Positions 1 to 64,000 of a stretch of 64,000 nt of DNA are shown in pieces. Both the position numbers and the translations under genes were made by a program. Source of the DNA: Pedobacter sp. PACM 27299 (GTDB taxonomy: Bacteria; Bacteroidota; Bacteroidia; Sphingobacteriales; Sphingobacteriaceae); the NCBI RefSeq assembly GCF_001412655.1, contig NZ_CP012996.1, positions 558,001 through 622,000 on the forward strand. The letters run 5' to 3'. Below the pieces are notes generated by a model, which was not told the DNA's origin, searched no databases, and worked only from the letters and a program-made list of their open reading frames with translations. Numbering within the stretch: the first letter of the stretch is position 1; the number at the start of each line of letters is the position of its first letter.

Positions 1-423
1 GCGAAGCCTTTTAGCTATGTGCACCGATATACAAATCCACAGGTCACTTATAAATTATTACAGGCAATTTTATCAGGCAATACCATTCCTGAATTCATGA
101 CTGCCAATGCGGATTTGAAGGATAAAAATGGCCTTTGGCAAATCAATGGCGAAGATGCAGATCTTGCCTACCGTGCCTTGTTCAATACCTTGTTTAAAGT
201 TTCGGAGTATGAGTTGAACGATCTGAAATCTGCGAAAGCGATGAAGGTAGTTTATGGGGATTATCAAAATATGAATGGTACGCTCTTTCCTACAGCCCTT
301 CAGATCAATTCTATGTCAGGAAAGCAAAATATCGCGCTGAATATTGATTTTTCAAAGGTTGAAAGCAATCTTCCGGTGGAGTTTCCGTTTAATGTTCCAG
401 GGAAGTATGAAGTAATAGACTGA
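1..423 (+). CDS. DUF4292 domain-containing protein, C-terminal part (5' truncated by window)
   Basis: The reading frame is open from base 1 and ends in TGA at 421-423, so only about the last 140 residues are visible and the true start lies upstream. The fragment resembles the C-terminal half of DUF4292 proteins, Bacteroidota envelope lipoproteins with a LolA/LolB-like beta architecture; no function is firmly established for them. The alternation of hydrophobic and polar residues and the closing stretch LPVEFPFNVPGKYEVID fit a beta-rich periplasmic domain. It lies 22 bases before the EnvC-like gene, an envelope neighbourhood. No lipobox can be checked because the N-terminus is missing. Confidence 0.75.
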   Translation, partial: AKPFSYVHRYTNPQVTYKLLQAILSGNTIPEFMTANADLKDKNGLWQINGEDADLAYRALFNTLFKVSEYELNDLKSAKAMKVVYGDYQNMNGTLFPTALQINSMSGKQNIALNIDFSKVESNLPVEFPFNVPGKYEVID

Positions 424-432
424 TTTTTTTTA

Positions 433-440
433 TACTTTTG
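433..440 (+). promoter_or_regulatory. Bacteroidota -7 element (TACTTTTG) for the EnvC-like gene
   Basis: TACTTTTG fits the phylum consensus TAnnTTTG exactly. No TTTG/TTG -33 element is evident about 20 nt upstream. Transcription would be expected to begin 4-7 bases after the element, at or just before the ATG at 446, so the transcript would be leaderless or nearly so. Confidence 0.5.
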
Positions 441-445
441 ATGCA

Positions 446-1789
446 ATGAAGCTAAATAAACTATTATTCCTCTTCTTATTTTTATTATCCGCCAACATCG
501 CCGTTGCGCAGAACAGTTCAGAGCTTAAAAGAAAAAAAGAAGCCATACAACGGGAAATAGAACTGCTTCAGAGAAATCTGACGAAGACGGCTAAAAACAA
601 GAAATTGACACAAAGCCAGATCAATGCTTTAAACACGCAGATTAGTTTAATGCAGGAGAAGATTTCGGTCATCAACTCTGAGATTAAGAACCTGGACAAC
701 CAGATTCACGAAAATACCAACACGGTTATCAATTTAAAAGGACAGCTGTCGCAGCTTAAAAAAGAGTATGCGGGTATGATCCGTTTCGCACAGCGCAACC
801 AGAACGCTTACGACAAGATGATGTTCGTGTTTGCAGCCAGTGACTTCAATCAGGCTTATAAAAGAATCAAATACCTGCAGCAGTTTGGTCAGTACCGTAA
901 AAAACAAGCGGGATATATTCAAGGGACGCAAAAAGACCTGAACTATAAGATTGTTGTACTCGATAAAAACTTAAAGCAAAAAAGCAGCTTGCTGCATGAG
1001 CAGGAGACTGAAAAGGATAAACTGGGCAAGAACAAAAATGAACAGGCCCAGGTATTGAACAAAATCAGCAAGCAGGAAAAGCAATATAAACAAGACATTG
1101 TAGCCCGTAAAAAACAACAGGCACAAATTGACAGAAACATCCGTGCGGCAATTGCGCGTGAGATTGCGATCGCCAAGAAGAAAGCGGAAGAAGAAGCAAG
1201 GGCTGCGGAACGCGCCAGATTAGCAGCTATTGCAGCTGCAGAGCGTGCCAGAGCAGCGGCTGTAGCCAAAGCAAAAGCAGAAAACAAACCGGTTCCTGTT
1301 GCCGCCGCTGCTCCGGTAGCGAAGGCAAAAGCGGCCACGGCAAACAGCAGCAACAACTACCTGACGGCAACGCCGGAAGCCGCAAGACTATCTGCAGCTT
1401 TTGAAAGTAACAGGGGATCTTTACCCTGGCCGGTCGCTGCCGGAACCACCACGGAGAGTTTTGGTAAACATAAAGAAGGACAAGCGAGTTACGATAATGC
1501 TGGTATTACCATCCAAACCGCTGAAGGTGCTGCGGTAAGAGCGGTATTTAACGGAAAAGTTACTAAGGTTGGAAATGCGCTGGGCAGGTATTATGTACTG
1601 ATCAAACACGGACAGTTTTTTACGGTGTATCAGAACCTTAAATCGGTTAGTGTAGGCCAGGGAGACGATGTGAGTACCAAACAAACCATTGGCAGCGTGG
1701 CTTCCTCGGGAGATATCCCAGAGCTTCAATTCCAGATCTATAGAGGAACCGTTGCGCAGAATCCTGCAGGATGGCTATCTGCAAAATAG
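446..1789 (+). CDS. EnvC-like murein hydrolase activator with degenerate LytM domain
   Basis: A 447-residue exported protein. Residues 1-21 form a signal peptide ending AVAQ. About residues 25-250 are Lys/Gln/Glu-rich coiled coil, residues 245-300 an Ala/Lys/Pro linker, and residues 320-447 an M23/LytM-type fold. The zinc ligands of active M23 peptidases are not seen: the usual HxxxD segment is replaced around DNAGITIQ, and the HxH segment appears as ELQFQIYRG. This matches the EnvC/NlpD class, which activates amidases rather than cutting peptidoglycan itself. The role at the division septum is inferred from that family. A perfect TAnnTTTG element ends six bases before the ATG. Confidence 0.85.
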   Translation: MKLNKLLFLFLFLLSANIAVAQNSSELKRKKEAIQREIELLQRNLTKTAKNKKLTQSQINALNTQISLMQEKISVINSEIKNLDNQIHENTNTVINLKGQLSQLKKEYAGMIRFAQRNQNAYDKMMFVFAASDFNQAYKRIKYLQQFGQYRKKQAGYIQGTQKDLNYKIVVLDKNLKQKSSLLHEQETEKDKLGKNKNEQAQVLNKISKQEKQYKQDIVARKKQQAQIDRNIRAAIAREIAIAKKKAEEEARAAERARLAAIAAAERARAAAVAKAKAENKPVPVAAAAPVAKAKAATANSSNNYLTATPEAARLSAAFESNRGSLPWPVAAGTTTESFGKHKEGQASYDNAGITIQTAEGAAVRAVFNGKVTKVGNALGRYYVLIKHGQFFTVYQNLKSVSVGQGDDVSTKQTIGSVASSGDIPELQFQIYRGTVAQNPAGWLSAK

Positions 1790-1809
1790 AGGATTGCGCG
1801 AGAAATGTT

Positions 1810-1817
1810 TATATTTG
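1810..1817 (+). promoter_or_regulatory. -7 element (TATATTTG) for the tatA/tatB-like pair
   Basis: TATATTTG matches TAnnTTTG and lies 29 bases before the ATG at 1846, leaving a leader of about 20-25 nt. No clear -33 TTG is seen at the expected spacing, so the call rests on the -7 element and its placement. Confidence 0.45.
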
Positions 1818-1845
1818 TATATTGATTTAATAAATAGAGCTTAAA

Positions 1846-2256
1846 ATGTATTCAGGAACAGTATTGGAATTCTTAAACATGGGCAGCGGTGAGATTATGC
1901 TGATCCTGGTTGTGGTTCTTTTGTTATTTGGAGGTAAAAAACTTCCGGAATTGGCAAGAGGCCTGGGAAAAGGGATCCGCGATTTTAAAGATGCCTCAGA
2001 TGGCGTGAAAAGAGAAATCCATCGCAACATAAATTCCGTAGGTATTGTGGACGACATTAATGATGTTATTAATGACAACAGCCGTCACCATCCAAAAGAA
2101 ACTAGCCTGGAAGAGCAAATGTATCCTGGCAGCACTACTGCTGCTGTAGAAACTACGCCTGCTACTTCTGAAGGAATTGACTTAGAAAAAAAGGAAACAG
2201 TTGCTGCAACCAGTACTGAAAATCCTAAAATAGAAACAGATAAAACACAACTTTAA
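1846..2256 (+). CDS. TatA/TatB-type Sec-independent translocase subunit
   Basis: A 136-residue member of the TatA/B/E (MttA/Hcf106) family, part of the twin-arginine pathway that moves folded proteins across the inner membrane. It has one transmembrane helix (about residues 15-32, [12 protein letters not shown]), the hinge [16 protein letters not shown], an amphipathic helix, and a long acidic, Thr/Ser-rich tail. The extended tail suggests the TatB-like partner of the shorter TatA that follows, but TatA/TatB assignment is unreliable in Bacteroidota. An internal Met at residue 12 (MGSGE) is a plausible alternative start that would place the helix at the usual distance from the N-terminus. TatC is encoded 24.5 kb away at 26966-27856. 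Confidence 0.85.
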
Positions 2257-2267
2257 CTAATCATATC

Positions 2268-2474
2268 ATGTTAAACACACCAATATTAGCCGCATTAGGA
2301 GGCATGGAAATCGCCGTTATCCTTGTAATTGTTTTATTACTTTTCGGTGGTAAAAAAATTCCAGAACTAATGCGTGGCTTAGGTAAAGGCATTAAAGAAT
2401 TTAAAGACGGAAAAGACGGGATGGATGATGCTGCTGATAAAGTAGAACAAAACCGCAGCAACAAACCACTATAG
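2268..2474 (+). CDS. tatA: Sec-independent protein translocase TatA
   Basis: A 68-residue protein of typical TatA size: short N-terminus, one membrane helix (about residues 9-26), then [16 protein letters not shown] and an amphipathic helix ending in a charged tail ([15 protein letters not shown]). TatA oligomers form the pore of the twin-arginine translocase. It begins 11 bases after the longer paralogue, and the two share the hinge motif almost residue for residue, which points to a tandem duplication followed by tail divergence. Probably co-transcribed with its paralogue and perhaps with gatA. Confidence 0.9.
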
Positions 2475-2513
2475 GTTTCAATCCGATTTTTAAATTTAAC
2501 CTATTCTTGAAAT

Positions 2514-3932
2514 TTGAAGAAGTATAACTCCTTATCAGAGATACAAACCCTTATTGCTCAAAAAAAACTTAGTTTAACTGAGCTGCTGGATCACTATTTT
2601 AAGCAAATAGAAACTCATGAACACCTCAATGCTTTTAATGAGGTGTTTTTTTATTCTGCGGCCGCTCAGGCTAAAGTAGTACAAGAGAAAATAGACAATG
2701 GTACTGCCGGTAAACTGGCAGGAATGGTGATTGGTATTAAAGACAATATCTGTTATAAAGACCACATCGTTACCGCCTCTTCCAAAATGCTGGAAGGTTT
2801 TGTCTCTCCTTATTCTGCTACCGTAGTAGAGCGTCTATTGGCCGAAGATGCCATCATTATCGGAAGACTCAATTGTGATGAGTTTGCCATGGGTGGCTCC
2901 AATGAAACTTCTTATTATGGCGTGGTAAAAAACGCGGCAGATGCAGAACGCGTTGCCGGAGGCTCTTCAGGAGGCTCGGCAGTAGCGGTACAGGCAGACC
3001 TCTGCTTATCAGCATTGGGAACAGATACCGGCGGTTCTGTCAGACAACCCGCTGCTTTTTGCGGATGTATAGGAATGAAGCCTACTTATGGCCGCATTTC
3101 CAGATATGGCGTGATCGCTTACGCTTCTTCCTTTGATCAGGTAGGTACCATCACTTCTTCTATCTCTGATGCCGCCCTATTGCTGGAAATTCTAGCGGGT
3201 GCGGATGATTATGACAGTACGGTTTCTAAACAGGAAGTACCGGATTATACTTCCGGATTATCAGCAGGAGGATCGAAAAAGATTGCGGTATTAAAGGAAA
3301 CACTGGAAAGTGAAGTCCTGGATCCTGCAATTAAAGCATCCATTCTAAGCGCAATCGAGCGTTTTAAAAGTCAGGGGCATACCGTTGAATATGTGTCTTT
3401 TGATCTGCTGGATTACCTGGTTCCTGCTTATTACGTATTGACCACTGCAGAAGCTTCTTCTAATTTATCCCGATATGATGGGGTTCATTATGGGCACCGC
3501 AATATGGATGCGGTCACTTTGAACGACTTATACAAGACTTCCAGAGCGGAAGGTTTTGGAGAAGAAGTGAAAAAAAGAATCCTGATTGGTACGTTTGTTT
3601 TGAGCGCAGGCTATTATGATGCTTACTATCAAAAAGCACAGCAGGTGAGAAGACTGATCCGCGAAAAAATGGAAGAAATGCTGGTAGATTTTGATGTTAT
3701 TCTAAGTCCTGTAGCACCAACTCCTGCTTTCAAAATCGGCGAAAATACAGAAGATCCATTGGTCATGTACATGGCAGATATCTTTACAGTATTGGCATCG
3801 CTGACAGGAATTCCAGCAATTGCAATTCCTTTGGGCAATAATAATGAAGGATTACCGTTAAGCTTACAGCTTATGGCAAAGCACTTTAAGGAACAGGAAC
3901 TGTTGTCACTGTCCCATACATTTTTAACCTAG
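2514..3932 (+). CDS. gatA: Glutamyl-tRNA(Gln)/aspartyl-tRNA(Asn) amidotransferase subunit A
   Basis: GatA (472 residues) releases ammonia from glutamine inside GatCAB, which converts Glu-tRNA(Gln) and/or Asp-tRNA(Asn) to the amidated forms. The amidase signature is intact: Lys76 in GIKDN, the Gly/Ser loop GGSSGGSA (Ser151) and Ser175 in DTGGS form the expected Ser-cis-Ser-Lys triad. Length is normal. Translation probably starts at the TTG at 2514, since no ATG gives the conserved N-terminus. gatB and gatC are not in the window, so the complex is split across the genome. It follows tatA by 39 bases. Confidence 0.95.
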   Translation: MKKYNSLSEIQTLIAQKKLSLTELLDHYFKQIETHEHLNAFNEVFFYSAAAQAKVVQEKIDNGTAGKLAGMVIGIKDNICYKDHIVTASSKMLEGFVSPYSATVVERLLAEDAIIIGRLNCDEFAMGGSNETSYYGVVKNAADAERVAGGSSGGSAVAVQADLCLSALGTDTGGSVRQPAAFCGCIGMKPTYGRISRYGVIAYASSFDQVGTITSSISDAALLLEILAGADDYDSTVSKQEVPDYTSGLSAGGSKKIAVLKETLESEVLDPAIKASILSAIERFKSQGHTVEYVSFDLLDYLVPAYYVLTTAEASSNLSRYDGVHYGHRNMDAVTLNDLYKTSRAEGFGEEVKKRILIGTFVLSAGYYDAYYQKAQQVRRLIREKMEEMLVDFDVILSPVAPTPAFKIGENTEDPLVMYMADIFTVLASLTGIPAIAIPLGNNNEGLPLSLQLMAKHFKEQELLSLSHTFLT

Positions 3933-3955
3933 AACCATGTCACCAAACATTGCCT

Positions 3956-5179
3956 ATGAAAATAAATGTACTTTTTGCATCCTGTATTATAGCATTAACC
4001 AGCTTTTCAGCAGCAGCTCAGCAACCGCAAGGGTCTCTACAAATTATTGATACACTTGCTTTACCGGTTTTACCAGAAACGCCAACTTTTCATAACCATA
4101 ATTACGTGTTTAAGGCACGCCTGGACTCGATCCAGAAAATGGTGCCCCTCAGTTATAATGAACATGTACAAAAGTACATTGACGTGTATAGCAGTCGGAA
4201 AGATATGATGGGGAAGATGATCGGCCTGTCCGATTATTACTTCCCCGTTTTTGAAAAAGCACTGAAGTTTTATAATATCCCCGAAGAAATAAAATACCTG
4301 CCCATTATAGAATCTTCTATGAATGCCCATGCAGTTTCCAGGGTAGGGGCCACAGGTTTATGGCAGTTCATGTTTGCTACGGCAAAAGATTATGGATTGA
4401 ATATGGACAATTTCGTGGATGAAAGAAAAGATCCGATCCAAGCCAGTTATGCAGCAGCAGCTTATTTTAAAGATGCTTACCAGGAATTGGGGGACTGGCT
4501 GTTGGCCATCGCCGCTTACAACTGTGGAATGGGCAATGTAAAAAGGGCCATCATCAAAGCAGATTCTCACGATTTCTGGGAAATCAGACCTTATCTCCCT
4601 TTAGAAACACGGAATTATGTGCCTGCATTTATTGCTGCTCTGTACGTGATGAAGTGTTCCGGACAACACCAGATTAAAGCACAAGCCTCCCCATTTGTTA
4701 AAAATACGGATACGATTCATGTGAATCGCTTTGTGTCTCTGCCGCAATTGGCTATGGCACTCAGCATAGAAGAAGATGCACTTTGCAGTTTAAACCCAAG
4801 TTATAAGAAGAAGATTGTGAATGGGACGGAATTAGAGCCCAAGCGCATCGTGATTCCTAAGGTAAACATGGCGCAGTTTGCGGAAATCTATGAAGTATTG
4901 AATAATGCAGAGCTGGATGTGAACCAGAATGTATATCTTGCTTCCAATGATGATCGCCGTGTGAAAAAGAAAATCACAGCAAAACCCGCTGCTGCGGTCA
5001 GTTACCATAAGGTGACTCCCGGACAAACACTCAGCGCTATTGCGAATAAATACAATGTAGAAGTCCAGGATTTAAAAGTATGGAACGGCCTTAAAAGTTC
5101 CTCTATTGTACCTGGACAAAAATTGAAAATCCATAACCCAGAACCTGCCAAGCGAAAAAAATCCGCCATTCATGGATAA
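3956..5179 (+). CDS. Membrane-bound lytic transglycosylase (MltD-like) with C-terminal LysM
   Basis: An exported lytic transglycosylase that would cleave the MurNAc-GlcNAc bond of peptidoglycan with 1,6-anhydro product formation. The ATG at 3956 is preferred to a TTG six bases earlier because it gives a clean signal peptide (MKINVLFAS to SAAAQ). The SLT domain spans about residues 105-225: catalytic Glu in PIIESSMNAHAVS, then GATGLWQFM and AAYNCGMGN. A LysM domain (YHKVTPGQTLSAIANKYN) closes the protein and should bind glycan. The architecture matches MltD-family enzymes. It starts 23 bases after gatA; the functional link is unclear. Confidence 0.92.
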   Translation: MKINVLFASCIIALTSFSAAAQQPQGSLQIIDTLALPVLPETPTFHNHNYVFKARLDSIQKMVPLSYNEHVQKYIDVYSSRKDMMGKMIGLSDYYFPVFEKALKFYNIPEEIKYLPIIESSMNAHAVSRVGATGLWQFMFATAKDYGLNMDNFVDERKDPIQASYAAAAYFKDAYQELGDWLLAIAAYNCGMGNVKRAIIKADSHDFWEIRPYLPLETRNYVPAFIAALYVMKCSGQHQIKAQASPFVKNTDTIHVNRFVSLPQLAMALSIEEDALCSLNPSYKKKIVNGTELEPKRIVIPKVNMAQFAEIYEVLNNAELDVNQNVYLASNDDRRVKKKITAKPAAAVSYHKVTPGQTLSAIANKYNVEVQDLKVWNGLKSSSIVPGQKLKIHNPEPAKRKKSAIHG

Positions 5180-5233
5180 AGCCTGCCTCTCAAGACTGAT
5201 TCCTTTTTTATTTCAGGGCTAATTAAAAGATTG

Positions 5234-5241
5234 TAACTTTG
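5234..5241 (+). promoter_or_regulatory. -7 element (TAACTTTG) for maeB
   Basis: TAACTTTG fits TAnnTTTG and lies 22 bases before the maeB ATG, so the leader would be about 16-18 nt. The -33 position is not a clear TTTG. It marks the probable start of the maeB-ruvA-sprA transcript. Confidence 0.45.
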
Positions 5242-5263
5242 GCCCTTTATAAATGACTGATTT

Positions 5264-7579
5264 ATGAGTAAAATTAACAGGAAGCAAGATGCTTTGGATT
5301 ACCACTCGCAAGGGCGACCGGGAAAAATACAAGTTATACCCACGAAACCAACGAACTCTCAAAGAGATCTGGCGCTGGCGTATTCTCCAGGGGTAGCTGA
5401 ACCTTGTTTAAAAATTGCAGAAAACACTGAAGATGTATATAAATATACCGCTAAAGGAAACCTGGTAGCTGTAATTAGTAATGGTACAGCAGTATTAGGT
5501 CTTGGCGATATAGGTCCGGAAGCGGGTAAGCCGGTGATGGAAGGTAAAGGTCTTCTTTTTAAGATCTTCGCTGATATTGACGTTTTTGATCTGGAACTGG
5601 ATACTAAAAATGTTGATGATTTTGTTAAAATCGTAAAAGCCCTGGAGCCAACGTTTGGTGGGGTGAACTTAGAAGATATTAAAGCACCAGAATGCTTTGA
5701 AATTGAACGTCGCTTAAAAGAGGAGATGAATATCCCTGTGATGCACGACGATCAGCATGGTACCGCCATTATCTCGGCTGCAGCATTAATCAATGCCTGC
5801 GAACTGCAGAAAAAGAAAATGGATAAGATTAAGATTGTGGTGAATGGTGCCGGTGCTGCCGCGATTTCATGTACGCGTCTTTATGTTTCTTTAGGTGCTA
5901 AAAAAGAAAACATCGTGATGTGCGACCGTACTGGCGTCATCAGAGCCGACAGAGAAAAACTGGATGACATCAAAGCTGAATTTGCAACTACAAGAGACCT
6001 TCGTACTTTGGAAGAAGCCATGAAAGATTCTGATGTATTCATCGGTCTTTCTTCTGCCGATTGCGTAACGGTAGACATGTTGAAATCTATGGCTAAGCAT
6101 CCTATTGTTTTTGCAATGGCGAATCCTAATCCAGAGATTGCTTACGAACTGGCCATCAGTTCCCGTAAAGATTTAATTATGGCTACAGGACGTTCTGATT
6201 ATCCTAATCAGGTGAATAACGTACTGGGCTTCCCATATATTTTTAGAGGTGCATTAGATGTTAGGGCAACCAGCATCAATGAGGAAATGAAAATTGCCGC
6301 AGTGAAAGCAATTGCTGAACTGGCTAAAAAATCTGTTCCTGAGGCTGTAAACATGGCCTACAATGAGAAAAATATCAAATTTGGTAAAGACTATATCATT
6401 CCTAAGCCGGTAGATTTGCGACTGATGACCAATGTTTCTTCGGCAGTAGCCAAAGCAGCAATTGAATCAGGTGTAGCTCGTAAAATCATCACCGATTGGG
6501 ATGCGTATACCGAAGAATTGAAAACCAGATTGGGAATGGATGATGCCATCATGCGTGCCATCACCAACAAAGCGAAATCTGATCCCAAACGTGTGGTATT
6601 CACCGAAGCGGATAATTATAAAATTCTGAAAGCGGCACAGATCGTTAAAGACGAAAATATTGCCATTCCAATCTTACTAGGCAAAAGGACGGTTATCGAG
6701 CAGATCATTGAAGAAAATGCACTGGAATTAGAAGGTGTAGAGATCATTGATCCAATGTTAGAGCCGGAACGCATGAAAAAATATGCGGATAATCTATACC
6801 AAAAAAGACAAAGAAGAGGGGTAACCTTGTTCGAAGCCAACAAATTCTTACGCGATAGAAATTACTTCGGTGCTTCTATGGTGGAATTCGGCGAAGCAGA
6901 TGCCATGATCTCTGGTCTGACCAAAAACTATGTATCTACGATCAAGCCTGCACTACAGGTAATCGGTACGGAGCCAGGTGTAAACCGTGTGGCTGGAATG
7001 TACATGATGATGACCAAAAAAGGTCCGGTATTCTTTGGCGATACTACCGTAAATGTAGATCCTACAGTAGAAGAATTAGTAGACATTACCTTGTTACTAG
7101 ACTCTGCTGTACGTAAATTCAATATTCAGCCACGTATTGCGCTACTTTCTTACTCCAATTTTGGGTCAAATGAAGGTGTCGTGCCTGAAAAAGTGAGAAA
7201 AGCAGTGAAAATTCTTCACGAAAAGCACCCTGAAATTATCGTAGACGGCGAAATGCAAGGAAATTTTGCAATTAACAATGAGTTATTGAAAGATAACTTT
7301 CCTTTTAGTAGCTTAGTAGATGCCCCTGCAAATACACTGGTATTCCCTAATTTGGAGTCTGGAAATATTGCCTACAAATTGTTACAGGAACTAGGTGGAG
7401 CAGAAGCAGTAGGTCCTATTCTATTGGGATTGAACAAACCTGTTCACATTGTACAGTTGGGTAGTTCAGTTCGTGAAATTGTGAACATGGTCACTTTAGC
7501 TGTTTTAGATGTACAGTCTAAAGAACAAGAAGCCCTGGCTAAAAAGGGTGGTTTATTAAAAAGAATAATTAAGAAATAA
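5264..7579 (+). CDS. maeB: NADP-dependent malic enzyme with C-terminal phosphotransacetylase-like domain
   Basis: A 771-residue MaeB-type enzyme that decarboxylates malate to pyruvate with NADPH formation. The malic domain (about residues 1-160) contains [10 protein letters not shown] and MHDDQHGTA. The NAD(P)-binding domain follows with [10 protein letters not shown]. From about residue 430 it continues into a phosphotransacetylase-like domain ([49 protein letters not shown]), which in this family is usually regulatory rather than catalytic. Full length matches the hybrid class. The stop is three bases from the ruvA ATG, implying translational coupling. Confidence 0.95.
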
Positions 7580-7582
7580 GAT

Positions 7583-8167
7583 ATGTTTGAATATATTGAT
7601 GGTAAGCTCACCTTTAAATGCCCCGCTTATATTGTTGTGGAGGCCGGAGGAATTGGTTACCATATCAATATTTCACTAAATACTTATAGCAGCCTGGCAG
7701 ATGCAGAAAGATGTAAAGTTTACCTCTGGACGCATATAAAGGAAGATGCACATACCTTATATGGATTTGCAGAGGAGGGAGAGCGCAGGCTCTTCCTTCA
7801 TCTGATTTCCGTTTCTGGAATCGGTCCGAATACCGGTAGGATGATGCTCTCTTCCATTACTCCGATAGAAATTCAAGCTGCTATCGTAAATGGTGATTTA
7901 CCTTTGATCCAGCGGATTAAAGGGATTGGCACGAAAACGGCTCAGCGTCTTGTGCTGGAATTACAGGATAAATTGAAAAAAGAAGGTACAGGATCGTTGA
8001 TCGCTGCACCGCTTAATAATACTGCTAGAGAAGAAGCTTTATCCGCCTTGATGATGCTTGGTTTTGCAAAACAACCCGCAGAGAAATCAATCGATAATGC
8101 AGTGAAAAATGGAGGCGCAGATTTAACAGTAGAACAAATGATAAAAATAGCTTTGAAGAACTTATAG
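7583..8167 (+). CDS. ruvA: Holliday junction branch migration protein RuvA
   Basis: RuvA (194 residues) binds four-way DNA junctions and recruits the RuvB motor. The N-terminal OB fold covers about residues 1-62. Two helix-hairpin-helix motifs are readable (SVSGIGPNTGRMML near residue 75 and RIKGIGTKTAQRLV near 110), and the C-terminal RuvB-contacting domain (EALSALMMLGFAKQPAEKSI) closes the protein. Length is normal. It sits between maeB and sprA, three and nine bases away. This order recurs in Bacteroidota and implies co-transcription without obvious functional linkage. ruvB and ruvC are not nearby. Confidence 0.95.
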   Translation: MFEYIDGKLTFKCPAYIVVEAGGIGYHINISLNTYSSLADAERCKVYLWTHIKEDAHTLYGFAEEGERRLFLHLISVSGIGPNTGRMMLSSITPIEIQAAIVNGDLPLIQRIKGIGTKTAQRLVLELQDKLKKEGTGSLIAAPLNNTAREEALSALMMLGFAKQPAEKSIDNAVKNGGADLTVEQMIKIALKNL

Positions 8168-8176
8168 AATTTTACC

Positions 8177-11100
8177 TTGAAAACCCTATTAACGCTCCTC
8201 TTTACCTTATTTCTCTGCCTTGGCGGACAACTAGCTTTTTCGCAAACCGTGAGGCCGCAGGTAAGAAATTCCGATACGACAAAGAATTCCTTCAGTTTAA
8301 AGGAAAAACAACGACTAGGTCTTAGAAATCTCAACAACTCCTTCAAACCACTTCCCGACAATGTGAAACGGGAGGTTGAGTATGATGCGAAAAATAAAAG
8401 GTACATCATTCGCCAGTTAATTGGCAACCAGCTTTTCTCCGCTCCGCAGTACCTCACCATTGAAGAGTACCAGCGTTTGGTGAATTCTGAAATGAAGCGC
8501 GACAACTGGCGCATGTATTCCAACGAAGAAATTAATGAAGTCAGAAAGAACGGGCTAATTCCTAGCCTGAAAGTCAATAACAAGGCTTTTGAAAAGATTT
8601 TTGGCGGAACAACGATAGACATACAGCCTCGTGGTGAGGCCGAACTGACTTTCCTGGGAAGGATCAATAAAAATGAAAACCCGCTGTTCAACGAGCGTCA
8701 GCGCGTACAGGGCAATTTTGATTTTAACCAGCGCATCCAGATGGATGTGATCGGTAATATTGGTACCCGCATGAAGGTCAATATGAATTACAATACCGAA
8801 GCACAATTTGATTTTGAAAATCAGGTGAAGCTCGATTATGTAGGAGGAAAGGACGACATTATCCAGAAGATTGAAGCAGGTAACGTGAGCCTGCCCCTAA
8901 GCACCTCACTGATCAACGGTACCCAAGCGCTTTTTGGGATAAAAACACAGCTGCAATTCGGGAAGCTGAATGTGAGCACCGTTTTCTCTCAGCAGAAATC
9001 ACAATCGCGGGAAATCCGCATCAATAATGGGGCACAGCAGAATGAATTCAGACTCAGTGCAGATAATTATGAAGCCAACAAACACTATTTCTTAGCGCAG
9101 TATTTTAGACAGAATTATAATAAAACCTTAGCTACGCCTCCAACGCTTACTTCAGGAATATTGATTACCAGGGTAGAAGCCTGGATTACCAATAAAACAG
9201 GAAATACACAAGGCTCCAGAGATGTGATGGCCTTGATGGATTTAGGAGAGAATACACCCTACAATCAAACACTTGTTGGTGGTGGATCAGCGCTGCCTTC
9301 TGGATTTGACAATCCACAGTTTCCAAGACAATCCAATAATTTATTGTCGCAATTGCCGCCAGATGCCAGGTTAACAAACTCTAATGCAATCATTCCCTTC
9401 TTTGCAGGGAGCGGAGGTACAGATAACTATGCCAAGCTAACTTATGCCAGAAAACTGGCGGATAGAGAGTTTACTTTTCATCCGCAGCTGGGTTATATTT
9501 CCCTGAATAATGCGCTGAATACCGATGAGGTGTTGACGGTCGCTTACCGATATACTTATCGTGGGGTAGAATATCAGGTTGGGGAGTTCTCCACCGACAT
9601 TTCATTTGACCCTGGCAGCCCAAAGGTCTTGTTTACAAAGATGCTGAAAAATGAAACTTTGAAAACTAAATTGCCGATCTGGAACCTGATGATGAAAAAC
9701 ATCTATTCTATCGGTGGATACCAGATCAGCCCAATGAACTTCAGATTAGACATTTTCCGCATCGATGACAAATCGGGCGTAGAAAAACCATACATCGAAG
9801 AAGGAGAAAAACTGGATGCCGACCGCAGGCCGCTGAAGAACAAACAATGGATTCAGGTAACTGGTTTAGACCGTTTGAACCAACAGCAGGAACGAAGTCC
9901 AGATGGAGTATTCGATTTTCAAGCAGAAAATAAACCCTTCGGAACCAATGACAATATCGCATTTAATACCCCGATAAACAGCAATAACAACCCGGGAAAT
10001 ACCAATGCTTCCAATACCAACCTGACCAATTTCTCTACCAATACGATGAGCGGTTACATTACGATCGACCCATTGAATGGAAGAATCATCTTCCCTTTGA
10101 TCGAGCCATTTGGTCGGGATCTTGCCGATCAGTTTGAGGCTTCAGAGCTGCCATTGATCCAAAAATATACGTATCCCGCTTTATATGACTCCACAAAAGT
10201 GGTGGCACAGCAGCTGTTCAGCAACCAGAACCGCTATTTCATTAAAGGTGCTTACCAAAGTCAGGTGGCTTCAGAATTTAGCTTAAACTCTATCAATGTT
10301 CCTGAAGGATCAGTAAAGGTATTTGCCGGTACCATTCCTTTGCAGGAAGGTGTGGATTTTACAGTGGATTACCAGGGTGGAAGGGTGAGAATCCTCAATA
10401 CCGCAATCTTGATTTCTGGACAGCCGATCAGAATTTCTACAGAAAATAATGAACTATTTGGTTTGCAGCAGCGTTCGTTGTTCGGAACCAGATTTGATTA
10501 TAAAGTAAACAATAAACTGAATCTTGGGGCTACCTTGATGAACCTAACGGAGAAACCATTGACACCAAAGGTGAATGTGGGGGAAGAGCCGATTTCCAAT
10601 ACCATGTGGGGAGTAGATTTGAACTATAGTACACCATCCAGATTCCTGACGAAATTGGTGGATAAACTGCCTTTCATTTCTACAAAAGTACCTTCCAGTC
10701 TGACCTTCTCCGGAGAGTTTGCACAATTGATTCCGGGCCACCCGAAAGCCTTGAACTTCGGCGGACAAAAAGGTGGCGTGAGTTATCTGGATGATTTTGA
10801 AGCGTCACGTTCCGTGATTGATTTGAAAAGCTCTATGGCCTGGCAGTTGTCGGGAACACCACAGCTTTTCTCTGAATCCAGTAGGATTGACGATTTGAGC
10901 TACGGTTTCAACAGGGCCTTAATCGCTTTCTACAACATCGACCCAATTTTTTACAATCGAAATGATGCCAGTCTACCGGCAGGTTTGAGAAATAACAAAA
11001 ATGAGTTGTCTAACCATTATGTTCGTCAGATTATCGAACAGGAGGTGTTTCCTTTCAAAGAAACCGGTACAGGACAGCCTTTCGCCCTGCCAACTTTAGA

Positions 11101-14100
11101 TGTGGCTTTTTATCCGACTGTTCGTGGTCCTTACAATTATACGCCTACCGGATTTAACCAGGCTGGTATGCTGAATAACCCGCGTTCCCGCTGGGGAGGT
11201 TTATTCAGAAGAATTGAAACCAATGATTTTGAAGCTTTGAACATTGAGTTCATCGAACTTTGGGTAATGGACCCGAACATTTATAAACCGAACAGTTTGG
11301 GCGGTGATCTGTATTTCAACTTGGGTAACATCTCGGAAGACATTTTGAAAGACGGAAGAAAGTCTTTGGAGAATGGACTTCCTGCTGATGGCGATCCTTC
11401 TAAATACGATGAAACCAATTGGGGAAGGGTGCCGAAATTGCAGCCGGTAGTTCAGGCTTTCGACAATGATCCGAATGCCAGAAAAGCACAGGATGTGGGA
11501 TTAGATGGATTGGCCAATAAAGATGAGCAGGTGAAATTCTCTACTTTGATCAACCAGATCAAAGGACAGTTAAACCCTGATGCAGCCAATGCTTTAGAAA
11601 ATGACCCTTCTTCTGATGATTATAGTTATTTCAGAGGTCCGGATTTAGACCGTGAAAATGCAGGAATTTTAAAACGTTACCAACGCTACAACGGAACGGA
11701 AGGAAACTCTAAAACTGCTGAGCAATCGCGTGCAGAATTGGGCGTAGAAAACTCGGCTTCGACCTCTTTACCAGATGGGGAAGACATCAACAGAGATAAC
11801 AATATGACGCAATCTGATGAGTACTTCCAATACAAAGTTTCCATGCGTCCGGGCGACCTGATGGTGGGGCAAAACTTTGTAACGGATAAAGTAACTTCTC
11901 AGGTGAAACTGGCAAACGGAAGTACACAACCTGTAACCTGGTACCAGATCCGTATTCCTCTGGCACAATACCAGGACCGTATTGGTGGAATCCAGGATTT
12001 TAAATCTATCCGTTTCATCAGGATGTTCCTGACCAATTTTGCCGATACTACGGTATTGAGGTTTGGAAAAATCCAGTTGGTAAGAGGTGAATGGAGACAA
12101 TATAATCCAAATGATGATCCTTCACAAACGATCGTAGATCCTGCTTTAGGAACGATTGCTTCTGATAAATCGACGATAGAAGTCGCTACCGTGAATATTG
12201 AGGAGAATGGTAAACGTACCCCGATTCCTTACGTGATTCCTCCTGGTATTGAAAGAGAGCGTGATTTCAGCAATTACCGAGGTGATACCCGTCAAAATGA
12301 GCAATCCTTATCAGTAACCATTAAAAACCTGAAAGATGGTTATGGAAGGGCAGCATTTAAAACCGGTTTCAACGATTTCAGGTCTTATAAACACCTGGAA
12401 ATGTACATCCATGCGGAGGCTTTAGGAACCAGTACATTAAAAGATAACGACCTGAGTGCTTTCCTGAGGATCGGCACAGACAACCAGGACAATTACTATG
12501 AATATTCACAGCCTTTAAAGGTGACGCTTCCAGGCACCAGTGATCCGAATGCGATCTGGCCGGAGCAGAATAAGATGGACATTACCCTCGAGTTTTTCCA
12601 GAAAGCGAAACTAGAAAGAAACAACGCGAAAACCAGTACCGGTGCACCATGGCCAATCAATATTCCCTACATCTATACGGTGGATGGCAAAACGATTACC
12701 ATCAAAGGGCAGCCGGATATGAGTAAAGTAAGGGTCTACATGCTGGGGGTTAAAAACCCTTACCGTGCAAATGGCAATGACGATGGGATGGAGAAAAATG
12801 CAATTATCTGGTTCAATGAGCTTCGTTTAACGGAATTTGATGAGCGAGGCGGATGGGCAGCTACAGCGAGAATGAATGCTAAACTGGCCGATTTTGCGGA
12901 TGTTAACGTATCCGGAAGTAAATCGACCATCGGTTTCGGGTCCTTAGAAACCAGAGTGAGCGAGAGAAACAGAGCAGACAATGTGTTCTTTGACATCTCT
13001 TCGAGCATGGAACTGGGCAAGTTTTTCCCTAAGAAAACAGGGATTAAGGTGCCGATGTTTGTGAGTTATTCCAGTCAGGTAGCTACTCCTCAATACAACC
13101 CGAGTATGCCGGATATTGAGTTGAAAAATGCATTGGATGCCGCGTCAAAACCACAGCGCGATTCTATCCTGAACTTTGCACAGGACTATACCACCAGAAG
13201 CAGTATCAACTTCACGAATGTGAGAAAAGAAAGAACAGACCCCGAAGCAAAACCCAGGGTTTGGGATATTGAAAACTTCAACGTCAGCTATGCTTATACG
13301 AAGTATTCACACCGTGATTTTATCATAGAAAATAATTTCCAAAAGACTTACAGGGCTTCCCTGGGGTATAACTATGCCGGACTGGCGAAAACTTATGAGC
13401 CTTTCAAAAAGATCATCAAGAACAATACACTGGCCTTGCTGAAAGATTTCAACTTTAGCCTGATGCCTTCTGCGATTAACTTCAGAATAGATGTAGATCG
13501 CTTCTATTCTGAAAACAGTTTGAGAAACAATGATCCGATGAATTCTATTCCGGTCAACACCACGTTTAATAAAAATTTCCTGGTGTCGAGGGTGTATGGA
13601 ATTTCCTGGAACCTGAGTAAATCTTTAACCATGGACATTGATGCAACCAATTATTCCATCATCGATGAGCCTTTCGGCAGAATTCAGGGATTGAAAAGAG
13701 ATACGTTATGGCAGAATATGCTGAGGTTGGGCCGTACTACCGACTACAGTCACAACCTGAACTTCACCTATAATTTGCCGATCAGTAAGATCCCAGGATT
13801 GGACTGGGTGAATGTGGCCACGCGTTATGGTACCAATTTCAACTGGCAGACAGAACCGCTTTCTACCTTGAGAGATCCAAATATCAACCTTGGAAATACG
13901 ATTCAAAACTCCAGAACAATTCAGGTAAACCCTAACTTAAACCTGGCTTCCCTCTACAACAAATTCGGATTTGTACGTAAAGGAAACGGAGCCGGCGGAC
14001 AAAATGTTTGGGTAGGCTTATTAACAAGTGTGAAAAATGTGGTGGGTGCTTACACGCAGACCAAGGGGATTTTCTTACCGGGTTATTTGCCTAAAACAAA

Positions 14101-15355
14101 CTTCTTCGGAATTGACCAGGCTACCGGTGCACCGGGCTTAGGTTTCGTATTGGGTAGTCAGCGCGACATCAGGACGGAAGCCTTATTGAAAGGCTGGATC
14201 ACCACCGATACCCTGCAATCGCAGCTGTACATCAATACGATGCGGGAAGATTTAAGTTTTACCAGTTTAGTAGAGCCGATCAAAGATTTGTCGATCACAC
14301 TAACCGCCAACAGAAATCAAACTAAAAACTACTCTACCAATTTCAGGTATGATGAAGAATCAAAAGGTTTTGAAAACTTCAGCCCATTTACAACGGGTGA
14401 TTATAGCATTTCCTATATCAGTTTAGGTACTGCTTTCTCGGAGAAATCCGGCAGCACGATGTCTAAGCTATTCGCTAATTTCATGAACAATAGGGTGATC
14501 ATTTCCCAGCGTTTAGGTTTAACAAACCCGAACTCTGCAGGCGTTAGAAATGGCCTGTATGCCGATGGTTATGGTGCAGAATCTCAGGATGTACTGACGG
14601 CTGCTTTCCTGGCTGCTTATTCCGGGAAAGATGCAAAAACATCCAGCCTGAGTTCCATGCCTAAGATTCCATTGCCAAACTGGCGCTTGAATTACCGTGG
14701 CCTGATCGGAATTCCTTTCCTGGCAGAGCGTTTCAGCTCGATTGATTTGAGGCATTCTTACCGCTCTATTTACAGCATCAGCAGTTTCAACTCGCTATTA
14801 AAATACCAGGAAAATAATGGAGGAGTCATCAGCAGAGACTTAAATGACAACTTCCTTCCGGAGTTCCAATATGCACAGGTAACGATCGCCGAGCAGTTCT
14901 CGCCATTGATCGGAATTGATACCCGTTTGAAAAACAACCTGACCGCTAATTTTGAGATCGGAAGATCGAGGATGCTGGGATTAAATATGGCCAATAGCCA
15001 GCTGGCACAATTAACGGAAAGCAATATGGTGTTCGGACTGGGCTATCGCACAACGAAGTTCAGGTTCCCTTTTGGCTTGTTCAAAGGACTGAAAATGGAC
15101 AACAATATGGACTTTAAACTGGATGTTGCAGTGAGGGATAATAAAACCGTGATTTATCGTGCAGACATTCTGGAGGCAGAAGTTTCTTCCGGTGCGAAAA
15201 ACATTACCTTAAGGCCAAGTGTAGATTATATCCTGAACCAGCGTTTTAATGTGCGCCTGTTCTACGACAGTAACATCACCAAACCATACACCTCGCAAAC
15301 GTTCAATACCTCATTCAGTAATTTCGGATTTAGTTTAAGAGTTACCCTGAATTAG
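8177..15355 (+). CDS. sprA: SprA, outer-membrane translocon of the type IX secretion system / gliding motility
   Basis: A 2,392-residue protein recognised as SprA (Sov in Porphyromonas), the very large beta-barrel through which type IX secretion cargo crosses the outer membrane; it is also required for gliding in gliding species. It has a signal peptide (MKTLLTLLF to LAFSQ), a large surface-domain body with many Asn/Asp-rich segments, and a C-terminus ending in strands that finish in hydrophobic/aromatic residues (FGFSLRVTLN). The size is typical. Start is a TTG at 8177, nine bases after ruvA; no in-frame ATG would keep the signal peptide. No T9SS cargo (CTD) protein and no gld/por genes are in this window, so the remaining machinery is elsewhere. 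Confidence 0.95.
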   Translation: MKTLLTLLFTLFLCLGGQLAFSQTVRPQVRNSDTTKNSFSLKEKQRLGLRNLNNSFKPLPDNVKREVEYDAKNKRYIIRQLIGNQLFSAPQYLTIEEYQRLVNSEMKRDNWRMYSNEEINEVRKNGLIPSLKVNNKAFEKIFGGTTIDIQPRGEAELTFLGRINKNENPLFNERQRVQGNFDFNQRIQMDVIGNIGTRMKVNMNYNTEAQFDFENQVKLDYVGGKDDIIQKIEAGNVSLPLSTSLINGTQALFGIKTQLQFGKLNVSTVFSQQKSQSREIRINNGAQQNEFRLSADNYEANKHYFLAQYFRQNYNKTLATPPTLTSGILITRVEAWITNKTGNTQGSRDVMALMDLGENTPYNQTLVGGGSALPSGFDNPQFPRQSNNLLSQLPPDARLTNSNAIIPFFAGSGGTDNYAKLTYARKLADREFTFHPQLGYISLNNALNTDEVLTVAYRYTYRGVEYQVGEFSTDISFDPGSPKVLFTKMLKNETLKTKLPIWNLMMKNIYSIGGYQISPMNFRLDIFRIDDKSGVEKPYIEEGEKLDADRRPLKNKQWIQVTGLDRLNQQQERSPDGVFDFQAENKPFGTNDNIAFNTPINSNNNPGNTNASNTNLTNFSTNTMSGYITIDPLNGRIIFPLIEPFGRDLADQFEASELPLIQKYTYPALYDSTKVVAQQLFSNQNRYFIKGAYQSQVASEFSLNSINVPEGSVKVFAGTIPLQEGVDFTVDYQGGRVRILNTAILISGQPIRISTENNELFGLQQRSLFGTRFDYKVNNKLNLGATLMNLTEKPLTPKVNVGEEPISNTMWGVDLNYSTPSRFLTKLVDKLPFISTKVPSSLTFSGEFAQLIPGHPKALNFGGQKGGVSYLDDFEASRSVIDLKSSMAWQLSGTPQLFSESSRIDDLSYGFNRALIAFYNIDPIFYNRNDASLPAGLRNNKNELSNHYVRQIIEQEVFPFKETGTGQPFALPTLDVAFYPTVRGPYNYTPTGFNQAGMLNNPRSRWGGLFRRIETNDFEALNIEFIELWVMDPNIYKPNSLGGDLYFNLGNISEDILKDGRKSLENGLPADGDPSKYDETNWGRVPKLQPVVQAFDNDPNARKAQDVGLDGLANKDEQVKFSTLINQIKGQLNPDAANALENDPSSDDYSYFRGPDLDRENAGILKRYQRYNGTEGNSKTAEQSRAELGVENSASTSLPDGEDINRDNNMTQSDEYFQYKVSMRPGDLMVGQNFVTDKVTSQVKLANGSTQPVTWYQIRIPLAQYQDRIGGIQDFKSIRFIRMFLTNFADTTVLRFGKIQLVRGEWRQYNPNDDPSQTIVDPALGTIASDKSTIEVATVNIEENGKRTPIPYVIPPGIERERDFSNYRGDTRQNEQSLSVTIKNLKDGYGRAAFKTGFNDFRSYKHLEMYIHAEALGTSTLKDNDLSAFLRIGTDNQDNYYEYSQPLKVTLPGTSDPNAIWPEQNKMDITLEFFQKAKLERNNAKTSTGAPWPINIPYIYTVDGKTITIKGQPDMSKVRVYMLGVKNPYRANGNDDGMEKNAIIWFNELRLTEFDERGGWAATARMNAKLADFADVNVSGSKSTIGFGSLETRVSERNRADNVFFDISSSMELGKFFPKKTGIKVPMFVSYSSQVATPQYNPSMPDIELKNALDAASKPQRDSILNFAQDYTTRSSINFTNVRKERTDPEAKPRVWDIENFNVSYAYTKYSHRDFIIENNFQKTYRASLGYNYAGLAKTYEPFKKIIKNNTLALLKDFNFSLMPSAINFRIDVDRFYSENSLRNNDPMNSIPVNTTFNKNFLVSRVYGISWNLSKSLTMDIDATNYSIIDEPFGRIQGLKRDTLWQNMLRLGRTTDYSHNLNFTYNLPISKIPGLDWVNVATRYGTNFNWQTEPLSTLRDPNINLGNTIQNSRTIQVNPNLNLASLYNKFGFVRKGNGAGGQNVWVGLLTSVKNVVGAYTQTKGIFLPGYLPKTNFFGIDQATGAPGLGFVLGSQRDIRTEALLKGWITTDTLQSQLYINTMREDLSFTSLVEPIKDLSITLTANRNQTKNYSTNFRYDEESKGFENFSPFTTGDYSISYISLGTAFSEKSGSTMSKLFANFMNNRVIISQRLGLTNPNSAGVRNGLYADGYGAESQDVLTAAFLAAYSGKDAKTSSLSSMPKIPLPNWRLNYRGLIGIPFLAERFSSIDLRHSYRSIYSISSFNSLLKYQENNGGVISRDLNDNFLPEFQYAQVTIAEQFSPLIGIDTRLKNNLTANFEIGRSRMLGLNMANSQLAQLTESNMVFGLGYRTTKFRFPFGLFKGLKMDNNMDFKLDVAVRDNKTVIYRADILEAEVSSGAKNITLRPSVDYILNQRFNVRLFYDSNITKPYTSQTFNTSFSNFGFSLRVTLN

Positions 15356-15357
15356 GC

Positions 15358-15389
15358 ATTGTGATAAATACTTATATTAATTACCTTTG
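15358..15389 (+). promoter_or_regulatory. gcvH promoter: -33 ATTG, 20-nt spacer, -7 TACCTTTG
   Basis: ATTG (15358-15361) is followed after 20 bases by TACCTTTG (15382-15389), a full match to the Bacteroidota TTTG-N19/21-TAnnTTTG promoter. It starts immediately after the sprA stop and gives a leader of about 17 nt to the ATG at 15411. It overlaps a TTG (15387) that would otherwise extend the gene, which argues against that earlier start. Confidence 0.75.
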
Positions 15390-15410
15390 AACCAACAAAA
15401 AATTATACAC

Positions 15411-15791
15411 ATGAATTTTCCATCAGAATTAAAGTACACTAAAGACCACGAATGGGTTAAAATTGAAGGTAACGAAGCCTATATCGGTATTACTGATTTT
15501 GCACAACGTGAATTAGGTGATATTGTATACATCGATATTAATACCGTGGGTGATGAAGTAAGTAAAGACGATGTTTTCGGTACAGTAGAAGCTGTTAAGA
15601 CTGTTTCTGATTTGTTTATGCCAGTAACTGCTACAGTAACTGAGACTAATCCTGAATTGAATGACAACCCGGAATTAGTAAATTCTGACCCTTATGGAAA
15701 AGGATGGATGGTTAAAGTAACACTTTCTGACGCTGCTGAAGTTGCAGGTTTATTAGATGCAGATGCTTATAAAGCTCTTGTAGGAGCTTAA
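15411..15791 (+). CDS. gcvH: Glycine cleavage system H protein
   Basis: GcvH (126 residues from this ATG) is the lipoyl carrier that shuttles the aminomethyl group between the P, T and L proteins of glycine cleavage. The lipoylated lysine is Lys63 in VEAVKTVSD, and the family motifs TKDHEWV and GDIVYIDI are present. An in-frame TTG at 15387 would add eight residues but overlaps the -7 promoter box. gcvP and gcvT are not in the window. An intrinsic terminator lies 80 bases downstream inside the next gene, so gcvH may be made mostly from a monocistronic message. Confidence 0.95.
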
Positions 15792-15794
15792 TCA

Positions 15795-16214
15795 ATGAAT
15801 ACTAAAGCATTAAAATATCAGATCTGGGCCATTCTATGGACCGTGGTGATTTTAGTCCTTTGTAATATGAAAATGCCTGACACTTCTGGGTCAGGCATTT
15901 TTTTTGAAGGATTTGATAAGCTGGTACACTTGGGTTTTTTCTTTGTACTGACGATTCTACTGTTCTATGGCAGGATCAATTACCAGCACAGCTATAGCTT
16001 CCGTTCCCTGACCATCTTTAAAGTGATCCTGATTACCGCAGGTATCGGTGCAGGAATTGAGTTTCTGCAATGGAAGGTGTTCACCTACAGGTCTGCAGAA
16101 TGGTGGGATTTCGGCTGCGATATGATCGGTGTGTTTATGGGGGTATTCAGTTTTGTTCTTCTGCACAAATCGGATTATCATAAATCTCTGCACAATGAAA
16201 AAAATAAAGGTTAA
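15795..16214 (+). CDS. VanZ-like family membrane protein
   Basis: A 139-residue VanZ-like protein with four predicted membrane helices (about residues 9-26, 42-60, 73-92, 107-125). The family segment GFDKLVHLGFFFVLTILLFYG and the later GIEFLQWKVFTYRSAEWWDFGCDMIG are recognisable. The founding member is linked to glycopeptide resistance, but most homologues, including those beside gcvH in Bacteroidota, have no known role. It starts three bases after gcvH. Unusually, a perfect terminator hairpin is embedded in codons 26-37 (15871-15905), so transcripts entering from gcvH should often end before the gene is complete. A separate promoter was not seen. Confidence 0.85.
   Translation: MNTKALKYQIWAILWTVVILVLCNMKMPDTSGSGIFFEGFDKLVHLGFFFVLTILLFYGRINYQHSYSFRSLTIFKVILITAGIGAGIEFLQWKVFTYRSAEWWDFGCDMIGVFMGVFSFVLLHKSDYHKSLHNEKNKG
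15871..15905 (+). terminator. Intrinsic terminator inside the VanZ-like coding sequence
   Basis: A perfect 11-bp stem (15871-15881 with 15890-15900, core TGCCTGAC/GTCAGGCA) with an 8-base loop runs directly into eight T residues (15898-15905). It lies 80 bases after the gcvH stop and encodes codons for MPDTSGSGIFF in the VanZ-like frame. Confidence 0.8.
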
Positions 16215-16335
16215 ACTGCTGCTTTTATTTGTCGCTGCAGCATTGAGTAGCTGCAGTATTTTTAAGCCTGGATGTAAGTGCCCTCCGGTGAGTTACAACA
16301 GCTATCCAAACGGGGTAAAACTCGCGGGTATCTAA
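16195..16335 (+). CDS. Small putative lipoprotein
   Basis: A 46-residue ORF whose ATG lies 20 bases inside the end of the VanZ-like gene, in another frame. It encodes a strongly hydrophobic signal sequence (KVKLLLLFVAAA) followed by a lipobox-like LSSC, then the Cys-rich piece KPGCKCPPVSY. That pattern suits a short lipidated envelope protein. No function is recognised and the short length limits certainty. Overlap with the upstream gene suggests translational coupling. Confidence 0.5.
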   Translation: MKKIKVKLLLLFVAAALSSCSIFKPGCKCPPVSYNSYPNGVKLAGI

Positions 16336-16425
16336 ATAGTTACCCTACTGTGACCTTAGGATTATTTAATAGCGCGTTATACGTCGTTAAACCTGATTTC
16401 AGGCAGGCTGATCTAGGTTCCAGTA

Positions 16426-16457
16426 TTTGGAATTATTATAAATTAAGGCTAAATTGC
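16426..16457 (+). promoter_or_regulatory. Candidate feoAB promoter: TTTG, 20-nt spacer, TAAATTGC
   Basis: TTTG (16426-16429) and TAAATTGC (16450-16457) are spaced exactly as in the phylum promoter, although the -7 box matches the TAnnTTTG consensus only partly. The leader to feoA would be about 50 nt. I could not identify a convincing Fur box. Confidence 0.4.
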
Positions 16458-16513
16458 GCCTGGTTCAGGAAAGGAAATCATGTCCGATCCGAACATAAAT
16501 AACCTATAGAAAG

Positions 16514-16729
16514 ATGAAGCTATCACAATTGAATCCAGGGGAAAGAGGTACTATAGTTGAGTTTACAGATCTTGAAATGTCCGTAAAACTTATGGAAATG
16601 GGCTGTTTGCCTGGGGAGGTTGTTGAGGTAGAAAGATTTGCTCCACTTGGTGATCCAATCGCGATCCGTGTGGCCGGCTATCAACTTTGTTTGCGTAAGA
16701 ACGAAGCATCTGTTATCATAATTCAGTAA
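16514..16729 (+). CDS. feoA: Ferrous iron transport protein FeoA
   Basis: A 71-residue SH3-like FeoA domain protein. FeoA is a small cytoplasmic partner of the FeoB ferrous iron transporter. Family features are visible: an N-terminal LSQLNPGERGTIVEF, VKLMEMGCLPGEVVEVERFAPLGDPIAI, and a final strand SVIIIQ. It lies seven bases before feoB, a standard feoAB pair. No feoC is present. Confidence 0.92.
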   Translation: MKLSQLNPGERGTIVEFTDLEMSVKLMEMGCLPGEVVEVERFAPLGDPIAIRVAGYQLCLRKNEASVIIIQ

Positions 16730-16736
16730 TACTATA

Positions 16737-18854
16737 TTGGCTAAGGATTTGAAAATAGCGCTGGTTGGGAATCCCAATACAGGCAAGTCTACTCTTTTTA
16801 ACCTGCTGACAGGTTTAAATCAAAAGATCGGTAATTTTCCGGGTATCACCGTCGACAAGAAGGTGGGATATTGTAAGCTTGCAGATGGCAAGGTTGCAGA
16901 AATCATTGACCTTCCAGGAACATATAGCTTATATCCGAAGAGTAAGGATGAAAGTATCGTGTTCCAGGTACTGGCCGATAAAACGAATTCGAGTTATCCG
17001 GATGTAGTAGTTTTGGTAGCTGATGCGACCAATTTAAGAAGGAACTTATTGCTGTATTCGCAGGTTGCGGATCTGGAAGTGCCGATGGTATTGGCGCTCA
17101 ATATGACTGATATGGCCCAGAAGGAAGGGATTGACGTCAATGTCAATAGGCTTTCGGAAAGATTGGGAATACAGGTGGTGGCCATCTCGGCAAGAAGCAA
17201 AACCGGATTAAAAGAATTAAAACAAGCCATAGAAAATACCACCAAAATTGCCACTCAGGCAAAAGGTGCAGATATATTAGCCTTAGCACCGGAAGCGATT
17301 TCCGAGGCAAAAGCAAAATTAAAAACAGACAATGACTATTATGCTTTGCAGGTGTTACACCAGCACCAGCATTTAGACCTGTTTTCTGTAGAAGACCATG
17401 CGGCATTTGAAAAGATTAAAAAAGCCCATGCTTTTGAAACTTCAGCGCTCCAGGCTGCAGAAACCATTGCCCGTTACCGTCATTTGGGAACCATACTTTC
17501 CGGCGTAATTCAGGATACTGGTGCGGCCAAAAAGTTTGCATTCAGTGATAAAATCGATGCGGTACTGACCAACAAATTTTGGGGCTTCCTGATCTTTATC
17601 GGGATTCTGTTCTTCATCTTTAACTCTATTTTCTCCTGGTCTGCGTACCCGATGGAGATGATTGAAGCCGGATTTATGAAGCTGACAGAACTCGGTCATG
17701 AGTATTTACCAGATGGTATATTAACCAATTTATTACTTGATGGGGTCCTGGCAGGTTTAGGTGGTGTAATCGTCTTTATTCCGCAAATCGCGATTCTCTT
17801 TGCTTTCATCTCCATATTGGAGGATACCGGATATATGTCCAGGGTGACCTTTATGATGGATAAAATCATGAGGAAATTCGGACTAAGCGGTAAATCTGTC
17901 GTACCTATGATTGGTAGTCTGGCCTGTGCCGTACCTTCGATCATGAGTGCCAGAAATATCGAAAGCTGGAAAGATAGGATCATCACCATTATGGTGGCTC
18001 CTTTAGTCAGCTGCTCGGCAAGGTTACCAGTATATACCTTGTTAATCGGCCTTGTTGTTCCGGAAAAGATGGTCTGGGGATTCATTAACCTGCAAGGTTT
18101 AACCTTAATGGGAATGTACCTGATCAGTATTGTAGCGGCAATATTGGTGGCTTTTGTAATGAAGTTTATCATCAAAGCGAAAGAGAAGTCTTACTTCATC
18201 ATGGAATTGCCGGTATATAGAATGCCGCGATGGAGCAACGTCCTTTACACGATGTACGAGAAGTCTAAAACCTTTGTTTTCGAAGCGGGTAAGGTGATTA
18301 TTGCAATTTCTATTATTCTATGGGTGATGGCATCTTATGGTCCTTCGGACAGATTTGCCATGATTGACAAGAAATATGACGCCATAGAGGCTCAAAAAGA
18401 TAGCGTACAGATTTCTACGCTGGAAAGAGATAAGTCGGCAGAGAAGCTGGAAAACTCCTATGCGGGGATATTAGGGCATGCGATAGAACCAGCGATCAAG
18501 CCATTAGGTTTCGACTGGAAAATAGGTATTGCATTGATCACTTCATTTGCAGCAAGAGAAGCTTTTGTAGGTACTATGGCCACTATTTATAGTGTAGATG
18601 GGGGTGATGAAGCCGTAGGGACGATTCGTGATAAAATGAGAGCAGCTGTAAATCCAGATACGGGTTTACCAGTCTTCACTTTTGCCACTGCATTTTCACT
18701 GATGCTGTTTTATGCCTTCGCCATGCAATGTATGAGTACGGTAGCAGTGGTATTCAGGGAAACGAAGTCCTGGAAATGGCCTTTAATTCAGTTGACCTAT
18801 ATGACTGCAATGGCCTATATCGCCAGTTTGATCGCCTACCAGCTTTTGAAGTAA
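16737..18854 (+). CDS. feoB: Ferrous iron transport protein FeoB
   Basis: FeoB (705 residues) is the inner-membrane Fe(II) importer with an N-terminal GTPase. The G motifs are clear: GNPNTGKST (G1, residues 11-19), DLPGTYSL (G3), NMTD (G4) and ISARSK (G5). A helical spacer follows, then two Gate-type membrane modules, with PQIAILFAFISILEDTGYMSRV, GSLACAVPSIMSARNI and PLVSCSARLPVYTLL recognisable. The proposed start is a TTG at 16737, since the conserved DLKIALVGNPN begins immediately. It presumably acts with FeoA. A SprT-like gene follows by 18 bases, perhaps in the same transcript. Confidence 0.95.
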   Translation: MAKDLKIALVGNPNTGKSTLFNLLTGLNQKIGNFPGITVDKKVGYCKLADGKVAEIIDLPGTYSLYPKSKDESIVFQVLADKTNSSYPDVVVLVADATNLRRNLLLYSQVADLEVPMVLALNMTDMAQKEGIDVNVNRLSERLGIQVVAISARSKTGLKELKQAIENTTKIATQAKGADILALAPEAISEAKAKLKTDNDYYALQVLHQHQHLDLFSVEDHAAFEKIKKAHAFETSALQAAETIARYRHLGTILSGVIQDTGAAKKFAFSDKIDAVLTNKFWGFLIFIGILFFIFNSIFSWSAYPMEMIEAGFMKLTELGHEYLPDGILTNLLLDGVLAGLGGVIVFIPQIAILFAFISILEDTGYMSRVTFMMDKIMRKFGLSGKSVVPMIGSLACAVPSIMSARNIESWKDRIITIMVAPLVSCSARLPVYTLLIGLVVPEKMVWGFINLQGLTLMGMYLISIVAAILVAFVMKFIIKAKEKSYFIMELPVYRMPRWSNVLYTMYEKSKTFVFEAGKVIIAISIILWVMASYGPSDRFAMIDKKYDAIEAQKDSVQISTLERDKSAEKLENSYAGILGHAIEPAIKPLGFDWKIGIALITSFAAREAFVGTMATIYSVDGGDEAVGTIRDKMRAAVNPDTGLPVFTFATAFSLMLFYAFAMQCMSTVAVVFRETKSWKWPLIQLTYMTAMAYIASLIAYQLLK

Positions 18855-18872
18855 TTTACTTATCTTGGGGAG

Positions 18873-19487
18873 GTGAAAAAGGAGGAGATCTTAGCGCAGT
18901 ACATGCCCCAGGCAGCCGCACCGATCATTGCGAAGTGGATAGATTATTTTCAATGTGAGTTTAAAATATCTAAAAACAGGGTGACGAAACTGGGCGATTA
19001 CCGCCATCCCTATCAAGGGCTGGGGCATAAAATATCTGTGAATAACGATTTGAATCCCTATGCATTTCTGGTTACCACGGTTCATGAATTTGCACATTTG
19101 CTTACCTGGAACGACCATAAGAATAAGGTGAAGCCCCATGGCGGAGAGTGGAAGCACAATTTCAAGCGCATGATGGCCCCCTTTATTGAGCAGAAAATCT
19201 TCCCTCAGGATGTGGAACTGGCGATTGTCAGCTACCTGCACAATCCTTCTGCGGCCAGCTGCACTGATTTAAAACTCTCCCGGGCGCTCAAAAAACACGA
19301 CATATTAAAAGATGCTTCCCGATTGGAAGAACTGCCTTTAGACGCGGTGTTTACCATCAAAGATGGCAGGCAGTTTAAAAAAGGAGAGAAGCTCAGAAAA
19401 AGATACCGCTGCCTTTGTCTGGACAACGGAAATGTCTATTTATTTAATCCTTTAGCGGAAGTCATGTTGGCGCCAACAGGCACATAA
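18873..19487 (+). CDS. SprT-like domain-containing protein (putative zinc metalloprotease fold)
   Basis: A 204-residue protein with the SprT-like signature HEFAHLLTWNDH (HExxH variant, about residues 71-82) and a downstream histidine region HGGEWKHNF that would supply the third zinc ligand. Known relatives include SprT/Spartan-type proteases, but activity of short bacterial homologues is unproven. The start codon is GTG at 18873, after feoB. The last 52 bases are shared with the opposite-strand lipoprotein gene ending at 19436. Confidence 0.8.
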   Translation: MKKEEILAQYMPQAAAPIIAKWIDYFQCEFKISKNRVTKLGDYRHPYQGLGHKISVNNDLNPYAFLVTTVHEFAHLLTWNDHKNKVKPHGGEWKHNFKRMMAPFIEQKIFPQDVELAIVSYLHNPSAASCTDLKLSRALKKHDILKDASRLEELPLDAVFTIKDGRQFKKGEKLRKRYRCLCLDNGNVYLFNPLAEVMLAPTGT

Positions 19488-20245
19488 ACGGCCTCTTTAT
19501 CTGCTATTTCCCATTTAAAATTCAACTTTTCATTCTTGAATATCGTAGGCTGACGTTGTAAACTGTCAATCAGCGCATCCGGTGTTCTCACCATTACATT
19601 TGCAGTATAGCTATTCTGGCCACTGCCTTTCAGTTGTAGGATACTTTCTTCAGGAATGTCTATAAATTGCTCAAAATACATTGCAAAATCGCCTTTTTGA
19701 CCAATCGCATCTTCCAGTTTTTTGAGCTGCTGTACCTCGTCTTCCGCTGTTTGGACAGTTCTCATTGCAGACTTAACAGATAAAAAAGGTTGTTTTTTCA
19801 ATGCTGCAGCGTTTACCGCTGTACGCTGTTCCTTTTTAAAAGAAATGTTGTTCCTAAAATAGTTGCGGATTTCTGTCAGGCCATTATTGGCTTTAATGCT
19901 TTCCTGAACAAGGATTAAAGTATCGTTTTTCAGGAAGTATTTTTTGCTGCTGTTGCTGATCAGCTTATTGTCAATGTTTTCTTCATATAAGACCGGATTC
20001 CCATTCGCGCTGTACTTTTCTACATACATGGATTGTTCTCCCTGCTGGAAAATAAGACTGCTTTGTTTCTCCAAACCACTGAGGTTTGATTGAATAGAAT
20101 CGGCATAATGAAGAATGGAGGCATCGGTCATTGCGGCTGGAGAACTCTGATTGATCAGGTCTGCCTGGGGATGTTTGGGCTGCTGATTACAACCGGATAT
20201 CGCTAAGGTCAGCGGGAAAATGAATGATAGATAAGCGTGCTTCAT
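19436..20245 (-). CDS. Putative lipoprotein of unknown function
   Basis: A 269-residue protein with a lipoprotein signal (FIFPLTLAISGC, cysteine near residue 19) followed by a Gln/Pro/Ser-rich linker. The rest is a mixed alpha/beta body with no motif I recognise. Its 3' end overlaps the 3' end of the SprT-like gene by 52 bases on the opposite strand. It is separated by 180 bases from the E1 gene upstream on the same strand, so it may or may not share that transcript. Confidence 0.7.
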   Translation of the reverse strand: MKHAYLSFIFPLTLAISGCNQQPKHPQADLINQSSPAAMTDASILHYADSIQSNLSGLEKQSSLIFQQGEQSMYVEKYSANGNPVLYEENIDNKLISNSSKKYFLKNDTLILVQESIKANNGLTEIRNYFRNNISFKKEQRTAVNAAALKKQPFLSVKSAMRTVQTAEDEVQQLKKLEDAIGQKGDFAMYFEQFIDIPEESILQLKGSGQNSYTANVMVRTPDALIDSLQRQPTIFKNEKLNFKWEIADKEAVYVPVGANMTSAKGLNK

Positions 20246-20425
20246 AGTATTCCTTAAGTAGTTCAGGAATCAAAATGCGATTATCGTGCCATAAGAAGGT
20301 TTGGAGTGTCGCAATATTGCGCAGAAATTTATTGGGAAGACCCAAAAGTCTCAGTGCTGGGGAGACAAATAGGCTGCAGGAATTATTGGACGTAGCTCAT
20401 GAGCCTTTAAATGAGGAATGACTCC

Positions 20426-22408
20426 TTAATAAGCCAGCAGCTGATCAACCATACCTGATAACCTGCTTTTCGCAAGGAAGTCCTCTTCCAATACTTTACT
20501 CATTGGAATGGCCGTATCGGCACTGGCGCAGCGCATCACTGGTGCATCCAGATCGCTAAAACAATGTTCGCCTATCCATGCCGCCAATTCTGCTCCAAAC
20601 CCAGTGCTTAAGGTATCTTCATGTAGGATCAATACCCTTCCTGTCTGCTTTACAGCAGCACTGACTGCAGTTTTATCCCAAGGCTGCAAACTGCGTAAAT
20701 CAACGAGTGTGATGCTTAAGTCCGGATGTTCCGCGATATAGGAGAGCGCCCAGTGTACACCAAGCCCATAAGTAATAATGCTCAATTGTGTCCCTTCCTG
20801 TAATACATTCGCTTTGCCGATTTCCAGGTTGTATTCGCCTTGCGGAACTGCTCCGGTTAAACTCCTATACAGATATTTATGCTCAAAAAATAATACTGGA
20901 TTCGGATCATCAATTGCCGCCAGCAATAGTCCTTTTGCATCCGCAGGAAAGGCCGGATAGACAATTTTTAATCCCGGTGTTTTTGTAAACCAGGCCTCAT
21001 TACTTTGGGAGTGAAAAGGACCAGCACCGGTTCCGGCACCTGTAGGCATTCTGATCACCACATCTGCTTTTTCTCCCCATCTATAATGGGTTTTCGCCAG
21101 GTTATTTACGATTTGATTAAAACCACAGGTCACGAAATCGGCGAACTGCATTTCTACCACTGCTTTATAGCCATTGATAGAAAGGCCTAATGCGGTGCCT
21201 ACAATTGCAGATTCACAGATGGGCGTATTTCGTACCCTTGACTTGCCAAAAAGACCAACAAAGCCTTCTGTAATCTTAAAAGCACCACCATATTCGGCAA
21301 TATCCTGACCCATCAATACCAGATTTTCGTGTTTAGACATTCCGATTTTCAGCGCATCAGCAATGGCATCCAGGTAACGCATTTCTGAAGAAGGGAGCGC
21401 TGTTAGGGGGATCACAGGTTCAAAAGCATAGGGAGCGTACATATCTTCAAGTTCAGCCTGGGCATCTGCCACTGGTTCTTCCTCCTGGAATGCGGCTTCT
21501 ATTTCATACTCAATACCAGCTTTAAAATCTGCTTTAATCTCTGTTATAAGCGAGGCAGTCAGCACATTTTCTGCTAATAAATAGCGTTCAAAGTTTGCTA
21601 CCGGATCTTTCTGCGCCCAGGCATCCATCAGTTCCTGCGGAACGTATTTAGTGCCTGAGGCTTCTTCATGCCCCCTCATTCTGAAAGTTAAACACTCTAC
21701 CAATACAGGTTTAGGATCTTTACGAATTTTTGAGGCAATACCGGCCAGCGTATCATAGACTTCCAATACATTATTGCCATCGATTTGAAAACCTTCAATA
21801 CCATAACCTGCTGCCCGATCTACCAGATTTTTACATTTGTATTGTTCGCTGGTAGGGGTAGAGAGACCGTATCCATTGTTCTCAATCAGGAAGATCACTG
21901 GAAGATTCCATACAGCAGCTACGTTGATGGCTTCGTGGAAATCACCTTCACTGGTAGCACCTTCGCCGGTAAATACCAGCGTTGCTTTTTCCTGACCGGA
22001 GATCAGGTCTGCGAGGGCGATGCCATCTGCAACGGCCATTTGAGGTCCCAAATGGGAGATCATGCCGATAATTTTATAGTCTTGACTGCCAAAATGGAAG
22101 GAGCGGTCCCGACCTTTGGTAAAGCCGTTCAGTTTTCCCTGCCATTGTGCCATCAACTTCTTCAAAGGAATGTTACGTGCGGTAAATACACCGAGGTTTC
22201 TATGCATAGGGAGGATATACTCCGATTCCTCCATAGCCAGTGTACTGCCAATGGCAATGGCTTCCTGACCGATGCCGGAGAACCATTTGCCAATTCTGCC
22301 TTGACGTAATAGGATAAGCATTTTTTCCTCTACCATTCTTGGGTAGAGCAATTGCGTATATAAATTTAGTAATACCGCATCGTTCTTATCTTTTCTGTCG
22401 AACTGCAT
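20426..22408 (-). CDS. Thiamine-dependent 2-oxoacid dehydrogenase E1 component, fused alpha and beta subunits
   Basis: A 660-residue fusion of the two E1 subunits. Residues 1-320 are alpha-like, with the TPP/Mg motif starting GEGATSEGD and ending in ENN; residues 335-660 are beta-like (LMGQDIAEYGGAFKIT, MPTGAGTGAGPFHSQSNE, DLRSLQPWD, HEDTLSTGFG). Such fusions are common in Bacteroidota and decarboxylate pyruvate or branched-chain 2-oxoacids, feeding an E2/E3 complex. The substrate cannot be settled from sequence alone, though it resembles the branched-chain type. E2 and E3 genes are not adjacent. It starts three bases after the LutB-like gene, so the two are almost certainly co-transcribed. 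Confidence 0.9.
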   Translation of the reverse strand: MQFDRKDKNDAVLLNLYTQLLYPRMVEEKMLILLRQGRIGKWFSGIGQEAIAIGSTLAMEESEYILPMHRNLGVFTARNIPLKKLMAQWQGKLNGFTKGRDRSFHFGSQDYKIIGMISHLGPQMAVADGIALADLISGQEKATLVFTGEGATSEGDFHEAINVAAVWNLPVIFLIENNGYGLSTPTSEQYKCKNLVDRAAGYGIEGFQIDGNNVLEVYDTLAGIASKIRKDPKPVLVECLTFRMRGHEEASGTKYVPQELMDAWAQKDPVANFERYLLAENVLTASLITEIKADFKAGIEYEIEAAFQEEEPVADAQAELEDMYAPYAFEPVIPLTALPSSEMRYLDAIADALKIGMSKHENLVLMGQDIAEYGGAFKITEGFVGLFGKSRVRNTPICESAIVGTALGLSINGYKAVVEMQFADFVTCGFNQIVNNLAKTHYRWGEKADVVIRMPTGAGTGAGPFHSQSNEAWFTKTPGLKIVYPAFPADAKGLLLAAIDDPNPVLFFEHKYLYRSLTGAVPQGEYNLEIGKANVLQEGTQLSIITYGLGVHWALSYIAEHPDLSITLVDLRSLQPWDKTAVSAAVKQTGRVLILHEDTLSTGFGAELAAWIGEHCFSDLDAPVMRCASADTAIPMSKVLEEDFLAKSRLSGMVDQLLAY

Positions 22409-22411
22409 ATT

Positions 22412-23806
22412 TTAAGGGTTTTTGTTTGCTTTCTTTTTCTCTTCGTAAAGCTTCGCAAAAGACTTCGGCGCAACTTCCGGCATGCTTCGGTATTTGCCCC
22501 AGGTCTTTTTGAAGAAAAACTTGAGGAAGAAGTTTTTCATTTTCCCTCCTAACATATCCATTCTAGACCGTTTTTGCATGGTAGTCGTGAAAGCGTTCCA
22601 TCCGATCTCCTCTACTTTAGTATTTTGGTTATCGGCTACTGCATCTCTTCTATTCAGCAATAACATTTTATGAACGTCAATCTTTACCGGGCAAACCTCT
22701 GTACATTTACCGCATAAACTAGAGGCATTACTGAGGTGTTTGAACTCCTTCATCCCCTGTAAATGCGGGGTGATAATAGAGCCAATCGGTCCGCTGTAAG
22801 TAGTGTTATAGGTATGTCCGCCAATATTTTTATATACCGGACAAGCGTTTAAACAAGCGCCGCAGCGGATGCAGTATAAGGCCTGACGCTGTTCTTTTTG
22901 TGCCAGTAGATTGGTTCTGCCATTGTCTAGCAATACCACATACATCTCCTCCGGACCATCAGTTTCATGTGCCTGTCTGGGGCCGCTCAATATCGTATTG
23001 TAAACGGTCAGGTTTTGTCCGGTTCCATGACTAGAAAGCAATGGCCAGAACAAATCCAGGTCAGCCATAGAAGGAATGACCTTTTCTATGCCAACAATAG
23101 CAATATGGATTTTAGGAAAAGTAGTACATAACCGCGCATTTCCTTCATTTTCTGTCAGGGCGATGCTGCCGGTATCGGCAATTAAGAAGTTCCCTCCGGA
23201 AATGCCAATGTCTGCTCTCAGGTATTTTTCCCTCAGTAATTCTCTGGCCTTTTGGGTCAGTTGCTGAGGTGTCGCATCTAGTGGTGTCCCAAATTTATCA
23301 TGGAACAGCTTTGCAATTTCCTCTTTACTGAGGTGCATGGCAGGGGTAACAATATGGTATGGAGCCTGGCCCAATAGCTGAACAATATATTCACCAAGGT
23401 CGCTCTCTAAGGATTCAATGTTGTTTTTCTCCAGGAAATCATTGAGGTGGATTTCTTCAGTGGTCATTGATTTAGACTTGATGACCGTTTTACCACCACT
23501 CTTCTGGATGATGTTTAAGATCTCTCTCTGTGCCTCTTCTACATCATTCGCCCAGATTACTTTCCCGCCTCTACGTTGAAAATTGGTTTCAAATTCAGGG
23601 AGAAACTTATCCAGGTTCTCCATCACCCTCCATTTAATCACATGCGCTTTCTTTTTCGAGTTTTCTAAATTCTCGAACCTCGACACCCCCCGTTCTACCG
23701 CAACATTATACTTGCCAATATTATGATTAATTGTCTTGCGATGCCCTAAATCAAAGGCTTTTTCATCGGCCTTAACCAAAAATTCATCAGATATCTTCAT
23801 CATCAT
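22412..23806 (-). CDS. LutB/LldF-type iron-sulfur protein (lactate utilisation)
   Basis: A protein of about 464 residues with an N-terminal LUD-type domain (roughly residues 60-300, including GISGGNFLIADTGSIALTENEGN) and two [4Fe-4S] binding sites: CIRCGACLNACP near residue 310 and CGKCTEVCP near 362. This is the LutB/LldF architecture, the electron-carrying subunit of the LutABC lactate oxidation complex. lutA and lutC are not next to it, so a lactate role is inferred from family only. Three consecutive ATG codons (23806, 23803, 23800) follow a TTG at 23809. The -7 promoter box covers 23807-23814, which makes one of the ATGs the true start and the mRNA nearly leaderless. Confidence 0.85.
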   Translation of the reverse strand: MMMKISDEFLVKADEKAFDLGHRKTINHNIGKYNVAVERGVSRFENLENSKKKAHVIKWRVMENLDKFLPEFETNFQRRGGKVIWANDVEEAQREILNIIQKSGGKTVIKSKSMTTEEIHLNDFLEKNNIESLESDLGEYIVQLLGQAPYHIVTPAMHLSKEEIAKLFHDKFGTPLDATPQQLTQKARELLREKYLRADIGISGGNFLIADTGSIALTENEGNARLCTTFPKIHIAIVGIEKVIPSMADLDLFWPLLSSHGTGQNLTVYNTILSGPRQAHETDGPEEMYVVLLDNGRTNLLAQKEQRQALYCIRCGACLNACPVYKNIGGHTYNTTYSGPIGSIITPHLQGMKEFKHLSNASSLCGKCTEVCPVKIDVHKMLLLNRRDAVADNQNTKVEEIGWNAFTTTMQKRSRMDMLGGKMKNFFLKFFFKKTWGKYRSMPEVAPKSFAKLYEEKKKANKNP

Positions 23807-23814
23807 CAAATATA
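23807..23814 (-). promoter_or_regulatory. -7 element (TATATTTG) abutting the lutB-like start codon
   Basis: On the minus strand TATATTTG ends one base before the first of three ATGs. With the usual 4-7 nt to the transcription start, the message would begin at or within the ATG triplet. No strong -33 element was seen. Confidence 0.5.
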
Positions 23815-23879
23815 AAAATAATTAGGCTTGAAATGGATTCCTGCCCTGAAATTACAATATAAGGAAAGGAAGAGGAGTA

Positions 23880-23939
23880 TCGACGAAATATTTTCGTCGA
23901 TTGGTCGAGAAGTTCGGGCATTTCGTCGAGAGGTACACT
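23880..23939. repeat. Palindrome and extra copy of TTTCGTCGA upstream of the GIN-domain gene
   Basis: A 21-base palindrome (23880-23900, core CGACGAAA-TAT-TTTCGTCG) is followed by another TTTCGTCGA at 23931-23939. It lies in the 231-base gap between divergent genes, about 100-160 bases before the GIN-domain gene start. It could be an operator or an RNA hairpin; there is no T-tract on either side. Confidence 0.45.
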
Positions 23940-24040
23940 GCTATGGTCTAAAGCGCCGAAAATCGCTGAAACGTTTCTGATTTGGCTACGTCTTATCTAC
24001 AAAACAACTTAAAAAATTAAAAACTTAAAAAATAAAAGAT

Positions 24041-24580
24041 ATGAAAACTGCCATCAAAACTCTAATCGCAACTTCTTTAACAGCTATCGTTTTAACTTCT
24101 TCAGCGTTCACAACATTCGCAAAAGAAAAAGCACCGATGGGCACTACTACTGCTGTAAAATTTAATAAAATCGTAGTAACTGGAAACGCAAATGTGGTAT
24201 TAGTACAAGGAAATAGAGAAGACATCAATAGTTATGATGCCAACTCAGAAGAAGGTACAAGTGTAGTACAAAAAGGATACACTTTATACATCAACTCTAC
24301 TGACAACAGCACGATCTATGTAAATGTAAAAGACCTGCAAAGAATTGATGCATCAAATACTGCTACCGTTAGAACTCGTGGTAATTTCGACCTTGCTGTT
24401 CTTCAGATCTTCTTAAAAGATGATGCTAAAGCCAATGTAAATGCGAAAGTAGGCAGTCTTTATACAGACATCAGTGGTTATTCTGACTTGAAATTGAGTG
24501 GTTCTTCAAAAGAACATGCACTGGTAAAAAACGATGTTTCTAAATTGAACCTGAATGACTTTGTGATTGCTAAACTTTAA
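24041..24580 (+). CDS. GIN domain (DUF2807) exported protein
   Basis: A 179-residue exported protein with a signal peptide (MKTAIKTLIATSLTAIVLTS to FAKEK). The body resembles the GIN domain (DUF2807, putative auto-transporter adhesin head-like), a right-handed beta structure found mainly in Bacteroidota: FNKIVVTGNANVVLVQG, LYINSTDNSTIYV, LQRIDASNTATVRT, LYTDISGYSDLKLSG. It is shorter than many GIN proteins. Function is not established; cell-surface or periplasmic location is inferred. Followed by a strong intrinsic terminator at 24774-24800. Confidence 0.8.
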   Translation: MKTAIKTLIATSLTAIVLTSSAFTTFAKEKAPMGTTTAVKFNKIVVTGNANVVLVQGNREDINSYDANSEEGTSVVQKGYTLYINSTDNSTIYVNVKDLQRIDASNTATVRTRGNFDLAVLQIFLKDDAKANVNAKVGSLYTDISGYSDLKLSGSSKEHALVKNDVSKLNLNDFVIAKL

Positions 24581-24696
24581 TTAGCAGGCCATCATTCAAT
24601 TCAACAGGTCAAATAAAAGATCGGAGTGATGATCAACAGCACAAACTTCAAAGCTATTGATCAGTACAAATGCTAAGATCTCAAAATTAACAGGCC

Positions 24697-24717
24697 AGCT
24701 GGATAAAGTATCCAGCT
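24697..24717 (+). other. Short perfect hairpin in the 3' region of the GIN-domain transcript
   Basis: AGCTGGATA (24697-24705) and TATCCAGCT (24709-24717) form a 9-bp stem with a 3-base loop. It is followed by the GC-rich near-repeat CCCGGGAGCCCGGG (24724-24737), which can also fold. With the terminator downstream this gives the message a structured 3' end. No other content is seen in 24581-24773. Confidence 0.5.
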
Positions 24718-24773
24718 TTAAAGCCCGGGAGCCCGGGTAAAGATATAGCCCAACACATAGGAACCAAACGAGA

Positions 24774-24800
24774 ACCGCTCTAAACCAGGGCGGTTTTTTT
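24774..24800 (+). terminator. Intrinsic terminator after the GIN-domain gene
   Basis: ACCGCTCT (24774-24781) pairs with AGGGCGGT (24787-24794) around a 5-base loop, followed by seven T residues. It is placed back-to-back with a minus-strand terminator that ends the M28 peptidase transcript. Confidence 0.85.
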
Positions 24801-24803
24801 GTG

Positions 24804-24840
24804 CAAAAAAATACCCCTTAACTTATGTTTAAGGGGTATC
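24804..24840 (-). terminator. Intrinsic terminator for the tatC-rpiB-M28 peptidase transcript
   Basis: ATACCCCTTAA (24811-24821) and TTAAGGGGTAT (24829-24839) form an 11-bp stem. On the minus strand the stem runs into seven U residues (24805-24811). It begins about 50 bases after the peptidase stop. Confidence 0.85.
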
Positions 24841-24890
24841 ATTTTGAATTCAGAACTGAGCTTTTAAAGCTCACTTATATATACCAGCAT

Positions 24891-26483
24891 TTAGTTTTTT
24901 CTGGTGCCGTCTTCGTTCTTATCAACTTTCGGTCGATTGGCACGATTGGCAAGTTCCCAGGCCGTAAAGTAAACCAACCTTGCTCTTTTAGCCAGCATTG
25001 GGAAATCAATCTTGCTGATCTCATCACCTGGCTGGTGGTAATCCTCATGAACTCCATTGAAGTAGAAAATTACAGGGATACCATGTTTCGCAAAGTTATA
25101 ATGATCTGAGCGGTAATAGTAGCGATTTGGGTCGGTTCTATTGTTGTAACGCTCATCCAATTGAATATTTACGTAATCTTTATTTGCTTTTTTGCCGATC
25201 TGGTCTAGCTCTGTGCTCAACATATCAGAACCGATGATATAAACGAAGTTGTTGTCCTTTTCATGGTCTTTATCCCCTCTGCCGATCATATCAATATTTA
25301 AGTTTGTGATCGTTTTTTCTAAAGGAAACACTGGATGTTCAGAATACCATTCCGAACCCAAAAGCCCTTTTTCTTCACCGGTCACCGTCATAAACAAGAT
25401 GCTTCTCTTCGGACCTTTACCTGCTTTTTTTGCATTGGCGAAAGCTTCTGCTAACATCAATACACCAGTAGTTCCAGAGCCGTCATCATCTGCACCGTTG
25501 TTGATCTTATCGTCGCCTTTCACTTCCGGAGTGATACCAATATGGTCATAATGACCAGTGACTACCAACACCTCATGTTTCAATTTCGGATCAGAACCTT
25601 CCAGGAAGCCCAGTACATTTTCTGCTCTTACTTTCGTCTCTACTCTCTTTGCAGAGGCAGAAATGGAAACATTAATCTCCTGTGTTGCAGGTTTACCAGT
25701 ATCCGCAATTTTCTTTTTAACGTCAGTGATGTTCGTTTTTGCGGCAGCAAGAATTTGATTAGCTACACCAGATCCGATATAGATCACTGGTGTTTCCTGT
25801 GGGGCGTTCAATTTTTCAATCTCTTCCTTAGTTTTCATCACCATTCTTGGTGCAGTCAGGTAGCTTTTCAAGTTTTCCGGCATCACTTCTACCGTAGGGT
25901 CGATCACCAATATTGCAGCAGCATTTTTTTCCGTCAGGTATTTTACTTTTGCCATCATTACAGACCTGCTGTTTGCAGAACCTGCAGTCCCATTTGGCTC
26001 TCCTGATTTGAAGATCATCACTACTTTTCCGGCAACATCAGCACCTTCAAAATCATTGTAACCTTCTTTTTTCAGGCCATAACCTGCAAAAAGAACAGTA
26101 GGGGTATTGAATCCAAAACCTGCTCCAGAAACTGTTTGTGGAACAATATAGAATTCTTTTAAAGCTTCTGCCGGTTGACCATTCAGCGTTAAGATCTGAG
26201 AAAGTGAGATGTTCACCATATCGATCGGCTGGAAGTAATCTCCGTTTACCGGAGCTTTTAAGCCCAGGCTTTTGAAGAAATTCTTAATGTAATCAGCGGC
26301 CATCCAACCACCTTTTGTACCGGTTTCTCTACCTTCATAGGCATCAGATGCCAATACGGATAGGTGTTTATAAGCATTGTCTTTGCTGATCGTTTTACTA
26401 AACTTCACCGCATCTTTATTTTGAGCAGTGGCAGAGCAAGCCATCGTCAGTACGAAACTGGCGTACAATAAATGTTTTTTCAT
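24891..26483 (-). CDS. Exported M28 family zinc metallopeptidase
   Basis: About 530 residues from the ATG at 26483, which gives a good signal peptide (MKKHLLYASFVLTMACSATAQ); an upstream in-frame extension to 26510 adds only non-conserved residues. A PA-type insertion lies around residues 120-260. The M28 co-catalytic zinc ligands are readable: VVTGHYDHIG, NNGADDDGSGT, EEKGLLGSEWY, NLNIDMIGRGD and a late HEDYHQPGDE. The family removes N-terminal residues or dipeptides. It probably acts in the periplasm or outside the cell on peptides used as nutrients. It is the last gene of the tatC-rpiB-M28 operon. Confidence 0.9.
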   Translation of the reverse strand: MKKHLLYASFVLTMACSATAQNKDAVKFSKTISKDNAYKHLSVLASDAYEGRETGTKGGWMAADYIKNFFKSLGLKAPVNGDYFQPIDMVNISLSQILTLNGQPAEALKEFYIVPQTVSGAGFGFNTPTVLFAGYGLKKEGYNDFEGADVAGKVVMIFKSGEPNGTAGSANSRSVMMAKVKYLTEKNAAAILVIDPTVEVMPENLKSYLTAPRMVMKTKEEIEKLNAPQETPVIYIGSGVANQILAAAKTNITDVKKKIADTGKPATQEINVSISASAKRVETKVRAENVLGFLEGSDPKLKHEVLVVTGHYDHIGITPEVKGDDKINNGADDDGSGTTGVLMLAEAFANAKKAGKGPKRSILFMTVTGEEKGLLGSEWYSEHPVFPLEKTITNLNIDMIGRGDKDHEKDNNFVYIIGSDMLSTELDQIGKKANKDYVNIQLDERYNNRTDPNRYYYRSDHYNFAKHGIPVIFYFNGVHEDYHQPGDEISKIDFPMLAKRARLVYFTAWELANRANRPKVDKNEDGTRKN

Positions 26484-26503
26484 CTGGGTCTTTTTCTTAG
26501 CGG

Positions 26504-26944
26504 TTAACAAGAAATTTTGTTCACTCTGTTCTCATGTCTGCCACCTTCAAATGCAGTATTTAAAAAGGTAGTGGTCATTTCTTTTGCCAATTCTTCAGAA
26601 ACAAACCTTGCTGGAATACACAATACATTCGCATTGTTATGTACCCTTGCCAGCGATGCAATCTCGTTTAGCCAGCAAATGGCTGCACGGATATGCTGGT
26701 GTTTATTGGCAGTAATGGCAACACCATTTGCGCTGCCGCACACTAGAATTCCAAAAGTATATTCCTGACTTTCCACGGCCAATGCCACAGGATGAGCAAA
26801 ATCCGGGTAGTCAACAGATTGTGTAGAATGGGTTCCGAAATCTTTGACCTCATAGTCGCCAAGAAAAGACTTTAGCAATTCTTTGTATTCAAAACCGGCA
26901 TGGTCGGCGCCGATTGCAATTTTCATTTTTGGGGCTGTTGACAT
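26504..26944 (-). CDS. rpiB: Ribose 5-phosphate isomerase B
   Basis: RpiB interconverts ribose 5-phosphate and ribulose 5-phosphate in the pentose phosphate pathway. The sequence shows IGADHAGFEYKE at the N-terminus, the catalytic-cysteine loop VCGSANGVAITANKH, and the family C-terminal region (HNNANVLCIPARFV, GGRHENRVNKI). Start choice is uncertain: ATG at 26944 gives MSTAPKMKIAIGADHAG, while ATG at 26926 starts directly at MKIAIG as in most RpiB proteins. It sits 21 bases after tatC and 20 before the peptidase. Confidence 0.93.
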   Translation of the reverse strand: MSTAPKMKIAIGADHAGFEYKELLKSFLGDYEVKDFGTHSTQSVDYPDFAHPVALAVESQEYTFGILVCGSANGVAITANKHQHIRAAICWLNEIASLARVHNNANVLCIPARFVSEELAKEMTTTFLNTAFEGGRHENRVNKISC

Positions 26945-26965
26945 CTTCAAAAATATATAGTTTGG

Positions 26966-27856
26966 TTAGTTTTTTCTAATGGTAGACACACCGTAAAGTT
27001 CTTTATTTTTCTTACGCTCGATGTTCGCTGAAATAATGATACTCAATTCATACAGCAGGAACAATGGTGCTGCTACAATTAACATGGTGTATGGATCTGC
27101 AGTAGGGGTAACTACAGCGGCAACAATCAGGATTAAAACAGTAGAGTACCTTCTGCTGGAGCGCATAAATGCAGGTGTCATCACTCCTAATTTCGACAGG
27201 ATATAAATGATCACCGGCAATTGGAAGATTACACCCGAACCGATAGTAAGGGTCATCACTGAAGAGAGGTAAGAGTCAATGGTAAAGGTGTTTTCAATCT
27301 CCGGACTCACGGTAAAGTTAGTCAGGAAGTTGATAGAAAGTGGACAGATCAGGTAATAACCAAACATAATCCCCAGGAAGAAAAGAAAAGAAGCGAAGGC
27401 TACAAATCCACTGGCAGACTTTCTTTCATTGTCATGCAAAGCTGGTTTAACAAACAGCCAGATTTCAAAAAGTAAGTAGGGGATTCCGAGAATAATTCCG
27501 ACCATCACACAGGAGTTCAGCTGCAGGGTAAACTGTCCTGCCATTTCCGTGTTGATGATCTTCGCATCGATCTTTGTAATGCAAAAATCTGAACCTATAG
27601 AGGGGAAGCGCTCTACGAGTTTACACATCATTCTGTAAGTCCAGAAGTTAGGGTTTTTTGGCCCCATGATGATGGTGTTAAAAATGAAGTCAGTAAAGTA
27701 AAAAGCTCCGGCTGTTAACACTAAAACGACTGCTAATGCGCGTAGTAGGTGTTTGCGGAGGACATCGATATGGTCAAAGAATGACATTTCTGCCTCTAAA
27801 GTTTTTCCTTTTTCTTTTATAGCACCAATAAGGTCCCTTTTCTTAGTATCACTCAT
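26966..27856 (-). CDS. tatC: Sec-independent protein translocase TatC
   Basis: TatC (296 residues) is the polytopic receptor of the twin-arginine system that recognises the signal peptide. It has a cytoplasmic N-terminus, then the TatC marker EMSFFDHIDVLRKHLLRALAVV, and six membrane helices ending near VTPTADPYTMLIVAAPLFLLYELSI. A periplasmic loop after helix 1 (about residues 60-110) is longer than in proteobacterial TatC. The TatA/TatB-like genes are at 1846-2474, so the system is genetically split within this region. First gene of the tatC-rpiB-M28 group. Confidence 0.95.
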   Translation of the reverse strand: MSDTKKRDLIGAIKEKGKTLEAEMSFFDHIDVLRKHLLRALAVVLVLTAGAFYFTDFIFNTIIMGPKNPNFWTYRMMCKLVERFPSIGSDFCITKIDAKIINTEMAGQFTLQLNSCVMVGIILGIPYLLFEIWLFVKPALHDNERKSASGFVAFASFLFFLGIMFGYYLICPLSINFLTNFTVSPEIENTFTIDSYLSSVMTLTIGSGVIFQLPVIIYILSKLGVMTPAFMRSSRRYSTVLILIVAAVVTPTADPYTMLIVAAPLFLLYELSIIISANIERKKNKELYGVSTIRKN

Positions 27857-27868
27857 GTACGTTATTTG

Positions 27869-27909
27869 TAAAACAAAAATACCATTCTATTTTGTTTAGA
27901 ATGGTATTT
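27869..27909 (-). terminator. Intrinsic terminator after accC
   Basis: A perfect 13-bp stem (27877-27889 with 27897-27909) with a 7-base loop. On the minus strand it runs into a U-rich tract (TTTTTGTTTT). It ends the pdxA-to-accC operon 80-120 bases after the accC stop. Confidence 0.85.
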
Positions 27910-27991
27910 ACGTTTTAAATCTACTAAATAGTTTTTGTTAGCGGGAATTTGCTTTGTAACAAGTATAAATCCCGCCATTACTATGACTTAT

Positions 27992-29332
27992 TTATTCCGA
28001 AAACTCGAAAGTTTCCATGAACTTAGTGGTAAAATTACCAGCTCTGAAGTTCGGGTCTTTCATCAGTTTTAAGTGGAATGGGATCGTCGTTTTAATACCT
28101 TCGATTACAAATTCACTTAAGGCACGCTCCATGGTACTGATCGCTTCTTCGCGGGTTTGAGCCACACAAATCAGTTTAGCAATCATTGAGTCGTAGTTAG
28201 AAGGAATCTGGTAACCAGCATATACGTGCGTATCTACCCTCACCCCATGACCACCTGGAGAGTGGAAGTTGGTGATTTTTCCAGGACAAGGTCTGAAGTT
28301 ATTGAATGGATCTTCAGCATTGATCCTGCACTCGATTGCGTGCATATTTGGTAAATAATTTTTTCCTGAGATCGGTACACCAGAAGCTACTTTAATCTGT
28401 TCTTTGATTAGATCATAGTTGATTACTTCTTCTGTTACCGGGTGTTCTACCTGGATACGGGTATTCATCTCCATGAAGTAGAAATTACGGTGTTTGTCTA
28501 CCAGGAATTCAATGGTCCCTGCACCTTCATATTGTACCGCAATGGCACCTTTGATGGCTGCTTCACCCATTTTCTCACGAAGTTCTGGTGTCATGAATGG
28601 TGATGGTGCTTCTTCAACCAGCTTTTGATGGCGACGTTGAATTGAACAATCACGTTCCGACAAGTGACAAGCCTTACCATATTGATCTCCGATGATCTGG
28701 ATTTCAATGTGACGAGGATCTTCGATATATTTCTCTAAGTAAAGACCATCATTTCCAAAGGCTGCACCTGACTCTTGTCTGGCGCTATCCCATGCATTTT
28801 CAAAATCTTCATCTTTCCAAACTACACGCATTCCACGGCCACCACCACCGGCAGTTGCTTTAAGAATAACGGGGTAGCCCATTTCATTGGCCATCGAAAT
28901 TCCATCCTTGAAATTTTCAAGCAATCCCTTCGATCCTGGAATAGTAGGGACACCAGCTTTTTTCATCGTTTCTTTTGCCGAAGCTTTATCACCCATTGAG
29001 TTGATCTGCTCCGGTGTAGCACCGATAAATTTAATTCCATAATCACGGCAAACTGAAGAAAACTTAGCGTTCTCAGAAAGGAAACCGTAACCTGGGTGAA
29101 TGGCATCTGCATTTGTTAATTCTGCAGCTGAAATAATATTCGGGATGCTCAGGTAAGAATCCTTACTTGGCGGCGGCCCTATACAAACAGCTTCATCGGC
29201 AAAACGTACATGTAAACTTTCTCTGTCTGCAGTAGAGTAAACAGCTACGGTTTTGATGCCCATCTCTTTACAGGTGCGGATGATACGCAAAGCGATCTCG
29301 CCCCTGTTGGCAATTAGTATCTTTTTAAACAT
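27992..29332 (-). CDS. accC: Acetyl-CoA carboxylase, biotin carboxylase subunit
   Basis: AccC (446 residues) carboxylates biotin on AccB with ATP and bicarbonate, the first half of acetyl-CoA carboxylase. It has the biotin carboxylase N-domain ([22 protein letters not shown]), the ATP-grasp glycine loop ([12 protein letters not shown]), the catalytic region [16 protein letters not shown] and the C-terminal domain ([24 protein letters not shown]). Length is normal. It follows accB with a 95-base spacer that contains a hairpin. accA and accD are not in the window. Confidence 0.96.
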
Positions 29333-29382
29333 ATATTTTTTCTTTTCCCCCCGAATTAGTTCAGGGCATATTAAGCAATGAG

Positions 29383-29421
29383 CTGTTGATCTTTCAATTC
29401 AGAAAATTGAATTTTCAACAG
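29383..29421 (-). other. Hairpin between accB and accC
   Basis: Two stacked stems: CTGTTGA/TCAACAG (29383-29389 with 29415-29421) and TTCAATT/AATTGAA (29393-29399 with 29405-29411), separated by a 3x3 internal loop. No U-tract follows on the minus strand, so it is more likely an mRNA processing or stability element than a terminator. Confidence 0.45.
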
Positions 29422-29427
29422 AACGAA

Positions 29428-29904
29428 TTACATAGGTTCAACTAAAAATAACGGTTGGTCATATTCTACTGGAGAAGCATTCTCTACTAAAACTTTCACG
29501 ATTCTACCAGAAACTTCACTTTCGATTTCATTGAACAATTTCATCGCTTCGATAATACAGATCACTTTACCTACTGGGAATTCATCACCTACATTTACGA
29601 AAGATGGTTTATCCGGGCTAGATGAGCGGTAGAAAGTTCCGATCATTGGTGATTTAATAGTGATGTATTTTGAATCATCTTCTACAGCAACAGGTGCTTT
29701 TGTTTCTGTTGGGGTAGTTGGTTGAGGTGCTGCCGCTGCCGGAGCTACTGCTGGAGCAATCTGTGCTGGTACCGTTGCCTGAACGTAGGTAGGAGCCTGA
29801 TTGGTTTTAATTGTTATTTTGAAATCTTCCTGCTCAATAGCGACTTCATTTACGCCCGAACGAGAAACAAATTTAATAAGTTCCTGAATTTGTTTGATAT
29901 CCAT
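29428..29904 (-). CDS. accB: Acetyl-CoA carboxylase biotin carboxyl carrier protein
   Basis: AccB (158 residues from the ATG at 29904) carries covalently bound biotin between the carboxylase and transferase subunits. The N-terminal segment (MDIKQIQELIKFVSRSGVNEV) precedes an Ala/Pro-rich flexible linker (residues 37-75) and the C-terminal biotinyl domain, with the biotinylated Lys122 in IEAMKLFNEI. An ORF extension to 29943 begins at a non-ATG codon and adds unrelated residues. It lies between fabH and accC in the same transcript. Confidence 0.95.
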   Translation of the reverse strand: MDIKQIQELIKFVSRSGVNEVAIEQEDFKITIKTNQAPTYVQATVPAQIAPAVAPAAAAPQPTTPTETKAPVAVEDDSKYITIKSPMIGTFYRSSSPDKPSFVNVGDEFPVGKVICIIEAMKLFNEIESEVSGRIVKVLVENASPVEYDQPLFLVEPM

Positions 29905-29975
29905 TTTTTGGTGTTTTTTAGAGAAAACAGTATGTCTTAACAATTATCTAAGTTAAGATTAATTATTTTATAAAA

Positions 29976-30965
29976 TTAATAAGCCCACTTTAAGTACACA
30001 GAACCCCAGGTGAAACCACCTCCAAATGCTGCAAGGATGATGTTATCGCCTTTTTTCAATTGGCTTTCCCATTCCCATAGACATAGTGGAATTGTTCCAT
30101 TAGTGGTATTTCCGTAACGTTGAATGTTGATCATTACCTTTTCTGTGCCCAGGCCCATTCTTGATGCTGTAGCATCGATGATCCTTTTATTGGCTTGATG
30201 TGGAACCAACCAGGTCACATCATCAGAAGTCAGGTTATTGCGTTCCATGATTTCGGCCGCAACATCTGCCATATTAGTAACCGCAAATTTGAATACTGCC
30301 TGACCTTCCTGATGCACAACGTGCTCATTATTGTCGACCGTCTCATGGCTTGCCGGTCTGGCAGAACCGCCAGCTTTTTGGTGTAAGAATTGACGACCAG
30401 CACCATCACTTTTCAGGATGGAGTCCTGGATGCCCATTCCTTCCTCATTTGGCTCTAAAAGAACTGCACCGCAGCCATCACCAAAGATGATGCAGGTGGT
30501 ACGGTCCTGGTAATTGATGATAGAAGACATTTTGTCGCCGCCAACCACCAATACTTTTTTATGTTTACCGGATTCGATGAACTGAGCCCCAGTAGACAAA
30601 CCGAAGATGAATCCTGAACAAGCTGCCTGCAGGTCATAGCCCCAGGCATTCTTTGCGCCGATTTTATCAGCAAGGATGTTCGCCGAAGCAGGGAAAGGCA
30701 TATCAGGAGTGGTGGTACAAAAGATGATCAATTCGATCTCTTCTGCAGTAATCCCACGTTTCTTAAGTAAACCATTCACCGCATGAACTGCCATGTCTGA
30801 AGTACCTAATCCTTCACCTTTCAATATTCTCCGCTCTTTGATACCAGTCCTGGATAAAATCCATTCATCCGTAGTTTCTACAATGGATTCTAGCTCTTTA
30901 TTAGTTAGTACGTAATCTGGTACGTAACCATTAACAGCCGTAATCGCAGCGTGAATTTTATTCAT
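29976..30965 (-). CDS. fabH: 3-oxoacyl-ACP synthase III
   Basis: FabH (about 329 residues) condenses acetyl-CoA (or a branched primer) with malonyl-ACP to start fatty acid synthesis. The catalytic triad is visible: Cys116 in DLQAACSGF, His256 in VPHQANKR and Asn286 in RYGNTTNG. The ATG at 30965 is preferred to a TTG two codons upstream. The stop codon of plsX is just upstream, so the two are probably co-transcribed. The FabH primer preference decides whether iso-branched lipids are made; that cannot be read from sequence by eye. Confidence 0.96.
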
Positions 30966-30976
30966 TTTCAATGTTC

Positions 30977-31915
30977 TTATTTAAATGCAGCTTGAATTTT
31001 ACCTACCAAGCCAGTAGTAATCATGTCTCTTGACTGAAGAATCATGTTCTTAACAGCTGTCGGACTTGAAATGCCATGACCTATGACCACAGGGGCATTG
31101 ACACCTAGAACCGGGCTTCCGCCATAGTTTTCGTAGTTAAAGCGGTCAAAGAAATCATCCTTTAAACCTCTTTTTAGTGTCAATACATAAAATGACTCTG
31201 CCAGTTTCAGCATCACATTTCCTGTAAATCCATCGCATACAATTACGTCAGCCTTATCGTTGAATAAGTCCCTTCCTTCTACATTACCCACAAAGTTGAA
31301 AAGATTGGTATCTCTCATTAAAGGGAAAGTCGCCAAACTAAGCATATTGCCTTTTTCGTCTTCTTCACCAATATTCAATAACGCAACCTTAGGCTGTTCA
31401 GTACCAAACATGCACTCGGCATACAAACTACCTAAAGCACCAAATTGAAGCAAGGTGTCAGGCTTACAGTCGGCATTTGCACCAACATCAAGCATTAAAC
31501 CTAGGCCTCCACTTAGTTTTGGAAGAATTGTAAGGATACATGGCCTGATGATTCCCGGAATAGTTTTTACACTAAACACGGCACCAACAAGCATTGCACC
31601 AGAGTTACCGGCGCTGGCAAAGGCATCGATTTTACCTTCTTTAAGTAAGGAAAAGCCGACAGCAATGCTGGAATTAGGCTTTTGAACAATAGCCTTAGTG
31701 GGATGTTCGCCCATACCAATCACTTCTTCGGTATGAACATATTCAAAGTGATCCGGATTGAATCCGTTTTCAGTGAGAAGGGGCTTAATCTGCTGTGTAT
31801 CTCCGATCAACACTATGTGCTCCCCGGGAGATAACAATTGATGGGCAGCTATTGCTCCTAAAACGTTCGCTTTAGGAGCATAGTCTCCGCCCATTATATC
31901 GAGACCTATTTTCAT
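30977..31915 (-). CDS. plsX: Phosphate acyltransferase PlsX
   Basis: PlsX (312 residues) forms acyl-phosphate from acyl-ACP, feeding PlsY and phosphatidic acid synthesis. Family motifs: [20 protein letters not shown] at the N-terminus, [42 protein letters not shown] and [12 protein letters not shown]. Length is slightly short of 330-340 but complete at both ends. It follows rpmF across a 102-base gap that folds into a three-way junction ending near the start codon. No Shine-Dalgarno is seen. Confidence 0.95.
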
Positions 31916-31918
31916 AGT

Positions 31919-32003
31919 AAAAAATCAGTTTGTGTTTAGAAGGCAAAATTGCCCTAGTTTTCCGTCGCTAAAGGTAAACTTTCAGCGACTTAAAACACAA
32001 ACT
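31919..32003 (-). promoter_or_regulatory. Candidate structured RNA element between rpmF and plsX, with an overlapping promoter
   Basis: Three helices close on each other: P1, 11 bp (31927-31937 with 31993-32003); P2, 10 bp with one bulged base (31964-31973 with 31979-31982 and 31984-31989); P3, 5 bp (31942-31946 with 31949-31953). On the minus strand the 3' arm of P1 is followed two bases later by six U residues (31919-31924), just before the plsX ATG. The same DNA also contains TTTG (31998-32001), a 21-base spacer and TACCTTTA (31969-31976), i.e. a plausible plsX promoter, so the RNA reading is not the only one. Confidence 0.5.
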
Positions 32004-32017
32004 ATTTTTCAAGAAAA

Positions 32018-32209
32018 TTAACCTATTGAAGTGTTTTCAATAACCAATTTACCGTTGTAGTATAGGTTACCATCAACGTTGTATGCATGGTGAGGTACGT
32101 GAATTGCACCAGTGGTTTGACAAGTAGCCAAAGAAGGAGCTACCGCTTTATAGTGAGTTCTTCTTTTATCTCTTCTACTCTTAGAAATCTTGCGTTTTGG
32201 ATGTGCCAT
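32018..32209 (-). CDS. rpmF: 50S ribosomal protein L32
   Basis: L32 (63 residues), a small structural protein of the large ribosomal subunit. The basic N-terminus [20 protein letters not shown] is diagnostic. Only one cysteine is present (ATCQ), so this is the zinc-free form lacking the four-cysteine ribbon. It lies between the DUF177 protein and plsX, an order conserved widely in bacteria (yceD-rpmF-plsX-fabH). Confidence 0.96.
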
Positions 32210-32227
32210 TGCTGATTTGTTTAATTA

Positions 32228-32767
32228 TTATTTTAATTTTTTTAATGCTGCCCAACGCGGGTCATCATCGTTATTTTCTTCTTGTTGTTGTTCTTGTCTA
32301 TCAATTGAAAAACTTTCCAGTCTCGCAATCATTTCCTCGTCGCATTTCTGGCCATTGCCATCCTGCTCACAGGCTTTAATATAAGGTACTGATACATTGA
32401 TGAGTTCGTATATCGGAAGCGCAACATCTACTTCGCTTTCTTTTGTACTCAGGACAATGATTTCTAAATCATCACTTTCCAGTTCATCTTCAGCAAATTT
32501 TACAATCTGCCTTTCTTGTATGCTTATTGGTGCATTAAATTCCGACAAACATTTGTCACAATCCAATACGATTGTTCCTTTGATGTCGAAATGCAAAAGT
32601 AGCATTGTTTCCTGTTTATCCAGTTCAATGCCAACTTTTAAGTTTCCTTTTTTTACTAAAGAGTATTCAAAGGCCTCAAAAAAGCTGTTATCAACCTCAA
32701 AATCAAACTGATGTTTGCCGATTTTAAGGCCCGTAAATGGGATTGAAAATTGTTTTAATGGTTTCAA
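32228..32767 (-). CDS. DUF177 (YceD-family) protein
   Basis: About 179 residues of the DUF177/YceD family, proteins co-transcribed with rpmF and implicated in 23S rRNA or large-subunit biogenesis in other bacteria. Family features include CDKCLSEF, a later Cys pair (KACEQDGNGQKCDEEM) and the terminal DDPRWAALKKLK. Start choice: the longest frame begins with TTG at 32791, but that base lies within a -7 promoter box, so the TTG at 32767 (giving KPLKQFSIPF) is preferred. The gene ends 18 bases before rpmF. Confidence 0.85.
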   Translation of the reverse strand: MKPLKQFSIPFTGLKIGKHQFDFEVDNSFFEAFEYSLVKKGNLKVGIELDKQETMLLLHFDIKGTIVLDCDKCLSEFNAPISIQERQIVKFAEDELESDDLEIIVLSTKESEVDVALPIYELINVSVPYIKACEQDGNGQKCDEEMIARLESFSIDRQEQQQEENNDDDPRWAALKKLK

Positions 32768-32788
32768 TTGTAACAAAATTTTAGCCCG

Positions 32789-32796
32789 CAAATGTA
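32789..32796 (-). promoter_or_regulatory. -7 element (TACATTTG) for the DUF177-rpmF transcript
   Basis: TACATTTG on the minus strand fits TAnnTTTG; the -33 position is T-rich (TTTT). Transcription would start near 32783, about 16 bases before the TTG at 32767. This rules out the earlier TTG at 32791 on this transcript and suggests that the rpmF group has a promoter separate from pdxA. Confidence 0.45.
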
Positions 32797-32831
32797 GGAA
32801 TTATTTTATAGAATTAAAATGTTTTTTCATT

Positions 32832-33911
32832 CTAATTTGCGTCGTCTTTTATATCCGCTGCAGTTTCTATAATTTTCCCCCCACTTCTCAGCTGGTTTTT
32901 CAATAATTCTTCCTGTTCTCTTCTGTTTCTCAGGATGTGAGTTGCTGCAAATAAGGCTTCTATAAATGAAGTCGGATCTGCCAGGTTCTTTCCTGCAATG
33001 TCGTATCCTGTGCCATGATCCGGTGAGGTACGCACGATTTTCAGGCCTGCAGAGTAGTTTACGCCAGTGCCAAAAGCGATGGTTTTAAAAGGGATCAAAC
33101 CCTGGTCATGATACATCGCCAATACGGCATCAAATTGCTTGTAACTGCCCTTGCCAAAAAAGCCATCCGCAGGGTAAGGACCAAAACAAATGACGCCTTT
33201 ATCGAAAGCTTGCTGAATTGCCGGCATGATGATATCCGTCTCTTCGCTGCCCAATAAGCCATTATCGCCCGCATGTGGATTTAATCCCAATACCGCAATT
33301 TTCGGTTTTTCAATCCAGAAATCTTTCTTTAAAGTCTCATTCATCAGGATCAGTTTCTTCACAATCTTTTCAATTGTGATACTTTTTGAAACTTCTGTAA
33401 TGGGAATGTGCCCGGTTACCACACCTACCTTAATGTCTTCACTCACCAAAAGCATCAATACGTCGCTGCTTCCACTGCGTTCCATCAGATATTCGGTATG
33501 TCCTGGGAATTTAAAGGTATCTGATTGTATATTATGTTTGTTGATCGGGGCCGTTACCAAGGCATCAATTTCCCCTTTGATCAGATCTTCTGTCGCTTTC
33601 TCTAAAGAAAGTAAGGCATATTTACCACCAGTTTCATTGGCTACACCCAGGTCGATTTTCACATCTTCCTCCCAGCAATTGATCATATTCGCCTTCTTAG
33701 GATTGGCCAATGCAGCCTCTGTAATCACATTGAAGTTGAAATCACTCAGCCCTAAAGCCTTGCGATGGTAGGAAGCAACCTTGGTATGTCCATAAACGAT
33801 AGGGGTACAGTAATCCAGGATTGCGCTCTCGGCTAAAGTCTTGAGGATGACCTCCAAACCTATGCCGTTCACATCTCCTATGCTGATTCCGATTTTAATC
33901 TTATTGCTCAT
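32832..33911 (-). CDS. pdxA: 4-hydroxythreonine-4-phosphate dehydrogenase
   Basis: PdxA (359 residues) oxidises 4-phosphohydroxy-L-threonine in the deoxyxylulose-5-phosphate-dependent pathway to pyridoxal phosphate. Markers: GISIGDVNGIGLEVILKTL at the N-terminus and the metal-site histidines in FPGHTEYL, NPHAGDNGLLG and MYHDQGLIPFK. Slightly longer than E. coli PdxA (329). PLP is the cofactor of HDC and ThrC encoded nearby, but no regulatory link is visible. Divergent from rsmA. Confidence 0.95.
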   Translation of the reverse strand: MSNKIKIGISIGDVNGIGLEVILKTLAESAILDYCTPIVYGHTKVASYHRKALGLSDFNFNVITEAALANPKKANMINCWEEDVKIDLGVANETGGKYALLSLEKATEDLIKGEIDALVTAPINKHNIQSDTFKFPGHTEYLMERSGSSDVLMLLVSEDIKVGVVTGHIPITEVSKSITIEKIVKKLILMNETLKKDFWIEKPKIAVLGLNPHAGDNGLLGSEETDIIMPAIQQAFDKGVICFGPYPADGFFGKGSYKQFDAVLAMYHDQGLIPFKTIAFGTGVNYSAGLKIVRTSPDHGTGYDIAGKNLADPTSFIEALFAATHILRNRREQEELLKNQLRSGGKIIETAADIKDDAN

Positions 33912-34126
33912 ACTTCAAAAAAATTTAGCGCAAATTACAGAATTCATTTTAAAATGGTTGGTTTTTCTGGCGCTTGTATTTCCACTTTTGTAGAAATGGA
34001 AGCCGATCTCTAAAACGATCGGAAAATGATATCCTTATTTTTAAGGCTGTAGAGGGTGTTTTAGTGGATTGTTGCTCTGATACTCGCAAAACTTTGCTTA
34101 TTTTGCAGCTTTTAGAAGGAGAATAT

Positions 34127-34909
34127 ATGAGTTTGGTAAGGGCAAAAAAACATTTAGGACAACATTTTTTAACGGACAAAAAGATTGCCGCGAAAATCGT
34201 AAACGGTCTGGTACATACCGATCAGTACAAACAAGTACTGGAAGTAGGACCAGGAATGGGGATCCTTTCGGACCTGCTGCTGGAAAGAGCAGATCTGGAA
34301 ACTTTCATGATCGATATCGATGTGGAGTCTTACCATTTCCTGAAAGAGAAATATCCGCAATTAGGAGATCGCTTAATCAATGGCGACTTTTTAGCCTTGG
34401 ACCTTTCCTCGATCTTCAAAGAAAAATATGCGATCATCGGTAACTTCCCATATAACATCTCTTCTCAGATTCTTTTCAAAATATTGGAAAACAGAAGCCA
34501 GGTAGTGGAAATGGTAGGAATGTTCCAGAAGGAAGTGGCAGAACGCTGTGCTTCTAAAGAAGGCACTAAAGACTATGGAATTTTAAGCGTCCTGATTCAG
34601 GCGTATTATGATATAGAATATCTATTTACCGTGAAACCGGGAACATTTAACCCACCACCGAAAGTAAATTCAGGGGTGATCAGGTTGAGTCGTAATGACG
34701 TGGAAACGCTTCCATGTGATGAAAAACTGTTTTGGCGTACCGTGAAAGCAGGTTTCAACCAGCGTAGGAAAACCTTGAGAAATGCGCTTTCAGGTGTAGT
34801 GCCAAAAGAGAAAATGGACGACCATATTTTCTTTGATAAGCGCGCCGAGCAATTGAGTGTTGCCCAGTTTATTGAGCTGACACAGCATTTAACACAGCTT
34901 TCACAGTAA
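34127..34909 (+). CDS. rsmA: 16S rRNA (adenine(1518)-N(6)/adenine(1519)-N(6))-dimethyltransferase
   Basis: RsmA/KsgA (260 residues from the ATG at 34127) dimethylates two adjacent adenosines in the helix 45 loop of 16S rRNA. The start is decided by the conserved N-terminus RAKKHLGQHFLTD; a longer open frame upstream is unrelated. An AAGGAGA-like sequence precedes the ATG. SAM-binding motif LEVGPGMGIL and catalytic NFPYNISSQIL (motif IV, usually NLPY) are intact, as is the C-terminal KAGFNQRRKTLRNAL. Confidence 0.95.
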   Translation: MSLVRAKKHLGQHFLTDKKIAAKIVNGLVHTDQYKQVLEVGPGMGILSDLLLERADLETFMIDIDVESYHFLKEKYPQLGDRLINGDFLALDLSSIFKEKYAIIGNFPYNISSQILFKILENRSQVVEMVGMFQKEVAERCASKEGTKDYGILSVLIQAYYDIEYLFTVKPGTFNPPPKVNSGVIRLSRNDVETLPCDEKLFWRTVKAGFNQRRKTLRNALSGVVPKEKMDDHIFFDKRAEQLSVAQFIELTQHLTQLSQ

Positions 34910-34931
34910 ATAATAATTGATCAACAACAAT

Positions 34932-35861
34932 ATGAGTAAAGGAAGAATTTTAATTGTGGATGAGTTACATCCTGTCTTTAAGGAACGTGCCATCGCTTTG
35001 GGTTATGAGGTAGATGACCTGCCATTGTATACCCGTGAGCAAACACTAGCCGCAATTTCCAACTATCAGGGGATCGCTGTGAGAACAAAATTCAGAATTG
35101 ATCAGGAGCTGATGGCCGCTGCACCCTCATTGAAATTCATTGCCAGAGCAGGTGCCGGTTTAGACAATATTGATGTGGATTACGCAAGGAGTCGGAACAT
35201 CGAGTTGTTAAATGCTCCGGAAGGCAATATGGATGCCGTAGGAGAACATGCCACAGGGATGCTGCTGTCGTTGATGAACAATTTCCGTAACGCGGATCAG
35301 GAGGTTCGCAATGGCATCTGGGACAGAGAAGGAAACCGCGGTTATGAACTAAAAGGTAAAACAGTAGGGATCATTGGCTACGGTTTTATGGGCAAAAGCT
35401 TTGCAAAAAAGCTGGCCGGATTTGAAGTCAACGTGATTGCCTATGATAAGTATAAAACTGGTTTCAGTGATGCTTACGCAAAAGAAGTGAGCATGGAGGA
35501 GATCGTAAAACATAGCGATGTGTTGAGTTTACACATTCCGCTGACCTCAGAAACGCGTCAGATGGTGGACGAGGAGTACTTCTTCCATTTCCGTAAGCCT
35601 ATTTTCTTTATCAATACCGCCAGAGGTGAAATTGTCAATACCCAGGCCGTATTACAGGCCATTCAGACGGGTAAAATCTTAGCTGCTGGTTTAGATGTAC
35701 TGGAAGTGGAGAAATTTCCGTCATTACAGCAAACACCTTGGTTTAATGACCTAAAATCCTCCGGGAAATTGATCCTGACGCCACATGTTGGGGGCTGGAC
35801 CTTTGAATCTTACCGCAAAATATCGGAAGTTTTAGCAGATAAGCTGATTGCTGTCATTTAA
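34932..35861 (+). CDS. D-isomer specific 2-hydroxyacid dehydrogenase (3-phosphoglycerate dehydrogenase-like)
   Basis: A 309-residue NAD-dependent dehydrogenase. It contains GAGLDNIDVDYA, the Rossmann motif GIIGYGFMGKSFAKKL, NTARGEIVNTQAV and the catalytic-His segment HVGGWTFES. It lacks the C-terminal ACT regulatory domain of SerA and so resembles the short 3-phosphoglycerate dehydrogenases that start serine synthesis. A different 2-hydroxyacid substrate cannot be excluded. The ATG at 34932 is preferred to a TTG at 34917. serC and serB are not nearby. Followed by a terminator-like hairpin. Confidence 0.85.
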   Translation: MSKGRILIVDELHPVFKERAIALGYEVDDLPLYTREQTLAAISNYQGIAVRTKFRIDQELMAAAPSLKFIARAGAGLDNIDVDYARSRNIELLNAPEGNMDAVGEHATGMLLSLMNNFRNADQEVRNGIWDREGNRGYELKGKTVGIIGYGFMGKSFAKKLAGFEVNVIAYDKYKTGFSDAYAKEVSMEEIVKHSDVLSLHIPLTSETRQMVDEEYFFHFRKPIFFINTARGEIVNTQAVLQAIQTGKILAAGLDVLEVEKFPSLQQTPWFNDLKSSGKLILTPHVGGWTFESYRKISEVLADKLIAVI

Positions 35862-35946
35862 ACATACATTTTTGATAAACTGCCCAAAATCAAATTAAAT
35901 AATTTGTTTTTGTGGTTATACCCCATTATCTTCGTTTTTATTGAAG

Positions 35947-35992
35947 CAAGACTATGTAGGCTTAACAGCCCATATAGTCTTGTTTGTTTTTA
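35947..35992 (+). terminator. Terminator-like hairpin between the SerA-like gene and greA
   Basis: A 15-position stem with one mismatch and one wobble (35947-35961 with 35968-35982, outer arms CAAGACTAT/ATAGTCTTG) and a 6-base loop, followed by TTTGTTTTTAT. It lies about 85 bases after the dehydrogenase stop. Confidence 0.65.
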
Positions 35993-36018
35993 TAGTACTA
36001 CATAAAATAAATTGAGCT

Positions 36019-36492
36019 ATGACAGAGGTTACCTATTATACCCAAGATGGTTTAGACAAACTAAAGGCAGAATTACACCAGATGAAAACCACCGGAAGGC
36101 AACAAATCTCTAAGGCAATTGCCGAAGCTAGAGATAAAGGGGATCTTTCCGAGAACGCGGAGTATGATGCAGCGAAGGAAGCACAGGGTTTACATGAAGC
36201 TAAAATAGCAAAATTGGCAACTACGCTTTCTACCGCCAGATTAATTGATGAATCAAAGCTGGATACTTCTAAAGTATTGGCCTTATCTATAGTAAAGATC
36301 AAAAATGTAAAGAATGGTTCTACCATGTCTTACCAATTGGTCGCAGAAAGTGAAGCAGATCTTAAAACTGGAAAAATTTCCGTTAAGTCGCCGATTGCCA
36401 AAGGTTTATTGGGTAAATCGGTAGGTGATAAGATTGAAATTCAGGTTCCTGCGGGAATGATCGAATTTGAAATATTAGAGATAACCCGATAA
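36019..36492 (+). CDS. greA: Transcription elongation factor GreA
   Basis: GreA (157 residues) enters the RNA polymerase secondary channel and stimulates cleavage of backtracked transcripts. The N-terminal coiled-coil hairpin carries the acidic tip (DLSENAEYDAAKE), and the C-terminal FKBP-like domain ends with SVGDKIEIQVPAGMIEFEILEI. Length is normal. It is followed 21 bases later by a HIT gene, a pairing seen in related genomes. Confidence 0.96.
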   Translation: MTEVTYYTQDGLDKLKAELHQMKTTGRQQISKAIAEARDKGDLSENAEYDAAKEAQGLHEAKIAKLATTLSTARLIDESKLDTSKVLALSIVKIKNVKNGSTMSYQLVAESEADLKTGKISVKSPIAKGLLGKSVGDKIEIQVPAGMIEFEILEITR

Positions 36493-36513
36493 CCCTTTTA
36501 AATTACCCATTCG

Positions 36514-36921
36514 ATGGCAAGTATATTTTCAAAAATAGTAGATGGTGAAATCCCTGCACATATCGTAGCGGAAACTACCGAATTCCTGGCATTCTTAGAT
36601 GTTAACCCCCTCACCATGGGCCATGTCCTGGTGATTCCTAAAAAGGAAATTGACTATATCTTTGATATGGAGGAAGAAAGCTATGTTGGACTCACCATGT
36701 TTGCCAAGATTGTGGCAACAGGGCTAAAGGAAGCGTTCCCTTGCAAAAAAGTAGGCGTTGCCGTTATCGGCCTGGAAGTACCGCATGTACACATCCATTT
36801 GATCCCTATGAATGCAGTGAACGATATGAACTTTAGTAAGGAAAAATTGAAACCTTCGCAGGAAGAACTGGCAGAAGCCGCATTAAAAATCAAAGCAGCG
36901 TTGAATGAAACGACCGCTTAA
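36514..36921 (+). CDS. HIT family nucleotide-binding protein
   Basis: A 135-residue histidine triad protein of the HinT type, which hydrolyses purine nucleoside phosphoramidates. It has the N-terminal IFSKIVDGEIPAHIVAET, FLDVNPLTMGHVLVIPKKE, and the triad HVHIHLIP (about residues 90-97). Co-transcribed with greA and closed by a terminator 35 bases downstream. The physiological substrate is unknown. Confidence 0.93.
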   Translation: MASIFSKIVDGEIPAHIVAETTEFLAFLDVNPLTMGHVLVIPKKEIDYIFDMEEESYVGLTMFAKIVATGLKEAFPCKKVGVAVIGLEVPHVHIHLIPMNAVNDMNFSKEKLKPSQEELAEAALKIKAALNETTA

Positions 36922-36955
36922 TAGATAAAAAATGAATGGGTGTTGACCCGAAATG

Positions 36956-36988
36956 AAAAGGGGCGTCTTTATAGGCGTCCCTTTTTTT
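36956..36988 (+). terminator. Intrinsic terminator of the greA-HIT transcript
   Basis: AAAAGGGGCGTC (36956-36967) pairs with GGCGTCCCTTTT (36974-36985), with two wobbles, around a 6-base loop, followed by seven T residues. It begins 35 bases after the HIT stop. Confidence 0.85.
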
Positions 36989-37336
36989 GTTGAACCGGAG
37001 TTAACTAATGGTTAATCGGATTTGTGCCCGGATATATAGCTTTTGATGTGCTGTTGTACTGTTGTTCTGGTGCTGTTTTTCTTTTGCTGGAGCAATGCCG
37101 GAGTAAAAGAAAAGCAAAATAAGAGCAAAACAATAGCAAAATAGATAGCGTCTGCTGTCCCGGTTAAAATCGGTAACGCTGCACCAGAATCAGGAAGAAA
37201 TTTTTACGAAGCAGTCGTCAGTTTTTCCTGCATTGGGAACTGAGCTGGATTCTTTTTTACAAAAAAGAAGAAATAAATATTGCTATTTTCTTTGCTTTGT
37301 ATCTTTTTATGACAGGCTAAAAGATGCTGAAATGAA
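36989..37336. other. Non-coding stretch with purine/pyrimidine-biased inverted repeats
   Basis: No convincing gene on either strand. It holds a T-rich arm (about 37072-37088) that can pair imperfectly with an A-rich arm (about 37108-37121), near-repeats of CTGTTGT at 37062-37077, and a short hairpin TTCTTTTTT/AAAAAAGAA (37250-37258 with 37261-37269) with a 2-base loop. It separates convergent transcription units. It may be a relic or an untranslated 3' region. Confidence 0.4.
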
Positions 37337-37361
37337 GGGTGCCCAAAATTCTTGGGCACCC
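37337..37361 (-). terminator. Hairpin immediately after the histidine decarboxylase gene
   Basis: A perfect 10-bp stem (GGGTGCCCAA, 37337-37346, with TTGGGCACCC, 37352-37361) and a 5-base loop, starting five bases beyond the stop codon. The U-tract on the minus strand is poor (CTTCATTT), so this could be a weak terminator or a 3'-end stabiliser. Confidence 0.55.
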
Positions 37362-37366
37362 GATTT

Positions 37367-38539
37367 CTATAGGGGGGTAAATGTAGGGGCAGGTTGTTGC
37401 TGAAAGCTGTAATTGATGCCTTCTGGGTTGCTGATCAGGTCGGCTAGTAGCTCATCAATCTGGGCATGATTCACATTGGGCATACAGATGAGGTGCGAAA
37501 GACCGTTTTCTGAGGCCAACTGCCACTTCTGACAAATCCATTTGGATGGCGCAGGAAAAACTACGGTAATCGCATTTGGATTGCTCCAGGCCTCGATTCC
37601 AAGATCTTTCAGTTTGGCTTCGGCATAAGCAGCAATGCTTAGGCTGTGAATCGCTCTTTCTTTCAGGCCTTTTAAGCCTAGTTTTTTTAACGTATACCAG
37701 AGGAATAATGGCGTATGTCCATTCCTGGAACCGGTAATCGTGGTATCTACGCTTCCGATGTAATCAATGGAACGCGCAATCCTGTCGCGGTTGGTCTTTT
37801 TGACAATCACTAAACCGCATGGCATTGGAGAACCCAAAAACTTATGTCCGCTGATGGCAATACTATCCGCACCATCTGCAAAATCAAAAGCTGGACGAGG
37901 CTCAATAAATGCACTGTAGCTTCCTGATAAAGCACCATCTGCATGGATGTAATGATTTTTTATCGCCAGATTTCTCAGAATGCCCTTAATCTTTTTTACA
38001 TCATCCCTCGCTTCGGTCATTGTGGTACCAATATTGGCAAAAATCACCACCGGCAGGTGCCTGTTCATCAATAGGCTATTGTGTAAATCCTCATAATCCA
38101 TTTCGCCATTCTCCTGAGAACGAATCGCAATATTTGGCATGTTGAGCAATAACAGGTTCTTTTGCACACTATAGTGTGTCGCATCAGAATAGTAAACCAT
38201 GGCTTTAGGATACAATTCTCTGGCCAGATAAAGGCCGTATAAATTGCCTTCTGAGCCGCCATTGGTTACATATCCCCACCAATTGTCGGTAGGGGCACGA
38301 AATAAATTCGCAAAAAATTCGATCACTTCCCTTTCCATTTCCCTGGTATCTACTGCATAGGTAGATTCCGTAAAAGGGTCTCCAAGGTTATTGATCGGAT
38401 ATTGAAGGAAAGGAAGCAGGTCGGTATAGTCAAAATCTTTAGAAACCGGGTAGCCCAGAAACAAACGAGTCCGGTCTTTCACTTTTTCATAAAGTTCTGA
38501 TAATCTTTTGTTATCCTGGGTTGAAAGGTTAAAGTCCAT
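37367..38539 (-). CDS. hdc: Pyridoxal-dependent histidine decarboxylase (group II decarboxylase)
   Basis: A 390-residue group II PLP decarboxylase closest to the Gram-negative histidine decarboxylases, which convert histidine to histamine. It has TNGGSEGNLYGLYLAR, the cofactor-stacking histidine (His122 in DATHYSV), HADGALSG (Asp201) and the PLP lysine Lys233 in SGHKFLGSPMPCG. Length agrees with PLP-HDC (about 380). Serine decarboxylases are close relatives, so the substrate is inferred. It is divergent from an Lrp/AsnC regulator 160 bases away, a likely regulator. No antiporter gene or siderophore cluster is adjacent. Confidence 0.82.
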   Translation of the reverse strand: MDFNLSTQDNKRLSELYEKVKDRTRLFLGYPVSKDFDYTDLLPFLQYPINNLGDPFTESTYAVDTREMEREVIEFFANLFRAPTDNWWGYVTNGGSEGNLYGLYLARELYPKAMVYYSDATHYSVQKNLLLLNMPNIAIRSQENGEMDYEDLHNSLLMNRHLPVVIFANIGTTMTEARDDVKKIKGILRNLAIKNHYIHADGALSGSYSAFIEPRPAFDFADGADSIAISGHKFLGSPMPCGLVIVKKTNRDRIARSIDYIGSVDTTITGSRNGHTPLFLWYTLKKLGLKGLKERAIHSLSIAAYAEAKLKDLGIEAWSNPNAITVVFPAPSKWICQKWQLASENGLSHLICMPNVNHAQIDELLADLISNPEGINYSFQQQPAPTFTPL

Positions 38540-38573
38540 AGTTCTAATAGGTGGTTCAGACTACAAATCTAGA

Positions 38574-38581
38574 GATCTCCA
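38574..38581 (-). promoter_or_regulatory. -7 element (TAGATTTG) for hdc
   Basis: TAGATTTG on the minus strand fits TAnnTTTG and would give a leader of roughly 30 nt to the hdc ATG. The -33 position is not a clear TTTG. It lies in the divergent hdc/lrp gap where an Lrp-type regulator would bind. Confidence 0.4.
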
Positions 38582-38698
38582 TTCGATTGGTCTTTAAAAT
38601 GATTAATATTAGAAAATAAACACTTAATTTTACCTTTATGTAGTTTTATTCGTCTTAATGGCGCTAAATTACTGTAGAAATCAGAAAAACTAAACTAG

Positions 38699-39166
38699 AT
38701 GGAACAGTTTGATAAAATGGATCAGCGCATATTAAATGCGTTACAGCAGAATGCAAGGCTAAATACAAAAGAGATTGCGCATAAAGTTGGGCTTACTGTA
38801 ACGCCAACTTACGAGCGTTTGAAAAAGATTGAAAAGTCTGGGGTGATCAAGAATTATGTGACCTTATTGGATCGGGAAAAGATTGGAAAAACGCTGGCTG
38901 CCTTTTGTAACGTGACCTTGCAGGTACATTCGCTGCCTTTGCTGAAAAAGTTCGAAGCTGCTATGACTAAGCTGGAAGAAGTGATGGAATGCTATCACGT
39001 TGCCGGTACTTACGATTACCTTTTGAAAGTAGTCGTAAAAGATATGAGCAAATACCAGGACTTTTTAACGAATAAACTTGCTGCAATTGAAAATATTGCC
39101 AACGTAAACAGTTTGTTTGTGATGACAGAAATCAAGCACAATACTGCGTATACAATTGATCAATAA
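38699..39166 (+). CDS. Lrp/AsnC family transcriptional regulator
   Basis: A 155-residue Lrp/AsnC protein: N-terminal winged helix-turn-helix (about residues 1-60, MDQRILNALQQNARLNTKEIAHKVGLTVTPTYERLKKIEKSGVI) and a C-terminal RAM-type effector domain with EVMECYHVAGTYDYLLKVVV. Such regulators respond to amino acids and often control the neighbouring gene, here the divergent hdc. A TACCTTTA at 38631-38638 could be its -7 element. The effector is not predictable from sequence. Confidence 0.92.
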   Translation: MEQFDKMDQRILNALQQNARLNTKEIAHKVGLTVTPTYERLKKIEKSGVIKNYVTLLDREKIGKTLAAFCNVTLQVHSLPLLKKFEAAMTKLEEVMECYHVAGTYDYLLKVVVKDMSKYQDFLTNKLAAIENIANVNSLFVMTEIKHNTAYTIDQ

Positions 39167-39170
39167 AGAA

Positions 39171-39497
39171 CTATTTCAATTTTTCGTTGTTCTGATGGCG
39201 GTCGGTATCTCTGATGGTTTTTTTAACCAGGTTTTTCTCTAAGGCGCTGGTGAGGTCGATGCCGGTTTGGTTGGCCAAACAGATCAGGACGAACAATACG
39301 TCGGCCATCTCATCGCCAAGGTCTACTGCTTCATCGCTTTTTTTGAAGGACTGCTCACCATATTTTCTGGACATGATTCTAGCCACTTCACCCACTTCTT
39401 CCATGAGGATTGCGGTATTGGTGAGCTCATTGAAATAACGGATCCCTGTTTTATTGATCCACTGGTCTACGGTTTCCTGGGCTTCTGCTATCGTCAT
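39171..39497 (-). CDS. MazG-like nucleotide pyrophosphohydrolase
   Basis: A 108-residue all-alpha NTP pyrophosphohydrolase of the MazG-like class. The metal-binding acidic motif is visible as EEVGEVARIM, then AVDLGDEMADVLFVL (EExxE...ExxD pattern). The class hydrolyses nucleoside triphosphates to monophosphates and may clear non-canonical nucleotides. It is downstream of dtd with a one-base gap and is convergent with the Lrp gene five bases away. Confidence 0.85.
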   Translation of the reverse strand: MTIAEAQETVDQWINKTGIRYFNELTNTAILMEEVGEVARIMSRKYGEQSFKKSDEAVDLGDEMADVLFVLICLANQTGIDLTSALEKNLVKKTIRDTDRHQNNEKLK

Positions 39498-39498
39498 G

Positions 39499-39951
39499 TT
39501 ATTGTTTATTTTTGGTATCTATTACAATGGTGACAGGACCATCATTAATTAAACTGATCTTCATATCTGCGCCAAAAATTCCTGTTTTGATCTCTTTTTG
39601 GAGGAGCGCAGATAATTTGGCAATCATTTCTTCGTATAGAGGAATGGCTTTTTCGGGTCTGGCTGCTCTGGTAAAACCGGGTCTATTGCCTTTTTTTGTG
39701 GAAGCAAAGAGGGTAAATTGACTAATCAGGAGAATATTTCCACCGACATCAGCAAGGGATTTGTTCATCTGGTCATTTTCATCGCCAAAGATCCTCATAT
39801 TGACCATCTTCTGGCTAAGCCAGTCGAGGTCTTCATCGGTATCAGCGTCTTCAATGCCTAATAATACCAGAATACCAGTATCAATGCTGCCGGTTGTTGT
39901 TCCTTCTACTACACAGCTGGCTTCTGTAACTCTTTGAATAATTGCTCTCAT
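39499..39951 (-). CDS. dtd: D-aminoacyl-tRNA deacylase
   Basis: DTD (150 residues) removes D-amino acids (and glycine from mischarged tRNA-Ala) from tRNA. It begins MRAIIQRVTEASCVVEG. It has SQFTLFAS, followed by KKGNRPGFTRAARPEKA, the diverged form of the family S-GRRPSF-AAPP segment. Its C-terminal cross-subunit Gly-cisPro region appears as LINDGPVTIVIDT, where the usual NxGPVT is retained as NDGPVT. It lies 18 bases after rsgA in the same transcript. Confidence 0.94.
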   Translation of the reverse strand: MRAIIQRVTEASCVVEGTTTGSIDTGILVLLGIEDADTDEDLDWLSQKMVNMRIFGDENDQMNKSLADVGGNILLISQFTLFASTKKGNRPGFTRAARPEKAIPLYEEMIAKLSALLQKEIKTGIFGADMKISLINDGPVTIVIDTKNKQ

Positions 39952-39969
39952 CGTTATTAAAAACCGGTA

Positions 39970-40890
39970 TTAAGCGCGGGTTTCGTTGCCATGGTAAATA
40001 CTCAGGTAACTTTCGTACCTGCTAATTTCAATTTCACCATCTTCTACCGCTTTGATGACGGCACAGCCCGGCTCATTGACATGGCGACAGTTATTGAACT
40101 TACATTTGTTCATCAATGCACGCATTTCTCTGAAATAATGGCCCAATTCTTCAGGTCTGATATCAAAAATCCCCAATTCACGGATCCCTGGGGTATCAAT
40201 CAGGTAGCCACCGAAAGGTAACACATGCATTTCTGCAAAAGTGGTAGTATGCTGTCCTTTATCACTTGCTTCAGAGATTTCTCCGGTTTTGATGTGTCTA
40301 TCTGGAAGCAATGCATTGATCAGACTTGATTTTCCTACTCCGGAATGTCCCGAAAACAGGGTAGTTTTGTCTTTTAACAGGCTTTCTATCTGTGGGATAT
40401 TGGTGCCTTCCAATGCGGATACCGTATAACAAGGGTAGCCGATGTTTTCATAAATATGCTTGTATTCTTCTAAAACCGCCAGTCCATCTTCATTAAACAA
40501 ATCCAGTTTATTGAAAATCAATACTGCAGGAATGCGATACGCCTCGGCAGTAGCCAGAAACCGGTCAATAAATCCCAAAGAAGTTCTTGGGGAAACGAGG
40601 GTAACCACCAAAAATGCCTGGTCCATATTGGCCGCAATAATCTGTGCCTGCTTGGAAAGGTTGATGGATTTACGGATAATGTAATTGTTCCGCTCATGTA
40701 ATTTATGTATTACCCCATTTTCTGAATTTGGCTCCAGCTCAAAGTCTACCTGATCGCCAACGGCAATCGGATTGGTGGTTTGAATGCCCTTGATCCTGAA
40801 CTTCCCTTTAATACGGCAGTCGTATCTGTTGCCGTCTTCCGCTTGTACCTGATACCAGCTTCCTGTTGATTTTATGACTAATCCTTGCAT
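39970..40890 (-). CDS. rsgA: Ribosome small subunit-dependent GTPase A
   Basis: RsgA (306 residues) is a circularly permuted GTPase that acts in late 30S subunit maturation. An N-terminal OB fold (about residues 1-70) precedes the permuted G motifs: G4 FNKLDL, then G1 [17 protein letters not shown] and G3 DTPGIRELG. The C-terminal zinc finger CKFNNCRHVNEPGC follows. First gene of the rsgA-dtd-mazG-like operon, divergent from the thr leader. Confidence 0.95.
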   Translation of the reverse strand: MQGLVIKSTGSWYQVQAEDGNRYDCRIKGKFRIKGIQTTNPIAVGDQVDFELEPNSENGVIHKLHERNNYIIRKSINLSKQAQIIAANMDQAFLVVTLVSPRTSLGFIDRFLATAEAYRIPAVLIFNKLDLFNEDGLAVLEEYKHIYENIGYPCYTVSALEGTNIPQIESLLKDKTTLFSGHSGVGKSSLINALLPDRHIKTGEISEASDKGQHTTTFAEMHVLPFGGYLIDTPGIRELGIFDIRPEELGHYFREMRALMNKCKFNNCRHVNEPGCAVIKAVEDGEIEISRYESYLSIYHGNETRA

Positions 40891-41118
40891 ATTATGGCGT
40901 AAAGGTAATAAAATGTTTGTCGGGAATCAGCGTCTGCAATCGCGTAGCTTGCGCTTTCCGTAAAACCGGGTTAAATTTTAAGCTGCTAAGGGTGCTAGAA
41001 TCATTTTTCTGCTTTTTACCCTTGAATAAGAGTACTTTATCGCGGAAGGATTTATAAACCTACTCTATACCTTTTAATCGCAATATTTTAAAATTCAGGC
41101 AAAATATTTAGGTAATCA

Positions 41119-41151
41119 TTTGTTAATTAGAAAAATATAACTTTACTTTAC
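41119..41151 (+). promoter_or_regulatory. Candidate thr operon promoter
   Basis: TTTG at 41119-41122 is followed by two overlapping -7-like boxes: TAACTTTA (41138-41145, spacer 15) and TACTTTAC (41144-41151, spacer 21). Neither matches TAnnTTTG fully, but both place the transcript start 25-40 bases before the leader peptide ATG. The upstream part, 40891-41118, holds nothing else I can name. Confidence 0.4.
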
Positions 41152-41180
41152 GCCACAGCACACTAAGTGTATAATGTACA

Positions 41181-41249
41181 ATGTTTAATAATTCAACCAT
41201 TATTTCCATTATTATTACCACCGGGATATCTCGGAGGGAGGATAGCTAA
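41181..41249 (+). CDS. thrL: thr operon leader peptide (Ile/Thr-rich)
   Basis: A 22-codon ORF, ATG at 41181 and TAA at 41247, encoding MFNNSTIISIIITTGISRR then EDS. Three Thr and six Ile codons are packed mostly into residues 6-16, echoing the composition of the enterobacterial thr leader, which also ends its control codons in TTG. It would act as a sensor: shortage of charged tRNA-Thr or tRNA-Ile stalls the ribosome here. The name is by analogy; homology to E. coli thrL is not claimed. Confidence 0.85.
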   Translation: MFNNSTIISIIITTGISRREDS

Positions 41250-41321
41250 TGGGTATAAAATACTAAAAATAAAAACCACAAAAAGCGCCTTCCTCTAATC
41301 GGGGAAGGCGCTTTTTTTTTA
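41233..41321 (+). promoter_or_regulatory. thr attenuator: antiterminator strand plus intrinsic terminator
   Basis: Terminator: AAAAAGCGCCTTCC (41281-41294) pairs with the GGAAGGCGCTTTTT side (41304-41317 region), ending in nine T residues (41313-41321), 11 bases before thrA. Antiterminator: GGAGGGAGG (41233-41241), within the last codons of the leader ORF, can pair with CCTTCCTCT (41289-41297), which is the left arm of the terminator; one or two wobbles are involved. The two structures are mutually exclusive. A ribosome at the leader stop codon would cover 41233-41241 and let the terminator form. Confidence 0.85.
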
Positions 41322-41331
41322 ACCTAAAACT

Positions 41332-43779
41332 ATGAACATATTAAAATTTGGAGGTACATCTGTTGGTTCCGTAGAAAGCATCACTGCTTTGCTGGGAATC
41401 TTGAAAGAGCAGCAAGGCGCTGAAAATCCCATTGTCGTCTTATCTGCCATGAGCGGGGTGACCAACGCCCTGGTCGAAATGGCAGAAAACGCAGGAAAAG
41501 GGAAGATTTATGGGGAGGAATTGAGTGCTATTGAAAAGAAACATTTTGAAGTGATCCGTGCCTTATTGCCAGCAAGCGCACAGAATCCGGTACTCACCAA
41601 GCTAAAAATCTATTTTAATGAGCTGGAAGATATTTTGCAATCGGTCTATAACCTGAGAGAACTGAGCCTGCAAACGAAAGACTTAATATTGAGTTACGGA
41701 GAGCGTTGCTCGGCAGTGATGGTAAGCCATATTGCCAAACAAACTTTTCCGGATGCCTTATATGTTGATGGTTCTGAACTGATCAAAACAGACCAGAACT
41801 TCGGACAAGCGAAGGTGAATACCTACCTCACAGAAACTTTAATCAAAGATTTCTATGAGTCAAATGCCGATAAATTATTATTCGTAACTGGTTTTATTGC
41901 CAGTAATGATGAGGGAAGAATCACTACTTTAGGAAGGGGCGGAAGTGACTATACCGCCGCTATCTGGGGTTCTGCACTGAATGCATCCGAAATTCAGGTC
42001 TGGACAGATGTGGACGGAATGATGACTGCCGATCCAAGAATGGTGAAAAAGGCCTTCTCCCTTGCAGAATTGAGCTATACCGAAGCCATGGAGCTTTCTT
42101 ATTTTGGCGCTAAAGTGATATATCCGCCTACGATGATCCCTGCGTTTTTGAAGCGCATTCCTATTGTGATCAAAAATACATTCAATGTCGATTTTCCGGG
42201 CACTTATATCAAGCATGGTGCGGGAAGTTCAAAATTGCCGATCAAAGGGATCTCTTCTATTGATGAAATCAGTGTATTGAATCTTTCTGGTAGTGGAATG
42301 GTTGGAAAAGCAGGTTTCAGCGGTCGGTTGTTCTCTTTACTTTCCCGTGAACAGATCAATGTGATTCTCATTACACAGTCTTCTTCTGAGCATAGCATCA
42401 CTTTCGCGGTAAAACCAGGTGACGCTTTGAAAGCTTTGGCGTTGATCAATAAGGAGTTTGAACTGGAATTACAAGCAAGAAAACTGGAATATCCGGAAGT
42501 AGAAAATGGTTTGGCCGCCTTAGCTATTGTTGGTGAAAACATGAAACGGACGCCTGGAATGTCAGGAAAGCTGTTCCATGCTTTAGGTAGAAACGGGGTC
42601 AATGTCAGGGCAATTGCACAGGGTTCTTCGGAGTACAATATCTCTGTGATCATCTCTAAACCGGATTTGTCGAAAGCTGTAAATGCGGTGCATGATGCTT
42701 TCTATGCGAATCTGAAAAGAACACTGCCTATCTTTTGTCTGGGAACAGGGAATATTGGCAAGACCTTATTTACACAGCTGGAAGCGCAAATGAATTTTCT
42801 GGCCACCAATAATGACCTTCAGGTAAAGGTAATGGGCGTTTGTAATACCCGTAAAATGTACCTCAATGTTGATGGAATTGCTTTGAGCAATTGGGAAGAA
42901 GTACTGGAAAGTGAGGGAGAGCCAGCAGATTTACCACTTTTCATCAAAAAGATGAAAGCGATGAACCTGCCAAATTGTGTGTTTGTAGACAATACTGCCA
43001 GTCATAATCCAATTCAGTTTTATAAGGATGTGCTGCAATCGAGCATTTCTGTGGTGACTTGTAATAAGATTGGTAATTCAGCAGATTATGAGCAATATGC
43101 CGCATTTAAACAGGCAGCAAGGACTTATGGCGTAGATTTTCATTATGAAACTAATGTGGGTGCAGGCCTGCCAATCATCCGTACTTTAAAAGATCTGATG
43201 ATGAGCGGCGACCAGATTCACCGCATAGAAGCCATCTTATCAGGAACCATCTCTTATATATTCAACAATTACACTGGCGATAAATTGTTCCATGAGGTAG
43301 TGAAAGAAGCACAGGATAAAGGCTATACTGAACCAGATCCTAGAGACGATTTGAACGGAAAAGATTTTATGCGTAAAATGTTGATTCTGGCCCGTGATGC
43401 CGGTTATCCATTGGAAGAATCGGACATTACGATCGAAAGTATGTTGCCTCCGGCTTGCCTGGCAGCAGCAACTGTTGCTGATTTTTACCATGAACTGGAA
43501 AACAACACCGAGTATTTTGAAAAGTTAAAAAAACAAGCCGCAGCGGATAAAAAAGTGCTGCGTTATATCGGGAAACTGGAAGAGGGAAAAGTGGAAATCA
43601 CCTTGCAAATGGTAGATGACAGCCACCCTTTTTACATGTTGTCTGGCAGTGACAATATCATTTCATTTACTACGGACCGTTATAAAGATCGTCCATTGGT
43701 AGTTAAAGGCCCAGGTGCAGGTGCCGAAGTGACTGCTGCAGGTGTTTTCGCTGATATTATAAACGTTGGTAAACGATGA
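41332..43779 (+). CDS. thrA: Bifunctional aspartate kinase / homoserine dehydrogenase
   Basis: A fusion of 815 residues catalysing the first and third steps from aspartate toward threonine. The aspartokinase domain spans about residues 1-290 (KFGGTSVGS; TLGRGGSDYTA). Two ACT-type regulatory segments lie around 310-460 (VLNLSGSGMVGKAGFSGRLF; ALAIVGENMKRTPGMSGKLFHAL). Homoserine dehydrogenase follows from about 465 (CLGTGNIGKTLFTQLEA; YETNVGAGLPIIRTLKDL). Threonine feedback is expected from the family. It overlaps thrB by four bases and is under the attenuator upstream. Confidence 0.96.
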   Translation: MNILKFGGTSVGSVESITALLGILKEQQGAENPIVVLSAMSGVTNALVEMAENAGKGKIYGEELSAIEKKHFEVIRALLPASAQNPVLTKLKIYFNELEDILQSVYNLRELSLQTKDLILSYGERCSAVMVSHIAKQTFPDALYVDGSELIKTDQNFGQAKVNTYLTETLIKDFYESNADKLLFVTGFIASNDEGRITTLGRGGSDYTAAIWGSALNASEIQVWTDVDGMMTADPRMVKKAFSLAELSYTEAMELSYFGAKVIYPPTMIPAFLKRIPIVIKNTFNVDFPGTYIKHGAGSSKLPIKGISSIDEISVLNLSGSGMVGKAGFSGRLFSLLSREQINVILITQSSSEHSITFAVKPGDALKALALINKEFELELQARKLEYPEVENGLAALAIVGENMKRTPGMSGKLFHALGRNGVNVRAIAQGSSEYNISVIISKPDLSKAVNAVHDAFYANLKRTLPIFCLGTGNIGKTLFTQLEAQMNFLATNNDLQVKVMGVCNTRKMYLNVDGIALSNWEEVLESEGEPADLPLFIKKMKAMNLPNCVFVDNTASHNPIQFYKDVLQSSISVVTCNKIGNSADYEQYAAFKQAARTYGVDFHYETNVGAGLPIIRTLKDLMMSGDQIHRIEAILSGTISYIFNNYTGDKLFHEVVKEAQDKGYTEPDPRDDLNGKDFMRKMLILARDAGYPLEESDITIESMLPPACLAAATVADFYHELENNTEYFEKLKKQAAADKKVLRYIGKLEEGKVEITLQMVDDSHPFYMLSGSDNIISFTTDRYKDRPLVVKGPGAGAEVTAAGVFADIINVGKR

Positions 43780-44711
43780 GAGAATCTATAAAAGTTTTTG
43801 CCCCGGCTACAGTAGCCAATGTGGTGTGTGGTTATGATGTTTTGGGTTTTGCCGTGAATGAACCCGGTGATGAGGTCATCATGAAATTGACAGGTGGTTC
43901 TGGAATTACCATTTCCAAAATCACTGGTGATGATGGGCGTTTGCCGCTTGATCCGAAGAAAAATACGGTAAGTGCAAGTGTGCAGCATTATTTAAACCAT
44001 ATCGGAAAACCGGATACCGGGATAGAAATTGAACTGCACAAGAAAATGCCGATTGGCAGTGGATTGGGTTCCAGCTCTGCCAGTACGGTAGCCGGATTGT
44101 TCGCGGTAAACAACTTATTTGATCGTTTATTGACCAATAAAGAATTGGTGCCTTTTGCGATGAAAGGCGAGGAACTGGCTTGCGGTTATGGCCATGCCGA
44201 TAATGTAGCTCCGGCTTTATTAGGCGGTTTTGTGCTGATCAGAAGTTATGAGCCTTTAGACATCATCAGCTTGCCGCACCCTGAAGATTTATATGCGGCC
44301 ATTGTATATCCGGAAGTGGATGTACCCACCAAAGATGCCCGACAAATGATCCGTTCCAAAGTATTATTGAAAGATGCCGTAACGCAATGGGGAAATGTAG
44401 CAGGTTTGGTGAGTGGTTTGTTTTTAAAAGACCATGACCTGATTGGGCGCAGTATGACGGATATTCTGGTAGAACCGACCCGTTCTATCCTGATTCCGGA
44501 TTTCTACAAGATGAGGTCGCTGGCTTTAAAAACCGGGGCAATCGGATTTGGAATTTCTGGTTCTGGCCCATCTGTTTTTGCCTTAACAAAAGACGAAGCC
44601 ACTGCAAACGCCATCACCCATAAACTACAGCAGCATTTAAAAGGAATTGGCATCAACAGTCTTTCTTTTGTATCCTCCGTAAATCAAAAAGGCCCTGTTA
44701 TTTTAGATTAA
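43776..44711 (+). CDS. thrB: Homoserine kinase
   Basis: ThrB (311 residues), a GHMP-family kinase that phosphorylates homoserine. The ATP loop PIGSGLGSSSASTVAG (about residues 91-106) is diagnostic; ATVANVVCGYDVLGFAV at the N-terminus and GISGSGPSVFALT near residue 250 complete the family pattern. The ATG overlaps the thrA stop in an ATGA junction, so translation is coupled. thrC follows after five bases. Confidence 0.96.
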   Translation: MRESIKVFAPATVANVVCGYDVLGFAVNEPGDEVIMKLTGGSGITISKITGDDGRLPLDPKKNTVSASVQHYLNHIGKPDTGIEIELHKKMPIGSGLGSSSASTVAGLFAVNNLFDRLLTNKELVPFAMKGEELACGYGHADNVAPALLGGFVLIRSYEPLDIISLPHPEDLYAAIVYPEVDVPTKDARQMIRSKVLLKDAVTQWGNVAGLVSGLFLKDHDLIGRSMTDILVEPTRSILIPDFYKMRSLALKTGAIGFGISGSGPSVFALTKDEATANAITHKLQQHLKGIGINSLSFVSSVNQKGPVILD

Positions 44712-44716
44712 TCCAC

Positions 44717-46036
44717 ATGAAATTATACAGTACAAATAACCACGAACTAAACGTTGACTTTCCAACGGCTGTTTTTAACAGCATGCCTTTGGATAAAGGC
44801 TTATATATGCCGGTAAATGTTCCTTTGTTAGATCAGGAATTCATTGAAAATATCCATAAATACAGTATGCCGGAGATCGCTTTTAAAGTGGCTTCAACTT
44901 TGTTGGATGGGGCAATTCCTTTAGATGATTTAAAGAAAATTGTGGAAGAAACCATCAGTTTTGATGCTCCTGTAGTAGAATTGGAAGCAGATACCTACGT
45001 ATTAGAACTGTTTCATGGCCCTTCATTGGCGTTTAAAGATTTCGGCGCCCGTTTCATGAGCAGAATCATGGCCTATTTCTTAAAAGATGGGGAGCAATTA
45101 TTAGATGTATTGGTGGCTACTTCCGGCGATACGGGAGGCGCAGTAGCACTAGGTTTTCTTGGGGTGCCCAATACCAGGGTCACCATTCTTTATCCAAAAG
45201 GAAAAGTAAGTGAGATCCAGGAATTACAGCTTTGCACCAATGGACATAACATCCATGCGATAGAGGTGGAGGGGACCTTTGATGATTGTCAGCATTTAGT
45301 GAAACAGGCATTTGCCGATGCTGAATTGAACGAAAAACTTCGCTTAACCTCTGCAAATTCGATCAATATTGCCAGATTGATTCCACAAACTTTTTATTAT
45401 TTCAATGCCTGGGCGAGATTGCGCAGAGCGGGTAAAAAGGAAGTGATTTTCTCTGTGCCCAGCGGAAATTTCGGAAATATTGCAGCGGGATTGCTGGCTT
45501 ATAAAATGGGCTTGCCGGTGAAAAAATTCATCGCGGCAACAAACGTAAATGATACTGTTCCGCATTTCCTGAAAACAGGAGTTTATGAAACTAAACCATC
45601 TGTACAGACTTACGCGAATGCGATGGATGTTGGGGCGCCAAGCAATTGGGTGCGGATTATGGATCTTTTTAACCAGGACCTGGAAGCTTTGAAACAGATT
45701 TTGAAAAGCTATACCTATACCGATGAGCAAACATTGGCTGGGATTCAGTCTATTTATGACCAATACGGTTATATTGCTTGTCCGCATACTGCGATTGCAG
45801 CTTTAGCTTTAGCAGACTATAAAAAAGAAAACCCAGAGCAAAACGCTGCGGGTGTATTTTTGTCGACTGCCCATGCCTGTAAATTTCCAGATGTATTTCC
45901 AGCAGAACTGGCTGCAAAGATCAAAATTCCTGCTGCGGTACAGGAACTGGATTTAAAAACTAAACATGCAGAAAAAATGGATACGGACTATAGTTCATTT
46001 AAGAACTACCTGACTACTTTTTATGAAAACGCATAA
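44717..46036 (+). CDS. thrC: Threonine synthase
   Basis: ThrC (439 residues) converts O-phosphohomoserine to threonine with PLP. The PLP lysine is Lys107 in LAFKDFGARFM, and the phosphate-binding region includes ATSGDTGGAVALGFLG. It belongs to the long (fungal/E. coli-like) class with N-terminal MKLYSTNNHELNVDFPTAV. The last 23 bases overlap the end of the convergent META-domain gene, and no terminator is visible between them. Confidence 0.96.
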   Translation: MKLYSTNNHELNVDFPTAVFNSMPLDKGLYMPVNVPLLDQEFIENIHKYSMPEIAFKVASTLLDGAIPLDDLKKIVEETISFDAPVVELEADTYVLELFHGPSLAFKDFGARFMSRIMAYFLKDGEQLLDVLVATSGDTGGAVALGFLGVPNTRVTILYPKGKVSEIQELQLCTNGHNIHAIEVEGTFDDCQHLVKQAFADAELNEKLRLTSANSINIARLIPQTFYYFNAWARLRRAGKKEVIFSVPSGNFGNIAAGLLAYKMGLPVKKFIAATNVNDTVPHFLKTGVYETKPSVQTYANAMDVGAPSNWVRIMDLFNQDLEALKQILKSYTYTDEQTLAGIQSIYDQYGYIACPHTAIAALALADYKKENPEQNAAGVFLSTAHACKFPDVFPAELAAKIKIPAAVQELDLKTKHAEKMDTDYSSFKNYLTTFYENA

Positions 46037-46445
46037 TGGCGATGTCTCCCATCATGAAATTCAGGGTGCTGTCGCTCACTGAATAACTGCTGGTTTTTCT
46101 TAACATTTCCATAAAGATGGCCTCTCCTTCACCGGGACAGGCCATTTTTGTCATGGCCATTGGATGGGTGAAGTTGATGGTGGTATCATCCGCCACTAAA
46201 GCACCGGAAAAAGAATTACAACTGGTGTTGCCGCTTACTTTCTTGTTGGTAATGTCAAAAGTCAGGCTTGGTTTCTTTGCTGGATACAATCCGTTGAAAG
46301 CGATTCTAGGGCCTGAAATGTAATTCAACTCCCAGCTTCCTCCCAATTCAGACAGGCCACCATTTCCTATTGTTCCAGGTTTTAAGGTGGTGCATGCAGC
46401 GAAAGTACTGGTCATGACAATTGCCAATAAGATGATTCTTTTCAT
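46014..46445 (-). CDS. META domain lipoprotein (HslJ-like)
   Basis: A 143-residue lipoprotein: signal MKRIILLAIVMTSTFAAC with the lipid-modified Cys at about residue 18, then one META domain (LGGSWELNYISG, VSGNTSCNSFSGAL, MAMTKMACPGEGEAIFMEML, LNFMMGDIAIMRF). HslJ and other META proteins are stress-linked envelope proteins; the precise role is unknown. It lies downstream of metF on the same strand but behind a strong inverted repeat, and overlaps thrC antisense. Confidence 0.85.
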   Translation of the reverse strand: MKRIILLAIVMTSTFAACTTLKPGTIGNGGLSELGGSWELNYISGPRIAFNGLYPAKKPSLTFDITNKKVSGNTSCNSFSGALVADDTTINFTHPMAMTKMACPGEGEAIFMEMLRKTSSYSVSDSTLNFMMGDIAIMRFHKK

Positions 46446-46460
46446 AGCCTTAAGTTTTTA

Positions 46461-46513
46461 ATGATAGCCGAAAGGTACAAAGAGTATTCCAAAAAATACC
46501 TATCGGCTATCAT
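46461..46513 (-). other. Inverted repeat between metF and the META-domain gene
   Basis: A perfect 11-bp stem (ATGATAGCCGA, 46461-46471, with TCGGCTATCAT, 46503-46513) encloses a second short pairing GGTA/TACC (46474-46477 with 46497-46500). It starts six bases after the metF stop. No T-tract follows on either strand, so it may be a 3'-end stabiliser or processing site rather than a terminator. Confidence 0.5.
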
Positions 46514-46519
46514 GAAGGG

Positions 46520-47476
46520 CTAAAACACCGCGTTGGCAATTTTTTTAGTCGGCTCAGGGTTCCCCATCGTGTAGAAGTGAAGCACTGGTGCGCCCATTTC
46601 TTTCAGCTCTTTACATTGATGGATCATCCATTCAATACCTACTTCTTTTACGTCTTTTTCAGACTTGCAGGATTGGATTGCTTCGCTCAGTTCAATAGGA
46701 ATATCCAAATGGAAAATCTTTGGTAAACTGATCAGCTGTTTGCTGCTGGTAATTGGTTTAAGTCCCGGGATAATAGGGACATTGATCCCGTTTTCACGAC
46801 ATTTATCTACCAGTGCTTTGTATTTTTTATTGTCAAAAAACATTTGGGTAACGATGAAATCAGCACCCAGATCTACCTTATGTTTTAGATATTTAAAATC
46901 GGTATCCAGGTTTGGCGACTCATAATGTTTTTCCGGATATCCGGCTACTCCGATACAGAAATCCGTCTTTTCAGAGTTCTCCATATCATCATGCAGGTAG
47001 CGGCCATTGTTCATGTCCACTACATGTTGTAACAATTCTGAGGCATAGGCATGGCCATCTGGTGTTGGGATGAAAGCATTGTCGCTTTTTCGGGCATCAC
47101 CGCGCAATACCAGGACATTATCAATGCCCAGAAACTGAAGATCGATCAATGCGTTCTCTGTTTCATCCTTGGTGAAACCACCACAGATCAAATGGGGAAC
47201 CGCATCTACTTTGTACTTGTTCATAATCGCAGCACAGGTAGCCACTGTACTCGGACGTTTCCGATAAGCGACTTTTTCCAACAGGCCATTTGCATGTTGT
47301 TTGTAGATGTAATCTTCTCTCAAGTAGGTCACATCAATAAAAGGAGGGTTGAATTCCATTAAAGGATCGATGGCGTCAAAGATACCTTTGATGCTTTGTC
47401 CTTTTATAGGTGGCAAGAGCTCAAATGAGAAAAGGGTTTTTCCTTTTGCGTTGCTGATATGGTCTACGATCTTCAT
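46520..47476 (-). CDS. metF: Methylenetetrahydrofolate reductase
   Basis: MetF (318 residues) reduces 5,10-methylene-THF to 5-methyl-THF, the methyl donor for MetH. The FAD-dependent TIM barrel shows FSFELLPPIKGQ at the N-terminus, PHLICGGFTKDE, NVLVLRGDAR, DFCIGVAGYPEKH and DFIVTQMFFDN. Length is slightly above E. coli MetF (296). It follows metH by 34 bases and is presumably controlled by the same SAM riboswitch. Confidence 0.96.
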   Translation of the reverse strand: MKIVDHISNAKGKTLFSFELLPPIKGQSIKGIFDAIDPLMEFNPPFIDVTYLREDYIYKQHANGLLEKVAYRKRPSTVATCAAIMNKYKVDAVPHLICGGFTKDETENALIDLQFLGIDNVLVLRGDARKSDNAFIPTPDGHAYASELLQHVVDMNNGRYLHDDMENSEKTDFCIGVAGYPEKHYESPNLDTDFKYLKHKVDLGADFIVTQMFFDNKKYKALVDKCRENGINVPIIPGLKPITSSKQLISLPKIFHLDIPIELSEAIQSCKSEKDVKEVGIEWMIHQCKELKEMGAPVLHFYTMGNPEPTKKIANAVF

Positions 47477-47510
47477 TAAATATTGCTTGTTAGGTCTCGT
47501 TATCTGTTAT

Positions 47511-50500
47511 TTAGTAAGCCAGGTTAGGGCTCAGCCATCTTTCCACTTCTTCCAAAGGCATGTCTTTTCTGGTCGCATATTCTTCGACCTGATCTTTGGT
47601 AATTTTCCCCAATCCGAAATATCTGGATTGCGGGTGTGCGAAATAGAAACCACTTACCGCTGCGGTAGGGTACATGGCATAGCTTTCTGTGAGGCGGAGT
47701 CCGATTCTGTTTTCGGCATCCAGCAATTCAAAAAGTGTTCCTTTTTCACTATGTTCCGGGCAGGCAGGATAGCCTGGTGCCGGGCGAATCCCTGCGTATT
47801 CTTCTTTAATGAGGTCTTCGTTGCTCAGCTTTTCATCTTTTGCGTAGCCCCAGTAATCTTTACGCACCAGCTCATGCATTCTTTCAGCGAAAGCTTCCGC
47901 AAGCCTGTCCGCCAATGCTTTTGCCATGATGCTGTTGTAATCATCGTAATTGGCTTCAAATTCTGCAACCAGTTCATCGCAGCCGATACCTGTGGTGACC
48001 GCAAAGCCTCCGAAGTAATCTGCAACACCTGATTCTTTTGGCGCTACAAAGTCGGAAAGTGCATAATAAGGTTCTCCAGCCATTTTTTCCGCTTGTTGGC
48101 GAAGGGTGTGAATGGTCACTTCTTTACCTGCTACATCCAGGATGATGTCGTCGCCAACAGTATTTGCCGGCCAGAAACCGATTACGCCTTTGGCGGTCAA
48201 TAGTTTCTCCTCAACAATGCGTTTCAATAAGGCTTGCGCATCATCAAATAGTTTTTTTGCTTCATCACCAACGCTTTTATCGTTGAAGATTTTAGGGTAA
48301 CTGCCGCGCAATTCCCAGGTATGGAAGAATGGCGTCCAGTCGATATAAGGCACCAGGTCTTCCAGCGGATAATCTTCAAATACCTTTGTTCCGGTAAATG
48401 CAGGGGCAGGGGCTACCAGATCCAGGTCGATTTGAAACTGGTCTTTTCTAGCTTCTTCTATCGTTTTGTAGCGTTTATCGGAGCGTTTGTTTAAATGCGC
48501 TTCTCTGGCTTTATCGTATTCCTGTTTGATGCCATCAATATAGGCACCTCTGGTTTCGGGATTCATTAAGGTACTGCACACGGTTACGCTTCTGGAAGCA
48601 TCTAATACGTGAATGGCAGGGCCTGAATAGTTTGGCGCTACTTTTACTGCGGCATGGATTCTGGAGGTGGTTGCACCGCCGATAATCAATGGAATGGTAA
48701 ATCCTTCACGCTCCATTTCTTTGGCAAAATGTACCATTTCATCTAGGGAAGGGGTAATTAAACCACTCAATCCGATAATGTCGGCATTGATTTCTTTTGC
48801 TTTTTGAATGATGGTTTGTGCTGGAACCATCACGCCCATATCCACAATTTCGAAGTTATTACAGGCCAATACTACGCCTACAATGTTCTTACCGATATCA
48901 TGCACATCGCCTTTTACAGTGGCCATTAAGATTCTTCCTGCTGAAGAGCTGGTGTTTCCATCAGGATTGTCCAGTTTTTCCTGTTCAATGAAGGGAAGGA
49001 GGTAAGCTACTGCCTTTTTCATTACCCTGGCGGATTTTACCACCTGTGGCAGGAACATTTTTCCGGCGCCAAAAAGGTCTCCAACAATGTTCATTCCGTC
49101 CATTAAAGGACCTTCGATCACATGGATAGGTTTTGGATATTTTTGTCTGGCCTCCTCTACGTCGGCATCCAGGTATTCAATAATTCCTTTCACCAAAGAA
49201 TGAGAAAGTCGTTCTTCTACGCTGGTTTTTCTCCATTCTTCATCCCTAACGATCTCTTTACCTTTAGATTTGATGGTTTCAGCAAACTCTACCAGGCGTT
49301 CTGTGGCGTCCTCTCTGCGGTTCAGCAGGACGTCTTCCACACGTTCTAATAATGCTGGTGGAATTTCCTGGTAGACTTCCAGCATCCCTGCGTTTACAAT
49401 CCCCATGTCCAGACCAGCTTTAATGGCATGGTAAAGGAAGGCAGAGTGCATTGCTTCCCTTACGGTATTGTTTCCACGGAAAGAGAAGGAAATGTTAGAT
49501 ACCCCGCCGCTCACTTTAGCATGAGGCAGGTTTTCTTTAATCCAGCGTGTCGCATTGATGAAATCTACGGCATAGTTGTTATGTTCTTCCAAACCGGTTG
49601 CCACGGTTAGGATATTTGGGTCAAATATGATGTCTTGCGCTGGGAAACCGACTTCGTCTACTAATATATCGTAAGAACGTTTACAGATTTCTTTTCTACG
49701 TTCAAAGTTATCAGCTTGTCCATATTCGTCAAATGCCATCACGACTACGGCTGCGCCATAATTCATGATCTTTTTAGCACTTTCAATAAATTTTTCCGGT
49801 CCTTCTTTCAGAGAGATGGAGTTCACAATTCCTTTTCCCTGCAAACATTTCAAACCGGCTTCAATGACCGACCATTTTGAGGAATCGACCATGATGGGCA
49901 GTTTGGAAATATCCGGCTCTGAAGCAATCAGGTTCAGGAATTTTACCATTGCCGCTTCACCGTCCAGCATGCCTTCATCCATGTTGACGTCGATGATTTG
50001 TGCACCACCTTCTACCTGCTGACGGGCAACAGTTAGTGCGGCTTCATAATCACCTCCTAAAATCAGCTTAGAGAATTTTGGGGATCCGGTGATATTGGTA
50101 CGTTCCCCGATGTTCACGAAAATACTTTCCGGGGTAACGGTAACCGCTTCTAATCCGCTTAAACGCAAATATGGAGGGACGGTAGGGATTTTTCTTGGTG
50201 TCACCTTTTTCGCTTTTGCAGCGATACAGGCGATGTGTTCCGGTGTTGTTCCGCAGCAGCCACCTACAATATTTACAAAGCCATGCTGGATGAAATCTTC
50301 CACGAGGTGAGCGGTTTCATGCGGCATTTCATCGTAAGCACCAAATTCGTTAGGTAATCCTGCATTTGGATAGGCAGAAACGTAACAAGTGGCTTTTGCA
50401 GACAGTTCTTCAATGTGCGGCCTCATGTCTTTGGCGCCTAAAGCACAGTTGAAACCGATGCTGATCGGGTCGGCATGAATCACAGAATTCAGGAAGGCTT

Positions 50501-51170
50501 CTACCGTTTGTCCGGATAAAGTTCTTCCCGAAGCATCGGTAATGGTTCCAGAGATCATGATCTCAATCTTTTTGCCGATTTCTTTCTCGTATTTTTTGAT
50601 CGAAAAGATTGCGGCCTTGGCATTCAGTGTATCGAAAATAGTCTCAATTAACAAGACATCCGAACCACCGTCTACCAATCCACGTACTTGCTGATCATAA
50701 GCGGATACGAGTTCATCAAAAGTCAAGGCCCTGTATCCAGGGTCGTTTACATCTGGTGAAAGGGAAAGAGTTCTATTGGTTGGGCCTACAGCACCTGCAA
50801 CGAAGGACCTGCGATCCGGGTTGGCAGCCATGAATTCGTCTACTGCCTCACGTGCTACTTTTGCACCGGCAAAACTCATTTCATAGTCCAGCTCCTCCAT
50901 CTGGTAATCTGCCAGGGATATGCGCTGTGTACTAAAGGTATTGGTTTCAATAATATCTGCACCGGCTTTCAGGTATTCGGTGTGTATTGCTTTGATAATA
51001 TCAGGACGGGTAAGGTTTAGCAAATCGTTATTGCCTTTCACATCACAAGGGTGATCTTTAAATCTTTCGCCTCTAAAATCTTCTTCTGTCAGGATATAAC
51101 GCTGGATCATGGTACCCATGGCTCCGTCAATAATTAATATGCGTTTCTCTAACTCTGCTCTAATGTCCAT
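47511..51170 (-). CDS. metH: Cobalamin-dependent methionine synthase
   Basis: MetH (1,219 residues from the ATG at 51170) transfers the methyl of 5-methyl-THF to homocysteine via cobalamin. Modules in order: homocysteine-binding barrel with the zinc cysteines (GCCGTTPEH near 310), pterin-binding barrel (from about 350), cobalamin cap and binding domains ([14 protein letters not shown] near 755), and the C-terminal SAM-binding activation domain ([12 protein letters not shown]). All modules are present in one chain. An extension to 51209 lacks an ATG and is not conserved. The upstream leader is a SAM-I riboswitch. Confidence 0.96.
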
Positions 51171-51290
51171 TTTTTTATATCTCCGGGTAAGGCCTGGGTA
51201 AAAGATCACCGGTTAGGAATGTCCTGTCGGTTACGGTTTTACACACAGTTAAAATGCTTATTGAAAAGTCCGGTATCGGGTCGACTTTAA

Positions 51291-51396
51291 CTTATCTTTC
51301 GGGTACCGATGGTCCGGTTCCGGTAGAATGTAGCACCTTGTAAGCACAGGTTGCTAAGACATCGCAGGGTCTAATCCCTCCGTCTTTCTCTATAAG
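51291..51396 (-). promoter_or_regulatory. SAM-I (S-box) riboswitch upstream of metH
   Basis: On the minus strand the element begins CTTATAGAG (51396) and ends GAAAGATAAG (51291), closing P1 as CTTAT/ATAAG. Inside are the S-box core segments GGAGGGA, TTAGCAACC, AAGGTGCTA (P3 pairs AACCT/AAGGT) and a P4 stem TACCG/CGGTA. This is the class I SAM aptamer, which represses methionine genes when SAM is abundant. The 120 bases between aptamer and metH contain no clear intrinsic terminator, so the output may be at translation or through a structure I could not resolve. Confidence 0.93.
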
Positions 51397-51401
51397 CTCT
51401 G

Positions 51402-51433
51402 CAAAAGTGCAACAAAGAAAAATCATTTCCAAA
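51402..51433 (-). promoter_or_regulatory. metH promoter: TTTG, 20-nt spacer, CACTTTTG
   Basis: On the minus strand TTTG (51430-51433) and CACTTTTG (51402-51409) have the exact phylum spacing, with one departure from TAnnTTTG (C for T). The predicted transcription start falls at 51396-51398, precisely where the SAM-I aptamer begins. Confidence 0.65.
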
Positions 51434-51577
51434 AAAACAGCAGTTAAAGCATATAATATTGCAATAGCAGGGAGTATTTTGAGGCTGTTCGGAATAAAAT
51501 TCTGAATGTCTGTGGCTTCCTAATATAAATACACCGAATTATTTAAGCTCATCTATCACGATTAACATGATATGCTT

Positions 51578-51609
51578 ATTGTTAAATTAATTAATTCTAT
51601 GTATTTTGG
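51578..51609 (+). promoter_or_regulatory. Candidate promoter of the exported protein at 51642
   Basis: ATTG (51578-51581), a 20-base spacer, then TATTTTGG (51602-51609), a near match to TAnnTTTG. The leader would be about 27 nt. Nothing else is recognised between 51434 and 51577. Confidence 0.45.
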
Positions 51610-51641
51610 AGGCCATAACTACTAAAACAAACTAAAAACAA

Positions 51642-52211
51642 ATGATGAAAAAATGCTCTTTTTTATTCTCAATCCTATGTGCTGTAGGAATGACGGCCTT
51701 TGGTCAAACCACCGTTAATGTAGATGAACCTGAATACATTGGTGAAGCGGTAAGTGTTTCCGCTGAAAATGTAGCGACCCCATTGGAAAAGCAAAGTGTA
51801 AAGATCCAAACTAAAGCGGGAGCTTCAGTATACCTGGTTGGGATTGGTAAAGTGAAATCTAAAATGGTCATTGAAGGAGGTTCTTCCCCTGTGTTAATGA
51901 AAGCTGGTGATCCTTTAACTTTTGTAGTTAAAAGTTTTGATAACAAATCAGATCCTTTGTCAATTATCAGTGTGGTGAAGTTCGAAGCCAGTAAGAAAAA
52001 CCGCAAGTCGGAACTGGTTTCTGCAGGTACTTTTTCTGGAGCTTCTACCAACAATCAGAACTATATTAAGTATCAATCGAAAAAATACAAAGACAGTTCT
52101 TATGTATTGAGATTAGATCCAATGGATGTAGGAGAGTATGGTATTATTGTTTCTAACCCAAATGCGCTGGCAAACAGCAACACTATTGTAGCTTGTTTTT
52201 CTGTTCAATAG
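51642..52211 (+). CDS. Exported protein of unknown function
   Basis: A 189-residue protein with a signal peptide (MMKKCSFLFSILCAVGMTAFGQ). The mature part is a mixed beta-rich domain: KIQTKAGASVYLVGIGKVKSKMVIEGG, LTFVVKSFDNKSDPLSIISVVKFEA, and a C-terminal segment LDPMDVGEYGIIVSNP that recalls a general beta-sandwich end. I recognise no family. It stands alone between promoter and terminator, so it is likely monocistronic. Periplasmic or surface location is inferred. Confidence 0.75.
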   Translation: MMKKCSFLFSILCAVGMTAFGQTTVNVDEPEYIGEAVSVSAENVATPLEKQSVKIQTKAGASVYLVGIGKVKSKMVIEGGSSPVLMKAGDPLTFVVKSFDNKSDPLSIISVVKFEASKKNRKSELVSAGTFSGASTNNQNYIKYQSKKYKDSSYVLRLDPMDVGEYGIIVSNPNALANSNTIVACFSVQ

Positions 52212-52227
52212 TATTATTTTATGATCT

Positions 52228-52269
52228 AAAAGAAATGGCTATCAACAATTGTTGATAGCCATTTCTTTT
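52228..52269. terminator. Perfect 42-base palindrome, bidirectional terminator
   Basis: Two 21-base arms (52228-52248 and 52249-52269) are exact reverse complements, centred on CAATTG. A and T tracts at the ends (AAAAG, CTTTT) give a short U-run on both strands. It serves the exported-protein gene from the left and the BI-1 gene from the right. Confidence 0.75.
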
Positions 52270-52312
52270 AATAGGTTTATCTGGTATTCAAAACCTATTG
52301 GTTTTTTATCCC

Positions 52313-53065
52313 TTATTTTCTGCTTCCGAAGATTCTCAATAAGAAAAGGAAGATATTGATAAAGTCAAGGTACAGTGATAAAGCACCCATAATGGCTAAC
52401 TTTTTACCATCAGCTTGTACGATAGGATCACCACTTTCTTCCAGACCTGCACCGATACGTTTCAGTTTCTGAACGTCATAAGCGGTTAAAGCGGTAAAGA
52501 TAGCTACACCGAAGAAGCTCATTACATAGCTGAATGTTGGGCTGCCTAAGAATAAGTTGATGATGCTGGCGATAAATAAGCCGGCTACACCTACCATTAG
52601 GATAGGACCGAATTTAGTTAGATCTACCTCTGTGGTATACCCTAAAAAGGCCATGATTCCGAAGATACCTGCTGCAGCACCAAAACATGCGGCAATAGAT
52701 CCTGCGGTATATACTAATAATATAAAGCTTAAACTGATCCCTAATAAGATAGAGAAAAGGGTGAAGACACCAATTAAGGCACCATAAGAAAGGCGGCTAA
52801 AGCCGGCTCCCATGAGTAAAACCAGGCCTAGTGGTGCAAACATGGCGATATATCCTAAAACTGTTCTTTGTCCGGTTTCGAAGTTGATCAGCTGTCTTAA
52901 AGCGGCTTCAGAATTCGAGATGAATAAAGCGGCTATAGTTGATAAACTCAGGGCAATAAACATCCATAAGAATACATTTGCGAAGAATTTCTTAGCAACG
53001 ACTCCTCTTTCCTGCTCCACAAATACTGTTTTGTGTGCCCATTCGTAATTATTGTTGTTGTCCAT
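52313..53065 (-). CDS. Bax inhibitor-1/YccA family membrane protein
   Basis: A 250-residue polytopic protein of the BI-1/YccA family with about seven membrane helices between residues 24 and 245. The C-terminal half carries the family pattern, including FTALTAYDVQKLKRIG and LYLDFINIFLFLLRIFG. Bacterial members interact with FtsH or act as pH-sensitive calcium leaks in studied cases. The specific role here is unknown. It is preceded by a well-matched promoter and followed by the 42-base palindrome. Confidence 0.93.
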   Translation of the reverse strand: MDNNNNYEWAHKTVFVEQERGVVAKKFFANVFLWMFIALSLSTIAALFISNSEAALRQLINFETGQRTVLGYIAMFAPLGLVLLMGAGFSRLSYGALIGVFTLFSILLGISLSFILLVYTAGSIAACFGAAAGIFGIMAFLGYTTEVDLTKFGPILMVGVAGLFIASIINLFLGSPTFSYVMSFFGVAIFTALTAYDVQKLKRIGAGLEESGDPIVQADGKKLAIMGALSLYLDFINIFLFLLRIFGSRK

Positions 53066-53086
53066 TTTTCTTTAAATTTTAATAGT

Positions 53087-53118
53087 TAAAGGTACTAATT
53101 AGTTTACGTTCTTACAAA
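53087..53118 (-). promoter_or_regulatory. Promoter of the BI-1/YccA gene: TTTG, 20-nt spacer, TACCTTTA
   Basis: On the minus strand TTTG (53115-53118) and TACCTTTA (53087-53094) are 20 bases apart, matching the phylum promoter except for the last base of the -7 box. The leader is about 17 nt. Confidence 0.65.
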
Positions 53119-53120
53119 AC

Positions 53121-53690
53121 CTATGCCCCAAGCCTTTTTGTCAGCGTTTCTTCTACTTTCTTGAAAATTTGCAGTGGTTTTAGGGTTCTCCATGCCAAAT
53201 CGTCAAGCTGACCGCCAAAGTTGATGTAGTAATCCAGGTTGGCAGATCTGAACTCTTCGATCACATGTTCCTGGAAATTGATGCCGCAGATCCATCCATC
53301 TTCTACGTCCTGGAACCACTCTTCGTAATAGCTGTCTTCGGAAGAATGGAAGTTCAGTATATTTTCTCCGATGAGGATAAACTTGTTGATGCCTTCATCG
53401 ATCATTAGCTCAAGGATTTCTCTTTTGAGCAGCATGATGTCGTTGTCTATGGCATCATTCCATTCTCCAATAAACTCAATGATTGCATAATTCCGATCGT
53501 AATCCGCGTACAATACTTTTATGTAGAGCGTGTTGGAGCCGAAATCATCCCATTGCGGGTGGATTAAAAAATTGTACAGCTGCTTATCAAAATAGAATTC
53601 TGAGTATTCTGTGTCATAAAAAGGAGAACGCTCATCTTCCGCAGCGATGTAATCGTCGCGCCAAAGGTAGAAAGGTTCGATTTCGTGCAT
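53121..53690 (-). CDS. Conserved hypothetical protein
   Basis: A 189-residue, acidic and aromatic-rich cytosolic protein (MHEIEPFYLWRDDYIAAED). It has no signal peptide or membrane helix. A central alpha/beta pattern alternates strands (NTLYIKVLYADYDRNYAIIEF) and helices (MLLKREILELMIDEGIN). I do not recognise the family, though such proteins occur beside murQ in related genomes to my recollection. It begins 11 bases after murQ ends on the same strand, so the two are likely co-transcribed. Confidence 0.75.
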   Translation of the reverse strand: MHEIEPFYLWRDDYIAAEDERSPFYDTEYSEFYFDKQLYNFLIHPQWDDFGSNTLYIKVLYADYDRNYAIIEFIGEWNDAIDNDIMLLKREILELMIDEGINKFILIGENILNFHSSEDSYYEEWFQDVEDGWICGINFQEHVIEEFRSANLDYYINFGGQLDDLAWRTLKPLQIFKKVEETLTKRLGA

Positions 53691-53701
53691 ATAATTTCCT
53701 G

Positions 53702-54508
53702 TTATTTGCTGCCAGCTTCTACTGCTTTACGTACGCTGCCGTAGCGTAAAAGCAAGTCTTCCGCCTTCGCGTAGTCAATGTTTAGTTCTTCCATTACCAT
53801 TTGTGTGCCACGATCCACTAATTTATGGTTGGTCAGCTGCATGTCCACCATTTTGTTACCTTTTACACGTCCGAGCTGAATCATGACGGTAGTGCTGAGC
53901 ATATTTAAAGCTAATTTTTGTGCGGTTCCTGATTTCATGCGGGTAGAGCCGGTCAGGAATTCGGGGCCGACTACAATTTCTACAGGGAAATTACTTTCTG
54001 CGGCAATTGGGCCACCGGCATTGCAGACGATACATCCGGTCAGGATGCCATGCCGACGCGCGGTGTTTAATCCGCCCACTACGTAAGGTGTAGTCCCGGA
54101 AGCGGCGAGGCCAATTAAACTGTCTTTTTCATTGATCTGGTATTCCTGTAAGTCGATCCAGGCCTGTTCTACATCGTCTTCTGCATTTTCAACGGCTCTT
54201 CTGATCGCAGTATCGCCGCCGGCAATGATGCCAACTACCCAGTCGAAAGGCACCCCAAATGTTGGTGGGCATTCTGAGGCATCTACTACGCCCAAACGGC
54301 CGCTGGTTCCTGCACCTATGTAAAATAAGCGGCCACCATTACGCATGCGTTCCGTTACGGCAATTGCCAGTTTTTCCAGCTGCGGAATTGCTTTTTCTAC
54401 TGCCAGTGGAACGGTTTGATCTTCTTTGTTAATTCCCTGAAGAATTTCAAGGACAGACATCTGATCGATGTGATGATAGGTGGATTCCTGCTCGGTAACT
54501 CTGATCAT
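53702..54508 (-). CDS. murQ: N-acetylmuramic acid 6-phosphate etherase
   Basis: MurQ (268 residues) removes D-lactate from MurNAc-6-phosphate to give GlcNAc-6-phosphate in peptidoglycan recycling. One SIS domain contains YIGAGTSGRLGVVDASECPPTFG, with the catalytic Glu region DAENAEDD-like (AVENAEDDVEQAW) and GSTRMKSGTAQKLALNMLSTT. It is somewhat shorter than E. coli MurQ (298) at the C-terminus but includes all core motifs. Recycling fits with the lytic transglycosylase at 3956-5179. No murP or amgK gene is adjacent. Confidence 0.94.
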   Translation of the reverse strand: MIRVTEQESTYHHIDQMSVLEILQGINKEDQTVPLAVEKAIPQLEKLAIAVTERMRNGGRLFYIGAGTSGRLGVVDASECPPTFGVPFDWVVGIIAGGDTAIRRAVENAEDDVEQAWIDLQEYQINEKDSLIGLAASGTTPYVVGGLNTARRHGILTGCIVCNAGGPIAAESNFPVEIVVGPEFLTGSTRMKSGTAQKLALNMLSTTVMIQLGRVKGNKMVDMQLTNHKLVDRGTQMVMEELNIDYAKAEDLLLRYGSVRKAVEAGSK

Positions 54509-54693
54509 ATTTTTTTTTGTTAAAACTCGGGATTTTCTTTTTAAACGCGAAATATTCGCCTATCATATAGGATCTTCGGGAACAAAGCTGCAACATTCTT
54601 GTTAATTCTTATAAAGAGTAAACAATTGTTAATGATTAGGACTTAATTTACTAAATGATAGGGTTATTTTATAACTTTACGCAGCAATAAACC

Positions 54694-56268
54694 ATGAAAA
54701 AGACCACCCGAAACCACCTTTTAATCGCGCTTACTTATTCTCTCACTTTAATAGGGGGGATGTTTGTGGGCTATAAGTTTTTAAAAGATCAGGGGTATAC
54801 GATGCAGAAGCCATTGGCTTATGCGGCGGATAGCAGCAGGAAGGTCGATGAAATCATCCACATCATCAATAAAAACTATGTGGATGAGGTGAATGCAGAC
54901 AGTTTACACCATTTGCCAATTGATAGTTTACTCCATCAGCTGGATCCGCACAGTGTGTATCTACCTCCGGCTAAAGCCAATGAATTTGCCGAAAATTTAG
55001 GAGGCAATTTTGAAGGCATTGGGATTGAGTATTACATTTTGAATGATACTTTATTGATTACGAATGTAGTGAAAGATGGCCCGGCATTTCTTGCCGGACT
55101 TCGTCAGGGAGATAAGATCCTTAAAATCGACACCATGTTTGTGAGTGGACGTGACCTGCCAAGAGAACAAATGGTTGGCAAGATCAAGGGGAAGAAGGGA
55201 ACTGCTGTTAAATTGAGTATTTTACATCCTGGGAATCCTCAGCCGGTGATGCTCAGCGTAAACCGGGCGAGGGTAAAAGTGAGCAGCATTGATGCTGCTT
55301 ATATGCTCAATCCCGAAACGGGATATGTGCGCATCAGCAAGTTTGGTGCAGATACAGATTCCGACTTTGTCGAATCTGTGCGTAACCTGAAGTCGAGAGG
55401 CATGAAAAAACTGGTTTTAGACCTTCGCGATAATGGGGGAGGCTACCTGACTGCGGCAACGGGCTTGGCGAATCAAATTCTCAGCGAAAACAAGCTGATT
55501 GTTTATACACAAGGAAAACATGAGCCGCGTACGGATTACTTTACAACAGGCGGCGGTGAGTTTGAACAGGGAAAACTGGCGATATTAATCAATGAAAACT
55601 CTGCTTCTGCATCAGAAATTCTTGCCGGTGCGGTCCAGGATCTGGATCGTGGGATCATCATCGGACGCCGTTCCTTTGGTAAAGGGCTGGTACAGGAGCA
55701 ATTTCCCTTTGTGGATGGATCGGCTTTGAATCTAACGATTGCGAGGTATTATACCCCATTGGGCAGGAGTATTCAGAAATCTTATAAGAAAGGATACAAT
55801 GCCTATCAGAATGAAATTGAGGACCGTTTTAATGATGGGGAGCTGACTTCAGAAAACTTAAAGGATAGTTTGAAGAAAAGTAAAGACTTTTTAGGTGGCG
55901 GTATCCAGCCGGATATTTATGTAAAAATGGATACCAGTGGTTACAACAGGTTTTATGCGAAGCTGATTGCTAAGAAAGTATTATTTGACTATGTATATGA
56001 CGTATTGGGAAATCGTTATACCGCTTCTTTTTTAGAACAAAACCTTGCAACCTTTACCATTAATGATGCAGATTACAAGGATTTAATTAAATATATTCAA
56101 AATAGGAATATTGTCATAGAGCCTAAATTACTCATGGCCGCAAAACCTTTGATCCTGAATGATGTCAAAGTTTTGCTTTGTAAATACCACCTGGGTGATG
56201 CCGGTTATTACAAAGCGCTCAACTTGAGTGATGCAATGGTCAAACAGGCATTATCCAGTTTGCAGTAA
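54694..56268 (+). CDS. S41 family C-terminal processing protease (CtpA-like)
   Basis: A 524-residue periplasmic serine protease anchored by an N-terminal helix (about residues 9-29). A PDZ domain (about 100-190, GIGIEYYILNDTLLITNVVKDGPA) precedes the S41 core. The Ser/Lys dyad reads as Ser305 in NENSASASEI and Lys330 in FGKGLVQE, 25 residues apart as in Prc/CtpA. The C-terminal extension after residue 400 is typical of Bacteroidota forms. A TAACTTTA at 54672-54679 may be the -7 element. It converges on der with only 8 bases between stops. Confidence 0.9.
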   Translation: MKKTTRNHLLIALTYSLTLIGGMFVGYKFLKDQGYTMQKPLAYAADSSRKVDEIIHIINKNYVDEVNADSLHHLPIDSLLHQLDPHSVYLPPAKANEFAENLGGNFEGIGIEYYILNDTLLITNVVKDGPAFLAGLRQGDKILKIDTMFVSGRDLPREQMVGKIKGKKGTAVKLSILHPGNPQPVMLSVNRARVKVSSIDAAYMLNPETGYVRISKFGADTDSDFVESVRNLKSRGMKKLVLDLRDNGGGYLTAATGLANQILSENKLIVYTQGKHEPRTDYFTTGGGEFEQGKLAILINENSASASEILAGAVQDLDRGIIIGRRSFGKGLVQEQFPFVDGSALNLTIARYYTPLGRSIQKSYKKGYNAYQNEIEDRFNDGELTSENLKDSLKKSKDFLGGGIQPDIYVKMDTSGYNRFYAKLIAKKVLFDYVYDVLGNRYTASFLEQNLATFTINDADYKDLIKYIQNRNIVIEPKLLMAAKPLILNDVKVLLCKYHLGDAGYYKALNLSDAMVKQALSSLQ

Positions 56269-56276
56269 TTTATGGA

Positions 56277-57578
56277 TTATTTCTGTCTGAAATAGATCTG
56301 GATTGGTGATCCCGAAAAATCGAAGTTTTCACGCAGTTTATTTTCAATGAAACGTTTATACGGTTCCTTAATGTACTGAGGTAAGTTACAGAAGAAAGCA
56401 AACATTGGTGAAGTACCATTGATTTGCGTAATGTATTTGATCTTGATGTACTTTCCTTTCAATGCTGGCGGCGGATATTTTTCAATAATCGGCAGCATCA
56501 CGTCATTTAATTTAGAGGTAGGAACTTTCTTTCCTCTGTTTTTGTGTACTTCCAATGCAGTTTCAATGGCCTGGTGAATACGTTGTTTGTTGATTACTGA
56601 AGTGAACACGATAGGTACGTCAGTGAATGGCTGCAATTTAGTGCGAATCTGATCTTCAAAAATCTTAGTGGTTTTGCTGTCTTTTTCTACTAAATCCCAT
56701 TTGTTGACCAGGATCACGATACCTTTTTTGTTTTTCTCGGCCAGGTGGAAAATGTTAACGTCCTGCGATTCTAACCCTTCCATAGCGTCGATCATTAAGA
56801 TCACGACATCCGCTTCTTCTAAAGCTTTGATGGTACGCATTACAGAATAAAACTCGATGTTCTCTTTTACTTTAGTTTTTTTACGAAGACCTGCAGTATC
56901 GATGAACATGAATTCATGTCCGAATTGATTGTAATGGATATGTATAGAATCTCTTGTTGTTCCAGCGATAGGTGTTACAATATTTCTTTCTTTACCAATC
57001 AATGCATTGATTAGTGATGATTTTCCAACGTTAGGTCTGCCAACAATAGTAAGTTTAGGTAATGTATTTTCTTCTTCTACTACATCTTCGAAGTGTTTGA
57101 TTACATCATCTAATAAATCACCTGTTCCAGAACCAGTCATAGAAGAGATCGGGTAGATCTCACCTAAACCAAATCCGTAAAATACGGAAGCATCATTTTG
57201 TAATTGAGTATTGTCTACTTTATTTACAACGATGAATACAGGTTTATTGCTGCGTCTAAGTAACTGTGCAATTTCGTCATCCAGGTCGGTAATGCCGGTT
57301 ACGACATCCACCATAAACAACAATACAGTTGCTTCTTCGATCGCAATGACCACTTGTTCGCGGATTGCTGCTTCAAATAAATCTTCGGAATTGGCTACAT
57401 AGCCTCCGGTATCAATAACAGTAAACTGCTTATCAGTCCATTCTGCCGATCCGTAATGACGATCACGGGTTACACCGCTAAAATCATCAACAATGGCTTT
57501 ACGACTCTCTGTTAAGCGGTTAAATAGGGTAGATTTGCCTACGTTTGGTCTTCCGACGATTGCGATAATGTTGCTCAT
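56277..57578 (-). CDS. der: Ribosome biogenesis GTPase Der
   Basis: Der (433 residues) has two tandem GTPase domains and acts in 50S subunit assembly. Domain 1: [21 protein letters not shown]. Domain 2: [27 protein letters not shown]-like C-terminal domain follows (about 350-433). Length is standard. It lies 47 bases after era; both are ribosome-assembly GTPases on one transcript. Confidence 0.97.
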
Positions 57579-57625
57579 GTGTATGTATGAATTGTATTAA
57601 TTATTAAGGGGTTGCAAAGGTAAGC

Positions 57626-58504
57626 TTAATTTTCGTACCCGAAACTTTTTAAATAGTTCTTTTTACTGCGCCAGTCTGGAACTACCTTTACAAAGGTTTC
57701 TAAAAAGACTTTTTGGTCCAGGAATTTCTCAATATCCTTACGGGCCTCAGTACCTACCTTTTTAAGCATTGCGCCACCTTTACCAATCAGGATGTTTTTC
57801 TGAGAATCACGTTCTACGATGATCTCTGCACTAATCCTGGTAATTTTCTCTTCTTCTTTGAAGGAAGTAATCACTACCTCTGTGCTATAAGGAATCTCTT
57901 TCTGGTAGTTATTGAAGATCTTCTCTCTGATAATTTCCGACACAAAGAATCTTTGTGTACGGTCTGTCAAATCTTCTTTATCATAGAAAGGAGCATGTTC
58001 CGGTAGTTGATCCAATACCGTTTCCATAATACCATCCAGGTTATATAGGTGTAAAGCGGAAATGGCATATATATGTTTAGGATTTAACTTTTCCTGCCAG
58101 TAGGTCATTTTCGCTTCTACTTCTTCTTGTGTTGCGTTGTCGATCTTATTGATCAGGACAATCATCGGGATGGTCGTGTCAATGATTTTATCTAATACAT
58201 CATTCTCATCATGTGTTTCGTTAATGTCGGTAACGAACAGAATAAGATCTGCATCAGTCAGTGCTCCTTTTACAGAACTCATCATAGAATCTTGTAAACC
58301 ATAACGAGGTTTTATGATCCCCGGAGTGTCCGAAAATACGATTTGATAATTTTCTTCATTGACAATTCCCAGAATACGGTGACGGGTAGTCTGAGCTTTC
58401 GGAGTAATGATAGAAAGCTTTTCACCCACCAGGGCATTCATTAACGTTGATTTACCCGCATTGGGCTTACCAATTATACTTACAAAACCTGCTTTATGTG
58501 ACAT
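57626..58504 (-). CDS. era: GTPase Era
   Basis: Era (292 residues from the ATG at 58504) couples 16S rRNA 3'-end maturation with growth. The G domain shows GKPNAGKSTLMN, DTPGI and NKID. The C-terminal KH domain (ILIGKGGAMLKKVGTEARKDIE) binds the 3' end of 16S rRNA. An 11-residue extension to 58537 has no ATG and is non-conserved. It is divergent from the tRNA cluster. Confidence 0.96.
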   Translation of the reverse strand: MSHKAGFVSIIGKPNAGKSTLMNALVGEKLSIITPKAQTTRHRILGIVNEENYQIVFSDTPGIIKPRYGLQDSMMSSVKGALTDADLILFVTDINETHDENDVLDKIIDTTIPMIVLINKIDNATQEEVEAKMTYWQEKLNPKHIYAISALHLYNLDGIMETVLDQLPEHAPFYDKEDLTDRTQRFFVSEIIREKIFNNYQKEIPYSTEVVITSFKEEEKITRISAEIIVERDSQKNILIGKGGAMLKKVGTEARKDIEKFLDQKVFLETFVKVVPDWRSKKNYLKSFGYEN

Positions 58505-58525
58505 GAAAATATTTTTTGAAATAAA

Positions 58526-58557
58526 TTTGCACCGCAAAGAAACGAATTATATCTTTG
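58526..58557 (+). promoter_or_regulatory. tRNA cluster promoter: TTTG, 20-nt spacer, TATCTTTG
   Basis: TTTG (58526-58529) and TATCTTTG (58550-58557) are an ideal match to the Bacteroidota promoter. The predicted start is near 58562, about 54 bases before the first tRNA. It is the best promoter match in the window, in keeping with high tRNA expression. Confidence 0.8.
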
Positions 58558-58615
58558 CATTCCAATTCGGAGGAAGAGTTAACCAATTAATTAACACAAT
58601 CGGAATTGTATATAG

Positions 58616-58691
<76 letters not shown>

Positions 58692-58731
58692 AAATTGATT
58701 CGCTAATTGTAAAATTAGTGGCAGTCAAAAT

Positions 58732-58803
58732 GGCCCGTTCGTCTAGGGGTGAGGACGCCAGATTTTCATTCTGGTAACAGGGGTTCGATTCCCCTACGGG
58801 CTA
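58732..58803 (+). tRNA. tRNA-Glu (TTC), copy 1
   Basis: A 72-base tRNA; acceptor GGCCCGT/ACGGGCT, anticodon loop TTTTCAT (TTC) in stem CCAGA/TCTGG, T arm AGGGG TTCGATT CCCCT. CCA is not encoded. It differs from the other two Glu copies in the D loop (AGGGGTG versus ACCGGTT) and the variable region. Confidence 0.93.
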
Positions 58804-58805
58804 CG

Positions 58806-58829
58806 ATCCTCCTTACGTGTAAGGAGGAT
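58806..58829 (+). other. Hairpin after tRNA-Glu copy 1
   Basis: ATCCTCCTTAC (58806-58816) pairs perfectly with GTAAGGAGGAT (58819-58829) around two bases. No T-tract follows. It occupies the same place as the terminator after copy 3 and shares the CTTAC/GTAAG centre. Confidence 0.55.
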
Positions 58830-58873
58830 ATTAATAAACTTGACTACAGAGGTAGGATAGTAATCACATAGAG

Positions 58874-58949
<76 letters not shown>

Positions 58950-58988
58950 AAACAGGTTCGTCAACGCAAGTTGAAGGCAACCTTAAAT

Positions 58989-59060
58989 GGCCCGTTCGTC
59001 TACCGGTTAGGACGCCAGATTTTCATTCTGGAAATAGGGGTTCGATTCCCCTACGGGCTA
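58989..59060 (+). tRNA. tRNA-Glu (TTC), copy 2
   Basis: A 72-base tRNA-Glu with the same acceptor, anticodon and T arms as copy 1 but D loop ACCGGTT and variable region AAATA. No encoded CCA. Confidence 0.93.
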
Positions 59061-59062
59061 CA

Positions 59063-59089
59063 ATCTTCCTTTACTATGTAAAGAAAGAT
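59063..59089 (+). other. Hairpin after tRNA-Glu copy 2
   Basis: ATCTT-C-CTTTAC (59063-59074) pairs with GTAAAG-A-AAGAT (59078-59089), leaving one internal C/A mismatch. No T-tract. It resembles the hairpin after copy 1 and the terminator after copy 3. Confidence 0.5.
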
Positions 59090-59130
59090 CATTAACTTTA
59101 ACACGTAGGTGTTGAAGCAGTAACATAGAG

Positions 59131-59206
<76 letters not shown>

Positions 59207-59245
59207 AAACGGGTTCGTCAACGTAAGTTGAAGGCAACCTTAAAT

Positions 59246-59317
59246 GGCCCGTTCGTCTACCGGTTAGGACGCCAGATTTTCATTCTGGAAATAGGGGTTC
59301 GATTCCCCTACGGGCTA
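59246..59317 (+). tRNA. tRNA-Glu (TTC), copy 3
   Basis: Identical to tRNA-Glu copy 2. It is followed by the only hairpin of the three with a T-tract. Confidence 0.93.
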
Positions 59318-59319
59318 CG

Positions 59320-59350
59320 AAGCCGCTTTACGAAAGTAGAGCGGCTTTTT
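59320..59350 (+). terminator. Intrinsic terminator of the tRNA cluster
   Basis: AAGCCGCTTTAC (59320-59331) pairs with GTAGAGCGGCTT (59336-59347), with one wobble, around a GAAA loop, ending in five T residues. It begins three bases after the last tRNA. Confidence 0.85.
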
Positions 59351-59511
59351 GCTTTAATAGGCTTTCCGCCTATTGCCTGCCTGCAATTCTACAAATCTTC
59401 ATTACTAAACTATCATGGGTTCTCCAGCTAAAGCGCAGCCGAAAATTATGGTGTGGTACCGCTAATATTGATACCTTGCAGCAGTATAACATTTATCTCA
59501 ATAAAATATTC

Positions 59512-59676
59512 ATGGAAAAAAGAACCGTTTTACAGATCTCTGCAGTTTTATTAATCATTTTAGGTATCGCTATAATTTTTGTTGGTTTATCCGGACCTAA
59601 ATTCATGCTGCCACCAGTGATTACCGGTTTGGGATTTTTTGTGGTCAGCTCGGCGCTGTTTGCATTAAAAAAATAG
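59512..59676 (+). CDS. Small membrane protein
   Basis: A 54-residue protein from the ATG at 59512 with two predicted membrane helices (about residues 6-24 and 32-50) joined by SGPKFMLPP and ending in KK. No family is recognised. An upstream in-frame extension to 59476 is not supported by a start motif. It stands alone between the tRNA terminator and the lipoprotein gene. Confidence 0.6.
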   Translation: MEKRTVLQISAVLLIILGIAIIFVGLSGPKFMLPPVITGLGFFVVSSALFALKK

Positions 59677-59808
59677 AACAATCTTTTCGTTTTTCTGTTT
59701 GTTTCGGTAATGACGCTGCTAATTTATAAATGGAGTAGTTTCATTAAAAGGAAATATTCATTATATTGAGTTAATCATTAAGCTTTTATTTATCGAAATC
59801 ATTTTATC

Positions 59809-60276
59809 ATGAAAAAATCAATTCTTTATCTGGCCTGCATGGCAGTACCGTTGGTGTATAGCTGTAGCGGTAACAATTCTGAAAAAAAAGCCGCTGTAAA
59901 AGTCGACACTACGGTGAGTAGCGAATGTTATGTAGCTATAGATGCTTTAGATACGGCCAATCTTCACCTGAATACAAGTAGTGAAGGGAAAATTACCGGT
60001 CATCTGCTCATCAATTACAAGGATAAGGGAGATAATATTGGTGAAGTAGCGGGAAAATTTAGCGGGGATACCTTATTTGTGGATTATACCTTTAAAATAG
60101 GGAATGCAAATCCAACAGTTTATAAGAACCCATTGGCATTTTTAAAGAAAGATGGTAAGTTGATCTTAGGCGTTGGTCAGATTGAAACTTCTGTAGGACG
60201 GTCTTATTTTGTAAAAGGTAAACCGATCTCTTTTGATAAAGGCAGATTTACATTTGCTCCTGAAGCTTGTAAATAA
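59809..60276 (+). CDS. Putative lipoprotein of unknown function
   Basis: A 155-residue lipoprotein: signal MKKSILYLACMAVPLVYSC with the lipobox cysteine at residue 19, a Lys/Ser/Asn linker, then a beta-rich domain with Gly-rich turns (GKITGHLLINYKDKGDNIGEVAGKFSGDTLFVDYTF). This pattern resembles lipoproteins with a short beta-barrel, but I cannot name a family. Likely monocistronic. Confidence 0.75.
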   Translation: MKKSILYLACMAVPLVYSCSGNNSEKKAAVKVDTTVSSECYVAIDALDTANLHLNTSSEGKITGHLLINYKDKGDNIGEVAGKFSGDTLFVDYTFKIGNANPTVYKNPLAFLKKDGKLILGVGQIETSVGRSYFVKGKPISFDKGRFTFAPEACK

Positions 60277-60290
60277 TAACATACCCCATA

Positions 60291-60321
60291 AAAGCTGCGG
60301 AAATTATTTTTTCGCAGCTTT
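60291..60321 (+). terminator. Weak terminator-like hairpin after the lipoprotein gene
   Basis: AAAGCTGCG (60291-60299) pairs with CGCAGCTTT (60313-60321) around a 13-base T-rich loop. The tail is CTTG rather than a run of T, so termination strength is doubtful. From 60322 to 60656 no gene or clear signal is seen. Confidence 0.5.
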
Positions 60322-60656
60322 CTTGTGAAATGATAATTTTGTAAACAGGACACTGGCGACTGTTTTGAAATTAATTATGATGAAGTAAACACTTCTTTGA
60401 GCGCTGTGTTGAATTTCAATGCAGCGATTTATTAGCAATTCATTCCTTTTTTTAAAATCTGGTCATTCATCGGATTTATTCGGATTCGCTCTTCTTCTTT
60501 TAAAACGAGCCCCATAAATTAGTTGTTTTTTTCTCTAAATCCACAATTATTCTGACAACAATATCGCTTATAATCCTCATAATAGGTCATTAAGCAGGGT
60601 ATTGGGGGAATTTAAAACTAATTTCAAATAAATTCTATTAAATTAGTAGACTTTAT

Positions 60657-60664
60657 TATCTTTG
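60657..60664 (+). promoter_or_regulatory. -7 element (TATCTTTG) for the candidate RNA
   Basis: TATCTTTG is the same 8-mer as in the tRNA cluster promoter. The -33 position is not TTTG. Transcription would start at about 60669-60671, where the first helix of the RNA begins. Confidence 0.5.
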
Positions 60665-60669
60665 AACTC

Positions 60670-60785
60670 AATAAGCATTAAGAATGTGATTCTCAGTTCG
60701 TCCGGACTGTTGCTTAAAAATTAGATGTTTGGTTAGATCTAAGTTTTGTTTGGTTAAAAGCCAGGTTGGATGACCTGGCTTTTTC
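60670..60785 (+). ncRNA. Candidate structured RNA: three-way junction, repeated linker motif, terminator
   Basis: P1 TAAGCA/TGCTTA (60672-60677 with 60711-60716) encloses P2 AGAAT/ATTCT (60681-60685 with 60689-60693) and P3 CAGTTC/GGACTG (60694-60699 with 60704-60709, one wobble). A 39-base linker carries TGTTTGGTTA twice (60726-60735 and 60747-60756, 21 bases apart). A terminator closes it: AGCCAGGT/ACCTGGCT (60759-60766 with 60773-60780) with flanking A and T tracts (five T to 60784). No ORF is present. It may be a trans-acting small RNA or a leader controlling the YeiH-family gene 92 bases downstream. I do not recognise it as a known family. Confidence 0.55.
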
Positions 60786-60876
60786 ATTGTCCGGGCCCCT
60801 AGCTTTCAGCTCAAAAGGATGAATCATAAAGAAATTAATTCTTAATTTACGACACACAAATAAATGAACCTAATCA

Positions 60877-62163
60877 ATGACCAAAATTTCAACCAACACC
60901 AACAAACTCTTAATTCATGAAGACTGGGCGGTAGTGATACTCGGATCCCTTGTTATCCTAAGTAGTCTTTTCTTTTTCTTATTGCCGATCCCGGTTTTCA
61001 AATGGGATAGCCTAGCCAATTTAAGCGACAAGATTTTCCATATGGAAAACTTAACCGCTATTTTTATCCAGTTTGTATTTATTACAGTGATTGGCGCGGT
61101 AGGTGCTTTCATTATGGGTAAATCCGTAAAAAACTTTTTAATGGGCTTTCCGGTAGTGTATGTGCTCACCATCATTGCCTTGCTGATTGCCGGGAGTTCC
61201 AGCATGCGCGCACTGAATCTGGAAGCTGTAATTTTTAGTTTGATGATTGGCCTGGCCATCAGCAACTTCTTTAAACTGCCGCAATGGTTCAAATCAGCCC
61301 TGTCTACCGAGCTTTTTGTGAAAATCGGATTGGTACTATTGGGGACTACCGTGATCTTTGCAGATATTTTAAAGGCCGGGTCTTTAGGCTTGATTCAAGC
61401 TTTAGTAGTCGTTATCTCCGTATGGTATTTTGCTTTCTGGCTTTGTAAGAAGTTAAAAGTAGATGATGAACTGACCATGATGATTTCCAGTGCAGTTTCT
61501 ATATGCGGGGTTTCTGCCGCAATAGCAACCTCTGGCGCAATCAAAGGAGATTCCAAAAAACTCTCGTATGTGATTTCTATGGTATTGATCACTGCCATTC
61601 CAATGATGATTTTTATGCCTTACATCGCACATTATTTCTCCTTTCCACAAGCCGTAACAGGTGCTTGGCTGGGTGGAAGTATTGATACTTCCGGTGCAGT
61701 AGTAGCTTCCGGAACTTTAGTAGGGGAAGAGGCTTTGAAAATCAGCACAATTGTGAAGTTTTCCCAAAATGTATTGCTTGGGATTGCCGCTTTTGCCATC
61801 AGTATTTACTGGTCTTATACCAACCATAAAGATGAAAATGGAGAAAGAGTAAGGCCAACAGTAGGGGTGATCTGGGAACGCTTTCCTAAGTTCGTACTGG
61901 GCTTTATCGGCGCTTCTTTATTGTTCTCTTTTTTCTTGCCGCAAGAGATGATTTCCAATGTGAAAGACAGCTTGAAAAATTTACAGGGTGCCTGGTTTGC
62001 ATTGGCATTTACCAGTATTGGTTTAGAGACTAATTTCAAGGATTTATTCGGTAATCAAAGCAAGAAACCTTTGTATGCTTTTTTGCTGGCACAGCTGTTT
62101 AACGTGATCATTACATTGATTATCGCATTTTATTTGTTTGGCAACACGGAGGTCTTTGCTTAA
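60877..62163 (+). CDS. YeiH-family putative sulfate exporter / transporter
   Basis: A 428-residue polytopic membrane protein of the YeiH (UPF0324) family, often called putative sulfate exporter; the substrate is not proven for this branch. Ten or so membrane helices are predicted. Family motifs include SSMRALNLEAVIFSLMIGL, LFVKIGLVLLGTTVIF, SICGVSAAIATSGAIKG, GAWLGGSIDTSGAVVASG and the C-terminal AFTSIGLETNFKDL. It is preceded by the candidate structured RNA. Divergent codon use was not noted. Confidence 0.85.
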   Translation: MTKISTNTNKLLIHEDWAVVILGSLVILSSLFFFLLPIPVFKWDSLANLSDKIFHMENLTAIFIQFVFITVIGAVGAFIMGKSVKNFLMGFPVVYVLTIIALLIAGSSSMRALNLEAVIFSLMIGLAISNFFKLPQWFKSALSTELFVKIGLVLLGTTVIFADILKAGSLGLIQALVVVISVWYFAFWLCKKLKVDDELTMMISSAVSICGVSAAIATSGAIKGDSKKLSYVISMVLITAIPMMIFMPYIAHYFSFPQAVTGAWLGGSIDTSGAVVASGTLVGEEALKISTIVKFSQNVLLGIAAFAISIYWSYTNHKDENGERVRPTVGVIWERFPKFVLGFIGASLLFSFFLPQEMISNVKDSLKNLQGAWFALAFTSIGLETNFKDLFGNQSKKPLYAFLLAQLFNVIITLIIAFYLFGNTEVFA

Positions 62164-62236
62164 CTTTTCTGAAATTACAGATCATGGCAGGCTCCTTGCT
62201 GTTCTATCTGTACATTTGAAATTGTGTTTGTAAAAG

Positions 62237-64000
62237 ATGAGTGATACCCCAAAGAAAAGTCTGTTTAAAGCGATAAAAGGAAAGGTAATTATTGCCTTAT
62301 TACTCGCCTGTTTTGCCTTAATTATGGCTTGGGCAGTAAGTAAAGTCGCTTTTAATGAAATGCTGAATACCGTAGAAAATATATCTACGCCTAGTGAACG
62401 ACTGAGGATGGTAAACCGCATCTCTTTAAAGATCAGCCGACTGGATCAATTGCAGAAAACGCAAGCCTCAAATGATCCGAAAAACTATAGTAAACTTTTA
62501 AAGGAATCCGGGGAGCTGCGTGCTTCCCTGGATTCTTTATCCAGCTTATATGCTAAAGATTCCGTTCAATTGCAGCGGATCGGCAGTATTCAAAAGCTGC
62601 TGAAAGAGCGTGATAACCAGTTTCTGAATTATCTAAAGGTGAGGGAGCGATTGGTAAACAACAAATCCTTCTCCACCCAGGTACAGAATCTAAGTGAAAT
62701 GGTTAATAAAAGTGGGAACGATAGTACTGTTCTGGCTTCCCAATTGCAAACGTCTACCACCACCATTTATTCTTCAGAAGATAAAAACAGGGGTTTCTTT
62801 GGGCGTCTTTTTGGAAAGAAGAAAGACAGCGAAGACAATAAGTCTTATAAGATCATCAATGAAAAGAATCTGAAAGTAGATACCATTTCACTTTCAAATG
62901 AAGACAAGACCTCTAAAAGTCTGGAAGAAACACTTCGCAACATTGAAAAAGAGCAGAAAAGAAACAGTGCACGCTTTTTAAATAAAGAAGCGGAACTGGC
63001 CAATGCCAATAACCTTTTGATCAATCAGATGCTCGACATTCTCCGTAAGGTAGAAAGCGAAGTGGTGACGCAGATTGAACTCAATGGGATTCAGGCCAAG
63101 CATGTCGTAAATACCGGGATCAATACCATTAGTGTCATTATGCTGGTCTTTTTCCTGCTTATGCTCCTGATGCTCTATTTCATTCTAACCGACATTACCA
63201 GAAGTAATCGTTATAAAAATGAACTGGAACAGGCCAGAGATCTGGCCGAATATCATGGGATGGCCAAGCAGCGTTTCCTGTCCAATATGAGCCATGAAAT
63301 CAGGACGCCGCTCCAATCTATTATTGGTTATGCGGAACTTATTCGGCAGCAGGAGAAACCGAATCCCCGGGATATTGATGCCATTTATCATTCTTCAGAA
63401 CATTTGCTGCAGATTGTAAATGAGGTGCTGGACTATAACCGGATCATTTCTGGTAAATTTACTTTCATAGAAAAGCCTTTTGATATTGCTAAATTATTGG
63501 AAGAAGTGATTTTCGTGATGCGGCCACAAGCCGAGCGTAAATCCCTGAATTTGCTCACAGAGATCTCCCTGCATGAAACAAAATACATCAATGGTGATCC
63601 TTTCCGCTTAAAGCAAATCCTATATAATTTATTGGGTAATGCCATCAAATTTACCAACGAAGGAGAAGTGGTTTTGTCTGTTTTTTATAAACGACAAGGT
63701 GAAAGTCTGCATTTTACTTTTATGGTAAGAGATACTGGAATCGGCATTTCAGAGGCTTCAAAAGCAGTGATCTTTAATGAATTTGAGCAGGTCAATGAAA
63801 ATGATCAGGAAGTACTGCATCAGGCAGGAACAGGATTAGGGTTAACCATTATCAAATCTCTGATAGAAACCCAGGGCGGAAGAATTTATGTGAAAAGTAA
63901 AGAGGGGGTAGGCAGTGTATTTACCGTTTATCTTACTTTTAAAATCGCGGAAGAGCCGATAGAAGAGAAGTTATCACAATCAAAAGATCGGTTGAGCTGG
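62237..64000 (+). CDS. Membrane sensor histidine kinase (3' truncated by window)
   Basis: An ATG at 62237 opens a frame running off the window after 588 codons. It has a membrane helix at about residues 17-35, a long coiled-coil-rich sensor region (about 40-290), a second helix (about 297-318), and a HisKA domain with the phospho-acceptor His353 in SNMSHEIRTPLQS. The HATPase domain shows NLLGNAIKFTNEG (N box), DTGIGIS (G1) and GTGLGLTIIKSL (G2). The sequence after the HATPase region (VYLTFKIAEEP) suggests more protein follows, quite possibly receiver or Hpt domains of a hybrid kinase. The signal is unknown. Confidence 0.92.
   Translation, partial: MSDTPKKSLFKAIKGKVIIALLLACFALIMAWAVSKVAFNEMLNTVENISTPSERLRMVNRISLKISRLDQLQKTQASNDPKNYSKLLKESGELRASLDSLSSLYAKDSVQLQRIGSIQKLLKERDNQFLNYLKVRERLVNNKSFSTQVQNLSEMVNKSGNDSTVLASQLQTSTTTIYSSEDKNRGFFGRLFGKKKDSEDNKSYKIINEKNLKVDTISLSNEDKTSKSLEETLRNIEKEQKRNSARFLNKEAELANANNLLINQMLDILRKVESEVVTQIELNGIQAKHVVNTGINTISVIMLVFFLLMLLMLYFILTDITRSNRYKNELEQARDLAEYHGMAKQRFLSNMSHEIRTPLQSIIGYAELIRQQEKPNPRDIDAIYHSSEHLLQIVNEVLDYNRIISGKFTFIEKPFDIAKLLEEVIFVMRPQAERKSLNLLTEISLHETKYINGDPFRLKQILYNLLGNAIKFTNEGEVVLSVFYKRQGESLHFTFMVRDTGIGISEASKAVIFNEFEQVNENDQEVLHQAGTGLGLTIIKSLIETQGGRIYVKSKEGVGSVFTVYLTFKIAEEPIEEKLSQSKDRLSW

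Follow-up and report, generated by a model that had tools for sequence, protein, structure and literature searches.

A predicted small RNA of Pedobacter with a core that relatives also carry as a tRNA-Cys tail, probably tied to cysteine and sulfur supply

Three described systems come closest to the locus reported here. The FopS/GibS RNAs of Bacteroides are terminator-bearing small RNAs that form a multicopy family with a common seed, in bacteria that have RRM proteins and no Hfq, and they count carbohydrate genes among their targets; the Bacteroides RRM protein RbpB binds FopS RNAs, and FopS, which is present in Rfam, is laid out as a single-stranded 5' stretch plus a terminator (PMC11697453). 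In E. coli the glyW-cysT-leuZ pre-tRNA releases 3' ETS-leuZ from its 3' part, a sponge RNA that acts on other small RNAs (PMC8383071). The CymR and IscR regulons, governed by regulators of the Rrf2 family, place an Rrf2 gene by siroheme or sulfite-reductase genes and a palindromic box before sulfur genes.

The RNA studied here, from a soil bacterium of the genus Pedobacter, resembles all three. With FopS/GibS it has in common the terminator, a multicopy family with a proposed common seed, putative carbohydrate-gene targets and a genome in which two RRM proteins but no Hfq (PF17209) were found; unlike them it comes from another bacterial family, would be of tRNA-Cys origin and is not built on a single-stranded 5' stretch. 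The Rfam searches reported no match to FopS or any other family for it or for two related RNAs of the same genome (L163 and L164, below). An origin like that of 3' ETS-leuZ is proposed for 34 of its 46 copies, but the Pedobacter core follows tRNA-Cys itself and also exists detached from any tRNA, as a gene with a promoter of its own. Its promoter box and the neighbourhood of the linked Rrf2 gene recall CymR and IscR, although the Rrf2 protein scores below both equivalog cut-offs and the putative operator is common to a small RNA and a tRNA gene. Since the core is common with a tRNA-Cys tail and the box also stands before sulfur-metabolism genes, the RNA is probably regulatory and tied to cysteine or sulfur supply, which makes it a candidate for the small-RNA branch of a sulfur regulon, in a member of the Bacteroidota whose genome yielded no Hfq. 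A literature search of titles and abstract openings returned no description of it.

The locus and its fold

Near the end of the window (the whole stretch of 64,000 nucleotides that was analysed) lies a 600-base gap between listed genes, 60277-60876. An earlier note, made from the sequence alone, had described here a -7 box, a three-way junction, a repeated linker motif and a terminator, and each lies where it was described: the box TATCTTTG at 60657-60664, the repeat TGTTTGGTTA at 60726-60735 and 60747-60756 with a spacing of 21 bases, and a 116-nt RNA (60670-60785) that folds into a junction of 6, 5 and 6 bp, a linker and a 12-bp terminator stem with U5. The Bacteroidota -7 consensus is TAnnTTTG. 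The features of the locus are as follows.

60635..60649, + strand: palindromic promoter box CTATTAAATTAGTAG, a likely Rrf2-type operator (comparison and two exact genome copies)
60657..60664, + strand: -7 box TATCTTTG (sequence)
60670..60785, + strand: predicted small RNA of ~116 nt (fold z -2.76 and comparative evidence)
60672..60716, + strand: three-way junction of the free-standing form (fold and comparison); the tRNA-Cys form has a small variable hairpin instead
60720..60751, + strand: conserved 32-nt core (88.6% mean pairwise identity, 46 loci)
60727..60736, + strand: loop GUUUGGUUAG, proposed seed (8 of 10 positions at least 0.9 unpaired; complement enriched upstream of starts)
60743..60756, + strand: U/G-rich linker with the second UGUUUGGUUA (exact second copy in the yeiH clade only, 10 of 46)
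60756..60783, + strand: terminator hairpin with GGAU loop (fold; terminator survey)
60877..62163, + strand: yeiH-family transporter gene (PF03601, 179 bits)

Read from sequence only, the unit thus has its own promoter and a Rho-independent terminator inside a gene-free gap, as a small RNA gene should. The same gap holds an 11-bp terminator-like inverted repeat at window positions 60402-60426 (+), 230 bases 5' of the RNA promoter.

The fold of the whole RNA reaches -32.2 kcal/mol, a value at least equalled by 3 of 200 dinucleotide shuffles, while the junction by itself is weaker (z -1.72; equalled by 12 of 200). When the junction was aligned across ten relatives (9 distinct rows), 95.3% of its cells paired and its covariation score was matched by 1 of 500 column shuffles. 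The expectation of conserved pairing in relatives was borne out in part: helix 3 carries compensatory both-side changes at two pairs, but part of the rows break two of the helix 1 pairs, and helix 2, being invariant, is silent for or against pairing. The junction is present as described and was seen in these ten close relatives only. The terminator was missed by a simple terminator scan because its U run begins within the stem; our own terminator finder lists it. Among 69 terminator-like structures in 464 kb a GGAT apical loop occurs once, in the RNA's own terminator (a second one flagged by the survey script has its GG as stem bases), so terminators in this genome do not generally end in a GGAU loop, and that idea was rejected.

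The earlier note could recall no matching RNA family, and Rfam agrees: between 60277 and 60880 nothing reached gathering scores, the best sub-threshold match having 18.5 bits against a gathering score of 70, and the sub-threshold matches at the locus are at chance level. No riboswitch family was among the matches, and riboswitch identity, for which no positive evidence emerged, was rejected on this ground.

A conserved core and its two carriers

When 59 genomes, the own one among them, were searched at the DNA level, relatives matched the linker and terminator rather than the junction; the best-conserved part is not the junction but the 32-nt core with the GGAU-loop terminator. An exact scan of the named genomes for TTAGATCTAAGTTTTGTTT returned 37 stretches, 32 with the core-terminator unit (31 named Pedobacter and one Sphingobacteriales MAG) and five chance matches without it. 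Relatives were then searched with a covariance model, R1, built from 31 sequences: 119 of 145 congeneric genomes matched at E<=0.01 and 46 of them at 75 bits or more, leaving 99 of the 145 Pedobacter with no match at 75 bits. In a 301-genome sample of the family, own genus included, R1 matches outside the genus all stayed below 40 bits.

Over the 46 loci, mean pairwise identity is 88.6% in the core, 81.5% in the terminator, 41% in the 37 nt upstream and 19% in the downstream DNA; the value for the core is somewhat inflated, since the R1 training sequences came from many of the searched genomes and were partly exact-pattern finds. The locus finder used for the count required a TTAGATC core plus GGAT (46 of 46 passed). 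TTAGATCTAA is a palindrome. The core loop reads GUUUGGUUAG in 31 of the 46 loci and UUUUGGUUAG in 14. As to the duplicated binding sites that had been proposed, an exact second TGTTTGGTTA is present in 10 of the 46 loci, all of the yeiH clade, but elsewhere only the copy in the hairpin loop is kept, and tandem UGUUUGGUUA was rejected as a general functional unit.

Two arrangements of the core were found. In 34 of the 46 genomes (20 + 11 + 3) it forms the 3' trailer of a tRNA-Cys(GCA) gene, and in the other 12 it is free-standing, ten times before yeiH and twice elsewhere; P. ginsengisoli is an example of the trailer form and P. polysacchareus of the free-standing one. The window locus, with no tRNA upstream within the unit, belongs to the second group, so that the trailer position (3' ETS type) applies to the 34 relatives only. 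Ten free-standing genomes, the own one and nine located through named loci, were checked for the corresponding tRNA-Cys gene: all ten have it with no core behind it, and in eight of them a short hairpin terminator directly follows the tRNA. Trailers have a hairpin of variable sequence 5' of the core, which folds at -2 kcal/mol or below in 33 of 34; counting distinct trailers, 27 of 28 bear it, against 10.0 expected from shuffles. In the free-standing form of the yeiH clade the three-way junction takes the place of this hairpin. Either carrier therefore fits a common plan of one or more 5' hairpins, core hairpin, linker and GGAU terminator, and core hairpin, linker and GGAU-loop terminator are, as judged from sequence, kept as one unit in both arrangements. 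The comparison argues strongly for this anatomy of the core and its two carriers.

The core also appears to have relatives. Among 40 second-tier matches that were fetched, many look like short RNAs that combine UUUGGUU-like loops with a U/G-rich linker and a terminator of the GGAU type, and several carry their own -7 box. Three R1 matches at E<=0.01 lie in the own genome. Two short RNA-like sequences there, L164 (G000:C1:5323463-5323550, -) and L163 (G000:C1:1456875-1456961, +), have the UUUGGUU motif, a GGAU-type terminator and a -7-like box, and RNAs of the L164 type recur in many Pedobacter among the fetched matches.

A tentative reading of these data, to which we give somewhat less than an even chance, is that a cysteine-responsive small RNA changed its carrier from a tRNA-Cys tail to a gene of its own in a minority of species, belongs to a larger Pedobacter paralogue set, and links sulfur supply, tRNA-Cys supply and the translation of carbohydrate genes. 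Most core-bearing Pedobacter would have kept the tRNA-Cys tail, with the detached gene settling mostly beside a gene for a sulfite/sulfate exporter; the tRNA would have lost the core while the detached gene kept promoter box, core and terminator; and the UUUGGUU loops and GGAU terminators would mark the paralogous RNAs. Close relatives with the core attached or detached behind the same promoter box would then offer a natural experiment on the origin of small RNAs from tRNA trailers.

The promoter box and its link to sulfur genes

A palindrome near CTAYTRAWTYARTAG stands at an almost constant spacing from the -7 box in all 34 tRNA-Cys-1 promoters, with 0-3 mismatches of 15 (shuffle frequency 0.03 or less in 31 of the 34), and is free of mismatches in 11 of 11 free-standing promoters, the twelfth contig stopping short of the promoter; its consensus was drawn partly from these same promoters. 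The box has two exact copies in the own genome. It is found there before tRNA-Cys-1, before a gene for an iscS/NifS-like cysteine desulfurase, beyond which, 1.9 kb on and past one opposite-strand gene, starts a sulfite reductase-siroheme-cysH-cysD cluster (cysD by reading) and before a gene for uroporphyrinogen methyltransferase. Immediately preceding this last copy is an Rrf2 gene, which begins beyond the window, 4.6 kb downstream of where yeiH ends. Further copies precede a TonB-receptor-like locus and thioredoxin-like genes (names by reading). At one locus, L247, two copies 53 bases apart (near G000:C1:2888781 and 2888834) lie upstream of a receptor-like gene. A second YeiH-family gene (PF03601; L241:2470-3402, +), which has a LysR-type regulator gene as its neighbour, precedes the iscS-like gene by 5.8 kb.

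The arrangement recurs in relatives. Of 29 loci with the orthologous Rrf2 gene, 12 have box and -7 element behind it, where shuffles predict 0.09; these are 10 of the 24 Pedobacter, counting the own genome, and 2 of the 5 other genomes. No box was found behind the gene at the remaining 17 of the 29. The Rrf2-linked box is followed by a methyltransferase or sulfite reductase gene in the ten Pedobacter; one distant genome has a two-gene unit there, the second gene being cysK-like (names from translations). Six Pedobacter have a close homologue of the iscS-like gene, and in four of them it is likewise preceded by box and -7 element. Genome-wide there is no excess at two mismatches (47/47 matches versus 79/76 for the reversed control), and a weight matrix of the box rises above shuffles at top scores only; a genome-wide excess was accordingly discarded as an argument, and the case for the box rests on promoter position.

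The earlier note had hinted at sulfur conditions, and the box now ties the RNA to sulfur genes: as in a regulon, it is common to the promoters of these genes and linked to an Rrf2 gene. The encoded protein was assigned to Rrf2 by PF02082; its best equivalog is CymR (81 bits, cut-off 195), followed by IscR (61.4, cut-off 207.55), both below cut-off, and it has four cysteines in its C-terminal half, so the protein might respond to cysteine, to Fe-S or to redox state. We therefore name a CymR/IscR-like Rrf2 protein as the putative regulator acting on the box with moderate confidence.

Candidate targets and the competing explanations

The exact complement of the exposed loop has 16 copies in the genome, versus 38 for a reversed control, and one of the 16 is the RNA gene itself. 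Of the 15 others, seven are found no more than 60 nt ahead of an ORF start, with 6 genes concerned. Composition-matched 10-mers fall upstream of starts in 117 of 2883 cases (4.1%, 864-kb sample), and against this background the complement is enriched (6/14, p 1e-5; strict count 4/15, p 0.003, leaving out a sigma gene with a GTG start and an 81-aa frame). The 8-mer CTAACCAA, antisense to the core, is upstream of starts in 5 of 20 occurrences and ranks second of 273 permutations, though about 150th of 3265 in an overall 8-mer ranking dominated by A-rich 8-mers. The genes behind the sites encode a GH16 protein, an esterase, a GH3 protein, an ECF sigma factor, an rpiB-like protein (by reading; in the window, 26504-26950) and a sugar-symporter-like short frame, and CTAACCAAAC lies at the start regions of the GH16, GH3 and ECF sigma genes. 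The proposed targets are not sulfur genes. The sugar-symporter-like start, at L304:1220-1462 (-), is the 81-aa frame and overlaps a second frame of 359 aa.

Seven candidate duplexes with the window core were compared with 200 shuffled cores. Two beat all 200, with -26.3 kcal/mol for the GH16 gene and -24.2 kcal/mol for the leader of an amino-acid permease; the other five did not. By eye, pairing of the core with the yeiH start is weak. Relatives offered a weak test of seed enrichment, which was rejected as an argument: CTAACCAA ranked 56th of 278 permutations with the RNAs' own antisense strands included, and with these set aside 4 of 25 contexts were upstream of starts (p 0.002), some antisense copies remaining and two of the four apparently being one gene in two species. 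Taken together, the own-genome data are suggestive of pairing at translation starts.

Our preferred reading, towards which we lean by a modest degree, is that the RNA, some 116 nt long, acts in trans as part of a cysteine/sulfur regulon and is made alone here or from a tRNA-Cys precursor in relatives. An Rrf2-type repressor resembling CymR or IscR would release the promoter at cysteine or sulfur shortage; the RNA would be made directly at its own locus and, in relatives, be cut from the tRNA-Cys precursor; and its exposed loop GUUUGGUUAG would pair with CUAACCAAAC near start codons and lower translation, of carbohydrate-use and sigma-factor genes among others. Among the ten species of the yeiH clade, the exporter may additionally be expressed when transcription runs through the terminator.

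This last step overlaps with a rival account. The earlier note had raised a riboswitch-type leader for the transporter; as a cis-acting leader, the structured RNA and its terminator would form an attenuator or riboswitch setting read-through into yeiH. The gene belongs to the YeiH family by PF03601, its TIGR00698 score of 96.9 bits being below the cut-off of 232.6, and would fit a sulfur regulon; the RNA lies on its strand, 92 nt 5' of it. Linkage to yeiH orthologues was found at 10 of the 46 loci, and in all ten (gaps of 27-93 nt) no TAnnTTTG box stands between terminator and gene, so that read-through into yeiH is plausible and the RNA may, in this clade, also be the leader of such a transcript. 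As a full account, a leader is nevertheless improbable: 36 of the 46 copies do not adjoin yeiH and keep core and terminator all the same, which favours a small RNA, and an unsystematic look found no alternative terminator/antiterminator pairing. A riboswitch-type leader in particular is not supported, with no riboswitch match in Rfam and a junction seen in ten close relatives only; the leader keeps a narrow foothold through the box-free gaps.

The loops can also be read as protein sites. The RNA and its paralogues might titrate an RNA-binding protein, for example an RRM protein, through the UUUGGUU and GGAU loops, which are conserved in core and terminator and common to the second-tier RNAs, in a genome with two RRM proteins and no Hfq. 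We consider such a decoy unlikely, as it does not predict the enrichment of the loop complement upstream of starts. The position of 34 of the 46 copies behind tRNA-Cys would likewise suit a passive terminator or processing tail, stranded in some genomes and with no role in trans, but this is very improbable: the free-standing copies keep promoter, core and terminator over ten species, their 5' domain varies while its pairing is kept, and in each of the ten such genomes that were checked tRNA-Cys-1 manages with no core behind it.

Other RNAs were seen in the window. A SAM riboswitch (RF00162, 61.9 bits) lies at 51289-51398 (-) before a metH-like gene, a methionine synthase as read from its start, and six tRNA matches with near-equal scores (61.8-62.4 bits) are clustered at 58616-59317 (+).
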